DNA of 64,000 bases from Arthrobacter sp. Soil764 (GTDB taxonomy: Bacteria > Actinomycetota > Actinomycetes > Actinomycetales > Micrococcaceae). Location of the stretch: NCBI RefSeq assembly GCF_001428075.1, contig NZ_LMSI01000020.1, forward strand, positions 516,154 to 580,153. The letters run 5' to 3'. Both the position numbers and the translations under genes were made by a program. Below, one piece after another: positions 1 through 64,000 of the stretch. How positions within the stretch are numbered: the first letter of the stretch is position 1; each line of letters opens with the position of its first letter. The notes under the pieces were generated by a model that saw nothing but the letters and a program-made list of their open reading frames with translations, had not been told where the DNA came from and did not search any database.

Positions 1-1
1 A

Positions 2-523
2 TTCTTCATTTCCTACGCGACCAAGACCCTGAAGATGCCCACCCCGCAGATCCTCCTGGCCACCACGCTGGCGTCCTTTGGCTGGCTGATCTTCACCCTG
101 GTGGGTGGCTGGCTCTCGGACCGAATCGGGCGCGTGAAGACCTTCCTGACCGGCTACGCCATCGTCTTCGCCTGGATGATCCCCATGTTCGCGCTCATCG
201 ACACCAAGAACATCCTGCTTTACGGCATTGCACTGTTCGTGCTGACCATTGGCCTGGGCCTGTCCTACGGCCCCATGTCGGCCATGTACGCCGAAATGTT
301 CCCTGCAGAAGTCCGCTACTCGGGCATCTCCATCGGATACGCGTTTGGTGCCATCCTGGGCGGGGCCTTCGCCGCCACCATTGCTGAGACCCTGCTGCAG
401 TCGACCAAGTGGACCGGTTCCATTGGCATCTACATCATGGTCCTCTGCGTCATTTCGGCCGTCGGCGTGGTCCTGGCCAAGGAAACCAAGGGCCGCCCGC
501 TCGGAGTCAGCAGCCACCACTGA
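2..523 (+). CDS. MFS transporter, MHS (metabolite:H+ symporter) type, C-terminal part
   Basis: C-terminal 173 residues of a major facilitator superfamily permease; the 5' part lies outside the window and the frame is open to the first bases. The loop motif GGWLSDRIGRVKT (around residues 40-52 of the visible part) is the conserved MFS loop between two helices, here between helices 8 and 9. The motif YAEMFPAEVRYSGISIGY near residues 95-112 is typical of the MHS family, which imports organic acids or osmolytes with protons. About five membrane helices remain. The substrate cannot be told from this fragment. The gene ends in front of a hairpin terminator shared with the convergent phosphoribosyltransferase gene. 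Confidence 0.85.
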   Translation, partial: FFISYATKTLKMPTPQILLATTLASFGWLIFTLVGGWLSDRIGRVKTFLTGYAIVFAWMIPMFALIDTKNILLYGIALFVLTIGLGLSYGPMSAMYAEMFPAEVRYSGISIGYAFGAILGGAFAATIAETLLQSTKWTGSIGIYIMVLCVISAVGVVLAKETKGRPLGVSSHH

Positions 524-535
524 TCCCCACCGTCC

Positions 536-563
536 CCCTTGCCTCGCTTCGCGTCGGCAAGGG
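536..563. repeat. short inverted repeat after the MFS gene
   Basis: CCCTTGCC (536-543) and GGCAAGGG (556-563) form an 8-bp perfect stem around a 12-nt loop, just past the MFS stop codon. It may add to termination together with the stronger hairpin that follows. Confidence 0.45.
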
Positions 564-601
564 AACCCTGACGGCGTGGGCCCACCCACCCTGTCAACAA
601 C

Positions 602-633
602 AGCAGGCCCGGACTTCAAGGTCCGGGCCTGCT
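602..633. terminator. hairpin terminator between convergent genes
   Basis: AGCAGGCCCGGAC (602-614) pairs perfectly with GTCCGGGCCTGCT (621-633) around a 6-nt loop, followed by CTTGTTG on the plus strand. It lies between the MFS gene and the opposing phosphoribosyltransferase gene, so it could act for both. Confidence 0.75.
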
Positions 634-649
634 CTTGTTGACGGCTCCC

Positions 650-1297
650 TTAGCGCGCCAGCAGCCTGACCGCGTCGTCGTCGCGCAACTGCCCAAAGTG
701 CCGGTAGTAGCTCCCCACGGCCCGGAACCTTCCCGGCAGGTGCAGGCACACCACGGCATCGCACACCCGCTCCAGCGAGGCTTCGGCGTCGATCGATCCC
801 ACGGGCGCTGCCGCCACCACGGCAGCCGCCCCGCCTTCCCGCACGGCTTCGACGGCGGCGCGCATCGTGGCCCCCGTGGCCAGCCCGTCATCCACCAAAA
901 GAACCGTCCTGCCGGCCACGTCGGTGTTGCTTCCGGGGTACAGCTCCACCCGTCGGAGGAGTTCCCCGCGTTCGCGCTTCTCAACACCGTCCAGCCATTC
1001 CTGCTGCACGCCGTGTTCTAGGACGCGCTCCAGCAGGGGCTTGTTGATCAAGCGGACGGTGCGCCCGTGCGCCCAGGCCAGCGCCCCGTAGGCAGTTTCG
1101 TCGTGCCCCGGAATCCCCAGCTTCCGCACCAGGACGGTGCCCAGGGGCAGGTGGAGGGTATCCGCTGCCGCCGCGGCGACGGGGATGCCCCCACGTGCCA
1201 GGCCCAGGACCACAGTGTCCGGATGATCCCGGAACTGGCCAAGCGCAGCGGCCAGGCGTTGACCGGCGTCGGTGCGGTCTTCGAAACGCGTCCCCAT
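650..1297 (-). CDS. phosphoribosyltransferase family protein
   Basis: A 215-residue type I phosphoribosyltransferase-like protein. The PRPP-binding signature VLLVDDGLATGATM is near residues 131-144, and the N-terminal segment VLGLARGGIPVAAAAA is typical of the stand-alone actinobacterial PRTase-like family, often annotated as 'phosphoribosyltransferase'. A strong ribosome binding site (GGGAGGGG) precedes the ATG, which supports the start. The base or other acceptor substrate is unknown. Its upstream region carries a 30-bp tandem repeat. Confidence 0.85.
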   Translation of the reverse strand: MGTRFEDRTDAGQRLAAALGQFRDHPDTVVLGLARGGIPVAAAAADTLHLPLGTVLVRKLGIPGHDETAYGALAWAHGRTVRLINKPLLERVLEHGVQQEWLDGVEKRERGELLRRVELYPGSNTDVAGRTVLLVDDGLATGATMRAAVEAVREGGAAAVVAAAPVGSIDAEASLERVCDAVVCLHLPGRFRAVGSYYRHFGQLRDDDAVRLLAR

Positions 1298-1390
1298 GTA
1301 CCCCTCCCGGCAACTGTGGCCTGACTGCCCCCAGCGTACTGCCGGCTGCCCCGGGCGTTCACGGCAGCGGCCGCCGTTTTTTCCGGAACA

Positions 1391-1450
1391 CCCGGACGGG
1401 CGGGTGCCTGGACGGACCCGCCCGGACGGGCGGGTGCCTGGACGGCCAGG
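1391..1450. repeat. tandem direct repeat, two 30-bp units
   Basis: A 25-bp sequence beginning CCCGGACGGGCGGGTG occurs identically at 1391-1415 and 1421-1445, giving a 30-bp period. The repeats lie in the 183-bp gap between the hydrolase stop and the phosphoribosyltransferase start, both genes being on the minus strand. Confidence 0.9.
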
Positions 1451-1480
1451 CTGTACAGACGCTGTCTGGCGAGTCAGTGC

Positions 1481-2308
1481 TTATACGGCCAGGAACGAGA
1501 TGGCGGCCTGTTTGAAGGCCCTGCTGGTGATGGCGTTGGTGTGGTTCCGGCCCGGGAGGACCAGCTGTTCAGGCATGGAACCGGCGCCCCGGGCCAGTTC
1601 AGCGAGCTTGGGCAGGATTCCGGCCCGCTCGTCCTTGTCTCCGGCCACCAGCAGCATGGGAACGTGGGGGACTGCTTCGGCGGGATCGTAGGGCTCGGCC
1701 TTGATGGCTTCAACCAGGGACAGCAGCGCGAAAATGTTGTTGCTCGGCAGCAGCAATGCCATCTTCAGGAGCTGGGCGGTCGATTCGTCCTGGATCGGCG
1801 TGCCGTCCGCCAGGTAATCCTGGGCAGCCCGGAGGTCGAACGCGGCCAGGGGATCGGAATCGTTGGGCCCGCCAAGCACCAGCCGGTGCACCAGTTCGGG
1901 CTGGGTTGTGGCGAACTCCCAGGCGAGCCGCGATCCCAGCGAGTAGCCCACCACGTCCAGCCCGCTGGAAGGATCACCTTCCTGCAGGGGGCGTGTGCCG
2001 GCGTCGAACGCTGCCTGGAGCAGGTCCGCCCTGATCCGGCTGGGGGAGTAGGAATCCCGGTCCTCCGGCGCGCCGCTGCGGCCGTGGCCGGGAAGGTCCA
2101 CGGTGATGACCCGGCGGCCGGCGTCAAGCAGGGCGGACACCCAGCCGGTGTCTTCCCAGTTGAGCTTGGACGAGGAGGAAAAGCCGTGCAGCAGCAGGAC
2201 GGGCCGCAGGCCGGCATCGGTTGCGGGGTCATGGACTGCCACGAACAGCTGGGGATCGGTCCCTTCAACGGTGTGCGCGTGCTGCTGTCCGGTGTGCCTG
2301 CCGCTCAT
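1481..2308 (-). CDS. alpha/beta hydrolase
   Basis: A 275-residue alpha/beta-hydrolase fold protein. The oxyanion segment LLLHGFSSS is near residues 39-47, the nucleophile elbow GYSLG near residues 122-126, the likely acid in VAGDKDERAG (near 224) and the catalytic histidine in PGRNHTN near 256. These are the elements of a serine hydrolase such as an esterase or lipase. The substrate cannot be inferred. The gene is on the minus strand, 81 bp downstream of the amino-acid permease start-to-stop unit, and may be cotranscribed with it. Confidence 0.85.
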   Translation of the reverse strand: MSGRHTGQQHAHTVEGTDPQLFVAVHDPATDAGLRPVLLLHGFSSSSKLNWEDTGWVSALLDAGRRVITVDLPGHGRSGAPEDRDSYSPSRIRADLLQAAFDAGTRPLQEGDPSSGLDVVGYSLGSRLAWEFATTQPELVHRLVLGGPNDSDPLAAFDLRAAQDYLADGTPIQDESTAQLLKMALLLPSNNIFALLSLVEAIKAEPYDPAEAVPHVPMLLVAGDKDERAGILPKLAELARGAGSMPEQLVLPGRNHTNAITSRAFKQAAISFLAV

Positions 2309-2389
2309 GGTGTCAGTTCCCCAATCAGGTACGGCGCCTGGGCGGGCCCGGCGCGTCGGTGCGTCTTCCTTGGAAAGGTACGCACCACT

Positions 2390-3787
2390 CTACCTGCTGG
2401 CGGCCCGGTTCCTGCTGGTGAGGCAGGCCCCGGCGGCACAGGCCAGGGCGATGCCGGCGATCAGTGCGAAGGTACTAAAGAGCTGCACCCGGCTGCTCTC
2501 CGCGCTGAAACCGACGGCGAATATCAGGCCCAGGAGGACCAGGCCCAGGATGGTTAGCGCGGGGAAGCCCTTCATCCTCAGGGGCAGCGGGATTCCCTCC
2601 CGGTCGGCCCGCCGGCGCAGGATCAACTGGGAGACCAGCGCGCTGCCCCAGACCACCAGGCACGTGGAGCCCACCAACTGGAACAGGGCAGGCAGGATCC
2701 GTTCCGGAAACAGCAGTTCCAGGACCGTGGCGATGAAGCCGAAGGCCACCGATACCGCCACGGCCAGCAGCGGAACGGCCGCGCGGTTGAGGCGGGTCAG
2801 GACCCGCGGCGCTTCACCCCGCTGCGCCAGGGAGTAGGCCATCCGGGAGGCGCCATAGAGGTTGGCGTTCAGTGCCGAGAGGAGGGCGACGACGGCCACC
2901 AGGGTGATGGCGGTGGAGGCGCCGGGGATCCTGGCGGCGTCCAGTACACCGGCGAAGGGTGAGGCAAGGCTTTTGGACGTGGCGGGGAGGACGGCGGCGA
3001 TGACGAACACTGAGCCGATGTAGAACACGAGGATGCGCCACACCACGGTGCGGATGGCCTTTCCCACGCTGCGTTCCGGATCCTCGGTTTCGGCGGCAGC
3101 CACGGAGACGATTTCCGTCCCGCCGAAGGCGAAGATCACCACAAACAGGGCCGACGCAACCCCGCCCAGGCCCTGGGGAGCGAAGTTCCCGGTGAGGTTG
3201 CCGGCACCGGGGGAGGCGACGCCGGGCAGGAGGCCAAGAAGCAAAGCGGCACCGACTGCCAGGAAGAGCACGATGACGGCGACCTTGAGGATGGCAAACC
3301 AGAACTCGAACTCGCCGAAATTCCGGACACCGGCCAGGTTGATGCCGGTGAACACCACCATGAACAGCAGCGCCAGCGCCCAGACCGGGACCACCGGCCA
3401 GACGGAGAACAGCAGTCCGGCGGCACCGAGTGCCTCGGCGGCGATCACGACTACCAGCTGCAGCCACCACAGCCATCCGATGGTGGCGCCGGCGGTACGG
3501 CCAAGGGCCCGCTCCGCGTAAACGGAGAAGGCGCCGCTGGCCGGGTTTGCGGCGGCCATCTCGCCCAGCGCCCACATCACCAGGATGATCAGTGTGCCGG
3601 CCACCAGGTAGGAGATGAGGACTGCCGGACCGGCTGCCTGGACCCCGGCACCCGATCCCAGGAACAGGCCCGCACCGATGGCACTGCCGAGCCCCATCAT
3701 GGTGAGCTGGCGCGGTTTCATGCTGTGGACGCCTGTGGTCTTCGGCGGGAGTGTGGCGGACGCGGTCCGGTCAGACTTCATCGTCAT
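2390..3787 (-). CDS. APC superfamily amino-acid permease
   Basis: A 465-residue permease with about twelve membrane helices. The first helix carries LGSAIGAGLFLGSG, the conserved unwound segment of the amino-acid transporter (AAT) family that contacts the substrate backbone. It should import an amino acid with protons at the cell membrane. The same frame is open for almost 200 further codons upstream, but those codons do not read as protein and cross the nrtR promoter. The ATG at 3785-3787 follows AGAAGG and is taken as the start; another ATG lies two codons downstream. The specific amino acid is not predictable. Confidence 0.88.
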   Translation of the reverse strand: MTMKSDRTASATLPPKTTGVHSMKPRQLTMMGLGSAIGAGLFLGSGAGVQAAGPAVLISYLVAGTLIILVMWALGEMAAANPASGAFSVYAERALGRTAGATIGWLWWLQLVVVIAAEALGAAGLLFSVWPVVPVWALALLFMVVFTGINLAGVRNFGEFEFWFAILKVAVIVLFLAVGAALLLGLLPGVASPGAGNLTGNFAPQGLGGVASALFVVIFAFGGTEIVSVAAAETEDPERSVGKAIRTVVWRILVFYIGSVFVIAAVLPATSKSLASPFAGVLDAARIPGASTAITLVAVVALLSALNANLYGASRMAYSLAQRGEAPRVLTRLNRAAVPLLAVAVSVAFGFIATVLELLFPERILPALFQLVGSTCLVVWGSALVSQLILRRRADREGIPLPLRMKGFPALTILGLVLLGLIFAVGFSAESSRVQLFSTFALIAGIALACAAGACLTSRNRAASR

Positions 3788-4008
3788 GGGGCAGTGCACC
3801 TTCTGGGGCTGGTTGTACGGTCCGGTCCGGATGGTCCGGGGATCCTTTTGGGACCTCTTGAATTTACCGCTTCCGGTGGCGGGCCAAAAACGGAAGGGGA
3901 GCCCCGGCGACGGGAGTCGGCGCGGCGACAGGAACGGTTGTGTTGGCCGTGTGGTCCCGCAGCCATGAAAAGGCGGCAGAAACATTTCCTTTCCGGCGTT
4001 CCGGGCCG

Positions 4009-4014
4009 TAGAAT
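4009..4014 (+). promoter_or_regulatory. possible -10 box of the nrtR-nad operon
   Basis: TAGAAT lies 6 bp upstream of the palindromic operator and about 75 bp upstream of nrtR. No good -35 hexamer is seen at the expected spacing. This is the only promoter-like signal found in the 303-bp gap between the permease and nrtR. Confidence 0.4.
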
Positions 4015-4020
4015 TAGTTT

Positions 4021-4035
4021 TGGTCAAGTTGACCA
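4021..4035. promoter_or_regulatory. candidate NrtR operator
   Basis: TGGTCAAGTTGACCA is a perfect 7+1+7 palindrome directly after a -10-like box and 55-70 bp upstream of nrtR. NrtR proteins are known to bind palindromes in front of NAD genes and often their own gene. Assigning this site to NrtR is inference from position and symmetry. Confidence 0.6.
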
Positions 4036-4090
4036 TAACTCTGAAGAACCGCCGGGGCGGGCACGATGAGCGCGACGGAAGGCGGTGGAT

Positions 4091-4801
4091 GTGTACTACA
4101 GTTCGGCAAATGTTTCCGAGCGGCAGGCCGCGCCGCCGTCGCTCGCCATCTCCACGGTGATCTTCGCCCTGCGGCCAAGTGAAACCTCCGGCCGTCCCAC
4201 GCTGTGGCTGCCCTTGGTGCGCCGCATCCGCGAGCCTTTCAAAAGGCTGTGGGCATTGCCCGGCGGCCCCCTCAGCCATGAAGAATCCCTCCAGGACGCC
4301 GCAGCCCGGAACCTGCGGGAGACCACTGGCCTCGCGCCCCGCTACCTCGAGCAGCTGTACGCCTTCGGTGGCCTGCACCGCTCACCCACCCAGCGCGTGG
4401 TCTCGATTGTCTACTGGGCCCTGGTCCAGCCGACGGAAGCCGCCCTGGCGGACGAGTCCGAGAACGTCAGGTGGTTCCGCGCCGACCGGCTCGGCGAACT
4501 GGCCTTCGACCACAATGCCATCGTGGACTACGCCCTCTGGCGCCTGCGCAACAAGCTGGCCTACGGCTCGGTGGCGTACCACCTGCTGGGCGAGTACTTC
4601 ACCCTGGCTCAGGTCCGCGAAGTCTACGAAGCCGTCCTTGACCGCCAACTGGATCCCGCCAACTTCCGCCGGCAACTCAAATCCACCCCGGAAATCGAAG
4701 AAACCGGGGAATACCTCCAGGGCGGCAAACACCGTCCGCCACGCCTTTACCGCTACACCGGCCGGCCAGGCCTTGACCCAGACAACAGGAGCACACCATG
4801 A
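4091..4801 (+). CDS. nrtR: NrtR-type Nudix-related transcriptional regulator of NAD metabolism
   Basis: A 236-residue protein with an N-terminal Nudix domain and a C-terminal winged-helix region (from about residue 150; ending in LYRYTG). The Nudix box near residues 58-81 reads GGPLSHEESLQDAAARNLRE followed by TTGL, which departs from the catalytic REUxEExGU consensus. This fits NrtR regulators, which bind ADP-ribose rather than hydrolyse it. It leads nadA-nadB-nadC-nifS, and its stop overlaps the nadA start (ATGA), so it is probably the local, autoregulated repressor of the operon. GGAAGG at 4077-4082 sits 8 nt before the GTG at 4091, favouring this start; a GTG at 4085 is the alternative. 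Confidence 0.88.
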   Translation: MYYSSANVSERQAAPPSLAISTVIFALRPSETSGRPTLWLPLVRRIREPFKRLWALPGGPLSHEESLQDAAARNLRETTGLAPRYLEQLYAFGGLHRSPTQRVVSIVYWALVQPTEAALADESENVRWFRADRLGELAFDHNAIVDYALWRLRNKLAYGSVAYHLLGEYFTLAQVREVYEAVLDRQLDPANFRRQLKSTPEIEETGEYLQGGKHRPPRLYRYTGRPGLDPDNRSTP

Positions 4802-6102
4802 GCAGCGTCAACACGGCAATCCAGCTGATTACGCGCGAACAGGCCGCAAAAGGCGCAGCGGCTGAGCGCAGCACCTGCAGCCCGGCACTGGCCAGGGGCC
4901 CGTGGGACTACGACCTGGCCGAGGCGCTCGCCGGTGTTCCCGCCTATGGACCGGGCGCGTCAAGCGCCGACCCTGCCCCCGCCACCACGCCGCGCCAGGG
5001 CCAGCTCCCGGAGGAGTACAAGCTCGCCGGCGACGCCGAGCTCGGGGAACGGATCAACGCCGCCAAGGCCACGCTGGGCGAACGCGCCGTCATCCTGGGC
5101 CACTTCTACCAGCGCGACGAAGTGATCCAGTACGCGGACTTCGTGGGGGACTCCTTCCAGCTCGCCAACGCGGCGCTCACCAGGCCGGAGGCCGAGGCCA
5201 TCATCTTCTGCGGTGTCCACTTCATGGCCGAGACCGCGGACATCCTTTCCACCCCGGAGCAGGCGGTCGTCCTGCCCAACCTTGCCGCCGGCTGCTCCAT
5301 GGCAGACATGGCGGACGCGGACTCCGTGGAGGAATGCTGGGACCAGCTGGCGGAGATCTTCGGCACGGAGCCCGACGCTGAGGGCCGGGTTCCGGTCATC
5401 CCCGTCACCTACATGAACTCCTCCGCAGCGCTGAAGGCTTTCTGCGGCGAACACGGCGGCATCGTCTGCACCTCCTCCAATGCCAGGACCGTCCTGGAGT
5501 GGGCCTTCCAGCGCGGCCAGCGGGTGCTGTTCTTCCCCGACCAGCACCTTGGCCGCAACACGGCCAAGGCCATGGGCGTGCCCCTGGAGCAGATGCCAAT
5601 GTGGAACCCGCGCAAGGAACTCGGCGGCAACGACGAACAGGCGCTGCTGGATTCCCGCGTCATCCTCTGGCACGGATTCTGCTCCGTGCACAAGCGCTTC
5701 AACGTGGCCCAGATCGAGAAGGCCCGCGCGGACTTCACCGGCGTGCAGGTCATCGTGCACCCTGAGTGCCCCATGGAAGTGGTGGACGCCGCTGATTCCG
5801 CCGGCTCCACCGACTTCATCAAGAAAGCCATCGCCGCGGCCACCGAGCCCACCACGTTCGCCATCGGGACGGAAATCAACATGGTGAACCGGCTTGCGGC
5901 CGAATATCCGCAGCACACCATCTTCTGCCTGGACCCGGTGATCTGCCCGTGCTCCACGATGTACCGCATCCACCCCGGCTACCTGGCCTGGGTCTTGGAG
6001 GAACTGGTGGCCGGCCGCATCGTCAACCGCATCACTGTGGACGACGACGTGCAGGCCAATGCCAGGACGGCGCTCGAGCGCATGCTCGCTGCGAGGCCCT
6101 GA
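4798..6102 (+). CDS. nadA: quinolinate synthase NadA
   Basis: A 434-residue quinolinate synthase that condenses iminoaspartate with dihydroxyacetone phosphate to quinolinate. Likely [4Fe-4S] ligand cysteines occur in FCGVHFMAE (about residue 138), IVCTSSNA (about 224) and CPCSTMYRI (383-385). Other family motifs are GHFYQRDEVIQYADFVGDS and HPECPMEVV. The N-terminal 75 residues extend beyond the shorter NadA types, as is common in actinobacteria. The start overlaps the nrtR stop by 4 nt and the stop overlaps the nadB ATG by 1 nt, indicating translational coupling. Confidence 0.97.
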   Translation: MSSVNTAIQLITREQAAKGAAAERSTCSPALARGPWDYDLAEALAGVPAYGPGASSADPAPATTPRQGQLPEEYKLAGDAELGERINAAKATLGERAVILGHFYQRDEVIQYADFVGDSFQLANAALTRPEAEAIIFCGVHFMAETADILSTPEQAVVLPNLAAGCSMADMADADSVEECWDQLAEIFGTEPDAEGRVPVIPVTYMNSSAALKAFCGEHGGIVCTSSNARTVLEWAFQRGQRVLFFPDQHLGRNTAKAMGVPLEQMPMWNPRKELGGNDEQALLDSRVILWHGFCSVHKRFNVAQIEKARADFTGVQVIVHPECPMEVVDAADSAGSTDFIKKAIAAATEPTTFAIGTEINMVNRLAAEYPQHTIFCLDPVICPCSTMYRIHPGYLAWVLEELVAGRIVNRITVDDDVQANARTALERMLAARP

Positions 6103-7862
6103 TGAGCCGCCGGCTCGCCGTGGTGGGAAGCGGCATCGCGGGGCTCTACGCGGCACTGCTTGGCGCGGAGGCCGGCGCCGACGTGGTGCTGCTGACCAAG
6201 GGCGCCCTGGAGCACAGCAACACCTGGTACGCGCAGGGCGGCATTTCTGCCGTACTCGCCCAGCCCGCCCCGGGGGACACCGTTGCCGCCCACATCGCCG
6301 ACACCCTCCGGGCCGGGGCGGGGCACTGCAACGAGGCTGCCGTCCGGCTCATGTGCTCGCAGGCGCGGCAGGACATCGCGGGCCTCCAGCGCTACGGGGT
6401 GGCCTTTGACGCAGGCCACCGGGACGGGACGCACAACGGCGGCCCTGCCCTTGGGCTCGAAGCAGCGCACAGTGCCGCCCGCATCCTGCACGCAGGAGGG
6501 GACGCCACAGGCGCGCGCGTCGCCGGCGCGCTGATCCAGGCTGTCCTGTCCCGGCGGGACGAAGGAAAGCTCACGCTCCTCACGCATGCCCACGCCACAG
6601 CCCTCACCACCTCTGAAGGGCGCGTGGTTGGGGTCCAATACCTCCATGACGGCCGCCACGCCAGCCTGGAAGCCGACGCCGTCCTGCTCGCCACCGGGGG
6701 AGCAGGCCAGCTGTTCGCCCAGACCACCAACCCCGCGGTGGCCACCGCCGACGGCCTGGCGCTCGCCGTCCGCGCCGGCGCAGTTACCGCAGACCTCGAA
6801 TTCTTCCAGTTCCACCCCACCTGCCTGGTGAGTTCCGCCACCGCCCACCCGTCCCGGCTGGACGGCCCGCTGCTGATCTCCGAAGCCGTCCGCGGTGAAG
6901 GCGCCGTCCTGCTCGACTCCAACGGCCGCCGCTTCATGAAGGCCTACCACCCCGACGCCGAACTGGCACCCCGGGACGTCGTCTCCCGCAGCATCGCCCT
7001 CCACCTCGCCAAACTCGGGGACCCCAACGGCCATGTCTACCTCGACGCCCGCGCCATCGAGCAGGCCAGGGGCCACGGCTTCCTGCAGCAAAGGTTCCCC
7101 ACCCTCACCCGCAAGACCCTCGACGCCGGCATCGACTGGACCCGCGAACTGGTCCCGGTGGCCCCCGCCGCCCACTACTGGATGGGCGGGGTGCGGACCG
7201 ACACCCACGGACGCACCACCGTCCCCGGCCTCTACGCCGCCGGCGAAGTCGCGTGCACCGGGGTCCAAGGGGCTAACCGGCTGGCCAGCAACTCCCTCCT
7301 CGAGGGACTCGTCTTCGGCCGCCGCGCTGTTGAAGCCTTCCTCTCCGGTGACCCTGCTTGGGGGTCGCCTGAAGGCGCCCCTCCGCGTGCTGTCTCGGCC
7401 GCGGGCGGCCTCCCCTTGACGCACGCTCCCGGGGCACCTTCAGACGACCGATCGAACGTCCCCCTCCCTGCTGCTTTAGAAGGCGCGCTGGGCGGAATGG
7501 ACACGACGCGCGGGACCTGGCCGTCCTCCTTCGGTGGGGGAATCAGTGCCGGGGAGCCGTTTTCGCGGGACGCTCTTCGTCGCCTCATGACCTCGCACGC
7601 CGGGGTTTTGCGCTCCGGGGAATTGTTGGCCGGGGCCGCCCTGGTCCTGGCCGACTGGGCCGCCGTCGTCCATCCTGATGCTGACCGTTCCTCCGACCCT
7701 CTGGTTCTTGAGGACCGGAACCTCCTTTTGGCTGCGCAACTGCTGGTCGCCGGAGCCCTCCGACGGCCTGAATCCCTCGGGGCGCACTACCGCAGCGACG
7801 AACCCGTCCACACCGAAACCCCTTACCCTCCGCGCCCGAAAGCGAGCCTGCTCCATGACTGA
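6102..7862 (+). CDS. nadB: L-aspartate oxidase NadB, with an in-frame palindrome-coded insertion
   Basis: A 586-residue FAD enzyme that oxidises L-aspartate to iminoaspartate, the substrate of NadA. The FAD-binding motif GSGIAGLYAA lies at residues 8-17, with EFFQFHPTCL and the fumarate-reductase-like segment APAAHYWMGGVRTD further on. The C-terminal helical domain starts near residue 490. Between the two domains, residues 421-450 are encoded by a long imperfect inverted repeat rich in Pro, Ala and Gly, which helps make the protein longer than usual NadB proteins (about 530-540 residues). The frame is open 51 codons upstream, but MSRRLAVVGSG matches the family start and overlaps nadA by one base. 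Confidence 0.95.
   Translation: MSRRLAVVGSGIAGLYAALLGAEAGADVVLLTKGALEHSNTWYAQGGISAVLAQPAPGDTVAAHIADTLRAGAGHCNEAAVRLMCSQARQDIAGLQRYGVAFDAGHRDGTHNGGPALGLEAAHSAARILHAGGDATGARVAGALIQAVLSRRDEGKLTLLTHAHATALTTSEGRVVGVQYLHDGRHASLEADAVLLATGGAGQLFAQTTNPAVATADGLALAVRAGAVTADLEFFQFHPTCLVSSATAHPSRLDGPLLISEAVRGEGAVLLDSNGRRFMKAYHPDAELAPRDVVSRSIALHLAKLGDPNGHVYLDARAIEQARGHGFLQQRFPTLTRKTLDAGIDWTRELVPVAPAAHYWMGGVRTDTHGRTTVPGLYAAGEVACTGVQGANRLASNSLLEGLVFGRRAVEAFLSGDPAWGSPEGAPPRAVSAAGGLPLTHAPGAPSDDRSNVPLPAALEGALGGMDTTRGTWPSSFGGGISAGEPFSRDALRRLMTSHAGVLRSGELLAGAALVLADWAAVVHPDADRSSDPLVLEDRNLLLAAQLLVAGALRRPESLGAHYRSDEPVHTETPYPPRPKASLLHD
7363..7449. repeat. long imperfect palindrome inside nadB
   Basis: GGTCGCCTGAAGGCGCCCC (7363-7381) matches the reverse complement of GGGGCACCTTCAGACGACC (7431-7449) at 17 of 19 positions. 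Weaker pairing (GCGTGC with GCACGC) continues inwards. It codes in frame for a linker of NadB. It resembles a small palindromic element inserted into a gene; no second copy was recognised in this window. Confidence 0.75.
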
Positions 7863-8772
7863 ACCCGCCGTGATCGACCAGGCAGCCACCCTGCGCCCCG
7901 CACTGGACTTCACTCTTCCGGCAGCACCGGTCCGGGAGATCCTGGAACGGGCCTTCGCCGAGGATGCCCCCTCCGGCGACATCACCTCCCAGCTGCTCAT
8001 TCCCGCCCAGGCGCGCGCCACAGCCGTCCTTAATGCCCGCGTCCCGGGCGTGCTCAGCGGCGCAACCGTGTTCCGCGACGCAATGCAGCTGGTGGACCCC
8101 GCCACCCGGGTGGAGCTGCTCGTAGCGGACGGGGAAACGTTCGACGCCGGCACGCACCTTGCGAGGGTCAGCGGCAGCGCCCGCTCCGTGCTGATGGCCG
8201 AACGCGTGGCCCTCAACCTGGTCCAGCGGATGTCCGCCATCGCCACCAAGACCGCCGAATTCGTCCGGCTGGCGGAAGGAACCAGGGCCCGCATCACCGA
8301 CACCCGCAAGACCACGCCGGGCCTGCGCATCCTGGAACGTTTCGCGGTACGGTGCGGGGGCGGCTCGAACCACCGGTACAGCCTCTCCGATGCGGTACTG
8401 GCCAAGGACAACCACCTGGCCGTGATGACCGGGGGTGACCCTGCGAAGCTCACCGGCCTCCTGCTGGCCGCCAAAGCCCAGCTGGGACACACCACCCATT
8501 TTGAGGTCGAGGTGGACAGCATGGACCAGATCGAACCCGTCCTCGCCGCTGGTGTGGACACCATCATGCTGGACAACTTCACCGTGGCGGAGCTGAAGGC
8601 CGGCGTGGCCCTCGTGGCCGGACGCGCCCGCGTGGAAGCCAGCGGCAACGTCAATCCCGGCACTGTCGCGGCCATTGCCGGCACAGGCGTGGACGTCATC
8701 TCCGTGGGAGCACTGACCCACACCGTGGCCGCGCTGGACCTGGGCCTCGACGTCGAACTGACCGCCGGGTGA
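7855..8772 (+). CDS. nadC: nicotinate-nucleotide pyrophosphorylase (carboxylating) NadC
   Basis: A 305-residue quinolinate phosphoribosyltransferase that turns quinolinate and PRPP into nicotinate mononucleotide and CO2, the step after NadA. Family motifs are EDAPSGDITS (about residues 35-44), RITDTRKTTPGLR and ARCGGG-like VRCGGGSNHRYSL (about 162-174), and the barrel end VEASGNVNPGTVAAIAGTGVDVISVGALTH. It begins 8 nt inside the nadB end; the frame remains open upstream, but MTEPAV is the sensible start. Confidence 0.96.
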   Translation: MTEPAVIDQAATLRPALDFTLPAAPVREILERAFAEDAPSGDITSQLLIPAQARATAVLNARVPGVLSGATVFRDAMQLVDPATRVELLVADGETFDAGTHLARVSGSARSVLMAERVALNLVQRMSAIATKTAEFVRLAEGTRARITDTRKTTPGLRILERFAVRCGGGSNHRYSLSDAVLAKDNHLAVMTGGDPAKLTGLLLAAKAQLGHTTHFEVEVDSMDQIEPVLAAGVDTIMLDNFTVAELKAGVALVAGRARVEASGNVNPGTVAAIAGTGVDVISVGALTHTVAALDLGLDVELTAG

Positions 8773-8779
8773 GCGTGCC

Positions 8780-9946
8780 GTGATCTTCCTTGACGCGGCC
8801 GCCACCACCCCGGTCCGCCGTGAAGTGCTGGACGCCATGTGGCCCCACCTCACGGGCGCATTCGGAAACCCTTCCAGCCACCACACCCTCGGTGAGGCGG
8901 CAGCCGCGGCGCTCGCGGGGGCGCGGGCAGCCGTTGCCGGTGTCCTCGGGTGCCGGCAGGGCGAGGTGGTGTTCACCTCCGGGGGAACGGAAGCGGACAA
9001 CCTGGCCGTCAAAGGAATTGCCCTGGCCCGGCAGGCCGCCAACCCGGGCTTGAACCGGGTGGTGATCAGCGCCGTCGAACATCCTGCCGTGGAGGAATCC
9101 GCGCGCTACCTCGAGCGCTTCCACGGTTTTGTGGTGGATGTGGTGCCGGTGGACGCCACCGGCACGGTGACACCCGACGCCCTGGCCGGCATGCTGCGCC
9201 CGGAGACCGCGCTGGTCAGCATCATGTATGCCAACAACGAGGTAGGCACCATCCAGCCCATCGCCGCGCTCGCGGAACTGGCCCACCGCCACGGAATCCC
9301 GTTCCATACCGATGCCGTCCAGGCCGCCGGCTGGCTGCCGCTGGATACCAAGGCCTTGGGCGTTGATGCCATGAGCATCTCCGGGCACAAGCTCGGCGCA
9401 CCCAAGGGCTGCGGCATGCTTTTCGTCCGGAGCCGCACCCGGCTGGAGCCGGTTATCCACGGCGGCGGGCAGGAACGCGGCCGGCGCTCGGGAACGGAAA
9501 ACGTGGCCGGCGCGGTGGGCCTGGCCACCGCCCTCACGCTGGCCAGGGACCGGCAGCCGGAGCAGCAGGCAAGGGTGGCAGCCCTCCGGGACGGGTTCAT
9601 CGGTGCGGTGGCGGCCGCGGTGCCGGACGCTGTCCTGACCGGCCACCCCACGGAACGGCTGCCGTCCGTTGCGTCCTTCTGCTTTCCAGGAACCAGCGGC
9701 GAGTCCCTGCTCCTGGAACTGGAACGGCAGGGCGTGGTGTGCTCCAGCGGTTCGGCCTGCGCTGCCGGTTCGGATGCCCCGTCGCCGGTGCTCACCGCGC
9801 TGGGAATTTCCGCCGAAGTGGCGCAGACCGCCATCCGGTTCAGTTTCGACACGTCAGTAACCGGGGAAGACCTGGACATGGCCGCGGACGCCGTAAGGTC
9901 AGCCGTCGCCAGGGTCAGGAGCCTCGGCGCAGGCCAGGCCCGCTGA
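8780..9946 (+). CDS. nifS: cysteine desulfurase, NifS/IscS family
   Basis: A 388-residue PLP-dependent cysteine desulfurase. The PLP lysine lies in SISGHKLGAPKG (about residue 201) and the persulfide cysteine in VVCSSGSACAAGS (about residue 321). The GTG start is 7 bp after nadC. In Bacillus subtilis a NifS-like protein beside nadB/nadA supports maturation of the NadA Fe-S cluster, and the operon position suggests the same dedicated role here. A tRNA thiolation or general Fe-S role cannot be excluded. Confidence 0.92.
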   Translation: MIFLDAAATTPVRREVLDAMWPHLTGAFGNPSSHHTLGEAAAAALAGARAAVAGVLGCRQGEVVFTSGGTEADNLAVKGIALARQAANPGLNRVVISAVEHPAVEESARYLERFHGFVVDVVPVDATGTVTPDALAGMLRPETALVSIMYANNEVGTIQPIAALAELAHRHGIPFHTDAVQAAGWLPLDTKALGVDAMSISGHKLGAPKGCGMLFVRSRTRLEPVIHGGGQERGRRSGTENVAGAVGLATALTLARDRQPEQQARVAALRDGFIGAVAAAVPDAVLTGHPTERLPSVASFCFPGTSGESLLLELERQGVVCSSGSACAAGSDAPSPVLTALGISAEVAQTAIRFSFDTSVTGEDLDMAADAVRSAVARVRSLGAGQAR

Positions 9947-9963
9947 CGGATGGGGCAGCCGGG

Positions 9964-10452
9964 TCAGCGGTGGCGGGCCCGGCGGAAAATCCAGTGCCGC
10001 AGCATGCTGAAGCGGACCGCCGTGGCCAGGAAGCCGGACAAGGTGGTGGCCAGCAGTTCGTCCCCCACGGTGGCGTCCGGATTGAACCAATGCAGCACGC
10101 CGAGGCTGCTGCCGGTAATCACCAGCGCCACGGCGATCACCACCAAGCCGTTGAAGTGGTCGCGGGTACGGCGCTGCTGCCCGGCGATCTTGAAGGTCAG
10201 CCGCCGGTTCAGCGCGGTGTTCAACAGGGACGTGAGGACCAGCGCCACCGCGTTGGCCAGCTGGGCGCCCAGCCACGGCCGCAGCAGCGCGTAGAGGCCA
10301 AGCGATGCCGCGGTGCAGATGACGCCGACCCCGGAGAAGCGGATCAGCTGCCGGATGACCGGAAAGCGCAGGAGACCCCGGTAGTGCCTGGTGGCCGGAA
10401 GGCGCCGGGGCATGGTTTCCTGCACAGCGGCTGCGGACGGTCTCTCCGTCAT
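9964..10452 (-). CDS. GtrA family membrane protein
   Basis: A 162-residue membrane protein with four predicted helices and the GtrA pattern: QLIRFSGVGVICTAASLGLYALL in helix 1 and NTALNRRLTFKI between helices 2 and 3. GtrA-like proteins are thought to help move polyprenyl-linked sugars across the membrane for envelope glycan modification. No glycosyltransferase gene lies nearby, so the partner is unknown. It is convergent with nifS (17 bp between stops) and downstream of the DUF1684 gene. Confidence 0.85.
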   Translation of the reverse strand: MTERPSAAAVQETMPRRLPATRHYRGLLRFPVIRQLIRFSGVGVICTAASLGLYALLRPWLGAQLANAVALVLTSLLNTALNRRLTFKIAGQQRRTRDHFNGLVVIAVALVITGSSLGVLHWFNPDATVGDELLATTLSGFLATAVRFSMLRHWIFRRARHR

Positions 10453-10538
10453 CCCGCGGCACCGGCTGCCCGCTCAGGGCCGCGGGCAGGCAGGAGGAAG
10501 GGGATGCGCCCAGGGCGCCCGGGACGAACCGCCATGCG

Positions 10539-11201
10539 TCAGTACAGCTCGCCCACGGGGATTTCCACTGCCAGCCGGTTGGAGGGCCCGGGCAGCGGGC
10601 AGGCCCACGCCTCGTTGTAGGCACAGGAGGGGTTGTAGGCAAAATTGAAATCCAGGACGAACGTCGCGCCGGGGCCTGTGCCGTTGACGCCGTGGAAGGC
10701 ACCCTTGATGGTGTCCAGCAGGTAGCGGCCGGCCCCATAGGTTCCGCCCGGCTGTCCGGCTGTGGCATCGCGGAACGGAACGAAGATGCCGCCGCCATAC
10801 CCGTGCAGTTTCCACACCCCGAGCTGGCCCATTTCCGGCAGGTCGAACGTCCCCAGCCGGACAAAGTGGACCACCCCGTCGGTGGCGGTTTCGACGCTCA
10901 TCTCCCGGCCGGCACCCTCTTTCGTCAGGGGGACGTGGAACCGGTAGATGGGATCGTAATCGGCAGTCTTCAGCCCCGAGAAGCGCGCCTTGTCCGTGGC
11001 GGTGAGCGCGGACGCCGGGTGGGTGCCGAACATCAGGTCACGCTGATGGCGCCAGTACGAGTGCGCCTCCGACGGGCTTTCCACCGCGAACCGGCGGACG
11101 TTGTCATAGAGCGCAAAGGTCCTCAGCCGCCAGTCGGCGATGTCCAGGGCGGAGATATCCGCCGGGTTGTCTTCGGCTGCGCCGTGCTGCTCTTCCGCCA
11201 T
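10539..11201 (-). CDS. DUF1684 domain-containing protein
   Basis: A 220-residue soluble protein of the DUF1684 family: the C-terminal half has GRYLLDTIKGAF, TFVLDFNFAYNPSCAYNEAWACPLPGP and NRLAVEIPVGE, the family's conserved signature including PSC and a C-P-L-P-P-like block. No signal peptide is visible and no biochemical role is established. A TAGGCT box 7 nt before the ATG suggests a leaderless transcript. Confidence 0.85.
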   Translation of the reverse strand: MAEEQHGAAEDNPADISALDIADWRLRTFALYDNVRRFAVESPSEAHSYWRHQRDLMFGTHPASALTATDKARFSGLKTADYDPIYRFHVPLTKEGAGREMSVETATDGVVHFVRLGTFDLPEMGQLGVWKLHGYGGGIFVPFRDATAGQPGGTYGAGRYLLDTIKGAFHGVNGTGPGATFVLDFNFAYNPSCAYNEAWACPLPGPSNRLAVEIPVGELY

Positions 11202-11208
11202 AACGTCC

Positions 11209-11214
11209 AGCCTA
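11209..11214 (-). promoter_or_regulatory. -10 box, probable leaderless promoter of the DUF1684 gene
   Basis: TAGGCT on the minus strand is followed by 7 nt and then the ATG at 11199-11201. No ribosome binding site is present between them. Confidence 0.55.
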
Positions 11215-11382
11215 GTCCCAGGCCGGGGTGGTAAGTGCCCGACGGCGACACGCCGGGCCGGGCGCCCACCGTCAGGGACGGCTGGAGGGCCGGGAGGGGC
11301 CGTCCCGGCAGGGCGCAGGAAACCCCGTTCCGGTGCGCATGAAACACCGTTGCGGCAGCCCGGGCAGGCGCCATGGCGCCAC

Positions 11383-11388
11383 TAGGCT
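11383..11388 (+). promoter_or_regulatory. -10 box, probable leaderless promoter of the lipoprotein gene
   Basis: TAGGCT is followed by GGCTTCC and the ATG at 11396, leaving no room for a ribosome binding site. Confidence 0.55.
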
Positions 11389-11395
11389 GGCTTCC

Positions 11396-12214
11396 ATGAC
11401 AGGCAAGGCAGCAGTGACCGCCCTTTCCCGGACATCCCTGGCGGCGGCGGTGTTCCTGCTGGCGGGATGCTCTGGATCCCCGGCGGGCCCGGGATGGACG
11501 GCACAGCCCGCACCATCGGCGGCGGCAACCTCCGGATCTGCCGCGCCCGGCCCAACGTCGGGATCAGCACCGGATGCTTCGGGCAGTGTCCAGGCCTCCG
11601 CCTCCACACCATCCGGGGAACCCGGGGGTGTTGCCACCGCGGCTTCCTGGAAGACGTTCTCCGACCCCGCCAAAACCGTCAGCTTCGACCTGCCGGCGGA
11701 CTGGATCGCCCAGTCCGTGGCGCCTGAGGACGGCGTGCTTCCCGGCGGACTGAAGGTGGAAGTGAAGAAGCCCGACGGAACTTTCGTTGCCGCACTCCGC
11801 ACCGGACTGCCGCCGTCGTCCCCCGATTGTCCGGAAAGCGCCCGGCATTCCTACACCGTGATCAGCAGCGTACCCTTTGAGCTTTCCGCCCAGGGCGGGG
11901 AGGGGACCATCCCGCCGCACATGGTCTACCGGGTGATCCAGGGCTACCGGTATTTCGGTTCATACGGGATCACCAACCTTGTGGGAGGGACGGATGGGCA
12001 GGCGTGCGTGCTGCGCAATGTGGTGCGGGGTCCGGCCTCCAAGGGCGACTACTCGTTCGGGGACCTGGTGAACCTCAAGGCCTTTGCCCCGGATGAGAAA
12101 GTGGCGCCGGCGAAGGCTTTCGACACCCTTGGCCAGGCCGCGCAGTACGTCAATGAGAGTCCTGACTTCGCCAACGTGCAGCGGATGCTAATGTCGCTGA
12201 AGGTCAAAAACTAG
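11396..12214 (+). CDS. putative secreted lipoprotein of unknown function
   Basis: A 272-residue protein with a signal peptide and lipobox: FLLAGCSGSP, with the modified cysteine near residue 25. A Ser/Ala/Gly/Pro-rich linker of about 50 residues follows, then a folded domain starting SWKTFSDPAKTVSFDLPADW. No catalytic motif was recognised. The frame is open upstream, but the ATG at 11396 directly precedes a proper signal sequence and sits 7 nt after a -10 box. The chain contains about four further cysteines, possibly disulfide forming. Confidence 0.75.
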   Translation: MTGKAAVTALSRTSLAAAVFLLAGCSGSPAGPGWTAQPAPSAAATSGSAAPGPTSGSAPDASGSVQASASTPSGEPGGVATAASWKTFSDPAKTVSFDLPADWIAQSVAPEDGVLPGGLKVEVKKPDGTFVAALRTGLPPSSPDCPESARHSYTVISSVPFELSAQGGEGTIPPHMVYRVIQGYRYFGSYGITNLVGGTDGQACVLRNVVRGPASKGDYSFGDLVNLKAFAPDEKVAPAKAFDTLGQAAQYVNESPDFANVQRMLMSLKVKN

Positions 12215-12283
12215 TCCCGCTGCCGGCACTCACAAGTGCGGGGCGTACGACTTGTTTTCCGCCCCCAACACCCCCGGAGAGAC

Positions 12284-13090
12284 ATGGAACGCTCTGTTTC
12301 CGCACGCCTGGCCTTCAGGACCATCGCCAACACCAAGGTGGCCATGGCCATTGCCGTAGCACGGAACAGCGGCTACTCATCCTTTGATGAGTCCCTCTCC
12401 GTCATGGCCGGCGGGGCAGAGGTTCCATTGACCGAGGTTTCGGACCACCACGGCGGCCGGTTCCACTACATGGAGTTCGCCGAACCCACCGACGTCACCG
12501 TGGAATACACGGCCACGGTGGCCGGCCGCGCTGTCCCCGAAGACGCGACCCTGGCCGACCGGATCCGCTACGTCCGTCCCAGCCGGTATGCCGAATCAGA
12601 CCGGCTCCTGCCTACGGCCTACGCAGAGTTCGAAGGGGTCCAGGGCGCGGACCTGGTGCAGGCCGTCCGCAACTGGGTCAACGGTGAGCTGCGGTACATC
12701 AGCGGCTCCTCCCGGGGCACAGACGGTGCGGTGGAAACCCTCCTCAGCAGGCGCGGCGTCTGCCGGGACTTTGCGCACCTGGCCATCGCCCTGCTCCGCT
12801 CCAAGGACGTCCCGGCGCGTCTGGCGGCTGTCTACGCACCGGGCCTGAGCCCCATGGATTTCCATGCCGTGGCCGAAGCCTACGTGGAGGGAGCCTGGCA
12901 CATCATCGACCCCACCGGGCTTGCGCCGCGGGAGTCGATGCTGCGCATCACTGCCGGGCGGGACTCCTCTGACACCGCCTTCCTGTCCACGGTGGGTGGA
13001 AGCCTGGTGCTGAACCAGCTGCGCGTCACCGCCGTGGTCAACGGGGAGCTCCCGGTCGAGGATCCCGCCCGGCTGGTGGCGCTGGGCTGA
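12284..13090 (+). CDS. transglutaminase-like cysteine peptidase family protein
   Basis: A 268-residue cytoplasmic transglutaminase-like protein. The catalytic Cys is in SRRGVCRDFAHLAIALLR (about residue 160), the His in MDFHAVAEAYVEG (about 191) and the Asp in WHIIDPTGLAPRESM (about 208). The N-terminal 85 residues are a beta-rich domain typical of this family. GGAGA lies 5 nt before the ATG at 12284. Such proteins act as peptidases or amidohydrolases; the substrate is unknown. Confidence 0.87.
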   Translation: MERSVSARLAFRTIANTKVAMAIAVARNSGYSSFDESLSVMAGGAEVPLTEVSDHHGGRFHYMEFAEPTDVTVEYTATVAGRAVPEDATLADRIRYVRPSRYAESDRLLPTAYAEFEGVQGADLVQAVRNWVNGELRYISGSSRGTDGAVETLLSRRGVCRDFAHLAIALLRSKDVPARLAAVYAPGLSPMDFHAVAEAYVEGAWHIIDPTGLAPRESMLRITAGRDSSDTAFLSTVGGSLVLNQLRVTAVVNGELPVEDPARLVALG

Positions 13091-13134
13091 CTTCCGGGCC
13101 CGCCTGGCTCTCCCATCGGCGGGGCAGCCGCCTG

Positions 13135-13605
13135 CTATTTGGGAAGGGGACCCAGCGAGCTCCGCAGCTTGTCCGTGAGCCGCATCAGTTCCTTCTGCTC
13201 CGCGGCCGTCAGGGCAGGACCCACCAGCGCCGAGATGTCCCGGACGTGCTCGCGGCCGATCTCCTTCTGCAGCTCCCGCCCCTCGTCGGTCAGCTTCAGC
13301 AGGATGCCGCGGCCGTCCTCGGGGGCCGGCATCCGGGACACGAGCCCGCGCTTTTCGAGCCGCTCCACCAGCCTGCTCAGGCTGGACTGGCTCAACAGCA
13401 CATTGTCGTTGAGCTCGTTGAGGCGCAACCAGCCGGACGGGCACCGGGAGAGCGTGAACAGGACGTCGTATTCATTCACCGCCAGCTTCCGGAACGCCCG
13501 CCCGGACTGCAGCTTGCGCATCACGGCAACCTGGGCCCGGAACAGGGACTCCCAGGTTTCGGCGGCCAGCCGCACCGGCGATTCCGATCCTCCCGCAGCC
13601 ATCAC
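13135..13605 (-). CDS. MarR family transcriptional regulator
   Basis: A 156-residue winged-helix protein with the MarR wing signature RMPAPEDGRGILLKLTDEGREL. It overlaps the upstream LLM oxidoreductase gene by 4 nt and is cotranscribed with it. A perfect 18-bp palindrome over the shared promoter is the likely operator, which suggests an autoregulated unit responding to a small ligand. Confidence 0.9.
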   Translation of the reverse strand: MMAAGGSESPVRLAAETWESLFRAQVAVMRKLQSGRAFRKLAVNEYDVLFTLSRCPSGWLRLNELNDNVLLSQSSLSRLVERLEKRGLVSRMPAPEDGRGILLKLTDEGRELQKEIGREHVRDISALVGPALTAAEQKELMRLTDKLRSSLGPLPK

Positions 13606-14711
13606 GCCTCCGCGGCGGCTTTGTCGGCGTCCTGCGATGCAAGCAGGGCGGCCACGCGGCCGGCGTGGGTGGGTGGCTCGGGAACGTGGGCGGGCTTGAG
13701 GGCCGCGTACTCCCTGCGGAGGACAGGCAGGACTTCCTCGCCGAACAGGTCCAGCTGCTCCAGGACGGTCTTCAGCGGCAGCCCGGCGTGGTCGATCAGG
13801 AACAGCTGGCGCTGGTAGTCGCCGAAGTGCTCACGGAACGTCAGGGTCTTTTCGATGACTTCCTGCGGACTGCCCACGGTCAGCGGGGTCTGGGAGGTGA
13901 AGTCCTCCAGGGACGGTCCATGGCCGTACACAGGGGCATTGTCGAAGTACGGGCGGAACTCGTTCACGGCATCCTGGGAGTTCTTCCGCATGAAGAACTG
14001 GCCGCCGAGCCCAACGATCGCCTGGTCCGCCTTGCCGTGGCCGTAGTGTTCGTACCGTTCGCGGTAGAGGCCGATCAGCTGCTGGTAGTGCTCCTTGGGC
14101 CAGAAGATGTTGTTGGCGAAGAAGCCGTCACCAAAGTACGCGGCCACTTCCGCGATCTGCGGCGTGCGGATGGAGCCGTGCCACACGAACGGAGCCACCC
14201 CGTCCAGGGGCCGCGGGGTGGAGGTGAAGTTCTGCAGCGGGGTGCGGAACTTGCCGGACCAGTTGACGGTGTCCTCATCCCACAGCTTGCGCAGGAGGCT
14301 GTAGTTTTCGATCGCCAGTTCCACGCCGTCCTGGATGTTCTTGCCGAACCACGGGTACACCGGGGCGGTGTTGCCGCGGCCCAGGACCAGGTCCACGCGC
14401 CCGTCAGACAGGTGCTGGAGCATGGCGAAGTCCTCGGCGATCTTCACCGGGTCATTGGTGGTGATCAGCGTGGTGGCCGTGGAGAGGATGATGCGTTCGG
14501 TCTGGGCCGCAATGTACGCGAGGGTGGTGGTGGGGGAGGAGGAGAAGAAGGGCCGGTTGTGGTGCTCGCCCAGGGCGTAGACATCCATGCCGATTTCCTC
14601 GACCTTTTTGGCGATGGCCACCGATGCCTTGATGCGTTCGTGCTCGGTGGGGGTGCGGCCCGTGGTGGGGTCCGTGGTGATGTCGCTGACGCTGAAAACA
14701 CCGATCTGCAT
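13602..14711 (-). CDS. LLM class flavin-dependent oxidoreductase
   Basis: A 369-residue bacterial-luciferase-like TIM-barrel monooxygenase. Family segments are DVYALGEHHNRPFFSSSP (about residues 42-59), ILSTATTLITTNDPVKIAEDFAMLQHLSDGRVDLVLGRG (about 75-113) and the C-terminal substrate loop. It should use reduced FMN or F420 and oxygen. The frame extends 20 codons upstream over the promoter; MQIGVFSVSD is chosen because it matches the barrel's first strand. It is followed by an overlapping MarR gene. Confidence 0.9.
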   Translation of the reverse strand: MQIGVFSVSDITTDPTTGRTPTEHERIKASVAIAKKVEEIGMDVYALGEHHNRPFFSSSPTTTLAYIAAQTERIILSTATTLITTNDPVKIAEDFAMLQHLSDGRVDLVLGRGNTAPVYPWFGKNIQDGVELAIENYSLLRKLWDEDTVNWSGKFRTPLQNFTSTPRPLDGVAPFVWHGSIRTPQIAEVAAYFGDGFFANNIFWPKEHYQQLIGLYRERYEHYGHGKADQAIVGLGGQFFMRKNSQDAVNEFRPYFDNAPVYGHGPSLEDFTSQTPLTVGSPQEVIEKTLTFREHFGDYQRQLFLIDHAGLPLKTVLEQLDLFGEEVLPVLRREYAALKPAHVPEPPTHAGRVAALLASQDADKAAAEA

Positions 14712-14742
14712 GGCGTGCCTTTCCGTTGCTGGGCTTGGCTCC

Positions 14743-14748
14743 AGTATA
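14743..14748 (-). promoter_or_regulatory. -10 box of the LLM-MarR operon
   Basis: TATACT on the minus strand lies 31 nt before the LLM start codon and 9 bp downstream (in transcription direction) of the 18-bp palindrome. Confidence 0.6.
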
Positions 14749-14756
14749 GGCCAATG

Positions 14757-14774
14757 TAGATGCATTTGCATCTA
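14757..14774. promoter_or_regulatory. candidate MarR operator
   Basis: TAGATGCATTTGCATCTA is an 18-bp palindrome with 8-bp perfect arms. It covers the -35 region of the LLM-MarR promoter, the expected place for a repressor site. Binding by the neighbouring MarR protein is inference. Confidence 0.7.
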
Positions 14775-14816
14775 TCGCCGGATACAACGCTGTACGGCCG
14801 GAAATATTCCGTCGTT

Positions 14817-17800
14817 TTATTCGGCGCCGGGAGCGGCGCGCCGGCCGCTGACTTTTGGCACCTGGCCCGTAGTCCAGTCGCGGAACTCAGCATCCACGTC
14901 GGCGGCAGGACCAAACTCCGGGCGGGCCTTGAGGTCACGCAACAGCGCCTTCTTCTCACGCCGCCCCTCCACCAGCCGGTACAGCACCGGAACCAGGACC
15001 AGGGTCAACGCGGTGGAGGACACCAGGCCGCCGATCACCACCACGGCCAGCGGCTGTGAGATGAACCCGCCGCCGCCCGTGAGGCCCAGTGCCATGGGAG
15101 TCAGGGCAAAGACCGTAGCAAGTGCCGTCATCAGGATGGGCCGGAGCCGCTGGCGCGCACCGTTCGTGATGGCGTCCGCCACATTCATGCCGGGCCGGCC
15201 GTCGCGCGGCTGCCGGTACTGGTTGATCAGGTCGATCAGCACGATGGCGTTGGTGACCACGATGCCCACCAGCATCAGCATGCCGATGAGCGATGGCAGG
15301 CCCAGGGGCACGCCGGTGAGCAGCAGCAGCGCCACGGCGCCGGTGGCCGCAAACGGAACCGAGACCAACAGGATCAGCGGCTGGATGAGGGACTTGAAGG
15401 TGGCCACCATGATCACGTAGACGATGGCGATCGCTGCCAGCAGGGCCAGCCCCAGCTGCCGGAACGATTCCGCCTGCTGCGTGGTGGCGCCGCCGATCTC
15501 CGCGGTGACGCCGGCCGGCAGCTGGACGTCAGCCAGGCGTTTTTGGACTTCCGTGTTCACCGCACCCAGGTTGGAGCCCGACGGCGTGATGGACACCTTG
15601 GCGGTGCGCTCACCGTTGCTGGCGGTGATGGAGACGGGGACGTCCACCTGCTCGACGGAAGCGATGCTTCCCAGCGTCACCGGCCGGCCACCCGCCGGCA
15701 GCGGGATGTTCCGGACGGCGTCGATGCTGGTGAACTTGGTGCCCTGGCCGATGCGGACGGGGAAATCGTCGGTGTCGATCCGTACCGTGCCGGCAGGGAT
15801 GGGGCTGATGGTGGATGCCAGCACCCCGGCAACCTGTTCCTCGTTCAGGCCCGCGGCGGCGGCTTTGGCCCTGTCCACCCGGACCTGGACCACGGGGTTG
15901 CTGGCGGCCAGGTTGCTGGCCACCTCACTTGTGCCGGGGACGCCTGTCATGGCTGCCACCATCGTGTCGCTGGCAGCCTGGAGGTCGGCGCTGTCAGCAG
16001 CCTTCAGCGTGATGTCCACGGTGGATGAGGTGCCAAAGCCGCCCTGCTGGGTGCCCACCGATACCTTGCCTGAGCCGGGCACCCTCGCAAGCTCCGAGCG
16101 CACGGTCTCCTGCAGGCGTGCCTGGTTGGCCTTTTCGTCCGTCACCACCGTGAAGGTGGAGTTGGAGGAACCGGTGGATGTGAGTGCGGCAAAACCGGCC
16201 TGGGCGTTGCCGGAGGTCACCTGGACGTCCTTGATGCCGTCGATCCCACGGAGCACCTCTTCGAGGCGGACGGCGGCGGCGCTGGTGTCGGCCAGGCTGG
16301 TGCCGGCCGGCAGTACCTGGCGCACGGTAAGGCTGTTCTGTCCCGAATTGCCCAGGAGGTTTGTGGCCAGCAGCGGTGTCATGGCGCCGGTGGCACCGAG
16401 CACCAGCACTGCAGCCACGAGGGTAATGACTGGATGTTTCTGGGTGGAGCGGAGGATGGGCAGGTAGCCGCGCTGCAGGCGGCTGCGCTGTTCGGCGTCG
16501 TGGGCCTTCGCTTTTGCCTCATCGGCGATCCGCCGGGCCTCGGCGGAGCCGGCAGCAGCCGTACCCGCCGCGTCCTTGGGATTCCTGAGGAACCAGTAGG
16601 CGAGCACCGGGACGATGGTCAGTGACACCAGCAGCGAGGCCAGCAGCGCCATGGTCACCGTCAAGGCGAAGGGCCGGAACAGTTCACCGGCCAGTTCGCC
16701 GACGAAGGCGATCGGCAGGAACACAGCCACCGTGGTCAGGGTGGAGGCGGTGATGGCACCGGCCACCTCCCTGATGGCGGTGAGGATCGCCGTCGACTTA
16801 TCCTCGCCGTAACTCAGGTGCCGCTTGATGTTTTCGATCACGACAATCGAGTCGTCCACCACGCGCCCGATCGCGATGGTGAGCGCGCCGAGCGTCAGGA
16901 TGTTCAGCGAGTAGCCGGTGGCCGACAGGCCAATGAACGTGATCAGCAGGGACAGCGGAATGGATACCGCCGTGACCAGCGTTGACCGGGCGGACATCAG
17001 GAAGAGCAGGATAATGGCGACGGCGAACCCCAGCCCCAGCAGGCCTTCCGTGGTGAGGTCCTTGATGGATTTCTCGATGAACGGTGCCTGGTCGAAGACA
17101 GGGGTGAACCTGGCGTTGGACCCCAGTTCGGCTTCCAGGTCCTTCAGGGAGTCCCGCACCGCGTGCGAGATGCCCACCGTGTCGCCTTCGGGTTTCTTGG
17201 TGACGGAGATGGCCAGCGTCTCGGCGCCGTTGGTGCGGGTGATCGAGGTGCGTTCATCGTCCTTGAGCGACACATCCGCGACAGTACCGATGGTTGCCCC
17301 GTTTTTGGCACCTCCCAGCGGCAGTGCCTTGATGGCGTCCAGGGAGTCCACCGGGCTGCCGATCTGGAGCGACAAGGTCTTGCCCTGGTCCTGCAGGGTG
17401 CCTGCCGGGACCAGCGCGCCGTTGTTGGACAGGGCGTCCCGGATGGAGGTCACACTTGTCCCCGCTGCCGTCATGGCGTCGGGCTTTGGAAGGATCTCGA
17501 TGTGCTGGGAGGCGCCGCCGGTCACGTCGGCGCTGCGAACGCCGTCGATCTTCTGCAGCCTGGGCACGGTCAGGCGCTGCAGGTCGGCGTTCAGCCCGCT
17601 CAGCGGCTTGTCGGAGGAGACGGCGAGGAAAACGATGGGGAAGTCGCTGATGCTTCCGGCAATGGCCTGCGGCTGGACATCGCTGGGCAGGGTCCGCTTG
17701 GCGTTGGAGATGGCCCGGTCGATCTGGTTGCGGGCCCGGTCCAGGTTGGATCCGTACGTGAACACCATGGTGATCTGGGAGACGCCGGTGCGCGAAGTGG

Positions 17801-18047
17801 AAGAGGTGGACTCCAGCCCCTCCACGCCGTTCAGCGCCTTTTCGAGCGGGCCACTGACCTGCTTGTCCACCACTTCCGGCGACGCACCCGGCATGGAGCT
17901 GAGCACCGTGATCTGCGGGAACTCAATGGAAGGAATGAGCTCCTGCTTCAGCGATGACATCGTGATCACGCCGAAGACCGAGGCGAAGACGGTGATCAGG
18001 GCGATCAGGGCCCGGTTCGCCAGGGAAAGGTGCGCCAGCCGGAACAT
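14817..18047 (-). CDS. RND family efflux permease (AcrB/SwrC-like)
   Basis: A 1076-residue RND permease with the usual twelve helices and two large extracytoplasmic loops. Helix 1 begins ANRALIALITVFASVFGVITM; the proton-relay acidic pair is in VVDDSIVVIEN (about residue 397). ISQPLAVVVIGGLVSSTALTLVLVPVLY is the conserved last part of the helix bundle. An insertion after helix 6 (about residues 500-530) is rich in Ala, Glu and Lys and probably cytoplasmic. It starts with a good AGGAG site. No membrane fusion protein or TolC gene is adjacent, as usual for Gram-positive RND pumps such as SwrC. Substrate unknown. Confidence 0.9.
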   Translation of the reverse strand: MFRLAHLSLANRALIALITVFASVFGVITMSSLKQELIPSIEFPQITVLSSMPGASPEVVDKQVSGPLEKALNGVEGLESTSSTSRTGVSQITMVFTYGSNLDRARNQIDRAISNAKRTLPSDVQPQAIAGSISDFPIVFLAVSSDKPLSGLNADLQRLTVPRLQKIDGVRSADVTGGASQHIEILPKPDAMTAAGTSVTSIRDALSNNGALVPAGTLQDQGKTLSLQIGSPVDSLDAIKALPLGGAKNGATIGTVADVSLKDDERTSITRTNGAETLAISVTKKPEGDTVGISHAVRDSLKDLEAELGSNARFTPVFDQAPFIEKSIKDLTTEGLLGLGFAVAIILLFLMSARSTLVTAVSIPLSLLITFIGLSATGYSLNILTLGALTIAIGRVVDDSIVVIENIKRHLSYGEDKSTAILTAIREVAGAITASTLTTVAVFLPIAFVGELAGELFRPFALTVTMALLASLLVSLTIVPVLAYWFLRNPKDAAGTAAAGSAEARRIADEAKAKAHDAEQRSRLQRGYLPILRSTQKHPVITLVAAVLVLGATGAMTPLLATNLLGNSGQNSLTVRQVLPAGTSLADTSAAAVRLEEVLRGIDGIKDVQVTSGNAQAGFAALTSTGSSNSTFTVVTDEKANQARLQETVRSELARVPGSGKVSVGTQQGGFGTSSTVDITLKAADSADLQAASDTMVAAMTGVPGTSEVASNLAASNPVVQVRVDRAKAAAAGLNEEQVAGVLASTISPIPAGTVRIDTDDFPVRIGQGTKFTSIDAVRNIPLPAGGRPVTLGSIASVEQVDVPVSITASNGERTAKVSITPSGSNLGAVNTEVQKRLADVQLPAGVTAEIGGATTQQAESFRQLGLALLAAIAIVYVIMVATFKSLIQPLILLVSVPFAATGAVALLLLTGVPLGLPSLIGMLMLVGIVVTNAIVLIDLINQYRQPRDGRPGMNVADAITNGARQRLRPILMTALATVFALTPMALGLTGGGGFISQPLAVVVIGGLVSSTALTLVLVPVLYRLVEGRREKKALLRDLKARPEFGPAADVDAEFRDWTTGQVPKVSGRRAAPGAE

Positions 18048-18116
18048 GGGTGGTCTCCTGGGGGTCTGAGTGACTGGTACATGCCCTGGGGGTGCCAGCC
18101 GCTGGCCCCGGCAGGG

Positions 18117-19619
18117 TCAGTGGCTGGCGGAAACGCTCTCCAGCTGGAGGGATTTGGCCGTGGCCCGTTCCAGCTCCGCGGCAAGGTCCGGATTCTCATC
18201 CAGCTTCACTCCGTAGCCGGGCATCATGTCCTTGAGCTTGCCCTGCCAGCCCTTGAAGTTCCGGGGGAACGTCTTCTGCAGGAGCTCGATCATGATGGGG
18301 ACAGCGGTCGAGGCTCCGGGCGAGGCGCCCAGGAGCGCACCGATGGAGCCGTCGCGGCCGGCGATCACTTCGGTTCCGAACTGAAGGATGCCGCCCTTTT
18401 GCGGGTCTTTCTTGATGATCTGTACACGCTGGCCGGCCGTAATGAGTTCCCAGTCCCCGCCCTTTGCCTCGGGGTAGTACTCGCGCAGTCCCTCGACCTT
18501 CTGGTCGTGCTTCTTCACCACTTCCTTGACCAGGTAGGCGGTGAGGTCCATGTTGTCCTTGGCAACTGCCAGCATGGGAATGATGTTGGACGGCCGGATG
18601 GACAGTGGCAGGTCCAGGTAGGAGCCGTTCTTCAGGAAGTTCGTGGAGAATCCGGCGTACGGGCCGAACAGGAGCGAGCGCTTCCCGTTGACGTAGCGGG
18701 TGTCCAGGTGCGGAACGGACATGGGCGGAGCGCCCACGGACGCCTGGCCATAGACCTTGGCGCTGTGCTGGGCCGCGATGGCCTCGTCCGTGCAGCGGAA
18801 GAACTGGCCGGAGACGGGGAAGCCGCCGTAGCCCTTGCTTTCCGGGATGCCGGAGGCCTGGAGCAGGTGCAGGGCGCCGCCGCCGGCCCCGACAAAGACG
18901 AACTTGGCGTGGATCTTGCCGTGTTCCCCGGACTTGGGGTGCTTCAGCGTCAGGTCCCAGCCGCCGTCGGACGCCCGGGAGATTCCGGTGACGTCGTGGT
19001 TGTAGTTGATTTCGACGCCGTTGTGCCCCAGGTAGGTGGTCAGCTCGCGGGTGAGTGCCCCGAAGTCGACGTCGGTTCCCTCGGCGGCGCGGGTGGCGGC
19101 GATGCGCTGCTGGGGGTCGCGGCCCTTGACGATCAGCGGCGCCCACTTGGCAATCTGGGCGTGGTCCTCGGAGTACTCCATGCTGCGGAACAGGGTGTGC
19201 GGCTTCAGTGCCTCATAGCGGGTCTTCAGGAACCGGGCGTGGTCCTCACCGATCACGAAGCTCATGTGCGGGACGGTGTTGATGAAGCCCTTGGGCGAAC
19301 CGATCAGGTTGTTGTCCACCAGGTGGGACCAGAACTGGCGCGAGAGCTGGAACTGTTCGTTGATGAGCAGTGCCTTGGCGGGGTTGACCGAGCCGTCTTT
19401 GGCTGCGGGGGAGTAGTTGAGCTCGCAGAGGGCGGCATGGCCCGTTCCTGCGTTGTTCCAGGGATCTGAGCTTTCGAGGCCCGGCTGGTCCAGCCGTTCG
19501 AACAGGGAGATGGTCCAGTCCGGTTCCAGCTGCTTGAGGAATGCCCCCAGCGTGGCGCTCATGATGCCGCCGCCTATCAGGACAACGTCGGCGTGTGGGG
19601 TCTTGGAAATGAAGGTCAC
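18117..19619 (-). CDS. mqo: malate:quinone oxidoreductase
   Basis: A 500-residue FAD-dependent, membrane-associated enzyme that oxidises malate to oxaloacetate and passes electrons to quinone. The FAD motif [22 protein letters not shown] is at residues 9-30 and [22 protein letters not shown] at about 50-71. Length matches Mqo. The start is GTG with GGAGA upstream. The stop is 69 bp from the RND gene start, but the two need not be linked. Confidence 0.97.
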
Positions 19620-19698
19620 GATCAGTCTCCGATTGCAGCGGCTCTGGCTGTCACAGAATATCCCCGTGCAGCCCGCATACTGAAATTGGCCCGGGCCG

Positions 19699-21366
19699 TC
19701 AAGGCTTTAGCTGGACCTTCGTGAAAACTTCGTTTAAGACCGGGGAGGCGGGGTAGCTCAGCACGCGGTCTGACAGGGCAAGCGCGGAGATGGGGAAGGC
19801 GATGGGAACAGCCGGCACGGTCGCCGCTATCTGGGTGTTGATCGTGTGATAGAGCTCATCGCGTTCCTTGCCGTCGGGCAGCCCCCGTGCCCGGTTGATC
19901 TTTGAGAAGACCTGGGGGTCCTGGTAGCCGAACTCCCCGTTCTTCTCGCCGAAGAGCGGGCCCACGAAGTTGTCCGCATCCGAGTAGGAGCCATTCCAGC
20001 CGAGGATGTGGAGCGCGTGGTCGCCGGAGGACTGGACCTTCTGCAGGTATCCGTCGGACCAGTCAACCGGGACGGGCCGGATATTGAAGCCCACTGCGGT
20101 CAGCTGGCGGCTGAGTTCCGCGTAGACCTTCTCCGGTGTGGGCAGGTAGGGGCGGGTGACGTTCATGGGGTAGTAGAACTTCAGTTCCTCGCCCGCGTAG
20201 CCGCCCTCCTTCAGGTAATCCTTGGCCTTCACTGGATCGTGTCCGAGTGCCGGTGCGTCGTTGTTGAAGCCGCTGATCTTGGGCGGAACAAACTGCGTGG
20301 CCTTGGCGGTGTTATCGATGAAGAACTTCCGGATCAGGGTTTCCTTGTCGATCGCCAGCTCCACCGCCTGCCGGACCTTCTGGTTCTGGAGCACCGGGAT
20401 GTCCTGGTTCATGCCGACGTACATCACCGAGAAGGGGTCGCGCTGCACAATCTGCTTGCCGCGCTTGACCAATTGGTCGAAATTCCCCACGGTGACGGCG
20501 TCATAACCGTCAATCTTTCCGTCCAACAGGGCCTGGAGACGGGTCTGGGGATGGTTGTAGGCCAGGAAGTTGATGGTGGCGATCTGGCCGCGGTCGCCCC
20601 AGTAGGTCCTGTTGCTGGACAAGGTGACGTTGTCGTTGCCCCATGCGGCCAGGGTGAAGGGTCCGGTGCCCACCGGGTTGGTGGCGAACGCGGACATCGC
20701 CTGGCCGCCCCGGTTCTGGTCCAGGACGTCGGCCCTGCCGGCGGCGAGGGCAGCAGGGGACGCAATGGCGAAGGCCGGCAGCGTCAGTGACTGGAGGAAC
20801 GCCGTGAAACGCTGCGTCAGGTCAATCTGGACGGTGTCGGCGGAGACCGCCGTGCAGCTTTTGAAGATGGACAGCCCAGGCTCGTCCGAGTGCGCCTTGA
20901 ACACGCTCTTGAACGAGCTGCCGGGCGCCTGTTTCCGCAACTCCACGGGAAAGGTGAACCAACGGTTGAAATTGGCGCAGACGGCGTCGGCGTTGAATGG
21001 TGTGCCGTCCTGGAAGGTCACCCCCGTTCGGAGCTTGAAGGTGTAGGTCCGGCCTTCGTTGGACTCGTTCCACTCCGTGGCCAGCAGCGGGGTGGGCTTG
21101 CCGGTGGTCTGGTCGACGCCTACCAGCCCTTCGAGGATCTGGCGGGTGATGCGCTGGGACTCCACGTCACCGGACAGGGCCGGGTCCAGTCCCAGGGGCT
21201 GGGCGGCGGTGCCGAAATTGAACGTGGCATCCGGCTCGGCGGGAGTGGAATTGGGCGTTCCGGAGGTGGGGGACGGGGACGGCATTCCCGTGCATGAGGT
21301 CACGCCCAGCGCCATGAGGACGGCGCCGGCTTTGATGACCGTCCGCCGCGATGTACTGCTGGGCAC
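19699..21366 (-). CDS. ABC transporter substrate-binding lipoprotein, peptide/nickel type (SBP family 5)
   Basis: A 555-residue periplasmic-binding type protein of the oligopeptide family. The N-terminus has SRRTVIKAG (twin-arginine-like) and the lipobox LGVTSC, so it is probably an exported lipoprotein. Family features include [23 protein letters not shown] and [19 protein letters not shown]. The frame is open upstream, but the GTG at 21364-21366 has AGAGGTGA exactly 7 nt before it. No permease or ATPase genes adjoin, so it is an orphan here. Confidence 0.9.
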
Positions 21367-21468
21367 TCGTTTATCACCTCTGGATGCTGCCGGCTCCGCC
21401 GCTTGCGGGCCGGGACCCAGTCTAGAGGACAGGACCTGGGGCGGACCCCAGGTACACGCGTGACGCGC

Positions 21469-21509
21469 CAAGGCCCGGGTCCGCTGGTTGCCGGCGGACC
21501 CGGGCCTTG
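21469..21509 (-). terminator. terminator of the fasciclin gene
   Basis: CAAGGCCCGGGTCCGC (21469-21484) pairs perfectly with GCGGACCCGGGCCTTG (21494-21509), a 16-bp stem with a 9-nt loop located just past the stop of the minus-strand fasciclin gene. Confidence 0.75.
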
Positions 21510-21527
21510 AGGGGGCGTGCGCGGTGC

Positions 21528-22220
21528 TTACTTGGGCATGAGGACCGAGTCGACCAGGTAGACCGTCGCGTTCTTGGTCTTGACGCCGCCGCAAACGACG
21601 TTGGCGTTGTCCACCTTGAGGTTGTCCCCGCTGCCGGTCACCGTGACGGAACCGCCCTGGACCGTGGCGTGCGTGCCGGCGATCTTGTCCGGGGTGATCT
21701 GGCCGGGAACCACGTGGTAGGTCAGGATCTTGCTCAGCAGCGCGTCGTCCGTCTTCAGGGTCTCGATGGTGGCGGCGTCGATCTTCTTGAAGGCGTCGTC
21801 AACCGGTGCGAAGACAGTGAATTCGCCGCCGTTGAGGGTGTCAACCAGGTCCACCTTGGGGTTCAGCTTGCCGGAAACGGCGGCCGTGAGGGTGGTCAGG
21901 ATCGGGTTGTTGGAGGCGGCCACGGCCACCGGATCAAGGGCCATGCCCTCCACCGAGCCGGCACCGCTGGGAACCTGCTGGGCGTAGGCGGCGCAGCCGG
22001 GGCCAACCAGGTTGGCGGCCGGGTCCATGCTGGCCGCAGACGGGGACGCCATGGCGGAGCTGGACGGCGATGCCATGCTGGAGCTGGGGGAGGACGCCAT
22101 CGGCGCAGACGACGCCGAGGAACCGGAAGTGGTGCCGGAACCGCCACATGCGGTGAGGCTCAGCAGTGCGGCCGCTGCAACGCCGGCGACGGTGAAAGTG
22201 GTGCGCTTGAAGGTCTGCAT
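21528..22220 (-). CDS. fasciclin (FAS1) domain lipoprotein
   Basis: A 230-residue surface lipoprotein. The signal peptide ends in the lipobox LSLTACGG (cysteine about residue 24), followed by a Ser/Ala/Met-rich linker (about 27-60). The FAS1 domain spans about residues 95-230, with its conserved [14 protein letters not shown] and YHVVPGQ motifs. FAS1 domains mediate adhesion; the protein resembles mycobacterial MPT70/MPT83-type proteins in plan. AAGGAGA lies 5 nt before the ATG at 22218-22220. Confidence 0.93.
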
Positions 22221-22416
22221 TTCAGTTCTCCTTGGATCGTTTTGCCTGCCGCTTGTGGACGCTGTCCGCGGCCTGCACCTTGCCTTGGTGTAAGCACCTG
22301 CCCTTGGCTGGTGTCTCAATGGCTATTCGGCCGTTGGGCGGCGGCGGATGGGTGATCTTTGGAGTTTTTCTAATCGGGGCAGAAACCGGCGGCAGCCAGG
22401 CGGGTGCTTAAAGCAC

Positions 22417-22444
22417 GGATCCCCCGGCCGAAGCCGGGGGATCC
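22417..22444 (-). terminator. terminator of tRNA-Leu
   Basis: GGATCCCCCGGC (22417-22428) and GCCGGGGGATCC (22433-22444) form a perfect 12-bp stem with a 4-nt loop, 5 bp past the 3' end of the minus-strand tRNA. A second short palindrome, GTGCTTAAAGCAC, follows. Confidence 0.7.
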
Positions 22445-22449
22445 ACAGG

Positions 22450-22531
22450 TGCGCAAGGGGGGACTTGAACCCCCACGCCCGAAGGCACAGGAACCTAAAT
22501 CCTGCGTGTCTGCCAATTTCACCACTCGCGC
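22450..22531 (-). tRNA. tRNA-Leu (anticodon TAG)
   Basis: The minus strand folds into a class II tRNA of 82 nt. The acceptor arms are GCGCGAG and CTTGCGC (one wobble pair), the anticodon stem CAGGA/TCCTG encloses loop TTTAGGT giving anticodon TAG, a variable arm GTGCCTTCGGGCGT is present, and the T arm is GGGGGTTCAAGTCCCCC. CCA is not encoded. Confidence 0.95.
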
Positions 22532-22650
22532 GCGGCGTCCCGCTGCCAACCTTTAAGGTCCGACGGCGGATGCCAGTGTCCATTGTAGCGTTGCCCCGCG
22601 GGCCTGCCTGGGCGGGTCCTTGGCAGCAGGCCCGGGGTGGGCGCCAGAGA

Positions 22651-23124
22651 TCAGTTGTCCAGGTTGAGGTCCCGCCGCAGTTTGGCCACGTGGCCGGTGG
22701 CCCGGACGTTGTACTGGGCAAGGGAAACGGCGCCGGATGGGTCCACCACCACAGTGGACCGGATGAGGCCCTGGTAAGTCTTGCCGTAGTTCTTCTTCTC
22801 GCCCCAGGCGCCGTACGCCTCGGCCACCGCGTGGTCCGCGTCGGAGAGCAGCGGGAACGTCAGCGACTCGTTCGCAGCAAACTTGGCCAGTTTCTCAACG
22901 GGGTCGGGGGAGATGCCCAGGACGTCGTAGCCGGAGGCCTGCAGGGAGGCGAGGCTGTCCCGGAAGTCGCAGGCCTCCTTGGTGCAGCCGGGCGTGGAGG
23001 CGGCCGGGTAGAAATAGACAATGGTGGAGCGGCCGGGCCGGGGAGCCAGGCTGACGTCCTTGCCGGTTGAATCCTGCAGGGTGAAAGCGGGTGCTTTGTC
23101 GCCGGTAACGAGTCTTTCAGCCAT
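22651..23124 (-). CDS. bcp: thioredoxin-dependent thiol peroxidase (Bcp/PrxQ)
   Basis: A 157-residue peroxiredoxin that reduces hydroperoxides. The motif STPGCTKEACDFRD near residues 43-56 carries the peroxidatic and resolving cysteines five residues apart, as in the PrxQ/Bcp group. The start MAERLVTGDKAPAF matches the family. It is divergent from a MarR-type gene, with 87 bp between starts; whether that protein controls it is not shown. Confidence 0.95.
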   Translation of the reverse strand: MAERLVTGDKAPAFTLQDSTGKDVSLAPRPGRSTIVYFYPAASTPGCTKEACDFRDSLASLQASGYDVLGISPDPVEKLAKFAANESLTFPLLSDADHAVAEAYGAWGEKKNYGKTYQGLIRSTVVVDPSGAVSLAQYNVRATGHVAKLRRDLNLDN

Positions 23125-23198
23125 TGTTTTTCTCCTTGTTGCGGGCGGGACACAACAGCCTAGTAAGCAGGTGGGACGAGTGCTAATCGGCATTTGGC

Positions 23199-23204
23199 TA
23201 TACT
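23199..23204 (+). promoter_or_regulatory. -10 box, probable leaderless promoter of the MarR-like gene
   Basis: TATACT lies 7 nt before the ATG at 23212, and no ribosome binding site is present. Confidence 0.6.
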
Positions 23205-23211
23205 TGCTGCT

Positions 23212-23679
23212 ATGCCTGATATGGATCACTGGCCCACAGGGCGCCTCCTGTCCACTGCTGCGCGCCTCGTTGAACACTCATGGAACGAAAAACTTGGCGC
23301 CATCGGACTTACCCACGCCGGTGTTATCGCCATCGAAGTCCTTGCCGCGCAAGGACCCATGACCCAGGCGCAGCTTGCCCAGTATGTCCGCGTCCAGGCC
23401 CAGACCATGGGCAAGACGCTCAGCCGGCTTGAGTCCCACGGCCACATCGTCCGGGTGCGCAGCACCTCGGACCGCAGGAGCCACGTGGTCTCGCTCACCG
23501 AGCAGGGCAAGGACGCCGTGGCCCAGGCTGTGGAGATGGAGCGCTCGGTGCTGGGATCGGCGTCGATTGACCCCGAACTGCTGCGGCAGGAACTCAAGGC
23601 CGTGGTGCGTGAGCTCGCCAGCCAGTTCTCCACGACGCCCGGCAACGCCGCTGCCCTGGTGGACAACGCCGCCAAGTAG
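23212..23679 (+). CDS. MarR family transcriptional regulator
   Basis: A 155-residue winged-helix protein. The recognition part VRVQAQTMGKTLSRLESHGHIVRVRSTSDRRSHVVSLTEQGKDAV (about residues 58-102) is a clear MarR HTH and wing. It is divergent from bcp and ends before a strong terminator. A TTG six codons upstream is possible, but the ATG at 23212 fits a leaderless transcript. Confidence 0.92.
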   Translation: MPDMDHWPTGRLLSTAARLVEHSWNEKLGAIGLTHAGVIAIEVLAAQGPMTQAQLAQYVRVQAQTMGKTLSRLESHGHIVRVRSTSDRRSHVVSLTEQGKDAVAQAVEMERSVLGSASIDPELLRQELKAVVRELASQFSTTPGNAAALVDNAAK

Positions 23680-23704
23680 CTGTGGCACCGCAGACCGCTT
23701 AACG

Positions 23705-23746
23705 AAAGCGCGGCTCTGGCTTGGAAAAGCCGGGCCGCGCTTTTTT
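23705..23746 (+). terminator. terminator of the MarR-like gene
   Basis: AAAGCGCGGC (23705-23714) pairs with GCCGCGCTTT (23734-23743), with inner pairing GGCTT/AAGCC, and a run of six T at 23741-23746. Confidence 0.9.
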
Positions 23747-23792
23747 GTGCCCAGCCGCCGGGCCGCCGTCGTATTTCTCCCCGCCCCACTCC

Positions 23793-23854
23793 CATCGATT
23801 GCTCCGTACCTGCCGTTTTGAGCCCTCAAAGCGGCACTTACGGAGCAATCGATG
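23793..23854. repeat. 62-bp palindromic element
   Basis: CATCGATTGCTCCGTA (23793-23808) and TACGGAGCAATCGATG (23839-23854) are perfect 16-bp arms. After a two-base mismatch, the inner arms TGCCGTTTTGAG and CTCAAAGCGGCA also pair, apart from one G.T, around a CC loop. It lies in the 240-bp gap between the MarR gene and tRNA-Lys and is not needed as a terminator, since both flanking units have their own. Confidence 0.85.
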
Positions 23855-23870
23855 ACCAAGTGGGCAAAAC

Positions 23871-23915
23871 AAAACAGCCCCCGGCTTGTGTTTCCACAAA
23901 GCCGGAGGCTGTTTT
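23871..23915 (-). terminator. terminator of tRNA-Lys
   Basis: AAAACAGCC and GGCTGTTTT (23871-23879 and 23907-23915), with inner CCGGCTT/AAGCCGG, form a long hairpin that ends in T residues on the minus strand, 5 bp past the tRNA. Confidence 0.85.
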
Positions 23916-23920
23916 CCCAG

Positions 23921-23996
23921 TGGTGCACCCCCCGGGACTTGAACCCGGAACCCATTGATTAAGAGTCAATTGCTCTGCCAATTGAGCTAGAGGTGC
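23921..23996 (-). tRNA. tRNA-Lys (anticodon CTT)
   Basis: The minus strand folds as a 76-nt tRNA with encoded CCA. The acceptor arms are GCACCTC/GGGGTGC, the anticodon stem ATTGA/TCAAT encloses CTCTTAA (anticodon CTT), and the T arm is CCGGGTTCAAGTCCCGG. Confidence 0.96.
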
Positions 23997-24110
23997 ATCT
24001 TGTTCGCTTCCATCTCCGGGCTTTTTCTTTCCCGTTGATCTCCGCAACGACATGAAACTCTACACGAACTTTTGGTGCAAGTGAAATCGGCGCCGGCGGC
24101 GGTGCCTGGA

Positions 24111-25373
24111 TTACTGGAGGGGGCGCAAAACCAGCACGAAATCAGGGTTTTCGTTGTTCGTCAGCAGCCATAACCCGCCCTCCGGAGTCCGGATGACGTC
24201 CCGGATCCTGCCGTACTCACCTGTGAAATAGGCCACAGGATTACCTGCCTCCGTCCCTTGGAGCGGGACCGCCCAGAAGCGTTCACCGCGAAGGGCGCCC
24301 AGATAGGCAACACCGCCGGCAATTTCCAGTCCGCTGGGTGAGGAGTCGCGGGTGGAAGGCCACACCACCTTGGCGTCCTGGAACTCCGCACGGTGCGGAG
24401 CGCCCGTGACCAACGGCCAACCGTAGTTGGCACCCGGCAAAATCAGGTTCAACTCATCGTCCACGTCCGGGCCGAACTCGCTGGCCCACAGCCGGCCTGC
24501 TCCATCCCAGGCCAGGCCCTGGACGTTCCGGTGCCCCAGGCTGTAGACGGCGTTGCCAAACGGGTTGCCCGGGGCGGGGCTGCCGTCGGGGGTGAGCCGG
24601 AGTATCTTCCCGCCCAGGGCGCGCGGATCCTGGGGCTGTTCGCGGCGCTGGGCATCGCCCGTGCCCACATACAGGAAGCCGTCCGGACCGAAACGGATCC
24701 TGCCGCCATTGTGGGTACTGGCCTTTGGTATCCCCGACAACACCACCTGGGGCTGGCCGAGCGCCAGGGAACCGTCGGCATCGCCTTGGACGGTAAGCCG
24801 GACCACCCGGTTGTCCTCACGGGCGGTCAGGTAGGCATACAGCAGGTGGTCTTCGTCGAAGTGCGGGGACAGCGCCAGGCCCAGCAGGCCCCCTTCGCCG
24901 GCGGGCACCACGTCCGGGACCTTGCCGAGCGTGGCGGCTTTTCCATCCCGTACGGCCTTCAGCAGCGCCGTTTCCCGCTCGGAGATGATGGCAGTCCCGT
25001 CCGGAAGGAACACGGCGGCCCACGGGATGTCCAGCTGCAGCTCCAGCCGTTCCTGCACCGTGGGAACAGGGACAGTTTGAGGAGGAGGGGCCGGGGCAGA
25101 GGAAGAAGCGGCGGCGGGGACGGTGGGCGGCGGAGGGATAACGACGGCGGTTCCCGGCGCGGTGCCGCTGCTGGCCGTGCCGGAGCCCGGTTGAGGCGGC
25201 CCGGACGTTCCCGTGCAGGCGGCCAGTGCCAGGCACACGGCCAGGGAGGGAAGGCCCGCCGCGGCGCGGCGGGCCTTCCCCCTGCTAGAGCCGTTTGCGG
25301 CGCGGGGCCCGGAAGCCTGCAGCCTCCGCATGCGCAGCAGATTCAAACCAGACTTCCGCCCGGGTCTGCTCAT
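24111..25373 (-). CDS. PQQ-dependent sugar dehydrogenase (glucose/sorbosone dehydrogenase family) lipoprotein
   Basis: A roughly 420-residue secreted protein of the soluble glucose dehydrogenase (GSDH) beta-propeller family. Family motifs are LDIPWAAVFLPDGTAIISERE, GEGGLLGLALSPHF, STHNGGRIRFGPDGFLYVGTGDA and VYSLGHRNVQGLAWD. A lipobox LALAACTG lies about 55 residues from the chosen start, followed by a Ser/Pro/Thr-rich linker. The start is uncertain: ATG at 25371-25373 follows AGAAGGG but overlaps the upstream gene by 89 bp; ATG at 25331 has no ribosome site. Cofactor and substrate are family-level inference. Confidence 0.85.
   Translation of the reverse strand: MSRPGRKSGLNLLRMRRLQASGPRAANGSSRGKARRAAAGLPSLAVCLALAACTGTSGPPQPGSGTASSGTAPGTAVVIPPPPTVPAAASSSAPAPPPQTVPVPTVQERLELQLDIPWAAVFLPDGTAIISERETALLKAVRDGKAATLGKVPDVVPAGEGGLLGLALSPHFDEDHLLYAYLTAREDNRVVRLTVQGDADGSLALGQPQVVLSGIPKASTHNGGRIRFGPDGFLYVGTGDAQRREQPQDPRALGGKILRLTPDGSPAPGNPFGNAVYSLGHRNVQGLAWDGAGRLWASEFGPDVDDELNLILPGANYGWPLVTGAPHRAEFQDAKVVWPSTRDSSPSGLEIAGGVAYLGALRGERFWAVPLQGTEAGNPVAYFTGEYGRIRDVIRTPEGGLWLLTNNENPDFVLVLRPLQ
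25248..25280 (-). repeat. perfect hairpin straddling a gene junction
   Basis: GGGAAGGCCCGCCGC (25248-25262) and GCGGCGGGCCTTCCC (25266-25280) are perfect 15-bp arms with a 3-base loop. It sits 4 bp past the stop of the sunset-domain gene, within the signal-peptide coding part of the downstream sugar dehydrogenase. No T run follows, so it may modulate readthrough or translation rather than end transcription. Confidence 0.8.
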
Positions 25374-26394
25374 AGTCGGGATGCCCTTCTTCGTAGTAGA
25401 CCATTGCGGCGGCATCGCCCTTGACCGTGTAGTCCGCCGGTCCGCTTCCGTCGGGACCCGGCGCAGCCGAACCTGCCCCATATGGCTCATCTGCTGCAAG
25501 GTGCCCGGAAGGCAGGACGGAATCCGGGCCCTGTGCCTGCACGGCCGGCCCGGCCGCAGCCACGTCCTGGCCCTGCCTGGATGGCTGGTGGTGGTCCGCG
25601 CCGTTCTCCACGAGGGCGGAGGACTGGGTGCGGTCCAGCGTTTCGGCCGCGGCGGCTTCCCCCTGGCTCCCGCCGGCGGCGGCAGGCGCGGCCGGCGCCT
25701 GCCGGTTTACAGATTCGGAGGAGTCGGCCCGGTGCTGGGACGCGTATCCGCCCGCCGGCACCTCAGGTGACGTGCCGGCGTCGTCCGTGCTCTCAACGGC
25801 GGCCGTTTCAGCGCCGGGAAGCGTGGGGGCGTGGGGGGCCGTGTATTCGTCATGGTGGACCGGGAGGGAGTCCGGCGGGGAAGCCTGACCGGAGGCTGTC
25901 CCGGCGGAGGCATCGGTCCGGTCAGCCTGATGCGCAGGAGTACCGGCTGGCCCCACCGCCGAGGAGCCTGACCCGGCTCCTGCCTCGGACCATTGGGTTT
26001 CCCATTCGGCCTGGTCCGCAGCCTCGTTTTGTGACTGGCTCTCCGATTGGTCCTGGTGATGGCGCTGCCCAGCCTCGGCGCCGCTGGCTGAAGCGCTGCC
26101 GCCTGAAACGCTGCTGCGGGACGTGCCGGAGCCGGAAGCGGACGAATCCGCCGGTTCCTCGGCAGTGGCAGGGGCGGCGGGTTCGGCCGGCCTTCCGAAC
26201 CCCGCCGCGGTGGGGATACCGGTGGTGCCCGCGGCATCGGCGGATGCTGCGGCACTGCCGCCCTCGAGCGCTCCGTCCGTCCTGGTCCCTGCCGATGGCC
26301 TGCCGGACGGGCCGGCTGACTTGTTGCGGTTCAGCAGCCACCAGATGATGACGGCGATGACAACGATGAGAATGATCCAGAAAACAATGTCCAT
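25285..26394 (-). CDS. sunset domain-containing membrane-anchored protein
   Basis: A 369-residue protein with one N-terminal membrane helix ([17 protein letters not shown], residues 5-21). About 290 residues of Ala/Gly/Ser/Glu/Gln-rich low complexity follow, and a conserved C-terminal segment from about residue 322: [21 protein letters not shown] then [20 protein letters not shown]. That end matches the short 'sunset' domain found in actinobacterial and firmicute surface or nuclease proteins (from memory of the family pattern). Its function is unknown. The start has GAAAGG upstream. Confidence 0.75.
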
Positions 26395-26542
26395 GGCAGG
26401 CCTTTCGGTCCAGGTGGCTGGGTGTCCTGTCCCCGACGCTACGTCGGGTCACCACGGCTGTCCAGAGACGCCGCGCGACCCGGAGCCCTGCGCTGGCCGG
26501 AAGCCCTTCGGCGGGGCCGCATCGGGGCCTACGGCAGCCCTC

Positions 26543-26559
26543 GTCTCGAAATATGAGAC
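26543..26559. promoter_or_regulatory. candidate LtbR-like (IclR) operator upstream of ilvD
   Basis: GTCTCGAAATATGAGAC is a palindrome with 5-bp perfect outer arms, about 95 bp upstream of ilvD. The same pattern, GTCTC-N6-TGAGAY, occurs at 54628-54644 between the IclR gene and leuC. Confidence 0.6.
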
Positions 26560-26641
26560 AGAAGTCCACTATTTGGCGGGTTTTTCAGGCGTTTTTGCCA
26601 CATCCCTGGTCCGGCGGTCGTTTCGGCCAGGGTCCGAGCCC

Positions 26642-26647
26642 TAGACT
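26642..26647 (+). promoter_or_regulatory. -10 box, probable leaderless promoter of ilvD
   Basis: TAGACT is 7 nt before the ATG at 26655, with no ribosome binding site between. Confidence 0.55.
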
Positions 26648-26654
26648 TTCCCCT

Positions 26655-28376
26655 ATGAGTGACGCCCAGACCGCAAGCGAGAACACGCCTGACATCAAGC
26701 CCCGCAGCCGTGTTGTGACCGATGGGATCCATGCGGCCCCTGCACGCGGCATGTTCCGGGCCGTGGGCATGGGGGATGACGACTTCGCCAAGCCGCAGGT
26801 GGGCGTGGCAAGTTCCTGGAATGAAATCACCCCCTGCAACCTCTCCCTGAACCGGCTCGCGCAGGGTGCCAAGGAAGGCGTCCACGCGGGGGGCGGTTTC
26901 CCCATGCAGTTCGGCACCATCTCCGTCTCCGACGGTATTTCCATGGGCCACGAAGGCATGCACTTTTCCCTGGTCTCCCGCGAAGTCATCGCCGACTCCG
27001 TCGAGACCGTGATGCAGGCCGAGCGGATCGACGGTTCGGTCCTGCTGGCAGGCTGTGACAAGTCCCTCCCGGGCATGCTCATGGCCGCCGCCCGCCTGGA
27101 CCTGGCCAGCGTGTTCCTCTACGCGGGCTCCATCATGCCCGGCTGGGTCAAGCTCGAGGACGGATCCGAAAAGGAAGTCACCCTCATCGACGCCTTCGAA
27201 GCGGTCGGCGCGTGCGCGGCCGGCAAGATGAGCATGGAGGACCTCACCCGCATCGAAAAGGCCATCTGCCCCGGCGAAGGCGCCTGCGGCGGCATGTACA
27301 CGGCCAACACCATGGCCTGCATCGGCGAGGCACTCGGCATGTCCCTGCCCGGCTCGGCCGCACCACCTTCGGCAGACCGCCGTCGTGACGAATTCGCCCG
27401 CAAGTCGGGCGAAGCAGTGGTCAACCTGCTGCGCCATGGCATCACAGCCCGCGACATCATGACCAGGAAGGCCTTCGAGAACGCCATCGCCGTCACCATG
27501 GCCTTCGGCGGCTCCACCAATGCCGTCCTGCACCTGCTGGCCATCGCCCGCGAAGCCGAGGTTGAGCTCACCCTTGACGACTTCAACCGCATCGGCGACA
27601 AGATCCCGCACCTGGGCGACCTCAAGCCGTTCGGCCGCTACGTCATGACCGACGTCGACAGGATCGGCGGCGTACCGGTGATCATGAAGGCCCTGCTCGA
27701 CGCCGGCCTGCTCCACGGGGATTGCCTCACCGTCACGGGCAAGACCGTCGCTGAAAACCTGGCCGCGATCAACCCGCCCGACGTGGACGGAAAGATCCTG
27801 CGCGCGCTGGACAACCCGATCCACAAGACCGGCGGCATCACCATCCTGCACGGCACCATGGCCCCGGAGGGCGCGGTGGTGAAGAGCGCCGGGTTCGACG
27901 CCGACGTTTTCGAGGGAACGGCCCGCGTGTTCGAGCGTGAGCAGGGTGCCCTGGACGCGCTGGACAACGGTGCCATCAAAGCGGGGGATGTTGTGGTCAT
28001 CCGCTATGAAGGGCCCAAGGGAGGCCCGGGAATGCGCGAAATGCTCGCGATCACCGGTGCCATCAAGGGGGCAGGGCTGGGCAAGGACGTCCTGCTGCTC
28101 ACCGACGGCAGGTTCTCCGGCGGCACCACGGGGCTGTGTATTGGCCACGTTGCACCGGAAGCGGTCGACGGCGGCCCCATCGCCTTTGTGAAGGACGGCG
28201 ACCGGATCCGCGTGGACATCGCCGCCCGCAGCTTCGACCTGCTGGTGGACGAAGCCGAGCTCGAAGCCCGTAAGGCAGGGTGGGAGCCGCTCCCGGCCCG
28301 CTACACAAAGGGCGTCCTCGCCAAGTACGCCAAACTGGTGCACAGCGCGAGCCAGGGCGCCTACACCGGCGTCTGA
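26655..28376 (+). CDS. ilvD: dihydroxy-acid dehydratase IlvD
   Basis: A 573-residue Fe-S dehydratase that makes 2-oxoisovalerate and 2-oxo-3-methylvalerate, the last common step of valine and isoleucine synthesis. Cysteines that likely bind the cluster are in [12 protein letters not shown] (about 62), [12 protein letters not shown] (about 134) and [16 protein letters not shown] (about 214). The substrate/Mg end has [21 protein letters not shown]. The frame is open 34 codons upstream, but MSDAQTAS is 7 nt after a -10 box and gives the family length. A palindrome shared with leuC lies upstream. Confidence 0.96.
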
Positions 28377-28383
28377 CGCCTTC

Positions 28384-28420
28384 CCTTTACATAAGGCGCT
28401 GAGCGCCTTATGTAAAGGGA
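28384..28420. repeat. perfect 37-bp palindrome downstream of ilvD
   Basis: CCCTTTACATAAGGCGC (28384-28400) and GCGCCTTATGTAAAGGG (28404-28420) are perfect 17-bp arms with a TGA loop, 8 bp past the ilvD stop. No T run follows. It is A/T-richer than its surroundings. Confidence 0.9.
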
Positions 28421-28580
28421 CCCTCGGCGTCACCCTTATTAAGCCCTTCCGGGCTTGGGTGGGTCGCTGAGGGATTGGTCCCTGGGAAGAGGGGATCGAA
28501 AGATGGACAATGGAGTCCATATGGTGAGATTGGGTTGTTGCTCGTTGACACTGATCTTGCCAAGAGGGAACACTGAACGC

Positions 28581-28634
28581 ATGACCTTCGTTACCGGCAC
28601 TGTCGTCGTCCTTACCAAGCGCGTGGCACATTAG
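28581..28634 (+). CDS. ilvBNC leader peptide
   Basis: A 17-codon reading frame, MTFVTGTVVVLTKRVAH, with AAGAGGG 12 nt upstream. Five of 17 codons are valine and one is leucine, and a rho-independent terminator follows 30 bp later, before ilvB. This is the arrangement of a translation-coupled attenuator: ribosomes stalling at valine or leucine codons would favour readthrough. The ilvBNC operon of Corynebacterium glutamicum is known to be controlled in this way. TTCGTTACC (28587-28595), inside the frame, is complementary to GGTAACGAA (28643-28651). Confidence 0.85.
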   Translation: MTFVTGTVVVLTKRVAH

Positions 28635-28701
28635 CCTCCACTGGTAACGAACCGTCACGCGCGAAACCCCTCACAGAGCCACCCGGCTGAGGGGTTTTTT
28701 T
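28587..28701 (+). promoter_or_regulatory. ilvB transcription attenuator (alternative RNA structures)
   Basis: Within the leader RNA, 28587-28595 can pair with 28643-28651 (9 bp perfect). CGCGTG (28620-28625) can pair with CACGCG (28656-28661), which excludes the first pairing. GTGGC (28623-28627) can also reach GCCAC (28678-28682) in the terminator loop. These mutually exclusive pairings fit a ribosome-driven switch; which of them form in the cell is not shown. Confidence 0.7.
28664..28701 (+). terminator. attenuator terminator of ilvB
   Basis: AAACCCCTCA (28664-28673) pairs with TGAGGGGTTT (28688-28697), and the T run spans 28695-28701. It stands between the leader peptide and ilvB. Confidence 0.92.
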
Positions 28702-28747
28702 ATTTCCTCCAGCCACAAACCACAGAAGATCCACAAGGAAGAGTCCG

Positions 28748-30655
28748 ATGAGCAAAGGATCGCCCATCAGCCCCTCGCTGATGGCCACCAAGTCCGCTGG
28801 AGCCGCCAAGGCTCCGGAACGCGCCGACCGGACGGCTGACCACGCCGCCGTCGTCGCCGACCTTGCTGCCGTCTCTCCTGTCCTTGGGCCGAACAACGTC
28901 GTACCCCCGACGGTGATGACCGGCTCGCAAGCGATCGTCCGCTCGCTCGAAGAACTCGGCGTCGACGATATTTTCGGTTTGCCCGGTGGCGCAATCCTGC
29001 CCACCTACGACCCCTTGATGGCCTCCACCATGAACCACGTGCTGGTCCGTCACGAACAGGGAGCCGGCCACGCCGCGCAAGGCTACGCCATGGTCACGGG
29101 GAGGGTTGGCGTCTGCATCGCCACCTCCGGCCCCGGAGCCACCAACCTCGTTACCGCCATCATGGATGCCCACATGGACTCCGTGCCCCTGGTGGCCATC
29201 ACCGGCCAGGTATCCAGCGGCGTCATCGGCACCGACGCCTTCCAGGAAGCCGACATCGTGGGCATCACCATGCCCATCACCAAGCACTCCTTCCTGGTGA
29301 CGGACCCCAACGACATCCCCCACGTCATGGCCGAAGCCTTCCACCTTGCTTCCACCGGCCGTCCCGGGCCGGTGCTGGTGGACGTTGCCAAGGACGCCCA
29401 GGTTGGCCAGATGACGTTCTCCTGGCCGCCGAAGATCGACCTGCCCGGCTACCGGCCGGTCACCCGCGGCCACAACAAGCAGGTGCGCGAGGCCGCCAAG
29501 CTCATTGCGGCGTCCACCAAGCCGGTTCTGTACGTGGGCGGCGGTGTGGTCAAGTCGCACGCCTCCGCCGAGCTGCTCGCCCTCGCCGAAGCAACCGGGG
29601 CACCTGTGGTCACCACACTGATGGCGAAGGGCGCGTTCCCGGATTCGCACCCCCAGCACGTGGGCATGCCCGGCATGCACGGCAGCGTCTCGGCCGTCAC
29701 CGCGCTGCAGCAGTCCGATCTGCTGATCACGCTCGGCGCCCGCTTCGATGACCGCGTCACCGGCGTGCTGAAGACCTTCGCGCCCAATGCCAAAGTCATC
29801 CATGCGGACATCGATCCGGCTGAAATTTCCAAGAACCGCACCGCTGACGTGCCCATCGTGGGATCCGTCAAGGAGATCATCCCCGAACTCACCGAGGCCG
29901 TGCGCAGCCAGTTCGAGGCCTCCGGCACCCCCGACCTCACCACCTGGTGGGCGTTCCTGAACAACCTCAAGGAAACCTACCCGCTGGGCTGGACGGAACC
30001 GGATGACGGCCTGATCGCCCCGCAGAAGGTCATCCAGCGGATCGGCGCCCTCACCGGGCCTGAAGGCGTGTACGTGGCCGGCGTGGGCCAGCACCAGATG
30101 TGGGCTGCCCAGTTCATCAAGTATGAGCGCCCCCACGCCTGGCTGAACTCCGGCGGCGCCGGCACCATGGGTTACGCCGTCCCGGCGGCCATGGGCGCGA
30201 AGGTTGGCGAGCCCGACCGGGTGGTCTGGGCCATCGACGGCGACGGCTGCTTCCAGATGACCAACCAGGAATTGGCTACCTGCGCCATCAACAACATCCC
30301 CATCAAGGTGGCTGTCATCAACAACTCTTCGCTGGGAATGGTGCGCCAGTGGCAGACCCTCTTCTACGAGGGCCGCTACTCCAATACCGACCTCAACACC
30401 GGCCATGACACTGTCCGTATCCCGGACTTCGTCAAGCTGGGGGAGGCCTACGGCTGCGCCTCGTTCCGCTGTGAACGCGAAGAGGACATCGACGCCACCA
30501 TCCAAAAGGCCCTCGAGATCAACGACCGCCCCGTGGTGATCGACTTCGTGGTGAGCCCCAACTCCATGGTGTGGCCAATGGTGCCCGCCGGCGTGAGCAA
30601 CGACCAGATCCAGGTTGCCCGCAACATGACCCCGGAATGGGAAGAGGAAGACTGA
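28748..30655 (+). CDS. ilvB: acetolactate synthase large subunit IlvB
   Basis: A 635-residue thiamine-diphosphate enzyme that makes acetolactate or acetohydroxybutyrate. The ThDP glutamate is in [20 protein letters not shown] (about residue 102), FAD-related segments follow, and the ThDP-Mg motif [14 protein letters not shown] begins at about residue 498. The N-terminal 55 residues before [24 protein letters not shown] are poorly conserved. It is the first gene of ilvB-ilvN-ilvC, behind the leader-peptide attenuator. Confidence 0.97.
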
Positions 30656-30657
30656 GC

Positions 30658-31170
30658 ATGAGCCGCCACACACTCTCCGTCCTGGTTGAGGACAAGCCCG
30701 GCGTCCTGACCCGCGTGGCCAGCCTCTTCGCCCGCCGCGCCTTCAACATCAACTCCCTGGCCGTTGGCCCCACCGAAGTGCCGGGCGTATCCCGCATGAC
30801 GGTGGTGGTCGACGCCGACGGCGACCTCATCGAGCAGGTCACCAAGCAGCTCAACAAACTGATCAACGTGATCAAGATCGTTGAGCTGACTCTCGAATCT
30901 TCCGTACAGCGCGACCACATCCTGGTCAAGGTACGTGCGGATGCCGCAACACGTCTGCAGGTAACCCAGGCCGCAGACCTGTTCCGCGCTTCAGTGGTTG
31001 ACGTCTCTACAGACTCCGTCGTCATTGAGGCCACAGGCCACCCCGAAAAGCTCACAGCCCTGCTCTCAGTGCTGGAGCCCTTCGGCATCCGCGAAATTGT
31101 GCAGTCCGGCACCCTGGCCGTTGGACGGGGATCCCGCTCCATGAGTGACCGGGCGCTCCGCTCCGCCTAG
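30658..31170 (+). CDS. ilvN: acetolactate synthase small (regulatory) subunit
   Basis: A 170-residue regulatory subunit with an N-terminal ACT domain: HTLSVLVEDKPGVLTRVASLFARRAFNINSLAVGPTE. The C-terminal domain ends ILEPFGIREIVQSG-like (VLEPFGIREIVQSGTLAVGRG). It should bind valine and confer feedback inhibition on IlvB. It starts 2 bp after the ilvB stop; the next gene is ilvC. Confidence 0.97.
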   Translation: MSRHTLSVLVEDKPGVLTRVASLFARRAFNINSLAVGPTEVPGVSRMTVVVDADGDLIEQVTKQLNKLINVIKIVELTLESSVQRDHILVKVRADAATRLQVTQAADLFRASVVDVSTDSVVIEATGHPEKLTALLSVLEPFGIREIVQSGTLAVGRGSRSMSDRALRSA

Positions 31171-31202
31171 GCACCTGCCCAAGGCGGGACTGGCGCCCGT
31201 AA

Positions 31203-32279
<1,077 letters not shown>

Positions 32280-32313
32280 GGCTGCCAGCCCAACCACGCA
32301 GACCGCAACGGTG

Positions 32314-32352
32314 AGGCCGGGTTCACACTTAACAATGTGAGCCCGGCCTTTC
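32314..32352 (+). terminator. terminator of ilvBNC
   Basis: AGGCCGGG and CCCGGCCT, with inner TCACA/TGTGA, form a hairpin around CTTAACAA, ending in TTTCC, 35 bp past ilvC. Confidence 0.85.
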
Positions 32353-32404
32353 CGTCGGCCTAGACTTGTTTCCATCCCCAGGACTGCAACGCAGAGGATC
32401 AGCC

Positions 32405-33994
32405 GTGTCAAAACCCGTAGTACTGCTCGCCGAAGAACTTTCCCCCGCCACCGTCGAGGCCCTTGGCCCGGACTTTGAGATCCGCCAGACCGACGGCGCA
32501 GACCGTTCCCAGCTGCTCTCGGCGATCAGTGACGTAGACGCGATCCTGGTCCGCTCCGCCACCCAGGTTGATGCCGAAGCCATCGCGGCGGCCAAGAACC
32601 TGAAGGTCATCGCCCGCGCCGGCGTGGGGCTGGACAACGTGGACATCAAAGCCGCCACGCAGGCCGGCGTCATGGTGGTCAACGCGCCCACCTCCAACAT
32701 CGTCTCCGCCGCCGAACTCACCGTGGGCCACATCCTGAGTCTGGCCCGCCACATCCCGCAGGCCAGCGCCGCCCTCAAGGACGGCGAATGGAAGCGCTCC
32801 AAGTACACCGGCATCGAGCTGTTCGAAAAGAAAATCGGCATCATCGGCCTGGGCCGCATCGGCGCCCTGGTGGCAGCCCGCCTGAAGGGCTTCGACACCA
32901 AGATCCTGGCCTACGATCCCTACATCACCTCCGCCCGCGCCGCGCAGCTGGGCGTGCAGCTGGTCACCCTGGATGAACTCCTGGCCCAGTCCGATTTCAT
33001 CACCATCCACATGCCCAAGACGCCCGAGACGGTGGGCATGCTGGGTGCTGACGCGTTCAGGAAGATGAAGAAGACCGCTTACGTGGTCAACGTGGCCCGC
33101 GGCGGCCTGGTGGACGAGGAAGCCCTCTTCACCGCCCTCCAGGATGGCGAAATCGCCGGTGCGGGCGTTGACGTCTTCGCCAAGGAGCCCAGCACCGACC
33201 TGCCGTTCTTCAAGCTCGACAACGTGGTGGTGACCCCGCACCTGGGCGCATCAACGGATGAAGCGCAGGAAAAGGCCGGCGTCTCCGTGGCCAAGTCCGT
33301 CCGCCTGGCCCTCGCCGGCGAGCTGGTGCCGGACGCCGTCAACGTTGCCGGCGGCGTCATCGCCCCCGATGTCCGCCCGGGCATCCCGCTGATCGAGAAG
33401 CTGGGCCGCATCTTCACGGCGCTGACCCACGCATCGCTGACCCAGTTCGACGTCGAGGTGGCCGGCGAGATCTCGTCCCTGGACGTCAAGGTGCTGGAAC
33501 TGGCGGCGCTGAAGGGCATCTTCGCCGACGTCGTGACCGAGCAGGTGTCCTACGTCAACGCCCCCGTCATCGCCGAGCAGCGCGGCATCAACGTCCGCCT
33601 GATCACCACCCCGGAGACCGAGTCCTACCGCAACGTCCTGACGCTGCGCGGCGCCCTCAGCGACGGCAGCCAGATCTCCGTGGCCGGCACCCTGACCGGC
33701 CCCAAGCAGATCGAGAAGCTGGTGGGCATTAACGGCTTCGAGGTGGAAATCCCCATCAGCGAGCACCTTGTGGTGGTTGCCTACACCGACCGCCCCGGCG
33801 TGATCGGCACCATCGGCCACATCCTGGGCATGAACAACATCAACATCGCCGGCATGCAGGTGGCCCGCTCCAACGAGGGCGGCCAGGTCCTGGCCCTGCT
33901 GACCATCGACAGCTCCGTTCCCCAGCAGGTGCTCGACGCCATCAAGGCCGGCATCGGCGCCGAAATGGTCCGGGAAGTGGACCTGGAAGACTAA
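32405..33994 (+). CDS. serA: D-3-phosphoglycerate dehydrogenase SerA
   Basis: A 529-residue enzyme of the long type: a catalytic/NAD domain, an intervening ASB domain and a C-terminal ACT domain. It oxidises 3-phosphoglycerate as the first step of serine synthesis. The NAD motif GLGRIGALVAARLKGFDTKILAYDPY begins at about residue 146, the catalytic region NVARGGLVDEEAL at about 229, and the ACT domain starts at VAYTDRPGVIGTIG (about 457). Serine feedback is likely. The frame is open upstream, but VSKPVVLLAEE with AGAGGA upstream gives the family start. Confidence 0.97.
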   Translation: MSKPVVLLAEELSPATVEALGPDFEIRQTDGADRSQLLSAISDVDAILVRSATQVDAEAIAAAKNLKVIARAGVGLDNVDIKAATQAGVMVVNAPTSNIVSAAELTVGHILSLARHIPQASAALKDGEWKRSKYTGIELFEKKIGIIGLGRIGALVAARLKGFDTKILAYDPYITSARAAQLGVQLVTLDELLAQSDFITIHMPKTPETVGMLGADAFRKMKKTAYVVNVARGGLVDEEALFTALQDGEIAGAGVDVFAKEPSTDLPFFKLDNVVVTPHLGASTDEAQEKAGVSVAKSVRLALAGELVPDAVNVAGGVIAPDVRPGIPLIEKLGRIFTALTHASLTQFDVEVAGEISSLDVKVLELAALKGIFADVVTEQVSYVNAPVIAEQRGINVRLITTPETESYRNVLTLRGALSDGSQISVAGTLTGPKQIEKLVGINGFEVEIPISEHLVVVAYTDRPGVIGTIGHILGMNNINIAGMQVARSNEGGQVLALLTIDSSVPQQVLDAIKAGIGAEMVREVDLED

Positions 33995-34062
33995 GGGGAC
34001 ACACCGGCCGAAACGCCGTAGCCGCTCCTCCTCGAGGCCCCGTCCAGGCGGAGCCACGTATG

Positions 34063-34126
34063 ATTGGCCGGTCTGCTTACAATGGCTTGGTCCTGATTCA
34101 GGACCGTAGCCGGCAGACCGGCCAAT
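34063..34126. repeat. 64-bp two-tier palindrome downstream of serA
   Basis: ATTGGCCGGTCTGC (34063-34076) and GCAGACCGGCCAAT (34113-34126) are perfect 14-bp arms. Inside them GGTCCTG (34089-34095) and CAGGACC (34099-34105) form a second perfect hairpin with loop ATT. It lies in the 215-bp gap before the ABC permease gene. No T run is attached. Confidence 0.85.
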
Positions 34127-34209
34127 ACCTTTTGCACATCCGTCCGTCATAGTCCACGCCCTCGGGCGGATGGAAGTGTGCGCACGCAATCCAGGTTTCA
34201 GGGAGTTCC

Positions 34210-37008
34210 ATGAACGCCGTCCAGAGGTTCATCAGAAGCAGGGTGCTGCTGTTGACCGCGGCCATCTTGATCGCAGCCATGTGCTTGTCGGTCCTCGTCC
34301 AAAGCCAGTCGCAGGCTGCGCTCAACCGGACGGTTGATGAAAATTCGAGGGGGCTCTACGACATCCTGGTGCAGGCGAAGGCGCCCTCCGGTGCCCTCCT
34401 GCAGCCCGAGATCGCCAACGGCGCCGGCGGCATCGGCTTCGACCAGCTGGACTCCATCCGGAAGCTGACCGGCACTTCCGTGGCAGCCCCCATCAGCCTG
34501 GTGTCGCGTGTCACGCAGAACCTGGAGACGCCCCGCCTGGACGCCATGGACTACCTCGGCTACAACGCCGGGCTGGCCGGCACCGCCACCGCGGACCAGG
34601 CAGCGGGTGCCACCGCGCCGGACAAGTGGCCGGCCGCTGAATCCGTCCTGACCGACGCCGCAAAGAAGTACCGGCTGACTGCCAGCGCCGTAAGCTCCGA
34701 CGGCAGCTCAGAGCAGACCCTCTTCAAGACCACCGCCGAAGGCACGCTGGGCAAGGCACGGCTCGTGGAGGAAAAGGCGCAGGGCGGCAGCAGCATCCGC
34801 ATCGCCCCGGCAGCGGGGGAGACCGGCATTAAGTTCCCCGCCCCCGCCGGCGGCTCCGAGCACAACCTCTTCAACCTTTCCGTGTCACTGCCGCTGGCCC
34901 CCGAAGTCACCGAATCCGTGGTGGCGGTGGACCCCGCTGCCGAACGGGCCCTGCTCGGCACGGCCGGCGACTTCCTGGCCCCGCTGGAGAAGGCCCCGCC
35001 CGCCGATGCCCGTGACGCAGGCGCCGTGGGCCGCTACCTGGAAGGGCTCTTCACCAACGGCATCAGCATGGACCAGCTGAAGGAAGGGCCTGACTTCCTG
35101 GGCGTCAAGCTCAAGTACTGGGCCCCGCTGATGACCCAGTACCAGCAGGCCAAGCGCACCGGCCAGCTGACCAGCGGCTCGCAGGCAGTCCCCCTGATCG
35201 TGCGCTCCGGCACCTCCCTGGACCTGAGGTACAACGTCAAGATCGAGGAAATTGACGACGCCGGCAAGGTGGTCAAGGACGTCGGTACAGTTTCGAAGTC
35301 CCTGGGCAAGGACTACCTGCCTTTCGTGTCAAAGGACCCCTTCGTTTTGTCCTGGCCGGGCTCCACGGACCACTCCTCCCTGCTGGGCAGCAACGGCAAC
35401 TTCAACCCCGGCCTGTACACCCCGGCCAAGTGGAGCACCGCTTTCGCCGGCGCCCCCAAATACACGGACGGCAGCACCGCGGCCAACGGCGCCGTGGACA
35501 AGACCGCCGTGCCCGGCGAATGGGTCACCGTCAACCGCCTGCCTGACAAGGCCGCCAACGGTGCGCCCGTTGACCAGACCCAGCGGAACCCGGTGGACGA
35601 GCGGTCCTACCGGGAAAACCTCTCCACCGGCCAGCAGCAGGCCGCAACGCCGCTGCCCATGGTGTACGGCACGTTCGACCCCGCCGCCGTCGAGGCAGCC
35701 TCCGGCGACGTCAACAAGCTCCCGCTGGGCGGATACGACCCCACGCCCTTCACCCTGGTCAAGGATGCGGCCGGCAAGGATGTTCCCGCCGCGGACCTGA
35801 AGCCTTCGTTGAGCGCCACCGGGCTGGCCAGCCAGTCCGCCGGCGCCATCACCGACTACTACGGACTCGCAGCAGCGCGCGGCTACAAGCAGAACGCGGC
35901 CGTCATCGACGCCGTTCGCGTCCGCGCCAAGGCGCCGGGCAGCTGGAAGGACGCGCAGCCCGAGGTGGAGAAGCTTGCCGCCCAGATCCGGGACATGGGC
36001 CTGGATGCCACCGTGGTGGCCGGTTCGGCCCGCGAGGACACCAGCATTTTCGTCCCCGGCTACTCCAAGGACGGAGCCGGCAAGGAGTCCGCGCTGGGCA
36101 CCGTCCAGCAGTCCTGGGTCCGGCAGAACGCCGCTGAAGCGGTGGCGGGAGCACTGTCGGGCACCAACATCACGCTGCTGTTCCTGACACTGTGCGGCGC
36201 GGCCCTGCTGACCGGTGCCTCCACCGTGAGCTACATCCGGAAACGCCGCAGCGAAGCAGGCACCCTGCGGGCCATGGGCTGGACCCAGCGGCGGATCCGC
36301 AGCTGGGTGCTTGAGGAATTCGGCGTAGGGGCAGTGCTGCTCGCCGCCGCAGGCATCGTGCTGAGCCTGCTGAGCTGGAGCCTTGCCACCGCACTGGTGT
36401 GTATCGCCGTCCTGGTCCTCTACTGCGGCGCGGCCCTCTTTGCCGCGCAGCAGCTGCGCCACCGCGACGAAATCGACCAGGAGCCGCAGCACGATGAACG
36501 GCTCATCCCGGTGGATTCGCCACTGACCTTCGCAAACCGGCAGCTCAGCACCAACAAGTTCAACACGCTGTCCCTGGCGGTTGCGGTGGGCGTCTTCGGT
36601 GCCGCCGTCGGCGGGCTGATCGCCCTGCTGATCGACATCCCCCGGGCCGCCGGTGCCAGCGCGCTCAGCGGGCTGGCCGCGGCCAGCGTGACCCTGCCGA
36701 GCATCCTGCTGGCGCTTGCGGGCGTGGCCGTGGGGCTCGTGCTGACCTTGGTGACGGGCCGCTTCGAACTCAATGCCAAGCGGCAGTACCTTGGCATCCT
36801 CCAGGCGATGGGCTGGAACCCGGACATGCTCCGCCAGGTGCGGTTGTTTGAAAACGCACTGGTGGGAACCGTGGCCTTGCCGCTGGGCGTGCTGGGCGCC
36901 CTGGGCATCGGCCTGCTGCTGGCACCCTACGCGGCCATCTGGGCCGCCGTGGCCGGCCTGGCGGCTGTTATTTGCTGGATACCGATTGCAACGAAAGTGG
37001 TCCAATGA
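34210..37008 (+). CDS. ABC transporter permease, FtsX/MacB-like
   Basis: A 932-residue permease. One helix lies near the N-terminus (LLLTAAILIAAMCLSVLV, residues 13-30), then about 610 residues of extracytoplasmic domain, then a helix bundle from about residue 648 with FtsX-like segments (IRKRRSEAGTLRAMGWTQRRIRSWVLEEFGVGAVLL and, later, LNAKRQYLGILQAMGWNPDMLRQVRLFENALVG). The two related segments suggest an internal duplication. GGGAG precedes the ATG. Its stop overlaps the following ATPase gene (ATGA). Such exporters act on envelope molecules or peptides; the substrate is unknown. Confidence 0.88.
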   Translation: MNAVQRFIRSRVLLLTAAILIAAMCLSVLVQSQSQAALNRTVDENSRGLYDILVQAKAPSGALLQPEIANGAGGIGFDQLDSIRKLTGTSVAAPISLVSRVTQNLETPRLDAMDYLGYNAGLAGTATADQAAGATAPDKWPAAESVLTDAAKKYRLTASAVSSDGSSEQTLFKTTAEGTLGKARLVEEKAQGGSSIRIAPAAGETGIKFPAPAGGSEHNLFNLSVSLPLAPEVTESVVAVDPAAERALLGTAGDFLAPLEKAPPADARDAGAVGRYLEGLFTNGISMDQLKEGPDFLGVKLKYWAPLMTQYQQAKRTGQLTSGSQAVPLIVRSGTSLDLRYNVKIEEIDDAGKVVKDVGTVSKSLGKDYLPFVSKDPFVLSWPGSTDHSSLLGSNGNFNPGLYTPAKWSTAFAGAPKYTDGSTAANGAVDKTAVPGEWVTVNRLPDKAANGAPVDQTQRNPVDERSYRENLSTGQQQAATPLPMVYGTFDPAAVEAASGDVNKLPLGGYDPTPFTLVKDAAGKDVPAADLKPSLSATGLASQSAGAITDYYGLAAARGYKQNAAVIDAVRVRAKAPGSWKDAQPEVEKLAAQIRDMGLDATVVAGSAREDTSIFVPGYSKDGAGKESALGTVQQSWVRQNAAEAVAGALSGTNITLLFLTLCGAALLTGASTVSYIRKRRSEAGTLRAMGWTQRRIRSWVLEEFGVGAVLLAAAGIVLSLLSWSLATALVCIAVLVLYCGAALFAAQQLRHRDEIDQEPQHDERLIPVDSPLTFANRQLSTNKFNTLSLAVAVGVFGAAVGGLIALLIDIPRAAGASALSGLAAASVTLPSILLALAGVAVGLVLTLVTGRFELNAKRQYLGILQAMGWNPDMLRQVRLFENALVGTVALPLGVLGALGIGLLLAPYAAIWAAVAGLAAVICWIPIATKVVQ

Positions 37009-37760
37009 CAAACCCGACGAACCTCCAGCGCAGCCGCAGGAGCGGCTCCAATGAGGTCCCCCTGCAGACCCGGGCCAACACCATTGTCAAGTCGGCAGAC
37101 CACGCCACCCCGCTGGAGATGCGCGACATCACCATCCGCTATGGCGGTGGAAAGGGCGGCGCCGAAGCCGTGAGCGTGGTGGAAGGCTTCGACCTGACCC
37201 TGCACGCCGGCGAGATGCACTGCGTGGCCGGCCGAAGCGGCTCCGGCAAGACCAGCATCCTGACCGTCGGCGCCGGACTCACCCTGCCGACGTCGGGCCG
37301 TGTCTTCTGGGAAGGTGATTCCCTCGAAAGCATGGGCGACGACGAAATCGCCGACCGTCGTCGTGCATTGATCGGCTATGTGGACCAGGGCGGCGCCCTG
37401 ATCGACGGCATGAGCGCGCTCGAGAACGTCCTCCTGCCCGCCGTTCCCGACGGCGAGGTGGACCAGCGGCGCGACATGGCCAAGGACCTCCTGGACCTGG
37501 TGGGCCTGGGCCGGCGCATGCGGCACCGTCCCGCGCAGCTGTCCGGCGGTGAACGCCAGCGCGTGGCGATCGCCCGCGCCCTGATCCTGGGCACCAGGGT
37601 CCTGGTGGTGGATGAGCCCACCGCCAGCCTGGACCGCGCCTCCGCCAACCGCATCATCAGCATCCTGAAGGACACCACCAATGACGGCATCGCCGTGCTG
37701 GTGGCCTCGCACGACCACGAACTGGTCCGGCTCAGCGATACCCTGACAGAACTGATCTAG
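37005..37760 (+). CDS. ABC transporter ATP-binding protein (LolD/MacB-type)
   Basis: A 251-residue ATPase. Walker A is GRSGSGKTS (about residues 75-83), the signature [15 protein letters not shown] (about 178-192), and Walker [13 protein letters not shown] (about 199-210). The start overlaps the permease stop by 4 nt, so it is the partner of the FtsX-type protein. About 45 N-terminal residues before the nucleotide-binding domain are basic and not conserved. Confidence 0.95.
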
Positions 37761-37794
37761 CCCACTCCTCCGTACCGAAGGTAACCGTCCGACC

Positions 37795-39351
37795 GTGACA
37801 GCTTCAGAGAAAACGCCGTTCTACATCACCACGGCCATCACCTACCCCAACGGCGTGCCGCACATCGGGCACGCCTACGAGTACATTGCCACCGACGCCA
37901 TGGCGCGCTTCAAGCGCCTGGACGGCTATGACGTGATGTTCCTGACCGGCACGGATGAACACGGCATGAAGATAGCCCAGACCGCCGAAAAGGAAGGCAT
38001 CACCCCCAAGGAACTGGTGAACCGGAATGCCGAGGTCTACAAGGCCGCGCATGCCGCCCTGGGCATCAGCTACGACCGCTTCATCCGCACCACGGACGAG
38101 GACCACTACGCTGCGTCCCAGGCGATCTGGAAGAAGATGGAAGCCAACGGCGACATCTACCTCGACAAGTACGAGGGCTGGTATTCCGTCCGGGACGAGG
38201 CTTTCTATGCCGAGGATGAAACGGTGGTGAAGGACGACGGCGTGCGCTACTCGAAAGAGACGGACACCGAGGTGACGTGGACGGCGGAGGAGAGCTACTT
38301 CTTCCGGCTGTCCGCCTACCAGGACAAGCTGCTGGCCCTCTACGAGTCCCACCCGGAGTTCGGCGCGCCGCAGTACCGGTTCAATGAGGTCATCAGCTTC
38401 GTCAAGCGCGGCCTGGAGGACCTGTCCATCAGCCGGACCACGTTCGACTGGGGTGTTCCCGTTCCGGGGAACGACAAGCACGTCATGTACGTGTGGGTGG
38501 ATGCGCTCACCAACTACCTCACCGGCGTCGGCTACCCGGACACCGAATCGGAGCAGTTCCGGAAGTACTGGCCTGCGGACGTCCACATCATCGGCAAGGA
38601 CATCTCCCGGTTCCACGCCATCTACTGGCCGGCCTTCCTGATGAGCGCCGGCCTTGAACTGCCCAAGCGGGTCATGATCCACGGGTTCCTGCACAACAAC
38701 GGGGTCAAAATGTCCAAGTCCCTGGGCAACGTGGTGGCCCCGGCGGACTTCGTGGCACAGTACGGCCTGGACCAGGTGCGGTTCTTCTTCCTGCGCGAGG
38801 TGCCGTTCGGGGCGGACGGCAGCTACAACCATGAGGCCATCGTGGGCCGCATGAACTCGGACCTGGCCAACAACTTCGGCAACCTGGCCCAGCGCTCCCT
38901 GTCCATGGTGGCCAAGAACTGCGGCGCGGCCGTGCCGGCTCCAGGGGAGTTCACTGCGGCGGACGCCGCCATCCTGGCACAGGCAAACGGGTTGCTCGAG
39001 GCTGCCCGCGCCGCCTTCGACAAGCAGGAATTCAGCCGGGCCCTGGAAGCCATTTGGGGCGTACTGCACCACACCAACGCCTACTTCGCCGAGCAGGCGC
39101 CCTGGGTCCTGCGGAAGACCGACGTCGAACGCATGAACACCGTGCTGTACGTGACCCTGGAAGTGCTGCGGATCGTGGCCATCCTGGCCCAGCCGGTGAT
39201 GCCGAACGCCACGGCCAAACTCCTCGATGCGCTGGGCCAGGCCGAAGGTGACGCCCGCGTATTCGCTGCCATCGACACGCCGATCGTCCCCGGCACGGCC
39301 CTGCCGGCACCCACTCCGGTGTTCCCCAAGTTCGAGGAACCTGCGGAGTAG
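37795..39351 (+). CDS. metG: methionyl-tRNA synthetase
   Basis: A 518-residue class I aminoacyl-tRNA synthetase. The HIGH-type motif is PHIGHAYEY (about residues 21-29) and the KMSKS motif is [10 protein letters not shown] (about 303-312). No C-terminal tRNA-binding EMAP domain is present, giving the short actinobacterial form. It starts at GTG, with GAAGGTAA upstream, 34 bp after the ABC ATPase. Confidence 0.97.
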
Positions 39352-39430
39352 GTCGGGCCCAGGAAACCAGCGGAGGGTGCGCTCCTGTCCAGGAGCTGAG
39401 ACGGTTTGACCAGCATATGGATGTTTTGGC

Positions 39431-39436
39431 TACCCT
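39431..39436 (+). promoter_or_regulatory. -10 box, probable leaderless promoter of leuB
   Basis: TACCCT lies 6 nt before the leuB ATG, with TTGACC at 39406-39411 as a possible -35 (19-bp spacing, slightly long). A TGAGAC half-site of the ilv/leu motif sits just upstream, at 39397-39402. Confidence 0.5.
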
Positions 39437-39442
39437 GAAAGC

Positions 39443-40495
39443 ATGAGCGCATCCTCCATTGATCTTGCAGTTATTCCCGGCGACGGCATCGGCCCTGAGG
39501 TCATCGCCGAAGCCCTCAAAGTCCTGGAAAAGGCTGTCGCCGCGGAGGGTGTGGAGCTCAAGCCCACCCATTATGAGCTCGGTGCCGATCACTGGCTCCG
39601 CACCGGCGAGACCCTGCCGGATGAGGTCCTGGCGGACCTGAAGACCCGTGACGCCATCCTCTTCGGTGCCGTGGGTGCGGCACCCGGGGACACCCGCATC
39701 CCCTCCGGAATCATCGAGCGTGAGCTGCTCCTCAAGCTCCGGTTCAGCCTGGACCACTACGTCAACCTGAGGCCTTCCCGGCTCTACGGCACGGTCGGCA
39801 GCCCCCTTGCCAACCCCGGCACCATCGACTTCATCGTGGTGCGCGAAGGAACCGAAGGCCCCTACGTCGGCAACGGCGGCACCTTGCGCGCGGGCACTCC
39901 GCACGAAGTAGCCACCGAGGTCTCCCTGAACACCGCCCACGGCGTGGAGCGCGTGGTCCGCGACGCTTTCCGCCGCGCCAGCGTACGGGAGCGCAAGCAC
40001 CTCACCCTGGTGCACAAGCACAACGTCCTGGTCTACGCCGGACACCTGTGGAAGCGCACCGTGGAAGCCGTTGCGAAGGAATTCCCCGAGGTCACCCACG
40101 ACTACCTGCACATTGATGCCGCCACCATCTTCATGGTCACGGACCCGTCCCGCTTCGACGTCATCGTGACCGATAACCTCTTTGGCGACATCATTACGGA
40201 CCTCGCCGCAGCCATCACCGGCGGCATCGGCCTGGCCGCCTCCGGCAACATCAACATGGACCGCAGCGCGCCCTCCATGTTCGAGCCGGTCCACGGTTCC
40301 GCGCCGGACATCGCCGGCCAGGGCAAGGCGGACCCCACCGCCGCCATCCTCTCCGCCGCGCTCCTGCTGGACCACCTGGGCTACACGGACGCTGCCCGCA
40401 GGATCGAAGCCGCCGTGGTTGCCGACGTCGAAAAGCGCGACGGCACCGCACGCAGCACCAGCGCCGTCGGCGACGCCATCGCCGCCGGCCTCTAG
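39443..40495 (+). CDS. leuB: 3-isopropylmalate dehydrogenase LeuB
   Basis: A 350-residue NAD enzyme that oxidises and decarboxylates 3-isopropylmalate in leucine synthesis. Family segments are [10 protein letters not shown] (about residues 11-20), [12 protein letters not shown] (about 133-144), [15 protein letters not shown]-like [23 protein letters not shown] and [14 protein letters not shown] (about 279-292). It is separate from leuCD, which lie 15 kb away. Confidence 0.97.
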
Positions 40496-40547
40496 CCCGC
40501 GCCGGGGCCGCCGGCTTCGGGCGTAAGCTTGTCTCGAATCACCAAAT

Positions 40548-40582
40548 GCCGCCTCGTTGTTCAGCGCTGAACCGCAGGCGGC
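40548..40582 (+). promoter_or_regulatory. nested hairpin in the ilvE 5' region
   Basis: GCCGCCT (40548-40554) pairs with AGGCGGC (40576-40582), and TTCAGCGCTGAA (40560-40571) is a perfect palindrome inside. The structure ends 17 nt before the ilvE ATG, next to its ribosome site GGAGGAA. Confidence 0.5.
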
Positions 40583-40598
40583 CGATCGTGGAGGAACC

Positions 40599-41711
40599 AT
40601 GACTCAGACCGCCCATGGCGTCGAATTCAGCCGGCAGCCCTCGGAGAACCCGAAGTCCGCCGAAGAGCGTGCAGCCATCCTGGCGAACCCGGGATTTGGC
40701 AACTACTTCACCGACCACACCGCCATCGTCGACTACACCGTGGACGCGGACGGCAACGGCGGCTGGCACGATGCAAGGATTGAACCCTACGGTCCGATCG
40801 TGCTGGACCCCTCCGCTGCCGTCTTCCACTACGGCCAGGAGATTTTCGAGGGGCTCAAGGCCTACCGGCACGCGGACGGCTCGGTCTGGACCTTCCGGCC
40901 GGAGGCCAACGCAGCCCGCCTGAACAAGTCTGCCCGCCGCCTGGCCCTTCCGGAACTGCCGGCTGAATACTTCCTTGGCGCCATCCGTGAGCTCGTGGCC
41001 GCGGATAAGGAATGGGTCCCCTCCGGCGACGGCGAAGCCCTCTACCTGCGGCCCTTCATGATCGCAACGGAGGCATTCCTTGGCGTCCGCGCCGCCCGCG
41101 AGGTGTCCTTCCGCGTGATCGCCTCGCCAGCCGGCAACTACTTCGGCGGCGAGCTGAAGCCCGTCTCCATCTGGATCTCCCGTCAGTACGCCCGCGCCGG
41201 GCGCGGCGGCACCGGAGACGCCAAGTGCGGCGGAAACTACGCGGCCTCGCTGATCGCACAGCAGGAGGCCGAGGCCAACGGGTGCAAGCAGGTCCTGTTC
41301 CTGGACCAGGCCAACGACAACGCCGTGGAAGAACTCGGCGGCATGAACGTGTTCTTCGTCATGAAGGACGGCTCGCTGGTGACGCCCGCGCTCACCGGCA
41401 CCATCCTGGAAGGCGTCACCAGGATGTCCGTGATACAGGTGGCCAAGGACATGGGCCGCGAGGTCTCCGAGCGCAAGATCACCCTTGACGAGTGGCGTGA
41501 CGGGGTTGCCTCCGGCGACATTGCCGAGGTCTTCGCCTGCGGCACCGCGGCCGTCATCACCCCCATCGGCGTGCTCAAGGACGCCACCGAGTTCATTGGC
41601 TCCGAGGACGCCAAGGCGGGGGAGACCACCATGGCCATCCGCGAAAGGCTCCTGGGCATCCAGACCGGCGCTGAGCCGGACACCCACGGCTGGCTGACCC
41701 GCCTGGCATAG
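40599..41711 (+). CDS. ilvE: branched-chain amino-acid aminotransferase IlvE
   Basis: A 370-residue class IV PLP aminotransferase that moves amino groups between glutamate and the branched-chain keto acids. The PLP lysine is in GDAKCGGNYAASL (about residue 209), and other motifs are IFEGLKAYRHADGS and LTGTILEGVTRMSV. GGAGGAA precedes the ATG at 40599. It is followed by a strong terminator. Confidence 0.97.
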   Translation: MTQTAHGVEFSRQPSENPKSAEERAAILANPGFGNYFTDHTAIVDYTVDADGNGGWHDARIEPYGPIVLDPSAAVFHYGQEIFEGLKAYRHADGSVWTFRPEANAARLNKSARRLALPELPAEYFLGAIRELVAADKEWVPSGDGEALYLRPFMIATEAFLGVRAAREVSFRVIASPAGNYFGGELKPVSIWISRQYARAGRGGTGDAKCGGNYAASLIAQQEAEANGCKQVLFLDQANDNAVEELGGMNVFFVMKDGSLVTPALTGTILEGVTRMSVIQVAKDMGREVSERKITLDEWRDGVASGDIAEVFACGTAAVITPIGVLKDATEFIGSEDAKAGETTMAIRERLLGIQTGAEPDTHGWLTRLA

Positions 41712-41736
41712 CCCGGCTTTTTTCCAACGTACGACG

Positions 41737-41772
41737 GCGCCTGCCGGACTTGGGTCCGGCAGGCGCCTTCTG
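41737..41772 (+). terminator. terminator of ilvE
   Basis: GGCGCCTGCCGGAC (41737-41750) and GTCCGGCAGGCGCC (41755-41768) form a perfect 14-bp stem with a 4-nt loop, followed by TTCT. It may also serve the convergent downstream gene. Confidence 0.85.
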
Positions 41773-41795
41773 CGTTCCAGCCGACGGCGAACTGG

Positions 41796-42389
41796 TCAGC
41801 GGCGGGCGGCTTTCCGGGCGGCGTTCTTCATGGCTTTGCGCGATACCGGCTTGAGCGCCTTGCGGGCGGCTTCCTCAGCCAAAGCCCGGGTGCGGCGGGC
41901 GTCGATGATGTCGTTCCAGAGTGTGGTGGCGAAGACGCCGCCGTCCTGGGCGTAGACGTCATAGGGGTAGCCGGCGAAGACGGAAGGCGTGGCACCGCTG
42001 GTGTGCAGGTCCTTGCCGTTTGCCTTCGCCACGGCGTCGCCCAGAGCCCAGGTGCGGGTCAGGTGGCCGGTGAGGTTTTCCTGTACGAACGCGTTGGCAT
42101 CACTGGAGCGGGCGGCCTGATCCAGCAGCGTTTCCAGTTCGGCGGCCGCCAGGGCAGCGCCGGTCTGTTCCGCCGGCGCGGAAGCAGCAGCCAGTTCTGC
42201 GCCGGCGCCGTTCACTGACTCCTGCCAGTCCGCCGTTTCGCGGAACTTCTTCCACGTGGGAAACCAGACGATGGCGCCCGTCGCGTGGTTGTGGATGTGC
42301 AGGAGGCCGGTGGCTTTTTCGGTTGCCGAGTGGTCGTGGCCGTCCGCGTCCGCCTGGGCGAGAAGGTCTGCGAGGGTTGGGGTGCTCAT
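41796..42389 (-). CDS. hypothetical protein
   Basis: A 197-residue soluble protein that I do not recognise. It starts MSTPTLADLLAQADADGHDHS, has a His-rich segment (GLLHIHNHATGAIVWFPTWKKF, about residues 24-45), an Ala/Glu-rich helix, and a strongly basic Lys/Arg/Ala-rich tail over the last 30 residues (RKALKPVSRKAMKNAARKAARR-like composition), which could bind nucleic acid. No clear ribosome site is seen. It is convergent with ilvE and divergent from the MBL hydrolase. Confidence 0.6.
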   Translation of the reverse strand: MSTPTLADLLAQADADGHDHSATEKATGLLHIHNHATGAIVWFPTWKKFRETADWQESVNGAGAELAAASAPAEQTGAALAAAELETLLDQAARSSDANAFVQENLTGHLTRTWALGDAVAKANGKDLHTSGATPSVFAGYPYDVYAQDGGVFATTLWNDIIDARRTRALAEEAARKALKPVSRKAMKNAARKAARR

Positions 42390-42530
42390 ATGGTGGTATC
42401 CGGATTCCTGGGGCGATGGGTTGTCACAGGTGCCAACCGGCGGCCGCCGGTGTTCTATTCCGCGGTTCCATTCCTGCAGCCCATCCTGCAGGGGTGGGGC
42501 GGGAAGGGGCCCGGATGCAAGGATGGGGAA

Positions 42531-43358
42531 GTGACCTTCGATTCCGGCCCCCGCCCGCAGCGCAGCTCCGGGCTCACAGAGTTCATCCTGGCTCCCAACC
42601 CCGGCCCCATGAGCCTGGACGGCACCAACTCCTATCTCCTGCAAACCCCCGGCCATTCATCCCTGGTGGTTGTGGACCCGGGCCCCCTGGACGAAACACA
42701 CCTGAATGCCCTGGCCGGTGCCGGCGTCGTCGAACTGATCCTGGTGACCCACCGGCACGCCGACCATACGGCGGGTGCTGCCCGGCTGCACGAACTGACC
42801 GGTGCGCCGGTCCGTGCCGCGGATCCCAGCCATTGCCACGGCGGGGGAGAGCCACTGGTTCATGGCGAGGCGATCCGGGCTGCGGGACTGGAGATCGCTG
42901 TCCTGGCCACCCCGGGCCACACCTCCGACTCCGTCTGTTTCCACCTGGCGGCGGATGGGGACCACGGATCGGTGCTGACCGGTGACACTGTCCTCGGCCG
43001 CGGCACCACCGTCCTGGACTATCCGGACGGCACGCTGGGCGACTACCTCGCGTCCCTGGACCGCCTCAAGGCTCTTGGACCGGCCACCGTCCTCCCGGCC
43101 CACGGCCCGGTCCTGCCTTCCCTTGAAGCCATCGCCCGGGACTACCGGATGCACCGGGAGGAACGGCTGGCCCAGATCCGCGCCGCACTGGACCGGCTGG
43201 GCCAGGATGCCTTCGTAGGGGAGGTGGCTGACGCCGTCTATTCCGACGTCGGCCCTTCCGTCCGACGCGCCGCCGAGCTGTCCGTGGCCGCCCAGCTGGA
43301 ATACCTGCGCGGCGGCGGCAACCCGGACAGGTCCGGCCGCGGCGAAACGGTAGGGTAG
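42531..43358 (+). CDS. MBL fold metallo-hydrolase
   Basis: A 275-residue metallo-beta-lactamase fold hydrolase. The zinc motif THRHADHT is near residues 68-75; further ligands are ATPGHTSDS (about 126) and the Asp in VLTGDTVLGRGTT (about 151), with LPAHGP (about 187). A C-terminal helical/winged region follows, as in LACTB2-like enzymes. It starts at GTG with AAGGATGGGGA upstream; the open frame continues upstream but crosses the neighbouring gene. The substrate is unknown. Confidence 0.87.
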   Translation: MTFDSGPRPQRSSGLTEFILAPNPGPMSLDGTNSYLLQTPGHSSLVVVDPGPLDETHLNALAGAGVVELILVTHRHADHTAGAARLHELTGAPVRAADPSHCHGGGEPLVHGEAIRAAGLEIAVLATPGHTSDSVCFHLAADGDHGSVLTGDTVLGRGTTVLDYPDGTLGDYLASLDRLKALGPATVLPAHGPVLPSLEAIARDYRMHREERLAQIRAALDRLGQDAFVGEVADAVYSDVGPSVRRAAELSVAAQLEYLRGGGNPDRSGRGETVG

Positions 43359-43363
43359 GAGCC

Positions 43364-44140
43364 ATGCGTATTGCCAGGTTTGTCGTTGATTCTGATCCCC
43401 TGTACGGCGTTGTGGAAGGTGAACCGGGCAGTGAGGAAATCACTGTCATCCATGGCGACCCCTTCTTCAACGGGGTGGAGCGCACCTCCGTGCGCCACAA
43501 GCTGGAGGACGTCCGGCTGCTGGCCCCCATCATCCCGCGGAGCAAGGTGATCGGCGTGGGCCGGAACTTCGTGGAGCACGCCCATGAACTCGGCAACGAA
43601 GTACCCGCCCAGCCGCTGCTGTTCCTGAAGCCCAACACCGCCGTCGTCGGCCCGAATGATCCCGTCGTGCTGCCGGAATTCTCGGAAGAGGTCTCCTTCG
43701 AAGCTGAACTCTGCGTGGTGATCGGGCGGATCTGCAAGGACGTGCCGGAAGACCGCGTGGACGACGTCATTTTCGGGTACACCTGCGGCAACGACCTCAC
43801 GGCCCGCGATGTCCAGAAGACGGACCTGCAGTGGACCCGCGCCAAGGGCTTCGACACCTCCGCTCCGCTGGGTCCCTGGATCGAGACCGACCTTGACACG
43901 GAAGACCTGCAGATCCAGGGCAGGCTCAACGGTGAGGTGCGCCAGGACGGCAGCACCAGCCAGATGATCCGCGGCGTGCGCGAACTGGTCTCCGTAGTGT
44001 CGCAGGCGTTTACCCTGCTGCCGGGCGATGTGATCATGACCGGCACGCCTGCCGGCGTGGGCCTGGTCAAGGAGGGCGACCGCTTCGAGGTGGAAATCGA
44101 GGGGATCGGCCGGCTGTCCAACCCCATCGTCCGCCGTTAG
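43364..44140 (+). CDS. fumarylacetoacetate hydrolase family protein
   Basis: A 258-residue FAH-family enzyme (hydrolase, decarboxylase or isomerase of acylpyruvate-type compounds). [16 protein letters not shown] (about residues 62-77), the metal-binding ExE in [10 protein letters not shown] (about 110) and the Asp in [14 protein letters not shown] match the family. GGTAGGAG precedes the ATG, 5 bp after the MBL gene. The exact reaction is not predictable. Confidence 0.9.
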
Positions 44141-44196
44141 GCCTGTCCGTCCGGCGGAGGGCGGAGCCCGGCCAGGCGGGTAAAGTTGAAGCCACT

Positions 44197-45711
44197 ATGA
44201 CTATCGCTTCTTCGTCACCTGCCGCAGCCGTCCCGCCCGTTACCGCCGAGACGCCCGTCCGGGTCCGTTTCTGCCCCTCGCCCACGGGCACCCCGCACGT
44301 TGGACTGATCCGGACCGCCCTGTTCAACTGGGCCTACGCGCGCCACACGAAGGGCACGCTGGTCTTCCGCATCGAGGACACGGACGCGGCGCGGGACAGC
44401 GAGGAAAGCTACCACCAGCTGCTGGATGCGCTGAAGTGGCTGGGCATCGACTGGGACGAGGGCGTGGAAGTGGGCGGCCCGCACGAGCCGTACCGGCAGT
44501 CCCAGCGCGGTGACATCTACCAGGACGTCATCAAGCGGCTCCATGACGGCGGGTTCATCTACGAGTCCTTCTCCACCCCGGAGGAGATCGAGGCGCGGCA
44601 CCGTGCGGCCGGCCGGGATCCCAAACTTGGCTACGACGGCTTTGACCGGCACCTGACGGAGGAGCAGCTGGCACAGTACCGGGCCGAGGGCCGGCAGGCT
44701 GTCCTCCGCCTCCGGATGCCGGACGAGGACATCACGTTCACGGACCTGGTCCGCGGCGACATCACGTTCAAAGCCGGTTCCGTCCCTGACTTCGCTGTGG
44801 TGCGGGCCAACGGCGCTCCCCTGTACACGCTGGTCAACCCGGTTGACGATGCGCTGATGGGCATCACCCACGTGCTGCGCGGCGAGGACCTGCTCAGCTC
44901 CACGCCGCGCCAGATCGCCCTGTACCGGGCGCTGTACGCCATCGGCGTCGCCGAGTACATGCCCGAGTTCGGCCACCTGCCCTACGTCATGGGCCAGGGC
45001 AACAAGAAGCTTTCCAAACGCGACCCCGAGTCCAGCCTGTTCCTGCACCGCGAGCGGGGCTTCATCCCGGAAGGGCTGCTGAATTACCTGTCCCTGCTGG
45101 GCTGGTCCCTCAGCGCGGACGAGGACATCTTCACCGTGGAGCAGCTCGTGGAGCACTTCGACATCCACGACGTCCTGGGCAACCCCGCCCGCTTCGACCT
45201 GAAAAAGGCTGAAGCCATCAACGGCACGCACGTGCGGATGCTTGAGCCCAAGGTGTTCCGCGACCGCGTGGCGCACTATCTGCGCGAAGCGGGTCTGGTG
45301 GGGGAGATCCTGACCGACCGGGAGGAGGAGATCCTCACCGAGGCCGCGCCCCTGATCCAGGAGCGCATCACGCTCCTGGGCGAAGCCCCGGACATGCTGG
45401 CGTTCCTGTTCAAGGCCGATGACGCCATCGACGTTGCCGACGACGCACGCAAGGGCCTTCCGGCCAACCTTCCCGAGGTCCTTGATGCCGCCATCGCCGC
45501 CCTGGAACCCGTGGCCGAATGGACGCCGGAAAACATCCAGGCTGCACTCAAGCAGGCCCTGGTGGAGGACATGGGCATCAAACCTCGGCTGGCCTTCGGC
45601 CCCGTGCGCACGGCTGTTTCCGGCCGCCGCGTTTCGCCGCCGCTGTTTGAATCCATGGTGATCCTGGGCAAGGAGTCGTCCCTGCGCCGGCTCCGCGCCT
45701 TCCGCGGCTGA
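44197..45711 (+). CDS. gltX: glutamyl-tRNA synthetase
   Basis: A 504-residue class I synthetase. The HIGH-type motif is [18 protein letters not shown] (about residues 28-45) and the KMSKS-type motif is [10 protein letters not shown] (about 270). It charges tRNA-Glu, and in actinobacteria usually tRNA-Gln as well, with GatCAB amidation following. tRNA-Gln and tRNA-Glu genes lie about 3 kb downstream. A TAAAGT box 10 nt before the ATG suggests a very short leader. Confidence 0.97.
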
Positions 45712-46451
45712 TGACAGCGCCCAGCGAAGCGGCGCGCGCCGGCATCCTCAAGACACCCTTTGGGAGTGTCCGCGGCGTCCTGTTCGACATTGACGACACC
45801 CTGGTGGATCTCGAGTATTCAATGACCACCGCGCTGCGCGAGGTCAGCGAACACCTCCTGCCCCGCCTGGACCAGGCCGGATGGGAGCGGTTCGGGCGCA
45901 TCTTCACCCACGAAACCACTCATTTCTACGACCGCTACCTGGCCGGCGAGCTGACGTTCAACGAACAACGCCTGCTCCGTGGCCGGGCGGCGTTGGGGCA
46001 CTTCGGGGTTGAACTGGACGAGGGCGAGGAATCGCACCGGTGGCTGACGGCCTACTCGGAGAAGCAGCCCGCATACGTGAAGCCGTTCCCCGATGTGCTG
46101 CCGCTCCTGGACGTCCTGGACAATGCCGGTGTCCCGTACGGGGCCGTCAGCAACAACGTCCACGACTACCAGCGCGCCAAGCTCGACGGTGCGGGGCTGG
46201 AGCGCGTCACGCACCTGGTGGGCACCGACACCCTTGGCGTGGCCAAGCCCCATCCGGCCATGTACCTCGAGGGCGTCCGGCTCCTTGGCACGTCCCCCGG
46301 TGAAACACTCTACGTGGGTGATAACCGGCTGCTGGATGCGGAGGGCTCGACGGCGGCAGGGCTGGTGGGCGTTTGGCTCAACCGCATGGGTGAGGTAGTG
46401 GAGGGCTTCGAGGGCAGCATGGTGGCGTCCTTGGAGGAACTGCTGCAGTAA
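45711..46451 (+). CDS. HAD family hydrolase
   Basis: A 246-residue haloacid-dehalogenase-like phosphatase. Motif I is VLFDIDDTLVDLEYS (about residues 23-37), motif II GAVSNNVHD-like (about 145), a Lys in VAKPHPAMY (about 180), and motif IV LYVGDNRLLDAEGS (about 202-215). It overlaps the gltX stop by one base. The substrate is unknown. Confidence 0.9.
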   Translation: MTAPSEAARAGILKTPFGSVRGVLFDIDDTLVDLEYSMTTALREVSEHLLPRLDQAGWERFGRIFTHETTHFYDRYLAGELTFNEQRLLRGRAALGHFGVELDEGEESHRWLTAYSEKQPAYVKPFPDVLPLLDVLDNAGVPYGAVSNNVHDYQRAKLDGAGLERVTHLVGTDTLGVAKPHPAMYLEGVRLLGTSPGETLYVGDNRLLDAEGSTAAGLVGVWLNRMGEVVEGFEGSMVASLEELLQ

Positions 46452-46460
46452 CCCCCGTCC

Positions 46461-46500
46461 GCCGGGACCGCCGCCCTTCTGAGAGGGCCGTGGTCCCGGC
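46461..46500. terminator. bidirectional terminator between convergent genes
   Basis: GCCGGGACC (46461-46469) and GGTCCCGGC (46492-46500), with inner GCCCT/AGGGC, lie between the HAD gene and the opposing membrane-protein gene. Confidence 0.7.
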
Positions 46501-46516
46501 GTGTTTGCAGTCGCCG

Positions 46517-48118
46517 TCAGGCGGCGTGCAGCCGCACGGCACGCCGGCGCAGCAGCAGGTAGGCCGCGACCGCGGCGGCCACCAGGAGCGCGATCAGCAG
46601 CAGCGCGATTAACGGGTTGTCCAGCCACGACGACGGCGACACAGCAGCCACCTTGGTGTGCAGCTCCTGGGTGCCGGCCGCGATTCTTGCGTTGCCATCC
46701 GCCAGTTTTCCGGCACCATCGGCAAGTTTGCCGGAGCCGTCGTCCAGCTTGGTGTTGCCGTCAGCCAGCTGGCCGGTTCCGTCGGCGAGCCGGGCGGAGC
46801 CCGATTCCAGCTGCCCCGTTCCACTGCTGAGCTTGACGGTGCCGTCGGAGAGGGCTTCCGTGCCCGCCAGCAGGCCAGGGTTTTCCGGATCTCCGTTGCC
46901 GTTGATTCCCGCGCTGAGCCTGGTGGTGCCGTCTTGGAGGTTGTTGGCGGCGTAGATCAGGCCGGGACGTTCGGGGTCGCCCGGCACGCCGTCCATTCCC
47001 ACCCGGATCTTCGCGGTGCCCTCGGCCAGCATGGAAGTACCCAGCACCACGCCGGGGTTCTGCGGGTCCGTCGCGTTGAGTTTTTCCGCCAAAGTGGCGA
47101 ATCCGGCCGTCAACCGTCCGGCGCCGCTTTTCAATTCGCCGGCTCCCGCGCTCAGCTTGGCGGTCCCGGCCTTCAGCTGCCCGGCGCCGTCGTTCAAGGC
47201 CACAGCTCCGTCATTCACTTTTGCCGCGCCGGCATCAAGCTGGACGGCGCCGGCATAGGCCCTCCGGCCTCCGTCGGCCAGTTTGGCAATCTGGTCCCTG
47301 ATCACCGCAAGCGGCACCAGGCCCTGGGGTCCGTTCGCGGCCGCTTCGAGCTGGTCCAGTCCCTGGCTGAGCGCGGCGAGCCCGTCACCTCGTGCGGGAT
47401 CGTTCCCCGCACCCGGGTAACCCTTCAGCTGGCCTGCTCCGGCTGCGAGCTGGCCGGTGCCATTCTTCAATGCTGCAGTCCCGTTGGTGAGGGTTGCGGC
47501 GCCGGCATCCAGTTGCCCGGCACCCGCAGCGAGTTGACCCGTGCCTGCAGCCAGCTGGCCCGCGCCGTCAGCAAGGTTGTTCGGCGCGTTTCCGGAAGCC
47601 GTTGGGGTCAGGGCCGCGGAAAGGGCCACCGCGCCGGTCTGAAGCTTCCGCGCGCCGTCGTCCACTTGATAGACGCCGGGCACGAGTTTGTTCAGGACGT
47701 CATTCTGCAGCTTGGTGGTACCGGCATGCAGCTTGTCCACGCCCGGCGCCAACTGGTCACGGACTCCCGAGAAGATCCTGCCGGCTCCCGACTGCAGCGC
47801 AGCGGCTCCGGCATTCAATTCGCTGCTGCCGTCCTTGACCTTGATCGAACCCTCCTTCACCTGCGATGCGCCTTGGTTCGCGGCGCCGGCTCCTGCAGCC
47901 AACTGGCCCGAGCCGACCTTGAGCTGGTTGGCCCCCGCGGCGGCTTGCTCCGCGCCGTCCATCAGCTGGGCGGCGCCATGGGAGATCTGGCCCGTGAGGT
48001 AGGTGTAAAAGGCCAGGAACAGTATCAGCAGCAGGGACAGAGCCACGATGGCAGTGGACTGGGACCGGGACCGGGGTTTGGGCTTGGCTGTTGCGATGGT
48101 TTCTGTGTGGGTCGTCAA
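46517..48118 (-). CDS. membrane protein with tandem G-x-x-L repeats (YhgE/Pip-like)
   Basis: A roughly 533-residue protein with one N-terminal helix (IVALSLLLILFLAFYTYL), one C-terminal helix (LIALLLIALLVAAAVAAYLLL) and, between them, about 430 residues of 7-residue repeats of the type (D/A)GAGQLAAGT. This plan resembles the linker of YhgE/Pip-type proteins, which tether membrane segments across the envelope. Extracytoplasmic coiled or solenoid structure is inferred. TTG at 48116-48118 has AGGAAG 8 nt upstream; the in-frame GTG at 48125-48127 would leave no spacing. Tandem TTAC-N6-GTAA palindromes lie about 110 bp upstream. Confidence 0.78.
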   Translation of the reverse strand: MTTHTETIATAKPKPRSRSQSTAIVALSLLLILFLAFYTYLTGQISHGAAQLMDGAEQAAAGANQLKVGSGQLAAGAGAANQGASQVKEGSIKVKDGSSELNAGAAALQSGAGRIFSGVRDQLAPGVDKLHAGTTKLQNDVLNKLVPGVYQVDDGARKLQTGAVALSAALTPTASGNAPNNLADGAGQLAAGTGQLAAGAGQLDAGAATLTNGTAALKNGTGQLAAGAGQLKGYPGAGNDPARGDGLAALSQGLDQLEAAANGPQGLVPLAVIRDQIAKLADGGRRAYAGAVQLDAGAAKVNDGAVALNDGAGQLKAGTAKLSAGAGELKSGAGRLTAGFATLAEKLNATDPQNPGVVLGTSMLAEGTAKIRVGMDGVPGDPERPGLIYAANNLQDGTTRLSAGINGNGDPENPGLLAGTEALSDGTVKLSSGTGQLESGSARLADGTGQLADGNTKLDDGSGKLADGAGKLADGNARIAAGTQELHTKVAAVSPSSWLDNPLIALLLIALLVAAAVAAYLLLRRRAVRLHAA

Positions 48119-48230
48119 CGCTGACACTTCCTAACTGTCCGCCGGGCGACGCTGCCCGGCGGCATAAACCGTGGTTGTTTGGCCTTCGGCAAATCCTCGT
48201 GGGTGTCCGGAGGAACGGAAGGGGAGGTTG

Positions 48231-48259
48231 TTACTGATGGGTAACTTACTCGAGAGTAA
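48231..48259. promoter_or_regulatory. tandem TetR-like operators
   Basis: TTACTGATGGGTAA (48231-48244) and TTACTCGAGAGTAA (48246-48259) are two TTAC-N6-GTAA sites, one base apart; the second is perfectly symmetric. They lie about 110-140 bp upstream of the repeat membrane protein, within the 299-bp gap before tRNA-Gln. The binding protein is not encoded nearby. Confidence 0.6.
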
Positions 48260-48426
48260 CCACACGAGGGGAGGGTGGGCAAGGGTTTTGTGGAGGAAGC
48301 CCACGGTGCCCATAGCGCCAGCGTTGACCCGATTTGTGCGAGCCGAAAGTCTCGGGTAAAGTAACTTCTCGTGCTGAGGCGCACGGAGCAGGGAAAAGCC
48401 CCTGAAAACCGGCCCGAAAGTGCCAT

Positions 48427-48498
48427 TGGGATATGGTGTAATTGGCAACACTACGGTTTCTGGTACCGTCATTCTAGGTTCGAGTCCTGGTATCCCAG
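48427..48498 (+). tRNA. tRNA-Gln (anticodon CTG)
   Basis: A 72-nt tRNA. The acceptor arms are TGGGATA/TATCCCA, the anticodon stem ACGGT/ACCGT encloses TTCTGGT (anticodon CTG), and the T arm has GGTTCGAGTCC. CCA is not encoded. Confidence 0.96.
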
Positions 48499-48627
48499 CT
48501 CTGTTTTGAAGGCTGTTTATCAGCTGAAAATCAGGAGGTTTCCGCTCGGTTCGCCGATTTGAAACCAACGCAAAGTGTGTGAAATACTCACTGAGCTTGA
48601 GCGGCGGAAACGCTGCTAAAAGTACCT

Positions 48628-48703
48628 GGCCCCATCGTATAGCGGCCTAGTACGCCGCCCTCTCACGGCGGTAACGCGGGTTCGAATCCCGCTGGGGTCA
48701 CCA
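48628..48703 (+). tRNA. tRNA-Glu (anticodon CTC)
   Basis: A 76-nt tRNA with encoded CCA. The acceptor arms are GGCCCCA/TGGGGTC, the anticodon stem CCGCC/GGCGG encloses CTCTCAC (anticodon CTC), and the T arm has GCGGGTTCGAATCCCGC. Confidence 0.97.
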
Positions 48704-48706
48704 TCG

Positions 48707-48741
48707 AAATGGTCCCGGGCAACAGCCCGGGACCATTTTTT
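48707..48741 (+). terminator. terminator of the tRNA-Gln/Glu unit
   Basis: AAATGGTCCCGGGC (48707-48720) pairs with GCCCGGGACCATTT (48725-48738) around AACA, followed by a T run to 48741. Confidence 0.93.
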
Positions 48742-48821
48742 CGTTAAAACTGCGCAGACCTCGCGGATGCGTTGAGGGGCTCGGCCTACCTTGGACCGTA
48801 GGTTCGGGCGTGGGGGAAAAT

Positions 48822-49874
48822 ATGCTGGGAAAACGTTTTGCCGAGAGCAAGAATTCGTTGAATGCGATCCGATTGGGTCTCGCAGCCCTTGTGATCGTTT
48901 CTCATTCATGGTGGCTCGGAGGATACGGTCCGGAGCCTGCACCAGGGGGAGTCAAACTAGGCAGTTGGGCAGTTCTTGGCTTCTTCGGGATTTCCGGGTA
49001 CCTAATCACCCGGAGCAGGATGCGGGTTGCGGCAAGCGACTACTGGCTCGCGCGCTTCCTGAGAATCTTTCCCGGCCTTGTAAGCTGCGTCGCAGCAGTA
49101 GCGTTTGTCATTGCCCCACTCACGGCAGTGTTGACTGGGCGACGCTATTGGTTTCCCGATGCAATACTCTACTTTGCCAGCAACTTGTCCGCCGGGCTCC
49201 CAGGGGTGGCCGTAGGAGGCATTCCAGGATCATTGGAGGGATTACCCGATCCGCGCCTGTGGAATGGGCCACTATGGACCTTGTTCTGGGAGATCGCCTG
49301 CTACATACTGATCGGCGTTTTGTTTCTCGCGTTTAGATCAGAGTTGGCGCGGGTGGCCGTGCTCTGTCTCTTCTTCGCGGGAACGGTTGCCTTATTTGCC
49401 GTTGATGCGGGATGGGCCTCCCCGCCAACCCCTTATGATTGGCCACTTGTGCCCGTGACCACCTTTCTCGCTGGATCGCTGGTGTTTTTGTTTCAAGACT
49501 GGATCCCAGTGGGACGCAAAACGGTGTGCCTGTCCACTGCCCTCGTTGTGTTGGTTGCTTCGCTGGGTTACGCGCAGTCGCTCGTCCATATACCTCTGTC
49601 GGTCTTCCTGTTGTCTGGCTCATTGCATCTGCCGCTATCAACTGTCGGTTCACGTTTCGATATCTCGTTTGGCGTGTATATCTATGGGTGGCCGATGCAA
49701 CAGGTACTTGCGTCTGGCGGTCTTCATACTGCGGTTCCGCCCGAACTGTTCGCCATAGCTGCACTTTTACTGGTTGCTCCCATAGCCTGGCTCTCGTGCC
49801 GCTACGTGGAGTTACCAGCACGAGTGTGGCTGCGACGCCGGAAAGATCGAGCCTCCGCTCCTCAACTGGCATGA
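48822..49874 (+). CDS. acyltransferase family (type 3) membrane protein
   Basis: A roughly 350-residue integral membrane protein with about ten helices. The catalytic pattern R-x10-H of acyltransferase-3 proteins is seen in NAIRLGLAALVIVSHSWW (about residues 14-31). Such enzymes O-acylate sugars of exopolysaccharide or cell wall. Codon use differs from the neighbours, with codons such as TTA, ATA and AGA, and the gene follows tRNA-Glu directly, suggesting acquisition. GGGGGA lies 4 nt before the ATG; a GTG at 48810 is an alternative start. Confidence 0.82.
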   Translation: MLGKRFAESKNSLNAIRLGLAALVIVSHSWWLGGYGPEPAPGGVKLGSWAVLGFFGISGYLITRSRMRVAASDYWLARFLRIFPGLVSCVAAVAFVIAPLTAVLTGRRYWFPDAILYFASNLSAGLPGVAVGGIPGSLEGLPDPRLWNGPLWTLFWEIACYILIGVLFLAFRSELARVAVLCLFFAGTVALFAVDAGWASPPTPYDWPLVPVTTFLAGSLVFLFQDWIPVGRKTVCLSTALVVLVASLGYAQSLVHIPLSVFLLSGSLHLPLSTVGSRFDISFGVYIYGWPMQQVLASGGLHTAVPPELFAIAALLLVAPIAWLSCRYVELPARVWLRRRKDRASAPQLA

Positions 49875-49881
49875 TATTGCT

Positions 49882-51648
49882 GTGACCTCCCATGACGAGC
49901 ATGGCCGCCCCGCCCAGCCGGTGCCGCACGCGATGGCGGCGGTAACCCTGCTGGAAGAAGTCCGCAGCGGACTGGACGACGTTGCGCTGCCGCTGGCCTT
50001 GCCGGGGGCAGACCAGGCACGCCGCGAAACGTCAGCCGCAAGGGCACAATTGGACGACTACATCCTCCCGCGGTACCGCAGCCTGGACGCCCCGCTGCTG
50101 GCCGTCGTGGGCGGTTCCACGGGCGCCGGCAAATCCACCCTGGTGAACGGACTCGTGGGGCATCCTGTCACACGGGCGGGCGCCATTAGGCCCACCACCC
50201 GCCAGCCCATCCTGCTGCACAACCCCGTAGAGGGAACCTGGTTCGAGGGCCAGCGGGTCCTGCCCGGACTGAGCCGGATCCGCGGCACCCTGGCCGGCAG
50301 CCCCGTGGCGGGAGGCGCCATGCCGGAGCAACGGGAAGCCTCCTCGCTGGTGTTGCTGGCCGATCCGGCGGTACCGGCCGGCATCGCCCTCCTCGACGCT
50401 CCTGACGTCGACTCCATTTCAGACCAGAACCGCCTGCTCGCCGGACAGCTGCTGGCCGCCGCGGACCTATGGGTGTTCGTCACCACGGCCAACCGGTATG
50501 CGGATGCCGTTCCCTGGAAGCTCCTCCTGGACGCCGCCGCGCGTGACATCACGGTGGCGGTAGTGCTGGACCGGGTTCCCCGTGGCGCCGAGGAAGAGGT
50601 GAGCCAAGACCTCCGGGGCCTGCTCGACCGGGAGGGCCTCGCCGGAAGCCGGCTGTTCATCATCGCCGAGACAGCCCTGGATCCGCACGGCATGCTCCCG
50701 CCCCGGGCTGTCACCGAGCTCAGGGACTGGCTCGGTTCCCTTGCCGCCGATGCTGCCGGCCGGGCCGAGGTGGCCCGCCGCACTTTGAACGGGACGGTCC
50801 GCGCCCTGGCCCTCCGTATTCCGGACATCGCCGGCGCCGTCCGTGAGCAGGAGCTGGCCGCCGTGCGCCTCGAGGCCGATGCCGTGGCAGCGTATGAAGA
50901 TGCGGCCACCCGCATCCTTGACGCCACCCGCGACGGAGCACTCCTGCGGGGCGAAGTGCTGGCCCGGTGGCAGGACTTTGTGGGTACCGGTGAATTCTTT
51001 CGCACAGTTGAGCAGAACGTGGGCCGGTTCCGGGACCGGCTGGGAGCCTTCTTCCGCGGTGAACCGGCCCCGGCCGTCCGGGTGGAGGCCGCCATCGAAA
51101 CCGGCCTCCAGGCAGTCATCGTGGACGAGGCCGCCAATGCGGCGGAGGACACCGACCAGCGGTGGCGGTCAGACCCTGCCGGCCGGCAGCTGCTGGGTCC
51201 GGACGATCTGTCCGGGACCACGCCCGGGTTCGCCGACCGGGCCGCAGCGGAAATTCGGGCATGGCAGGAAGCCCTCATGGAGCTCATCCAAACCGAAGGC
51301 CAGGGAAAGCGGACCCAGGCGCGGTGGCTGTCGTTTGGCATCAACGGCCTCGGCGCTGCGCTGATGATCGTGGTGTTCTCTACCACTGCCGGCCTGACTG
51401 GACTGGAGATTGGTGTTGCGGGCGGTACCGCCGTCGTGGGCCAGCGCCTGCTGGAGGCGGTCTTCGGCGAGGACGCCGTGCGCCGCATGGCCGACAAAGC
51501 CCGTGAGGACCTGGCCGTGCGCTGCCGGAACCTGCTGGCGGACGAGCAGCAGAAGTTCCTGCAGCGGCTGCCGGAAGGTAATCCCGCCCTTGCGCAACGT
51601 CTTGCTGCCCAGGCCGGGGAGCTGGCACGGCTGGCGGAGGCCGCGTGA
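49882..51648 (+). CDS. dynamin-like GTPase, first of a tandem pair
   Basis: A 588-residue GTPase. The P-loop GGSTGAGKST is at about residues 76-85, a switch I-like stretch RPTTRQPILL follows, and the G3 position reads LLDAPDVDS (about 171-179), not DxxG. A canonical N/TKxD is not seen (VVLDRVPRGAEEE at that place). Two hydrophobic segments lie at about 482-530 (ALMIVVFSTTAGLTGLEIGVAGGTAVVG). It overlaps the second GTPase by 4 nt. The plan resembles the actinobacterial dynamin-like pairs such as Streptomyces DynA/DynB; that link is inference. Confidence 0.8.
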   Translation: MTSHDEHGRPAQPVPHAMAAVTLLEEVRSGLDDVALPLALPGADQARRETSAARAQLDDYILPRYRSLDAPLLAVVGGSTGAGKSTLVNGLVGHPVTRAGAIRPTTRQPILLHNPVEGTWFEGQRVLPGLSRIRGTLAGSPVAGGAMPEQREASSLVLLADPAVPAGIALLDAPDVDSISDQNRLLAGQLLAAADLWVFVTTANRYADAVPWKLLLDAAARDITVAVVLDRVPRGAEEEVSQDLRGLLDREGLAGSRLFIIAETALDPHGMLPPRAVTELRDWLGSLAADAAGRAEVARRTLNGTVRALALRIPDIAGAVREQELAAVRLEADAVAAYEDAATRILDATRDGALLRGEVLARWQDFVGTGEFFRTVEQNVGRFRDRLGAFFRGEPAPAVRVEAAIETGLQAVIVDEAANAAEDTDQRWRSDPAGRQLLGPDDLSGTTPGFADRAAAEIRAWQEALMELIQTEGQGKRTQARWLSFGINGLGAALMIVVFSTTAGLTGLEIGVAGGTAVVGQRLLEAVFGEDAVRRMADKAREDLAVRCRNLLADEQQKFLQRLPEGNPALAQRLAAQAGELARLAEAA

Positions 51649-53261
51649 GCCGCCACAGCGGGGCGAAGGATTCCTCGCGGCTTGATGCCAGGCTCCAAGC
51701 GCTCCAGGACGCCCGGGAGCTGGGGGAGGGGGTCCTGCCGGACCAGTCACTGCAGGAAGCATTCGACGTCCTGGAGCGCGCAAGTTCCCGCCGTTCATTG
51801 TCCGGTGACCACACTGTGGTGGGGTTCTTCGGGGCGACCGGCAGCGGCAAGTCCTCGCTCTTCAACGCCGTCAGCGGCGCCGAGATTGCGACGGCGGCGG
51901 CCCGCCGTCCGACCACATCGGAACCTCTGGCGGGCGTTTGGGGAGCGGCAGGAAGCGAAGCGCTCCTCGACTGGCTGGAAGTGGGAAACCGCCATCACGC
52001 CGCGCCTGTGGACGGTTTCGCCGATGAACAGACCGGGCTGATCCTGCTGGATCTCCCGGACTTCGACTCCACCCGCGCTGCCAACCGCGAGATCGTGCAG
52101 CGGATGGTGGGCATGGTGGACGTCCTGGTGTGGGTGCTGGACCCGCAGAAATATGCCGATGCCGCCGTCCACAACGGGTTCCTGGCGCCGCATGCCTCGC
52201 ACGGGGCGGTCACGCTTGTGGTGCTGAACCAGGTGGACCGGCTGCCCGAACGCGATGTGCGGCCGGTGCTCGACTCGCTGCATGCAATCCTTTCAAGTGA
52301 AGGGCTGGGGCAGGTGCGCGTCCTCGCGTCATCGGCAGTGACGGGAGCAGGGATTGGGGAAGTGCGTGCGGCGATCCGCAAGGTGGCTGTCCAGCGGCAG
52401 GCCCAGTCCCGGCGGCTGGAGGCAGACATCACCAAGGCTGCGGAGGACCTGCGGGGCGCGGCCGGCGACGGTGAGGCGGCGGGCGTCCGGAACGCAGCCA
52501 GGACCCGGCTCGCCGAGGAGCTGGCCGTGGCAGCGAACGTGCCTGCTGTGGTGCGGGCCGTGGGGCAGTCCTACCGGCTGGAGTCCGTCCGGCGCACCGG
52601 CTGGCCGGTGACCCGCTGGCTCTCCAGGTTCCGCGCAGACCCACTGCGCCGGCTCAATCTCCGCAGGGATTCCCCTGCAGGCGTGAACAGGACCTCGCTG
52701 CCGCCCGCGGGCGCGCCGGAGCGGGCGCGGACGGATGCAGCCGTCAGGGATTTTGCGGATACAGCCAGCGAGGGAGCACCGGGCCCCTGGCGGGCAGCGA
52801 TCCGGGGGGCTGCCAGGGCCGGCCGGGAACGGCTGCCCGATGCGCTGGACCAGGCCATCGCCGGAACAGACCTCGGGGCCAACCGCAAGGCGTGGTGGTG
52901 GGGCGCATTCAACATCGTGCAGTGGCTGGCGCTGCTGACGGTGCTCGGTGGCCTGGGCTGGCTTGCTGTCCTGGCCGGCCTGGCCTACCTTCAGCTGCCG
53001 GTGCCGGAAGTGCCACGCGTGGAAGGCTGGCCAATTCCCACCCTGATGATCGTCTTCGGCCTGGTGCTGGGGATCTTCCTGGCCGTCACCGGCCGTTTCA
53101 TCGCGGCCGGAGCTGCCCGGGCGCGGTCAGCAAGGGCACGACGGCGGCTGAACAGCGCCGTCGCAGCCGCGGCGGAGGAGCTGGTGGTGGCGCCTGTGGA
53201 GAAGGAAATTGCCAGGCTGGCAGCCTTCAACAAGGCGCTGCAGAAAGCAGCGCGGTCCTAG
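51645..53261 (+). CDS. dynamin-like GTPase, second of a tandem pair
   Basis: A 538-residue GTPase. The P-loop GATGSGKSS is at about residues 64-72, ARRPTTSEPLAGVW is the switch I region, G3 reads LLDLPDFDS (about 134-142) and G4 is VVLNQVDRLPE (about 192), so nucleotide recognition is better kept than in its partner. Two or more helices lie at about 420-485 (IVQWLALLTVLGGLGWLAVLAGLAYL and LMIVFGLVLGIFLAV). It starts at GTG within the end of the first GTPase gene. A shared membrane-remodelling or septation role is possible. Confidence 0.82.
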   Translation: MSRHSGAKDSSRLDARLQALQDARELGEGVLPDQSLQEAFDVLERASSRRSLSGDHTVVGFFGATGSGKSSLFNAVSGAEIATAAARRPTTSEPLAGVWGAAGSEALLDWLEVGNRHHAAPVDGFADEQTGLILLDLPDFDSTRAANREIVQRMVGMVDVLVWVLDPQKYADAAVHNGFLAPHASHGAVTLVVLNQVDRLPERDVRPVLDSLHAILSSEGLGQVRVLASSAVTGAGIGEVRAAIRKVAVQRQAQSRRLEADITKAAEDLRGAAGDGEAAGVRNAARTRLAEELAVAANVPAVVRAVGQSYRLESVRRTGWPVTRWLSRFRADPLRRLNLRRDSPAGVNRTSLPPAGAPERARTDAAVRDFADTASEGAPGPWRAAIRGAARAGRERLPDALDQAIAGTDLGANRKAWWWGAFNIVQWLALLTVLGGLGWLAVLAGLAYLQLPVPEVPRVEGWPIPTLMIVFGLVLGIFLAVTGRFIAAGAARARSARARRRLNSAVAAAAEELVVAPVEKEIARLAAFNKALQKAARS

Positions 53262-53286
53262 GTCTGCCAGCTGCTCTCGTGGCGAC

Positions 53287-53832
53287 CTAGCCGGCGGCGA
53301 GGGCGGCCGCGGCATCACGGACCTTAATCAGGGTGCGCAGATTGCGCGTGGTGGTTGCGGTCTTGAATTTGGTTTTCGCGCTGATCTTGCTGAAAGGGCT
53401 GTCCAGGGTTCCGCCCGCGGGGGCCAGCCAGGCCAGCGCCTCCGGCCCCAGCCGCCGCTGCTCCTGGCCCTCAAGGGCAGACCCCGCGGCCTCCAGTTCA
53501 TCGAGGACCGGGATGTCCGAGGACAAGGTGATGTAGGTGTGGGTGGACCTGTCGTCTTCCGGATAGGGGCAGTCATCCACCAGCTGGGCCACCCGCGCAG
53601 CCTCAAGGACCACAACCCACGCTTCGTAGCCGAAGGCGGCCCGGAGGCACTTTTCGCACTCCTGCTTAACGGCTGCGGCATCCAGGGTGCTGCTGAGTAC
53701 CACATTTCCGCTGGCCAGGAGGGTCTTTGCGTCCGTGAAGCCGCAGGTCTTCAGGGCGTCCCGCAGGTCCGCCATTCTGATATTGATTCCGCCGACGTTG
53801 ATGCCGCGGAGGAACACCGCATAGCTTCCCAT
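53287..53832 (-). CDS. DUF1697 domain-containing protein
   Basis: A 181-residue protein of the DUF1697 family, recognised by YAVFLRGINVGGINIRMADLRDALKTCGF (residues 3-31), the segment TLLASGNVVLSS and the C-terminal TTTRNLRTLIKV. Its function is unknown; the fold is ferredoxin-like. The ATG at 53830-53832 is 6 nt after TAGGCT, favouring a leaderless transcript; a GTG two codons upstream is possible. Confidence 0.88.
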   Translation of the reverse strand: MGSYAVFLRGINVGGINIRMADLRDALKTCGFTDAKTLLASGNVVLSSTLDAAAVKQECEKCLRAAFGYEAWVVVLEAARVAQLVDDCPYPEDDRSTHTYITLSSDIPVLDELEAAGSALEGQEQRRLGPEALAWLAPAGGTLDSPFSKISAKTKFKTATTTRNLRTLIKVRDAAAALAAG

Positions 53833-53838
53833 GGGCAC

Positions 53839-53844
53839 AGCCTA
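53839..53844 (-). promoter_or_regulatory. -10 box, probable leaderless promoter of the DUF1697 gene
   Basis: TAGGCT on the minus strand is followed by 6 nt and the ATG. Confidence 0.5.
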
Positions 53845-53893
53845 ACGGCCGAAAGTCCGGTGGGACCGGAATGGCCTGGCCGGTGTTCCTGCC

Positions 53894-54613
53894 CTAGTCG
53901 TTGTTCTTGCGCAGGGCCTCGGTGAGGATGCGCCCGGCGTTGCAGACCACTTCCGCATGCAGGCGCCCGGGCTGGCGGGTCAGCCGCTCAATGGGGCCGG
54001 AAATGGAGACCGCGGCAATCACCCTGCCGGACGGACCCCGAACCGGCGCCGAGACGGAGGCGACCCCCGGCTCGCGCTCGCCCAGGCTCTGTCCCCAGCC
54101 CCGGCGTCGTACTCCTGCCAGGACGGTGGGCGTGAAACGGGCTGACTGCAGGCCCTCAAGGAGCCGGTCGTGGTCCTCCCAGGCGAGCAGGACCTGCGCG
54201 GCGGAGCCGGCTTTCATGGACAATTGGGTGCCGACGGGAATGGTGTCGCGCAGTCCGATGGGGCGCTCGGCGGATGCGACACAAACGCGCCAGTCACCCT
54301 GCCGGCGGAAGATCTGGGCACTTTCGCCGGTGGCATCACGCAACTGCATCAGCACGGGGCCCGCGGAAGCGATCAGGCGGTCCTCGCCGGCGGCGGAGGC
54401 GAGCTCAACGAGCCTGCTGCCCAGCACGAACCGGCCCTGGATGTCGCGGCTTACCAGCCGGTGGTGGACCAGTGCCAAAGCGAGGCGGTGGACAGTGGGC
54501 CGGGCCAGGCCGGTTGCGGCCACCAGCTGCGCCAGCGTGGTGGGGCCGGCCTCGAGGGCATCAAGCACCTGGGCCGCTTTATCAATGACACCGACTCCAC
54601 TAGAATTGTCCAT
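53894..54613 (-). CDS. IclR family transcriptional regulator, LtbR-like
   Basis: A 239-residue regulator. The N-terminal winged helix (VIDKAAQVLDALEAGPTTLAQLVAATGLARPTVHRLALAL, about residues 8-47) and the C-terminal effector domain with SVSAPVRGPSGRVIAAVSISGPIERL match IclR. It is divergent from leuCD, with a shared 113-bp region containing a palindrome. In Corynebacterium glutamicum the IclR protein LtbR sits in this position and represses leuB and leuCD; the same role is inferred here. The open frame continues across the promoter, so MDNSSGVGVI is taken as the start. Confidence 0.9.
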   Translation of the reverse strand: MDNSSGVGVIDKAAQVLDALEAGPTTLAQLVAATGLARPTVHRLALALVHHRLVSRDIQGRFVLGSRLVELASAAGEDRLIASAGPVLMQLRDATGESAQIFRRQGDWRVCVASAERPIGLRDTIPVGTQLSMKAGSAAQVLLAWEDHDRLLEGLQSARFTPTVLAGVRRRGWGQSLGEREPGVASVSAPVRGPSGRVIAAVSISGPIERLTRQPGRLHAEVVCNAGRILTEALRKNND

Positions 54614-54627
54614 GTAATGATATTGCC

Positions 54628-54644
54628 GTCTCAATATCTGAGAT
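54628..54644. promoter_or_regulatory. candidate LtbR-like operator between the IclR gene and leuC
   Basis: GTCTCAATATCTGAGAT has the same GTCTC-N6-TGAGAY layout as the site before ilvD. It lies 14 bp from the IclR start codon, within the divergent promoter region. Confidence 0.7.
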
Positions 54645-54726
54645 GCAAATCTTTCGGCTGGCGCAGTACGGAGTCGTCCTGATTCAGTTGGACTAATCAG
54701 CCAAACAGCAGTGAAGGGAGATGGCC

Positions 54727-56181
54727 ATGGCAAAGACATTGGCCGAGAAAGTCTGGGACGCACACGTGGTGCGCAAAGGTGACGGCGATGGTGCCAACGC
54801 CCAGCCAGACCTTCTGTACATCGACCTTCACCTGGTCCACGAGGTCACGTCACCGCAGGCCTTTGAAGGACTGCGGCTGGCCGGCCGCAAGCTGCGCCGG
54901 CCGGACCTCACCATTGCCACCGAGGACCACAACACCCCCACGCTGGACATCGATAAGCCGATTGCCGACCTGACCAGCCGCACCCAGATCCAGACCCTGC
55001 GCAACAACTGTGCGGAGTTCGGCGTCCGGCTGCACAGCCTGGGCGATGCCGAACAGGGCATCGTCCACGTGGTGGGCCCGCAGCTGGGCCTCACCCAGCC
55101 CGGCATGACGGTGGTCTGCGGCGACTCCCACACCTCCACCCACGGCGCCTTCGGTGCCCTGGCCATGGGCATCGGAACCTCTGAGGTGGAGCACGTCATG
55201 GCCACCCAGACCCTGTCGCTGAAGCCGTTCAAGACCATGGCCATCAACGTCGAGGGCACACTGCGCCCCGGCGTGACTGCCAAGGACATTATCCTCGCCG
55301 TGATTGCCAAGATTGGCACGGGCGGCGGCCAGGGCTACGTCCTGGAATACCGCGGCTCGGCCATCCGTGCCCTGTCCATGGACGCCCGGATGACCATCTG
55401 CAACATGTCCATCGAGGCCGGCGCCCGCGCCGGAATGGTGGCCCCGGACCAGACCACCTATGAATTCATGAAGGGCCGCCCGCACGCCCCCCAGGGTGCT
55501 GAGTGGGATGCCGCCGTCGAATACTGGAATACCCTGCGCACCGACGACGACGCCGCCTTCGACGTCGAGGTGGACCTGGACGCCGACACGTTGGAGCCGT
55601 TCGTCACCTGGGGCACCAACCCCGGCCAGGGCGTGTCCCTGTCCCAGGCCGTTCCCTCGCCCGAGGACTTCGGCGACGAGAACGCCAAGGCTGCCGCGGA
55701 ACGCGCCCTCCAGTACATGGGGCTCGAGGCCGGCACGCCCATGAAGGACATCCGGGTGGACACGGTGTTCCTGGGTTCCTGCACCAACTCCCGGATGGAG
55801 GACCTGCGGGCCGCTGCGGACATCATCCGCGGACGCCAAAAGGACCCGAACATCCGGATGCTGGTAGTGCCGGGCTCCGCACGCGTCCGCCTGGAAGCCG
55901 AGGCCGAGGGCCTGGACAAGGTCTTTAAGGATTTCGGGGCCGAATGGCGTTTCGCGGGCTGCTCGATGTGCCTGGGCATGAACCCGGACCAGCTGGAGGT
56001 GGGGGAGCGTTGCGCTTCCACCTCCAACCGCAACTTCGAAGGACGCCAGGGCAAGGGCGGGCGCACGCACCTGGTGTCCCCGGTGGTGGCAGCGGCCACG
56101 GCAGTGCGCGGCACGCTCAGCTCGCCGTCAGACCTTGAACCCGCTCCCGAACCCGCCGCCATCCGCATCGACGCAGCCTAG
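54727..56181 (+). CDS. leuC: 3-isopropylmalate dehydratase large subunit LeuC
   Basis: A 484-residue aconitase-family subunit. The Fe-S cysteines are in [13 protein letters not shown] (about residue 351) and [14 protein letters not shown] (about 411 and 414). It isomerises 2- to 3-isopropylmalate with LeuD. AAGGGAG directly touches the ATG at 54721 but is 6 nt before the ATG at 54727, so the latter is preferred. leuD starts 9 bp after its stop. Confidence 0.97.
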
Positions 56182-56190
56182 GACAGCACT

Positions 56191-56793
56191 ATGGAAAAGT
56201 TCACCAAGCACACCGGCATCGGCGTCCCGCTGCGCCAGAGCAACGTCGACACCGACCAGATCATCCCCGCGGTTTACCTGAAGCGCATTACCCGGACCGG
56301 CTTCGAGGATGCGCTGTTCTCCGCCTGGCGCAAGGATCCTTCCTTCATCCTGAACCAGGAGCCCTTCAACGCCGGGTCGGTCCTGGTTGCCGGCCCCGAT
56401 TTCGGTACCGGCTCGTCCCGGGAACACGCCGTGTGGGCGCTGAAGGACTATGGCTTCAAGGCTGTGCTGTCCTCCCGCTTCGCCGACATTTTCCGCGGCA
56501 ACTCAGGCAAGCAGGGGCTCCTGGCCGCCCAGGTGGCCCAGGATGACATCGAGCTCATCTGGAAGGAACTCGAGAACGCGCCGGGGACCCAGGTGACGGT
56601 GGACCTCGAGTCCAAGACCGTGGTCTGCGGCAACATCGTGGCGCCGTTCGACATCGACGACTACACCCGGTGGCGGCTCCTGGAAGGCCTGGACGACATC
56701 GGGCTGACCCTCCAGCAGGAAGCGGACATCACCGCCTACGAGGCGACCCGGCCGGCCTTCAAGCCGAAGACCCTGCCGGCGAAGCTTTCCTGA
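56191..56793 (+). CDS. leuD: 3-isopropylmalate dehydratase small subunit LeuD
   Basis: A 200-residue swivel-domain subunit. [15 protein letters not shown] (about residues 19-33), [18 protein letters not shown] (about 69-86) and the end [14 protein letters not shown] match LeuD. It is cotranscribed with leuC. The 141 bp after its stop, before murA, contain no supported gene. Confidence 0.97.
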
Positions 56794-56934
56794 CCCTGCG
56801 CCAGCGCCCCGGCGGCGTGGCGGGCCGGCGCAGTGGCTGGGGGCCCTGGAGGCGCCGGAGGTGGTCCGCGGCATGGCCGACCAGTTGGTGAAGGTTACGA
56901 CCGGCGAAGGCTGTGATCGTGAGGAAACCGGTAT

Positions 56935-58260
56935 ATGAGTAGTGTTCTGACAATCCGCGGCGGTGTCCCGCTTACAGGCCGCGTCAGCGTCCGTGGGGCA
57001 AAGAATCTTGTTCCCAAGGCCATGGTGGCGGCGTTGCTGGGCAACGAACCCTCGGTGTTGCGGAACGTGCCGGAAATCAAGGACGTGGAGGTTGTCACCT
57101 CCCTGCTGCAGCTGCATGGCGTGACCGTGGAGAAAGACCCGGTCAACGGCGATCTCACCCTGGATCCCAAGGCCGCAAAAACGGCGCCGAGCACCGCGAT
57201 TGATGCCCATGCCGGTGACTCCCGGATTCCCATCCTGCTGTGCGGGCCGTTGATCCACGCGATCGGTGAAGCCTTCATTCCCGACCTGGGCGGCTGCAAG
57301 ATCGGCGACCGTCCCATCGACTACCACCTGGATGTCCTGCGCCAGTTCGGCGCGGTCGTGGAAAAGCGCCCCGGCGGCATCCACATCTCGGCACCCAAGG
57401 GCCTGCACGGGGCCAAGATCTCGCTGCCGTACCCGTCCGTGGGTGCCACCGAGCAGGTCTTGCTGAGCGCCACCCGCGCCGAAGGCATCACCGAGCTTTC
57501 GGGCGCCGCCACCGAACCGGAGATCGTCGACCTCATCGCCGTGCTGCAGAAGATGGGCGCCATCATCAGCGTGCAGACGGACCGCACCATCCGCATCGAG
57601 GGCGTCCGCGACCTGGGCGGATACAATCACCGTGCACTCTCGGACCGCAACGAATCGGCCTCCTGGGCTTCGGCCGCACTGGTGACCCGCGGTGACATCT
57701 TCGTTGAAGGCGCCTCCCAGCGCGACATGATGACGTTCCTGAACACCTACCGCAAGGTGGGCGGCGGAATGGACATCGGCGAGGACGGCATCCGGTTCTA
57801 CCACAAGGGCGGAAAGCTGAACCCGCTGGTCCTGGAGACGGATGTCCACCCCGGCTTCATGACTGACTGGCAGCAGCCACTCGTTGTGGCGCTGACCCAG
57901 GCCGAGGGCGTATCCATCGTCCACGAGACGGTCTATGAAAACCGCTTCGGCTTCACCGACGCGCTCATCCGCATGGGCGCCAGCATCCAGGTGCACCGCG
58001 AGTGCCTGGGAAGTGTGCCGTGCCGCTTCGGCCAGCGCAACTTCCTGCACTCAGCGGTGATTTCCGGTCCCACGCAGCTCAAGGGAACCGACATTGACGT
58101 TCCGGACCTCCGCGGCGGCTTCAGCCACCTGATTGCTGCCCTGGCCGCCACCGGAACCTCGCGCGTCACCGGTATCGATATCATCAACCGGGGGTACGAG
58201 CGGTTCACGGAAAAGCTCGCCGGCCTCGGTGCCGACTTCGACATCACCACCACGAAGTAG
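56935..58260 (+). CDS. murA: UDP-N-acetylglucosamine 1-carboxyvinyltransferase MurA
   Basis: A 441-residue enzyme that transfers enolpyruvate from PEP to UDP-GlcNAc, the first committed peptidoglycan step. KNLVPKAMVAALL (about residues 23-35) aligns with the family KN motif, and LGGCKIGDRPIDYHL (about 120-134) holds the loop cysteine targeted by fosfomycin. Mycobacterial MurA has Asp there, so this one keeps the common Cys form. GAGGA lies 8 nt before the ATG. Confidence 0.94.
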   Translation: MSSVLTIRGGVPLTGRVSVRGAKNLVPKAMVAALLGNEPSVLRNVPEIKDVEVVTSLLQLHGVTVEKDPVNGDLTLDPKAAKTAPSTAIDAHAGDSRIPILLCGPLIHAIGEAFIPDLGGCKIGDRPIDYHLDVLRQFGAVVEKRPGGIHISAPKGLHGAKISLPYPSVGATEQVLLSATRAEGITELSGAATEPEIVDLIAVLQKMGAIISVQTDRTIRIEGVRDLGGYNHRALSDRNESASWASAALVTRGDIFVEGASQRDMMTFLNTYRKVGGGMDIGEDGIRFYHKGGKLNPLVLETDVHPGFMTDWQQPLVVALTQAEGVSIVHETVYENRFGFTDALIRMGASIQVHRECLGSVPCRFGQRNFLHSAVISGPTQLKGTDIDVPDLRGGFSHLIAALAATGTSRVTGIDIINRGYERFTEKLAGLGADFDITTTK

Positions 58261-58269
58261 CGCGGGACC

Positions 58270-59040
58270 GTGAAGGAATCGGCCAAGAGCAGGGCCACGT
58301 TTGTGTTCATCGCCGCCGTCGCCCGGCCGTTGCTGAACCTCATGATGGCCAAGACGTGGGAAGGCACCGAAAAACTTCCCGCCGGCGGCTTCATCGCCGC
58401 CCCCAACCACTGCACGGAGATCGACCCCCTGGTGGTGGGGCACATGCTCTACAACCAGAAGCGGGCCCCGCACTTCCTGGCCAAGGCCGGGCTGTTCAAG
58501 GTGCCGGCCCTGGGCTGGCTGCTGCGCGCCACCAAGCAGGTGCCGGTGGAGCGTTCGACGGCGGGAGCGAACCGGTCGCTGCAAGTGGCCCAGGAGATTG
58601 TCGCCGAAGGGGGCGCCATCATCATCTATCCCGAAGGCACGCTGACGCGGGACCCGGACCTGTGGCCGATGAAAGGCCACACCGGCGCTGCCCGGCTGGC
58701 CCTCGAAGGCGGCATTCCGGTGGTTCCCATCGCACACTGGGGAGCGCATGAAGTGTTTCCGCGATACGGCAAGTCGTTCCATATCTTCCCGCGCAAACGC
58801 TCGCGTGTTGTGGTGGGCGATCCGGTGGACCTGAGCGCCTTCAGTGGCCGTCCCCTGGACAAGGCCACCCTGGCCGAGGCCACCGAGGTGATCATGGATG
58901 CGATCACGGCATTGTTGGCAGGTTTGCGTGGTGAACAGCCACCCGCGGAACGCTGGGACCCGGCCAAACAGCAGCAGGCCAAGCATGGACGGTTCGTTGA
59001 ACGCGGACAGCAGCCGGGATCCGGAACGGAAGCTCCGTGA
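58270..59040 (+). CDS. plsC: 1-acyl-sn-glycerol-3-phosphate acyltransferase
   Basis: A 256-residue PlsC-family acyltransferase for phosphatidic acid synthesis. The catalytic NHCTEIDP is at about residues 42-49 (NHx4D) and YPEGTLTRDPDLWPMKGHTGAARLAL at about 120-145 (the EGT motif). It starts at GTG, 9 bp after murA, and overlaps gpsA by 4 nt. The basic C-terminal tail is not conserved. Confidence 0.92.
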   Translation: MKESAKSRATFVFIAAVARPLLNLMMAKTWEGTEKLPAGGFIAAPNHCTEIDPLVVGHMLYNQKRAPHFLAKAGLFKVPALGWLLRATKQVPVERSTAGANRSLQVAQEIVAEGGAIIIYPEGTLTRDPDLWPMKGHTGAARLALEGGIPVVPIAHWGAHEVFPRYGKSFHIFPRKRSRVVVGDPVDLSAFSGRPLDKATLAEATEVIMDAITALLAGLRGEQPPAERWDPAKQQQAKHGRFVERGQQPGSGTEAP

Positions 59041-60086
59041 CCGCTGACGCGAGGCCGGGGGCGGCCCGTACCGTTGCCGTCCTGGGCGCGGGATCGTGGG
59101 GCACGACCTTTGCCAAGGTCCTGGCCGACGCCGCGATTGCCACCGGCACGCCACGTTCCATCAGGCTGTGGGGCAGGCGCGCCGAAGTGGTGGAGGAGAT
59201 TAACAGCAGCCACCGCAACAGTGACTACCTCAAGGACGTTGTCCTGCCGGAAAGCATCACTGCGTCCACTGACGTCCGCGCGGTCCTGGCAGGCGCCGAG
59301 CTCGTGGTCTTGGCTGTTCCGGCCCAGTCCCTCCGCCCGCAGTTGCGGGAATGGAAGGACATGATCGCCCCCGGAGCTGTTGTGGTTTCCCTGATGAAGG
59401 GCCTGGAGCTGGGCACGGATGCCAGGATGAGCGAGGTCATCGGGCAGGAGCTGGACCTGCCCCTGGAACGCATTGCGGTTGTCTCCGGACCCAACCTCGC
59501 CATGGAGATTGCGCGGCAGGAACCCACTGCATCGGTGGTGGCGTGTACCGATTCCGCCACTGCCGGCTGGCTGGCCAGGAGCTGCACCGCCCCCTACTTC
59601 CGTCCTTACACCACGTCCGATGTGGTCGGCGTCGAAATTGGCGGCATCGTCAAGAACGTGATCGCGCTGGCAGTGGGCATCTGTGAGGGCAAGCAGATGG
59701 GGGACAACACCAAGGCATCGGTGATTACCCGGGGACTCGCCGAAACGTCGCGCCTCGCACTGGCACTGGGCGGCGAAGCCAAGACCATGGCCGGTCTGGC
59801 CGGGCTGGGCGACCTCGTGGCAACCTGCTCGTCCGCGCTGTCCCGGAACCACACCGCGGGGAGACTGCTGGGCCAGGGCCTGACCCTTGAAGAAGTGGGC
59901 CGAAAGATGACCCAGACCGCCGAAGGCATCAAATCCGGCCAGGCCGTCCATGAACTCGCCGGCAAGCTCGGCGTCGAAATGCCCATCACTGCCGCCGTCG
60001 TCGCGGTACTGGCAGGCAAGCTGTCCGTTGACCAACTGGGGCCTGTTCTGCTGTCCCGGGAATTGAAACCTGAAGGCGATTACTGA
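59037..60086 (+). CDS. gpsA: glycerol-3-phosphate dehydrogenase (NAD(P)+)
   Basis: A 349-residue enzyme that makes sn-glycerol 3-phosphate from dihydroxyacetone phosphate for phospholipid synthesis. The Rossmann motif VLGAGSWGTTFAKVLAD is at residues 15-31, SGPNLAMEIARQEPTASVVA at about 151, and the catalytic lysine is in EIGGIVKNVIALAVGI (about residue 206). Overlap with plsC couples two steps of the same pathway. Confidence 0.97.
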   Translation: MTADARPGAARTVAVLGAGSWGTTFAKVLADAAIATGTPRSIRLWGRRAEVVEEINSSHRNSDYLKDVVLPESITASTDVRAVLAGAELVVLAVPAQSLRPQLREWKDMIAPGAVVVSLMKGLELGTDARMSEVIGQELDLPLERIAVVSGPNLAMEIARQEPTASVVACTDSATAGWLARSCTAPYFRPYTTSDVVGVEIGGIVKNVIALAVGICEGKQMGDNTKASVITRGLAETSRLALALGGEAKTMAGLAGLGDLVATCSSALSRNHTAGRLLGQGLTLEEVGRKMTQTAEGIKSGQAVHELAGKLGVEMPITAAVVAVLAGKLSVDQLGPVLLSRELKPEGDY

Positions 60087-60089
60087 CCC

Positions 60090-61238
60090 ATGTCCCACGA
60101 CACCTCCACCACAGCTGAAACGGCCATCACGAGGAAACCGCGGGTCGCAGTGCTTTTCGGCGGCCGCTCCAGCGAGCATGCCGTCAGCTGCGTAACGGCA
60201 GCCGGCGTGCTGGGCGCGATCAACAAGGACAAGTACGAGGTGATCCCCATCGGGATCGCCAAGACCGGCCAGTGGGTTCTCGCCCCGGCAGACACCGCAC
60301 AGTGGTCGCTCGCGGCATCGTCGCTTCCTGAAGTCGTGCCCTCGCCGCAGACCGTCACCCTGGCCGAGATCGGCGGTGAGCACCAGCTGATCGTGGCGGC
60401 ACCCAATGAAGTTCCGCAGGAACTGGGCACCGTCGACGTCGTCTTTCCGCTGCTGCACGGACCTTTCGGTGAGGACGGCACCATCCAGGGCCTCCTTGAG
60501 CTTTCCGACACCCGCTACGTTGGCGCCGGGGTGCTGGCATCCGCCGTCGGCATGGACAAGCACTACATGAAGGTGGTCTTCGAAGCCGCAGGGCTGCGCG
60601 TGGGCCCTTATGTGGCCGTGACCGACAGGCAGTGGCGCAGGGACCCCGAATCCGTCCGGAAGCAGGTGGACCGCCTCGGGTTCCCTGTCTTCGTCAAGCC
60701 GGCCCGTGCAGGCTCGTCGATGGGTATCTCCAAGGTTGACTCCCTGGAGGACCTGGACGCCGCCATCGAAGAGGCCCGCCGCCATGACCTCAAGCTGGTG
60801 ATCGAAGCCGGAATTGTGGGCCGCGAAATCGAATGCGCAGTCCTCGAAGGCAGGGGCACCGATGCGCCGCGGACCTCAATGCCGGGCGAGATCTCCGTGG
60901 CCGCAGGAACCCACGAGTTCTACGACTTCAACGCCAAGTACGTCGAGGATGATGCCGCGTCCCTGAGCTGCCCGGCAGACATCCCGGCGGAAGCCATTGC
61001 ACGGGTCCGTGAACTCGCTGCCGCCGCCTTTGACGCTGTGGGTGCCGAGGGCCTGAGCCGCGTGGACTTCTTCTATACGCCCGAGGGCGAACTGATCATC
61101 AACGAGATCAACACGATGCCTGGCTTCACACCCAAGAGCATGTACCCGCAAATGTGGGCAGCGTCCGGACTGGGCTACGCGGACCTGATCGATGAACTTA
61201 TCCACCTGGCACTGAACCGCAGGACCGGGCTCCGGTAA
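60090..61238 (+). CDS. ddl: D-alanine--D-alanine ligase
   Basis: A 382-residue ATP-grasp ligase for the peptidoglycan dipeptide. VLFGGRSSEHAVSCVTA (about residues 20-36), VGAGVLASAVGMDKHYMK (about 147-164), GSSMGISKV and the end motif EINTMPGFTPKSMYP match Ddl. It begins 3 bp after gpsA. Confidence 0.97.
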   Translation: MSHDTSTTAETAITRKPRVAVLFGGRSSEHAVSCVTAAGVLGAINKDKYEVIPIGIAKTGQWVLAPADTAQWSLAASSLPEVVPSPQTVTLAEIGGEHQLIVAAPNEVPQELGTVDVVFPLLHGPFGEDGTIQGLLELSDTRYVGAGVLASAVGMDKHYMKVVFEAAGLRVGPYVAVTDRQWRRDPESVRKQVDRLGFPVFVKPARAGSSMGISKVDSLEDLDAAIEEARRHDLKLVIEAGIVGREIECAVLEGRGTDAPRTSMPGEISVAAGTHEFYDFNAKYVEDDAASLSCPADIPAEAIARVRELAAAAFDAVGAEGLSRVDFFYTPEGELIINEINTMPGFTPKSMYPQMWAASGLGYADLIDELIHLALNRRTGLR

Positions 61239-61253
61239 GCCGCCATGGCGGCT
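61238..61253. repeat. 16-bp perfect palindrome after ddl
   Basis: AGCCGCCATGGCGGCT overlaps the last base of the ddl stop codon region and stands between convergent genes. It has almost no loop, so a terminator role is uncertain. Confidence 0.45.
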
Positions 61254-61311
61254 CCCGCTGGCGCTTTCCCGCCGCCGGTGTGGGCCTACCACTTGCAGGA
61301 CCTGCCGGAGC

Positions 61312-61815
61312 TTACTGGCTCTTGGGCAGGTTCTGCAGCTCTTCCTGGCCCACGCAGTTCCGTGCGGACGGTACCTTTTCCGCCGCAGCCGACAGGTCCG
61401 CCAGTACTGTGGCGGAGCTGATCTTGTCCGGGTCCATCAGGATTTCCGTGGCAGGTTCCCGCCCATAGGTGGTCAGCGTCCACACGGGGTCGCCTTCCTT
61501 GATGACCCAGTCGACGCCGTTGACGGTGACGCAGCGGTCCGTCGTGGGCCCCGGCACGTTGACACCGCACCGGAGGATGACCAGCGATGGGTCGCCCCAG
61601 GCGGCCGTGCCCTGGCTGTTGGTCTTCCGCAGTTTCGAATCCCCGATGACGTCCGGCAGTGCCACCATCATCGGCGCGCACAATGGATTGGCGGCGTCCT
61701 TGGCGGCGGTGACATCCACGGCCGGAGAGCAGGCGGTCAGGGACAAGGCGGCGATTCCCCCAGCCAGCGCCATCCTGGCGGCACGGGCGGACAGGGGCGG
61801 CTGGGGATGGTGCAT
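61312..61815 (-). CDS. DUF3515 domain-containing lipoprotein
   Basis: A 167-residue secreted lipoprotein. The signal peptide ends in the lipobox LSLTACSP (cysteine about residue 29), followed by a domain with NPLCAPMMVALPDVIGDSKLRKT and WGDPSLVILRCGVNVPGPTTDRC, the DUF3515 pattern with conserved cysteines. The family commonly sits between ddl and thiL in actinobacteria, as here. Function unknown. TAGGCT 6 nt before the ATG suggests a leaderless transcript. Confidence 0.88.
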   Translation of the reverse strand: MHHPQPPLSARAARMALAGGIAALSLTACSPAVDVTAAKDAANPLCAPMMVALPDVIGDSKLRKTNSQGTAAWGDPSLVILRCGVNVPGPTTDRCVTVNGVDWVIKEGDPVWTLTTYGREPATEILMDPDKISSATVLADLSAAAEKVPSARNCVGQEELQNLPKSQ

Positions 61816-61821
61816 GATCCC

Positions 61822-61827
61822 AGCCTA
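61822..61827 (-). promoter_or_regulatory. -10 box, probable leaderless promoter of the DUF3515 gene
   Basis: TAGGCT on the minus strand, followed by 6 nt and the ATG at 61813-61815. Confidence 0.5.
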
Positions 61828-61872
61828 TCGCCGCCTTCGTCCCCGTCCGGACACGATGTCGGCCGGGCGCGG

Positions 61873-61878
61873 TAGCGT
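61873..61878 (+). promoter_or_regulatory. -10 box, probable leaderless promoter of thiL
   Basis: TAGCGT is followed by 6 nt and the GTG start of thiL. It is divergent from the DUF3515 promoter, with about 45 bp between the two boxes. Confidence 0.5.
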
Positions 61879-61884
61879 AGTGGC

Positions 61885-62931
61885 GTGCCTGAAGACCTCC
61901 GTAACCGTGTTGACCGCCAGCCCACAGTCGCCGCCCTTTCCGAAGCCGAGCTGCTGGACCGGATCTTTCCGCGCCTTCAGATGACGGACGGCCACACCAC
62001 CAGCGCGCTGCTGGGGCCTGGCGATGACGCTGCCGTCATCGCAGCCCCGGACGGCAGGACCGTCATCAGCATCGACACCCAGGTCCAGGACCAGGATTTC
62101 CGCCTCCTGTGGCCCAACGGCTACCACACCACCGGATTCGATGTCGGGTGGAAGGCAGCTGCACAGAACCTCAGCGACATCAACGCCATGGGCGCACACG
62201 CAACCTCCATGGTGGTCAGCCTTACCCTTCCCGTTGACACGCCGGTGAGCTGGGTGGAGGACCTGGCGGATGGACTGACAGCTGGAATCCGCGAACTTGG
62301 GGCCACCCGATGTTCCGTGGCCGGCGGAGACCTGGGCCGGGGCGGGGAGATTTCGGTGACCGTTGCGGTGCTGGGAACGCTCGACGGCGGGCGGCCCGTC
62401 CTCCGGTCCGGCGCCCGCCCGGGGGATACTTTGGCGCTGGCGGGAACAGTGGGGCACGCCGCGGCTGGCCTGGCCCTGCTCGAATCGGACATCCCTGTGG
62501 ACACGCTCACCCCGGCGGAGCGCGCCTTCGTGGACCTGCAGTGCCGGCCGCGTCCGCCGCTGGAGGCCGGGCCGGCTGCGCGTGCGGCAGGTGCCACGGC
62601 AATGCTGGACATTTCGGACGGACTTCAGCGGGACGGCAGGCGGCTGGCCACCGCCAGCAATGTGGTGGTGGCTCTCGACCAGGCAAGGATGGCCCAACTG
62701 GCGGATCTCCTGGCCCCGGCCGCAGCCCGGCTGGGGGTGGATGGCGCCGCCTGGGTGCTGGGCGGGGGAGAGGACCACGGGCTGCTGGCCACATTCCCGG
62801 CCGGTGTTCAGCTGCCACCCGGATTCACTGCGATAGGCTCGATACATGCACTCGGTACCGACGAAGGCCCGGGCGTCCTGACAGCGGGCCGGACCGCGGA
62901 CAACGGGGGATGGGATCACTTTGCACACTAA
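61885..62931 (+). CDS. thiL: thiamine-phosphate kinase
   Basis: A 348-residue AIR-synthase-fold kinase that phosphorylates thiamine phosphate to thiamine diphosphate, the cofactor used by IlvB. The motif LLGPGDDAAVIAAPDGRTVISIDTQVQDQDF (about residues 43-73), GWKAAAQNLSDINAMGA and DISDGLQRDGRRLA match ThiL. It starts at GTG. The next gene begins within its last codons. Confidence 0.95.
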   Translation: MPEDLRNRVDRQPTVAALSEAELLDRIFPRLQMTDGHTTSALLGPGDDAAVIAAPDGRTVISIDTQVQDQDFRLLWPNGYHTTGFDVGWKAAAQNLSDINAMGAHATSMVVSLTLPVDTPVSWVEDLADGLTAGIRELGATRCSVAGGDLGRGGEISVTVAVLGTLDGGRPVLRSGARPGDTLALAGTVGHAAAGLALLESDIPVDTLTPAERAFVDLQCRPRPPLEAGPAARAAGATAMLDISDGLQRDGRRLATASNVVVALDQARMAQLADLLAPAAARLGVDGAAWVLGGGEDHGLLATFPAGVQLPPGFTAIGSIHALGTDEGPGVLTAGRTADNGGWDHFAH

Positions 62932-63940
62932 GGTTGCCGCCAACGCGCTGGCGATGAAGAGGTGGCTGGGCAAGGCTGAAACTGCCCTGGGAAACCACAG
63001 TGACCGGCTCAACGCCATCAACATCTTCCCGGTGGCCGATGGCGATACCGGCACCAACCTCTATCTCACTGTCCGCGCTGCCGCCCGTTCCCTGGTCCTT
63101 GCAGAGAGCCAGCCGGCGCCGGTCGACGTCGGGGAAGTCCTTGCCACCGCCGGGCAGGCCGCCATGGAGGAAGCACGGGGAAACTCGGGAACTCTCTTTT
63201 CCGTGTTTCTTTGCGCCGCGGCTGAGCCTTTGGCCGGGCATACCCGGTTGACGTCCACGCTCCTGTCGGCAGCACTGAACCGCGCCCAGATCCGCGCCTG
63301 GTCCGCACTGAGTGACCCGGTTCCGGGCACCATGCTGTCGGTCATGGAAGCGGCAGCCCGTGCGGCAGCCGCCGTCGACGCCGCCCAGGACGGCGATGAC
63401 AGCAACCACGCGCTGGGCCTGGCGCTGGACGCTGCGGTGGAGGGCGCGCTGGCCGCCGTGATCCACACCGAGGAACAGCTCGATGCGCTGCAGTCCGCCC
63501 ACGTGGTGGATGCAGGCGGCGTGGGGATGCTGCTGATCCTCGACTGCCTCCGCTCCGCTGTTCTGGGCGAAGAACTGCAGAGCGAGCTCCTCGATGGCCT
63601 GCACGGCTATGACGTCTCCGACCCCCACATCCACACCTCCATGCCGGACGACGACGGCGTGGAAGTCATGTGCACCATCAGCCTTTCGCCCCTGAACGCC
63701 GCCACGCTCCGGCAGCGGCTGGACGAGATCGGCGAGTCCGTCATCATGAGCCAGGTGGGCAGCGGTCCGGATCCGGAAGGCAACTACCGGTGGCGGGTGC
63801 ACGTGCACGTTCCGGAGCCGGACCCGGCCGTGGAGATTATCCGGTCACTGGGTGAGCCGTCCCAGATCAGCATCAGCGAGCTGGCGCTTCCGCGGGAACC
63901 GGATGTGGAAAAGGTGAACACCGGCGGGCATGAACGCTGA
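62921..63940 (+). CDS. DAK2 domain-containing protein
   Basis: A 339-residue protein with an N-terminal DAK2 (dihydroxyacetone-kinase-like) domain: NAINIFPVADGDTGTNLYLTV (about residues 29-49), with the Asp residues that bind Mg-ATP, and ARGNSGTLFSVFL (about 87-99). The C-terminal 100 residues resemble the linker following DAK2 in FakA/YloV-type proteins, but the protein is shorter than FakA (about 550). TTG at 62921 with GGGGGATGG upstream is the likely start; ATG at 62954 would cut the conserved helix. The end overlaps recG by 11 nt. Confidence 0.85.
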   Translation: MHTKVAANALAMKRWLGKAETALGNHSDRLNAINIFPVADGDTGTNLYLTVRAAARSLVLAESQPAPVDVGEVLATAGQAAMEEARGNSGTLFSVFLCAAAEPLAGHTRLTSTLLSAALNRAQIRAWSALSDPVPGTMLSVMEAAARAAAAVDAAQDGDDSNHALGLALDAAVEGALAAVIHTEEQLDALQSAHVVDAGGVGMLLILDCLRSAVLGEELQSELLDGLHGYDVSDPHIHTSMPDDDGVEVMCTISLSPLNAATLRQRLDEIGESVIMSQVGSGPDPEGNYRWRVHVHVPEPDPAVEIIRSLGEPSQISISELALPREPDVEKVNTGGHER

Positions 63941-64000
63941 GCTGGACCTGGCCCTGGAGCGCCGGATTGGAAAGCGTTCCGCCGCCGTCATCGAGAAACA
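63930..64000 (+). CDS. recG: ATP-dependent DNA helicase RecG, N-terminal fragment
   Basis: Only the first 23 codons are visible (MNAELDLALERRIGKRSAAV and on), cut by the window edge. The sequence fits the start of RecG, which follows the DAK2 gene in many actinobacteria. The assignment depends mainly on this conserved order, so it is moderate. Confidence 0.6.
   Translation, partial: MNAELDLALERRIGKRSAAVIEK

Follow-up and report, generated by a model that had tools for sequence, protein, structure and literature searches.

The tandem gene pair

Two tandem open reading frames, here called A and B, lie on the + strand of the window (the whole stretch of 64,000 nucleotides of Arthrobacter sp. 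Soil764 DNA that was analysed) and overlap by 4 bp. Upstream is an acyltransferase gene, its end 7 bases before A. A promoter scan gave two promoter-like sites (shuffle mean 0.4), none of them just upstream of A on A's strand, and a terminator scan gave four terminator-like sites (shuffle mean 4.2). The GTG taken as the start of A, at 49882, is uncertain, and the first approximately 17 residues are without conservation in the relative from genome G002, whose match runs from residue 18. The features of the pair are listed below (hydrophobic segments were called by a simple hydropathy scan).

49882..51648, + strand: protein A, putative DynA-type dynamin-like protein, 588 aa (ORF; start codon uncertain)
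50110..50139, + strand: A, G1/P-loop GGSTGAGKST, residues 77-86 (sequence)
50188..50199, + strand: A, G2 RPTT, switch I Thr (sequence and 121-pair alignment)
50395..50415, + strand: A, G3 position DAPDVDS, Gly to Asp, residues 172-178 (Asp in 117/121)
50566..50580, + strand: A, G4 position LDRVP, residues 229-233 (without the guanine-specifying Asp; Arg invariant)
51325..51423, + strand: A, hydrophobic segment, residues 482-514 (hydropathy scan; model partly low-confidence there)
51645..53261, + strand: protein B, putative DynB-type dynamin-like protein, 538 aa (ORF)
51831..51857, + strand: B, G1/P-loop GATGSGKSS, residues 63-71 (sequence)
51906..51917, + strand: B, G2 RPTT (sequence)
52050..52070, + strand: B, G3 position DLPDFDS, Gly to Asp, residues 136-142 (Asp in 121/121)
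52227..52238, + strand: B, G4 NQVD, residues 195-198 (N-[QH]-x-D in 121/121)
52914..53012, + strand: B, hydrophobic/TM segment 1, residues 424-456 (hydropathy; model helix 417-448)
53019..53123, + strand: B, hydrophobic/TM segment 2, residues 459-493 (hydropathy; model helix 464-536)

Both proteins exceed the cut-off (27 bits) of the Pfam Dynamin_N model (A, 31.1 bits; B, 30 bits, on a par with the 30.6 bits of B on MMR_HSR1), and they share 32% identity across the G domain, with LDRVP of A opposite LNQVD of B. Reading of the sequences bore out the motifs claimed in an earlier note on this DNA: P-loops in both proteins, D-A/L-P-D-V/F-D-S at the G3 position (DAPDVDS and DLPDFDS), a first protein without a canonical G4 (LDRVP) beside a second with NQVD, and C-terminal membrane segments, represented in the hydropathy scan by one long hydrophobic segment in A (possibly a membrane hairpin) and two in B. 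The shared motif, described in that note as D-x-P-D-x-D-S, can be refined: it is G3 with its Gly changed to Asp (D-x-P-D). The canonical G3, D-x-x-G, is absent from both window proteins, and in place of the canonical G4, N/T-K-x-D, B has N-[QH]-x-D, while A has neither.

In the AlphaFold models (pLDDT 83.1 for A and 85.3 for B), taken together with hydropathy, each protein has a dynamin-type G domain, a helical bundle and a C-terminal hydrophobic/membrane segment. The top Foldseek matches were BDLP, Drp1, Cj-DLP, IniA, OPA1 and mitofusins, the best for A being BDLP (2j69, E 1e-9; Cj-DLP 5owv and IniA 6j72 were lower) and the best for B Cj-DLP1 (5owv_A, 3e-8) followed by IniA (6j72, 8e-8), with low whole-chain TM-scores (0.2-0.5). 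The VIA realignment was led by truncated Fzo1/MFN1 (for A, Z 21.7-23.1; for B, Z 20.7-23.1; in both cases over 279-331 residues, with rmsd 2.6-6.1 and 10-15% sequence identity), and next came many plain GTPases at Z 14-19. As these match the G domain alone, the dynamin assignment is weighted on coverage beyond the G domain. No dynamin came up when the PDB was searched with sequence profiles: the profile search with A matched immunity-related GTPases, at the P-loop, a sequence search with A gave nothing usable (dynamin-1 at E 0.57), and sequence and profile searches with B gave generic GTPase matches. Sequence and models support the view that A and B are mitofusin/BDLP-type dynamins. Within that group, which supplies the best long structural alignments (Fzo1/MFN1) and the best Foldseek match of A (BDLP), mitofusin, Fzo1 and BDLP1 keep D-x-P-G, unlike A and B.

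Ancestry and conservation of the pair

Might A and B be unrelated neighbouring GTPases, a dynamin (A) next to an Era-like protein (B)? Searches of NCBIfam and the PDB by sequence do match B to Era, Der and HflX-like GTPases, among others, but in a tree of 78 rows (22 for each of A and B, from larger sets, 23 dynamin-like proteins or DLPs, and 11 Era-like rows as root) A and B formed one clade (99/99, and in 100% of 200 bootstrap trees) that excluded both Era (100/99) and the IniA/IniC-type DLPs. D-x-P-D-x-D-S and RPTT are moreover common to A and B, both model as mitofusin-type dynamins, and the two genes occur together (see below), which makes this reading extremely improbable. Within the joint clade, B was recovered at 94/98 and A weakly (64/77). 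The DLP rows of this Era-rooted tree do not form a single clade; the tree also has long branches that meet, and its bootstrap had yet to settle. All six of the Era-like root rows that were checked pass the NCBIfam Era cut-offs. This tree replaces an earlier, poorly rooted one (B 96/99, A 51/85, DLPs 99/93) with two outgroup rows, one of which, L005 (presumably a circularly permuted RsgA), grouped with A and B on a branch of length 5.2.

In a sample of 197 genomes of the class, at a threshold of E<=1e-20, A was found in 86, B in 87 and both in 85, i.e. in 85 of the 88 genomes with either (weaker hits, in seven genomes for A and one for B, were left out of this count). The unpaired cases (A only in G051; B only in G009 and G042) are all drafts of 320-480 contigs. 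In family f4, of the same order, neither gene was found in any of the eight genomes listed. As the pair is absent from many members of the class, these eight included, it is dispensable for binary fission, which counts against the division model favoured below.

For a survey of motifs, 122 loci were examined (59 fetched by coordinates and 63 among the matches listed in a scan of named genomes), of which 120 gave both proteins and, with the window, made up 121 pairs; L140 and L187 were left out because both best hits fell in a single ORF. All statements about these pairs apply among the matches listed. The gene order was A then B on one strand at 120 of 120 loci (a count favoured by the choice of the 59 coordinate-fetched loci for close-lying hits), with a median inferred gap of 29 bases, and A and B distances were correlated (r 0.91, with shared ancestry still included). 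Sequence and models support regarding A and B as paralogues that belong to a single clade and are inherited together. The earlier note had held that separate, unrelated families, or a lack of co-conservation, would refute its proposal of two tandem dynamin-like proteins whose nucleotide motifs are unequal; the single clade and the joint occurrence did not refute it and, together with sequence and predicted structure, support it.

At the G3 position, all 121 B proteins have Asp, as do 117 of the 121 A proteins (Pro in three, Ser in one). G4 divides the two families completely: N-[QH]-x-D is present in 121/121 B and 0/121 A. The second G4 place of A is Arg in every case (121/121), and the last is Asp in only three (L073, L150 and L166, with DRVD). 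Other parts of the A nucleotide site are retained, RPTT in 120 proteins and the P-loop Lys in 119, the exceptions to the latter being L104 (truncated) and L157 (Arg). An apparent P-loop break in B of L181 and L183 proved to be an artefact of alignment trimming, an intact P-loop lying ahead of an insertion; in L186 the A and B matches are scattered over different frames and give no sound evidence of loss of the B P-loop. Among comparison DLPs (27 ORF pieces, being the best Dynamin_N matches listed from 98 genomes plus the IniA/IniC-like genes of the Arthrobacter genome itself), 25 show D-x-P-G and the other two pieces lack that stretch. With D-x-P-D as the switch II of A as well as of B, the pair is unlike the other dynamins compared.

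Elsewhere, on contig C1, the Arthrobacter genome also has an IniA-like gene (its match to 6j72 has E 8.5e-143) followed by a second DLP gene that, from its place, we take to be IniC-like; the ORF before the IniA-like gene is presumably IniB-like. The IniA/IniC proteins of mycobacteria resemble the window pair in being an actinobacterial dynamin-like pair of similar fold, but in this genome the products of the IniA-like and IniC-like genes have D-x-P-G and the G4 Asp, unlike the window pair.

Probable relationship to Streptomyces DynA/DynB

In Streptomyces, DynA and DynB steady the cell-division ring, with SsgB (the partner of DynB, and a member of the SsgA family), SepF2 and SepX as partners. 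We take sven2472 to be dynA, and ssbB to be SCO2683. In the BldC paper, the dynAB operon comprises vnz_12110 (DynA) and vnz_12105 (DynB) (PMC6428758), and a table in another paper equates sco2685 with sven2472, as a 'putative ATP-binding protein' (PMC3765725). DynB is described, in a third, as having two TM segments, and both proteins as sited at sporulation septa (PMC8748795).

When six Streptomyces genomes (genus code g27) were searched with Dynamin_N, the only matches in four (G112, G018, G133 and G173) were A (also B in G173) and Era; G163 had one further ORF, matching only in the P-loop stretch, and G057 had three further DLPs. As the pair provided the only dynamin-like matches besides Era in four of the six, the Streptomyces pair is read as DynA/DynB. 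In a tree of joined A and B sequences, made by a quick method from the 85 pairs (out of 121) that were left after removal of near-duplicates, short rows and five named loci, the g27 loci L092, L093, L099 and L100 were placed among named Streptomyces, and the Streptomyces rows adjoined pairs from Streptosporangiaceae and Thermomonosporaceae. The window pair grouped with those of G002 and Arthrobacter sp. 131MFCol6.1, then with A. agilis, and then with relatives in Rothia and Dermabacteraceae.

The Streptomyces pair lies inside both the A and the B families and shares with the window pair the A-B gene order, a two-TM B and the G-domain motifs. As this pair is read as DynA/DynB, the window pair is very probably the DynA/DynB of Micrococcaceae, an identity that rests on elimination, gene order and locus tags. 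Given its D-x-P-D at G3, we place it in the DynA/DynB family rather than in the canonical dynamin GTPase class. Membership of that family is well supported, and dynA-dynB is a known kind of system, an ancient pair of dynamin-like proteins in actinobacteria.

There are also differences. Identity between the window and Streptomyces pairs is only 35-38%, and the C-terminal hydrophobic segment of window A is in a region lacking from the four aligned Streptomyces A rows. Across the 121 B proteins (among the matches listed), two hydrophobic segments were called in 87, three in 11, one in 17 and none in six. Nor are the neighbours the same. Of the 111 loci in which a B gene was called, at least 53 have an SSB-like gene after B, on its strand, and 70 have an EttA-like gene on the strand of the pair (family models confirm one EttA and two SSB examples). 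The window, unlike Streptomyces, has neither neighbour, and the same holds for six other Micrococcaceae loci. Instead, gltX- and leuC-like genes flank the pair in all eight Micrococcaceae loci (the window, L067, L153, L158, L161, L162, L181 and L183), the flanking genes of the window being gltX, leuC and leuD by NCBIfam. The window genome has one SepF-family gene, and, again unlike Streptomyces, no match to the SsgA family was found in it (G000) or in G002, in a search that gave six each in G112 and G018 and one in G161.

The constancy of the gltX-leuC slot, which is unlike a defence island, and the broad co-inheritance of the pair bear on whether it could be an anti-phage defence system of LeoBC or dynamin type. 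Such a role would be hinted at by weak PADLOC similarity to LeoBC (E 2.9e-4 for A and 1.5e-3 for B) and weak matches of B to mad3 (6.1e-4) and mad8 (2e-3), but the PADLOC matches span parts of the proteins, the P-loop in the case of B, and a close-relatives scan of viral contigs revealed no relative of A. We consider a defence role very improbable.

Nucleotide use and possible role

How might two such unequal proteins work together? With an intact P-loop in A, and its base-reading motif replaced around an invariant Arg, the A-B complex could be a mixed-nucleotide hetero-G-dimer, or one with an active and a regulatory member. A may use another nucleotide or none, and nucleotide use by A and B would then be unequal. 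The fuller version of this idea, that A is a non-guanine dynamin throughout the family and that the complex has one of these two forms with D-x-P-D as switch II in each half, is put forward only tentatively. Searches of literature listings showed no paper on loss of G4 from the A subunit. A is also the more variable partner, as at L101-L103 it is 313-314 aa long and its switch II has degenerated, next to a B that keeps all four motifs, and as missing hydrophobic regions are commoner in A (no C-terminal hydrophobic segment in 25/121 A versus 6/121 B by hydropathy scan, among the matches listed). A bare G domain of about 313 aa next to a full-motif B is the pattern expected of a regulatory subunit. 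A might possibly use ATP, as the EHD ATPases do with a dynamin-type fold; the Z of 14.7-16.1 at which these match A does not exceed that of plain GTPases, and no sequence link to A was found. The Cj-DLP1/Cj-DLP2 proteins of Campylobacter provide a further parallel as a side-by-side heteromeric pair, Cj-DLP1 being the best Foldseek match of B. Both Cj-DLP P-loops are reported to be required for GTP turnover, and the assembly domain of Cj-DLP1 is described as Campylobacter-specific.

A rival reading keeps the pair in the DynAB family but gives it, in Micrococcaceae, a part in general surveillance or repair of membrane stress, as has been suggested for DynA of B. subtilis, instead of one in division. 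The un-Streptomyces-like neighbourhood, the failure to find an SsgA-family gene in the window genome, the hydrophobic segment that A retains and Streptomyces A lacks, and the resemblance in fold to Cj-DLP, a tethering pair, are all compatible with this; yet such a role could be filled by the separate IniA-like dynamin of the genome and its adjoining DLP, and DynB homologues are reported to co-occur with SepX outside Streptomyces, unicellular actinobacteria included (PMC8748795). On balance, we think a stress or repair function rather unlikely.

We favour as probable a model in which the pair is the Micrococcaceae dynA-dynB, heteromeric and membrane-anchored, acting at the septal membrane. A and B would form a hetero-oligomer with paired G domains, held in the membrane by both TM segments of B together with, in the window lineage, the hydrophobic segment of A. 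B would be a guanine-specific GTPase, and A, with its P-loop and switch Thr but without the guanine-reading Asp, would be a nucleotide-promiscuous or regulatory partner. The complex would be located at the invaginating septal membrane, where it may stabilise the Z-ring or remodel the membrane; with no SsgA-family protein here, it might act e.g. through SepF or directly on the membrane. Mechanism and location are what we infer, the septal role being drawn by analogy with Streptomyces, from which alone it is known.

The conserved change of Gly to Asp at G3 and the loss of G4 from A only distinguish this subfamily clearly from dynamins of the IniA/IniC type encoded in the same genomes, and, since D-x-P-D is also found in the Streptomyces members, it marks the subfamily. 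The window thus provides a very probable DynA/DynB-type pair in a genome where the search for SsgA-family genes gave no match, so that the role of DynAB in ordinary binary fission would be testable apart from the sporulation machinery of Streptomyces.

Genes preceding the pair

On the upstream side of A and B, the two genes of the DynA/DynB-type dynamin-like pair, lie:

46517-48127, minus strand: 536-aa protein, by eye with short Gly/Ala/Leu repeats and hydrophobic ends
48810-49874, plus strand: membrane acyltransferase (Acyl_transf_3 match)

A Pfam search with the 536-aa repeat protein gave no match. The acyltransferase gene ends 7 bases upstream of A.

Other dynamin-like genes of the genome

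A second dynamin locus (L001, L002), separate from the A-B pair, is located on contig C1 of the same genome, at about 137.8-142.5 kb. It comprises three consecutive genes: first what we take to be an IniB-like gene, then an IniA-like gene and, last, one that is IniC-like by its position. Its dynamin genes have D-x-P-G at G3 and Asp at G4.

Variant pairs, and genomes with two pairs, among relatives

At three loci (L101, L102 and L103) A is reduced to a bare G domain of ~313 aa with a decayed switch II, and the adjoining B keeps all motifs. In the B proteins of two Arthrobacter loci (L181, about 6319-6690; L183, about 6379-6726), about 105-115 residues are inserted in frame between switch I and G3. 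Seven genomes of one family, f20, have two A-B pairs each (G016, G055, G087, G131, G141, G151 and G161; example loci, L077 and L078); in G161, EttA adjoins one pair and is absent beside the other.

SSB and EttA beside the pair

An SSB-family gene directly follows B in at least 53 of the 111 pair loci with a called B gene (e.g. L095, L097 and L111), often with EttA farther on, past the SSB-family gene. It is possible that DynAB and an SSB are functionally linked.
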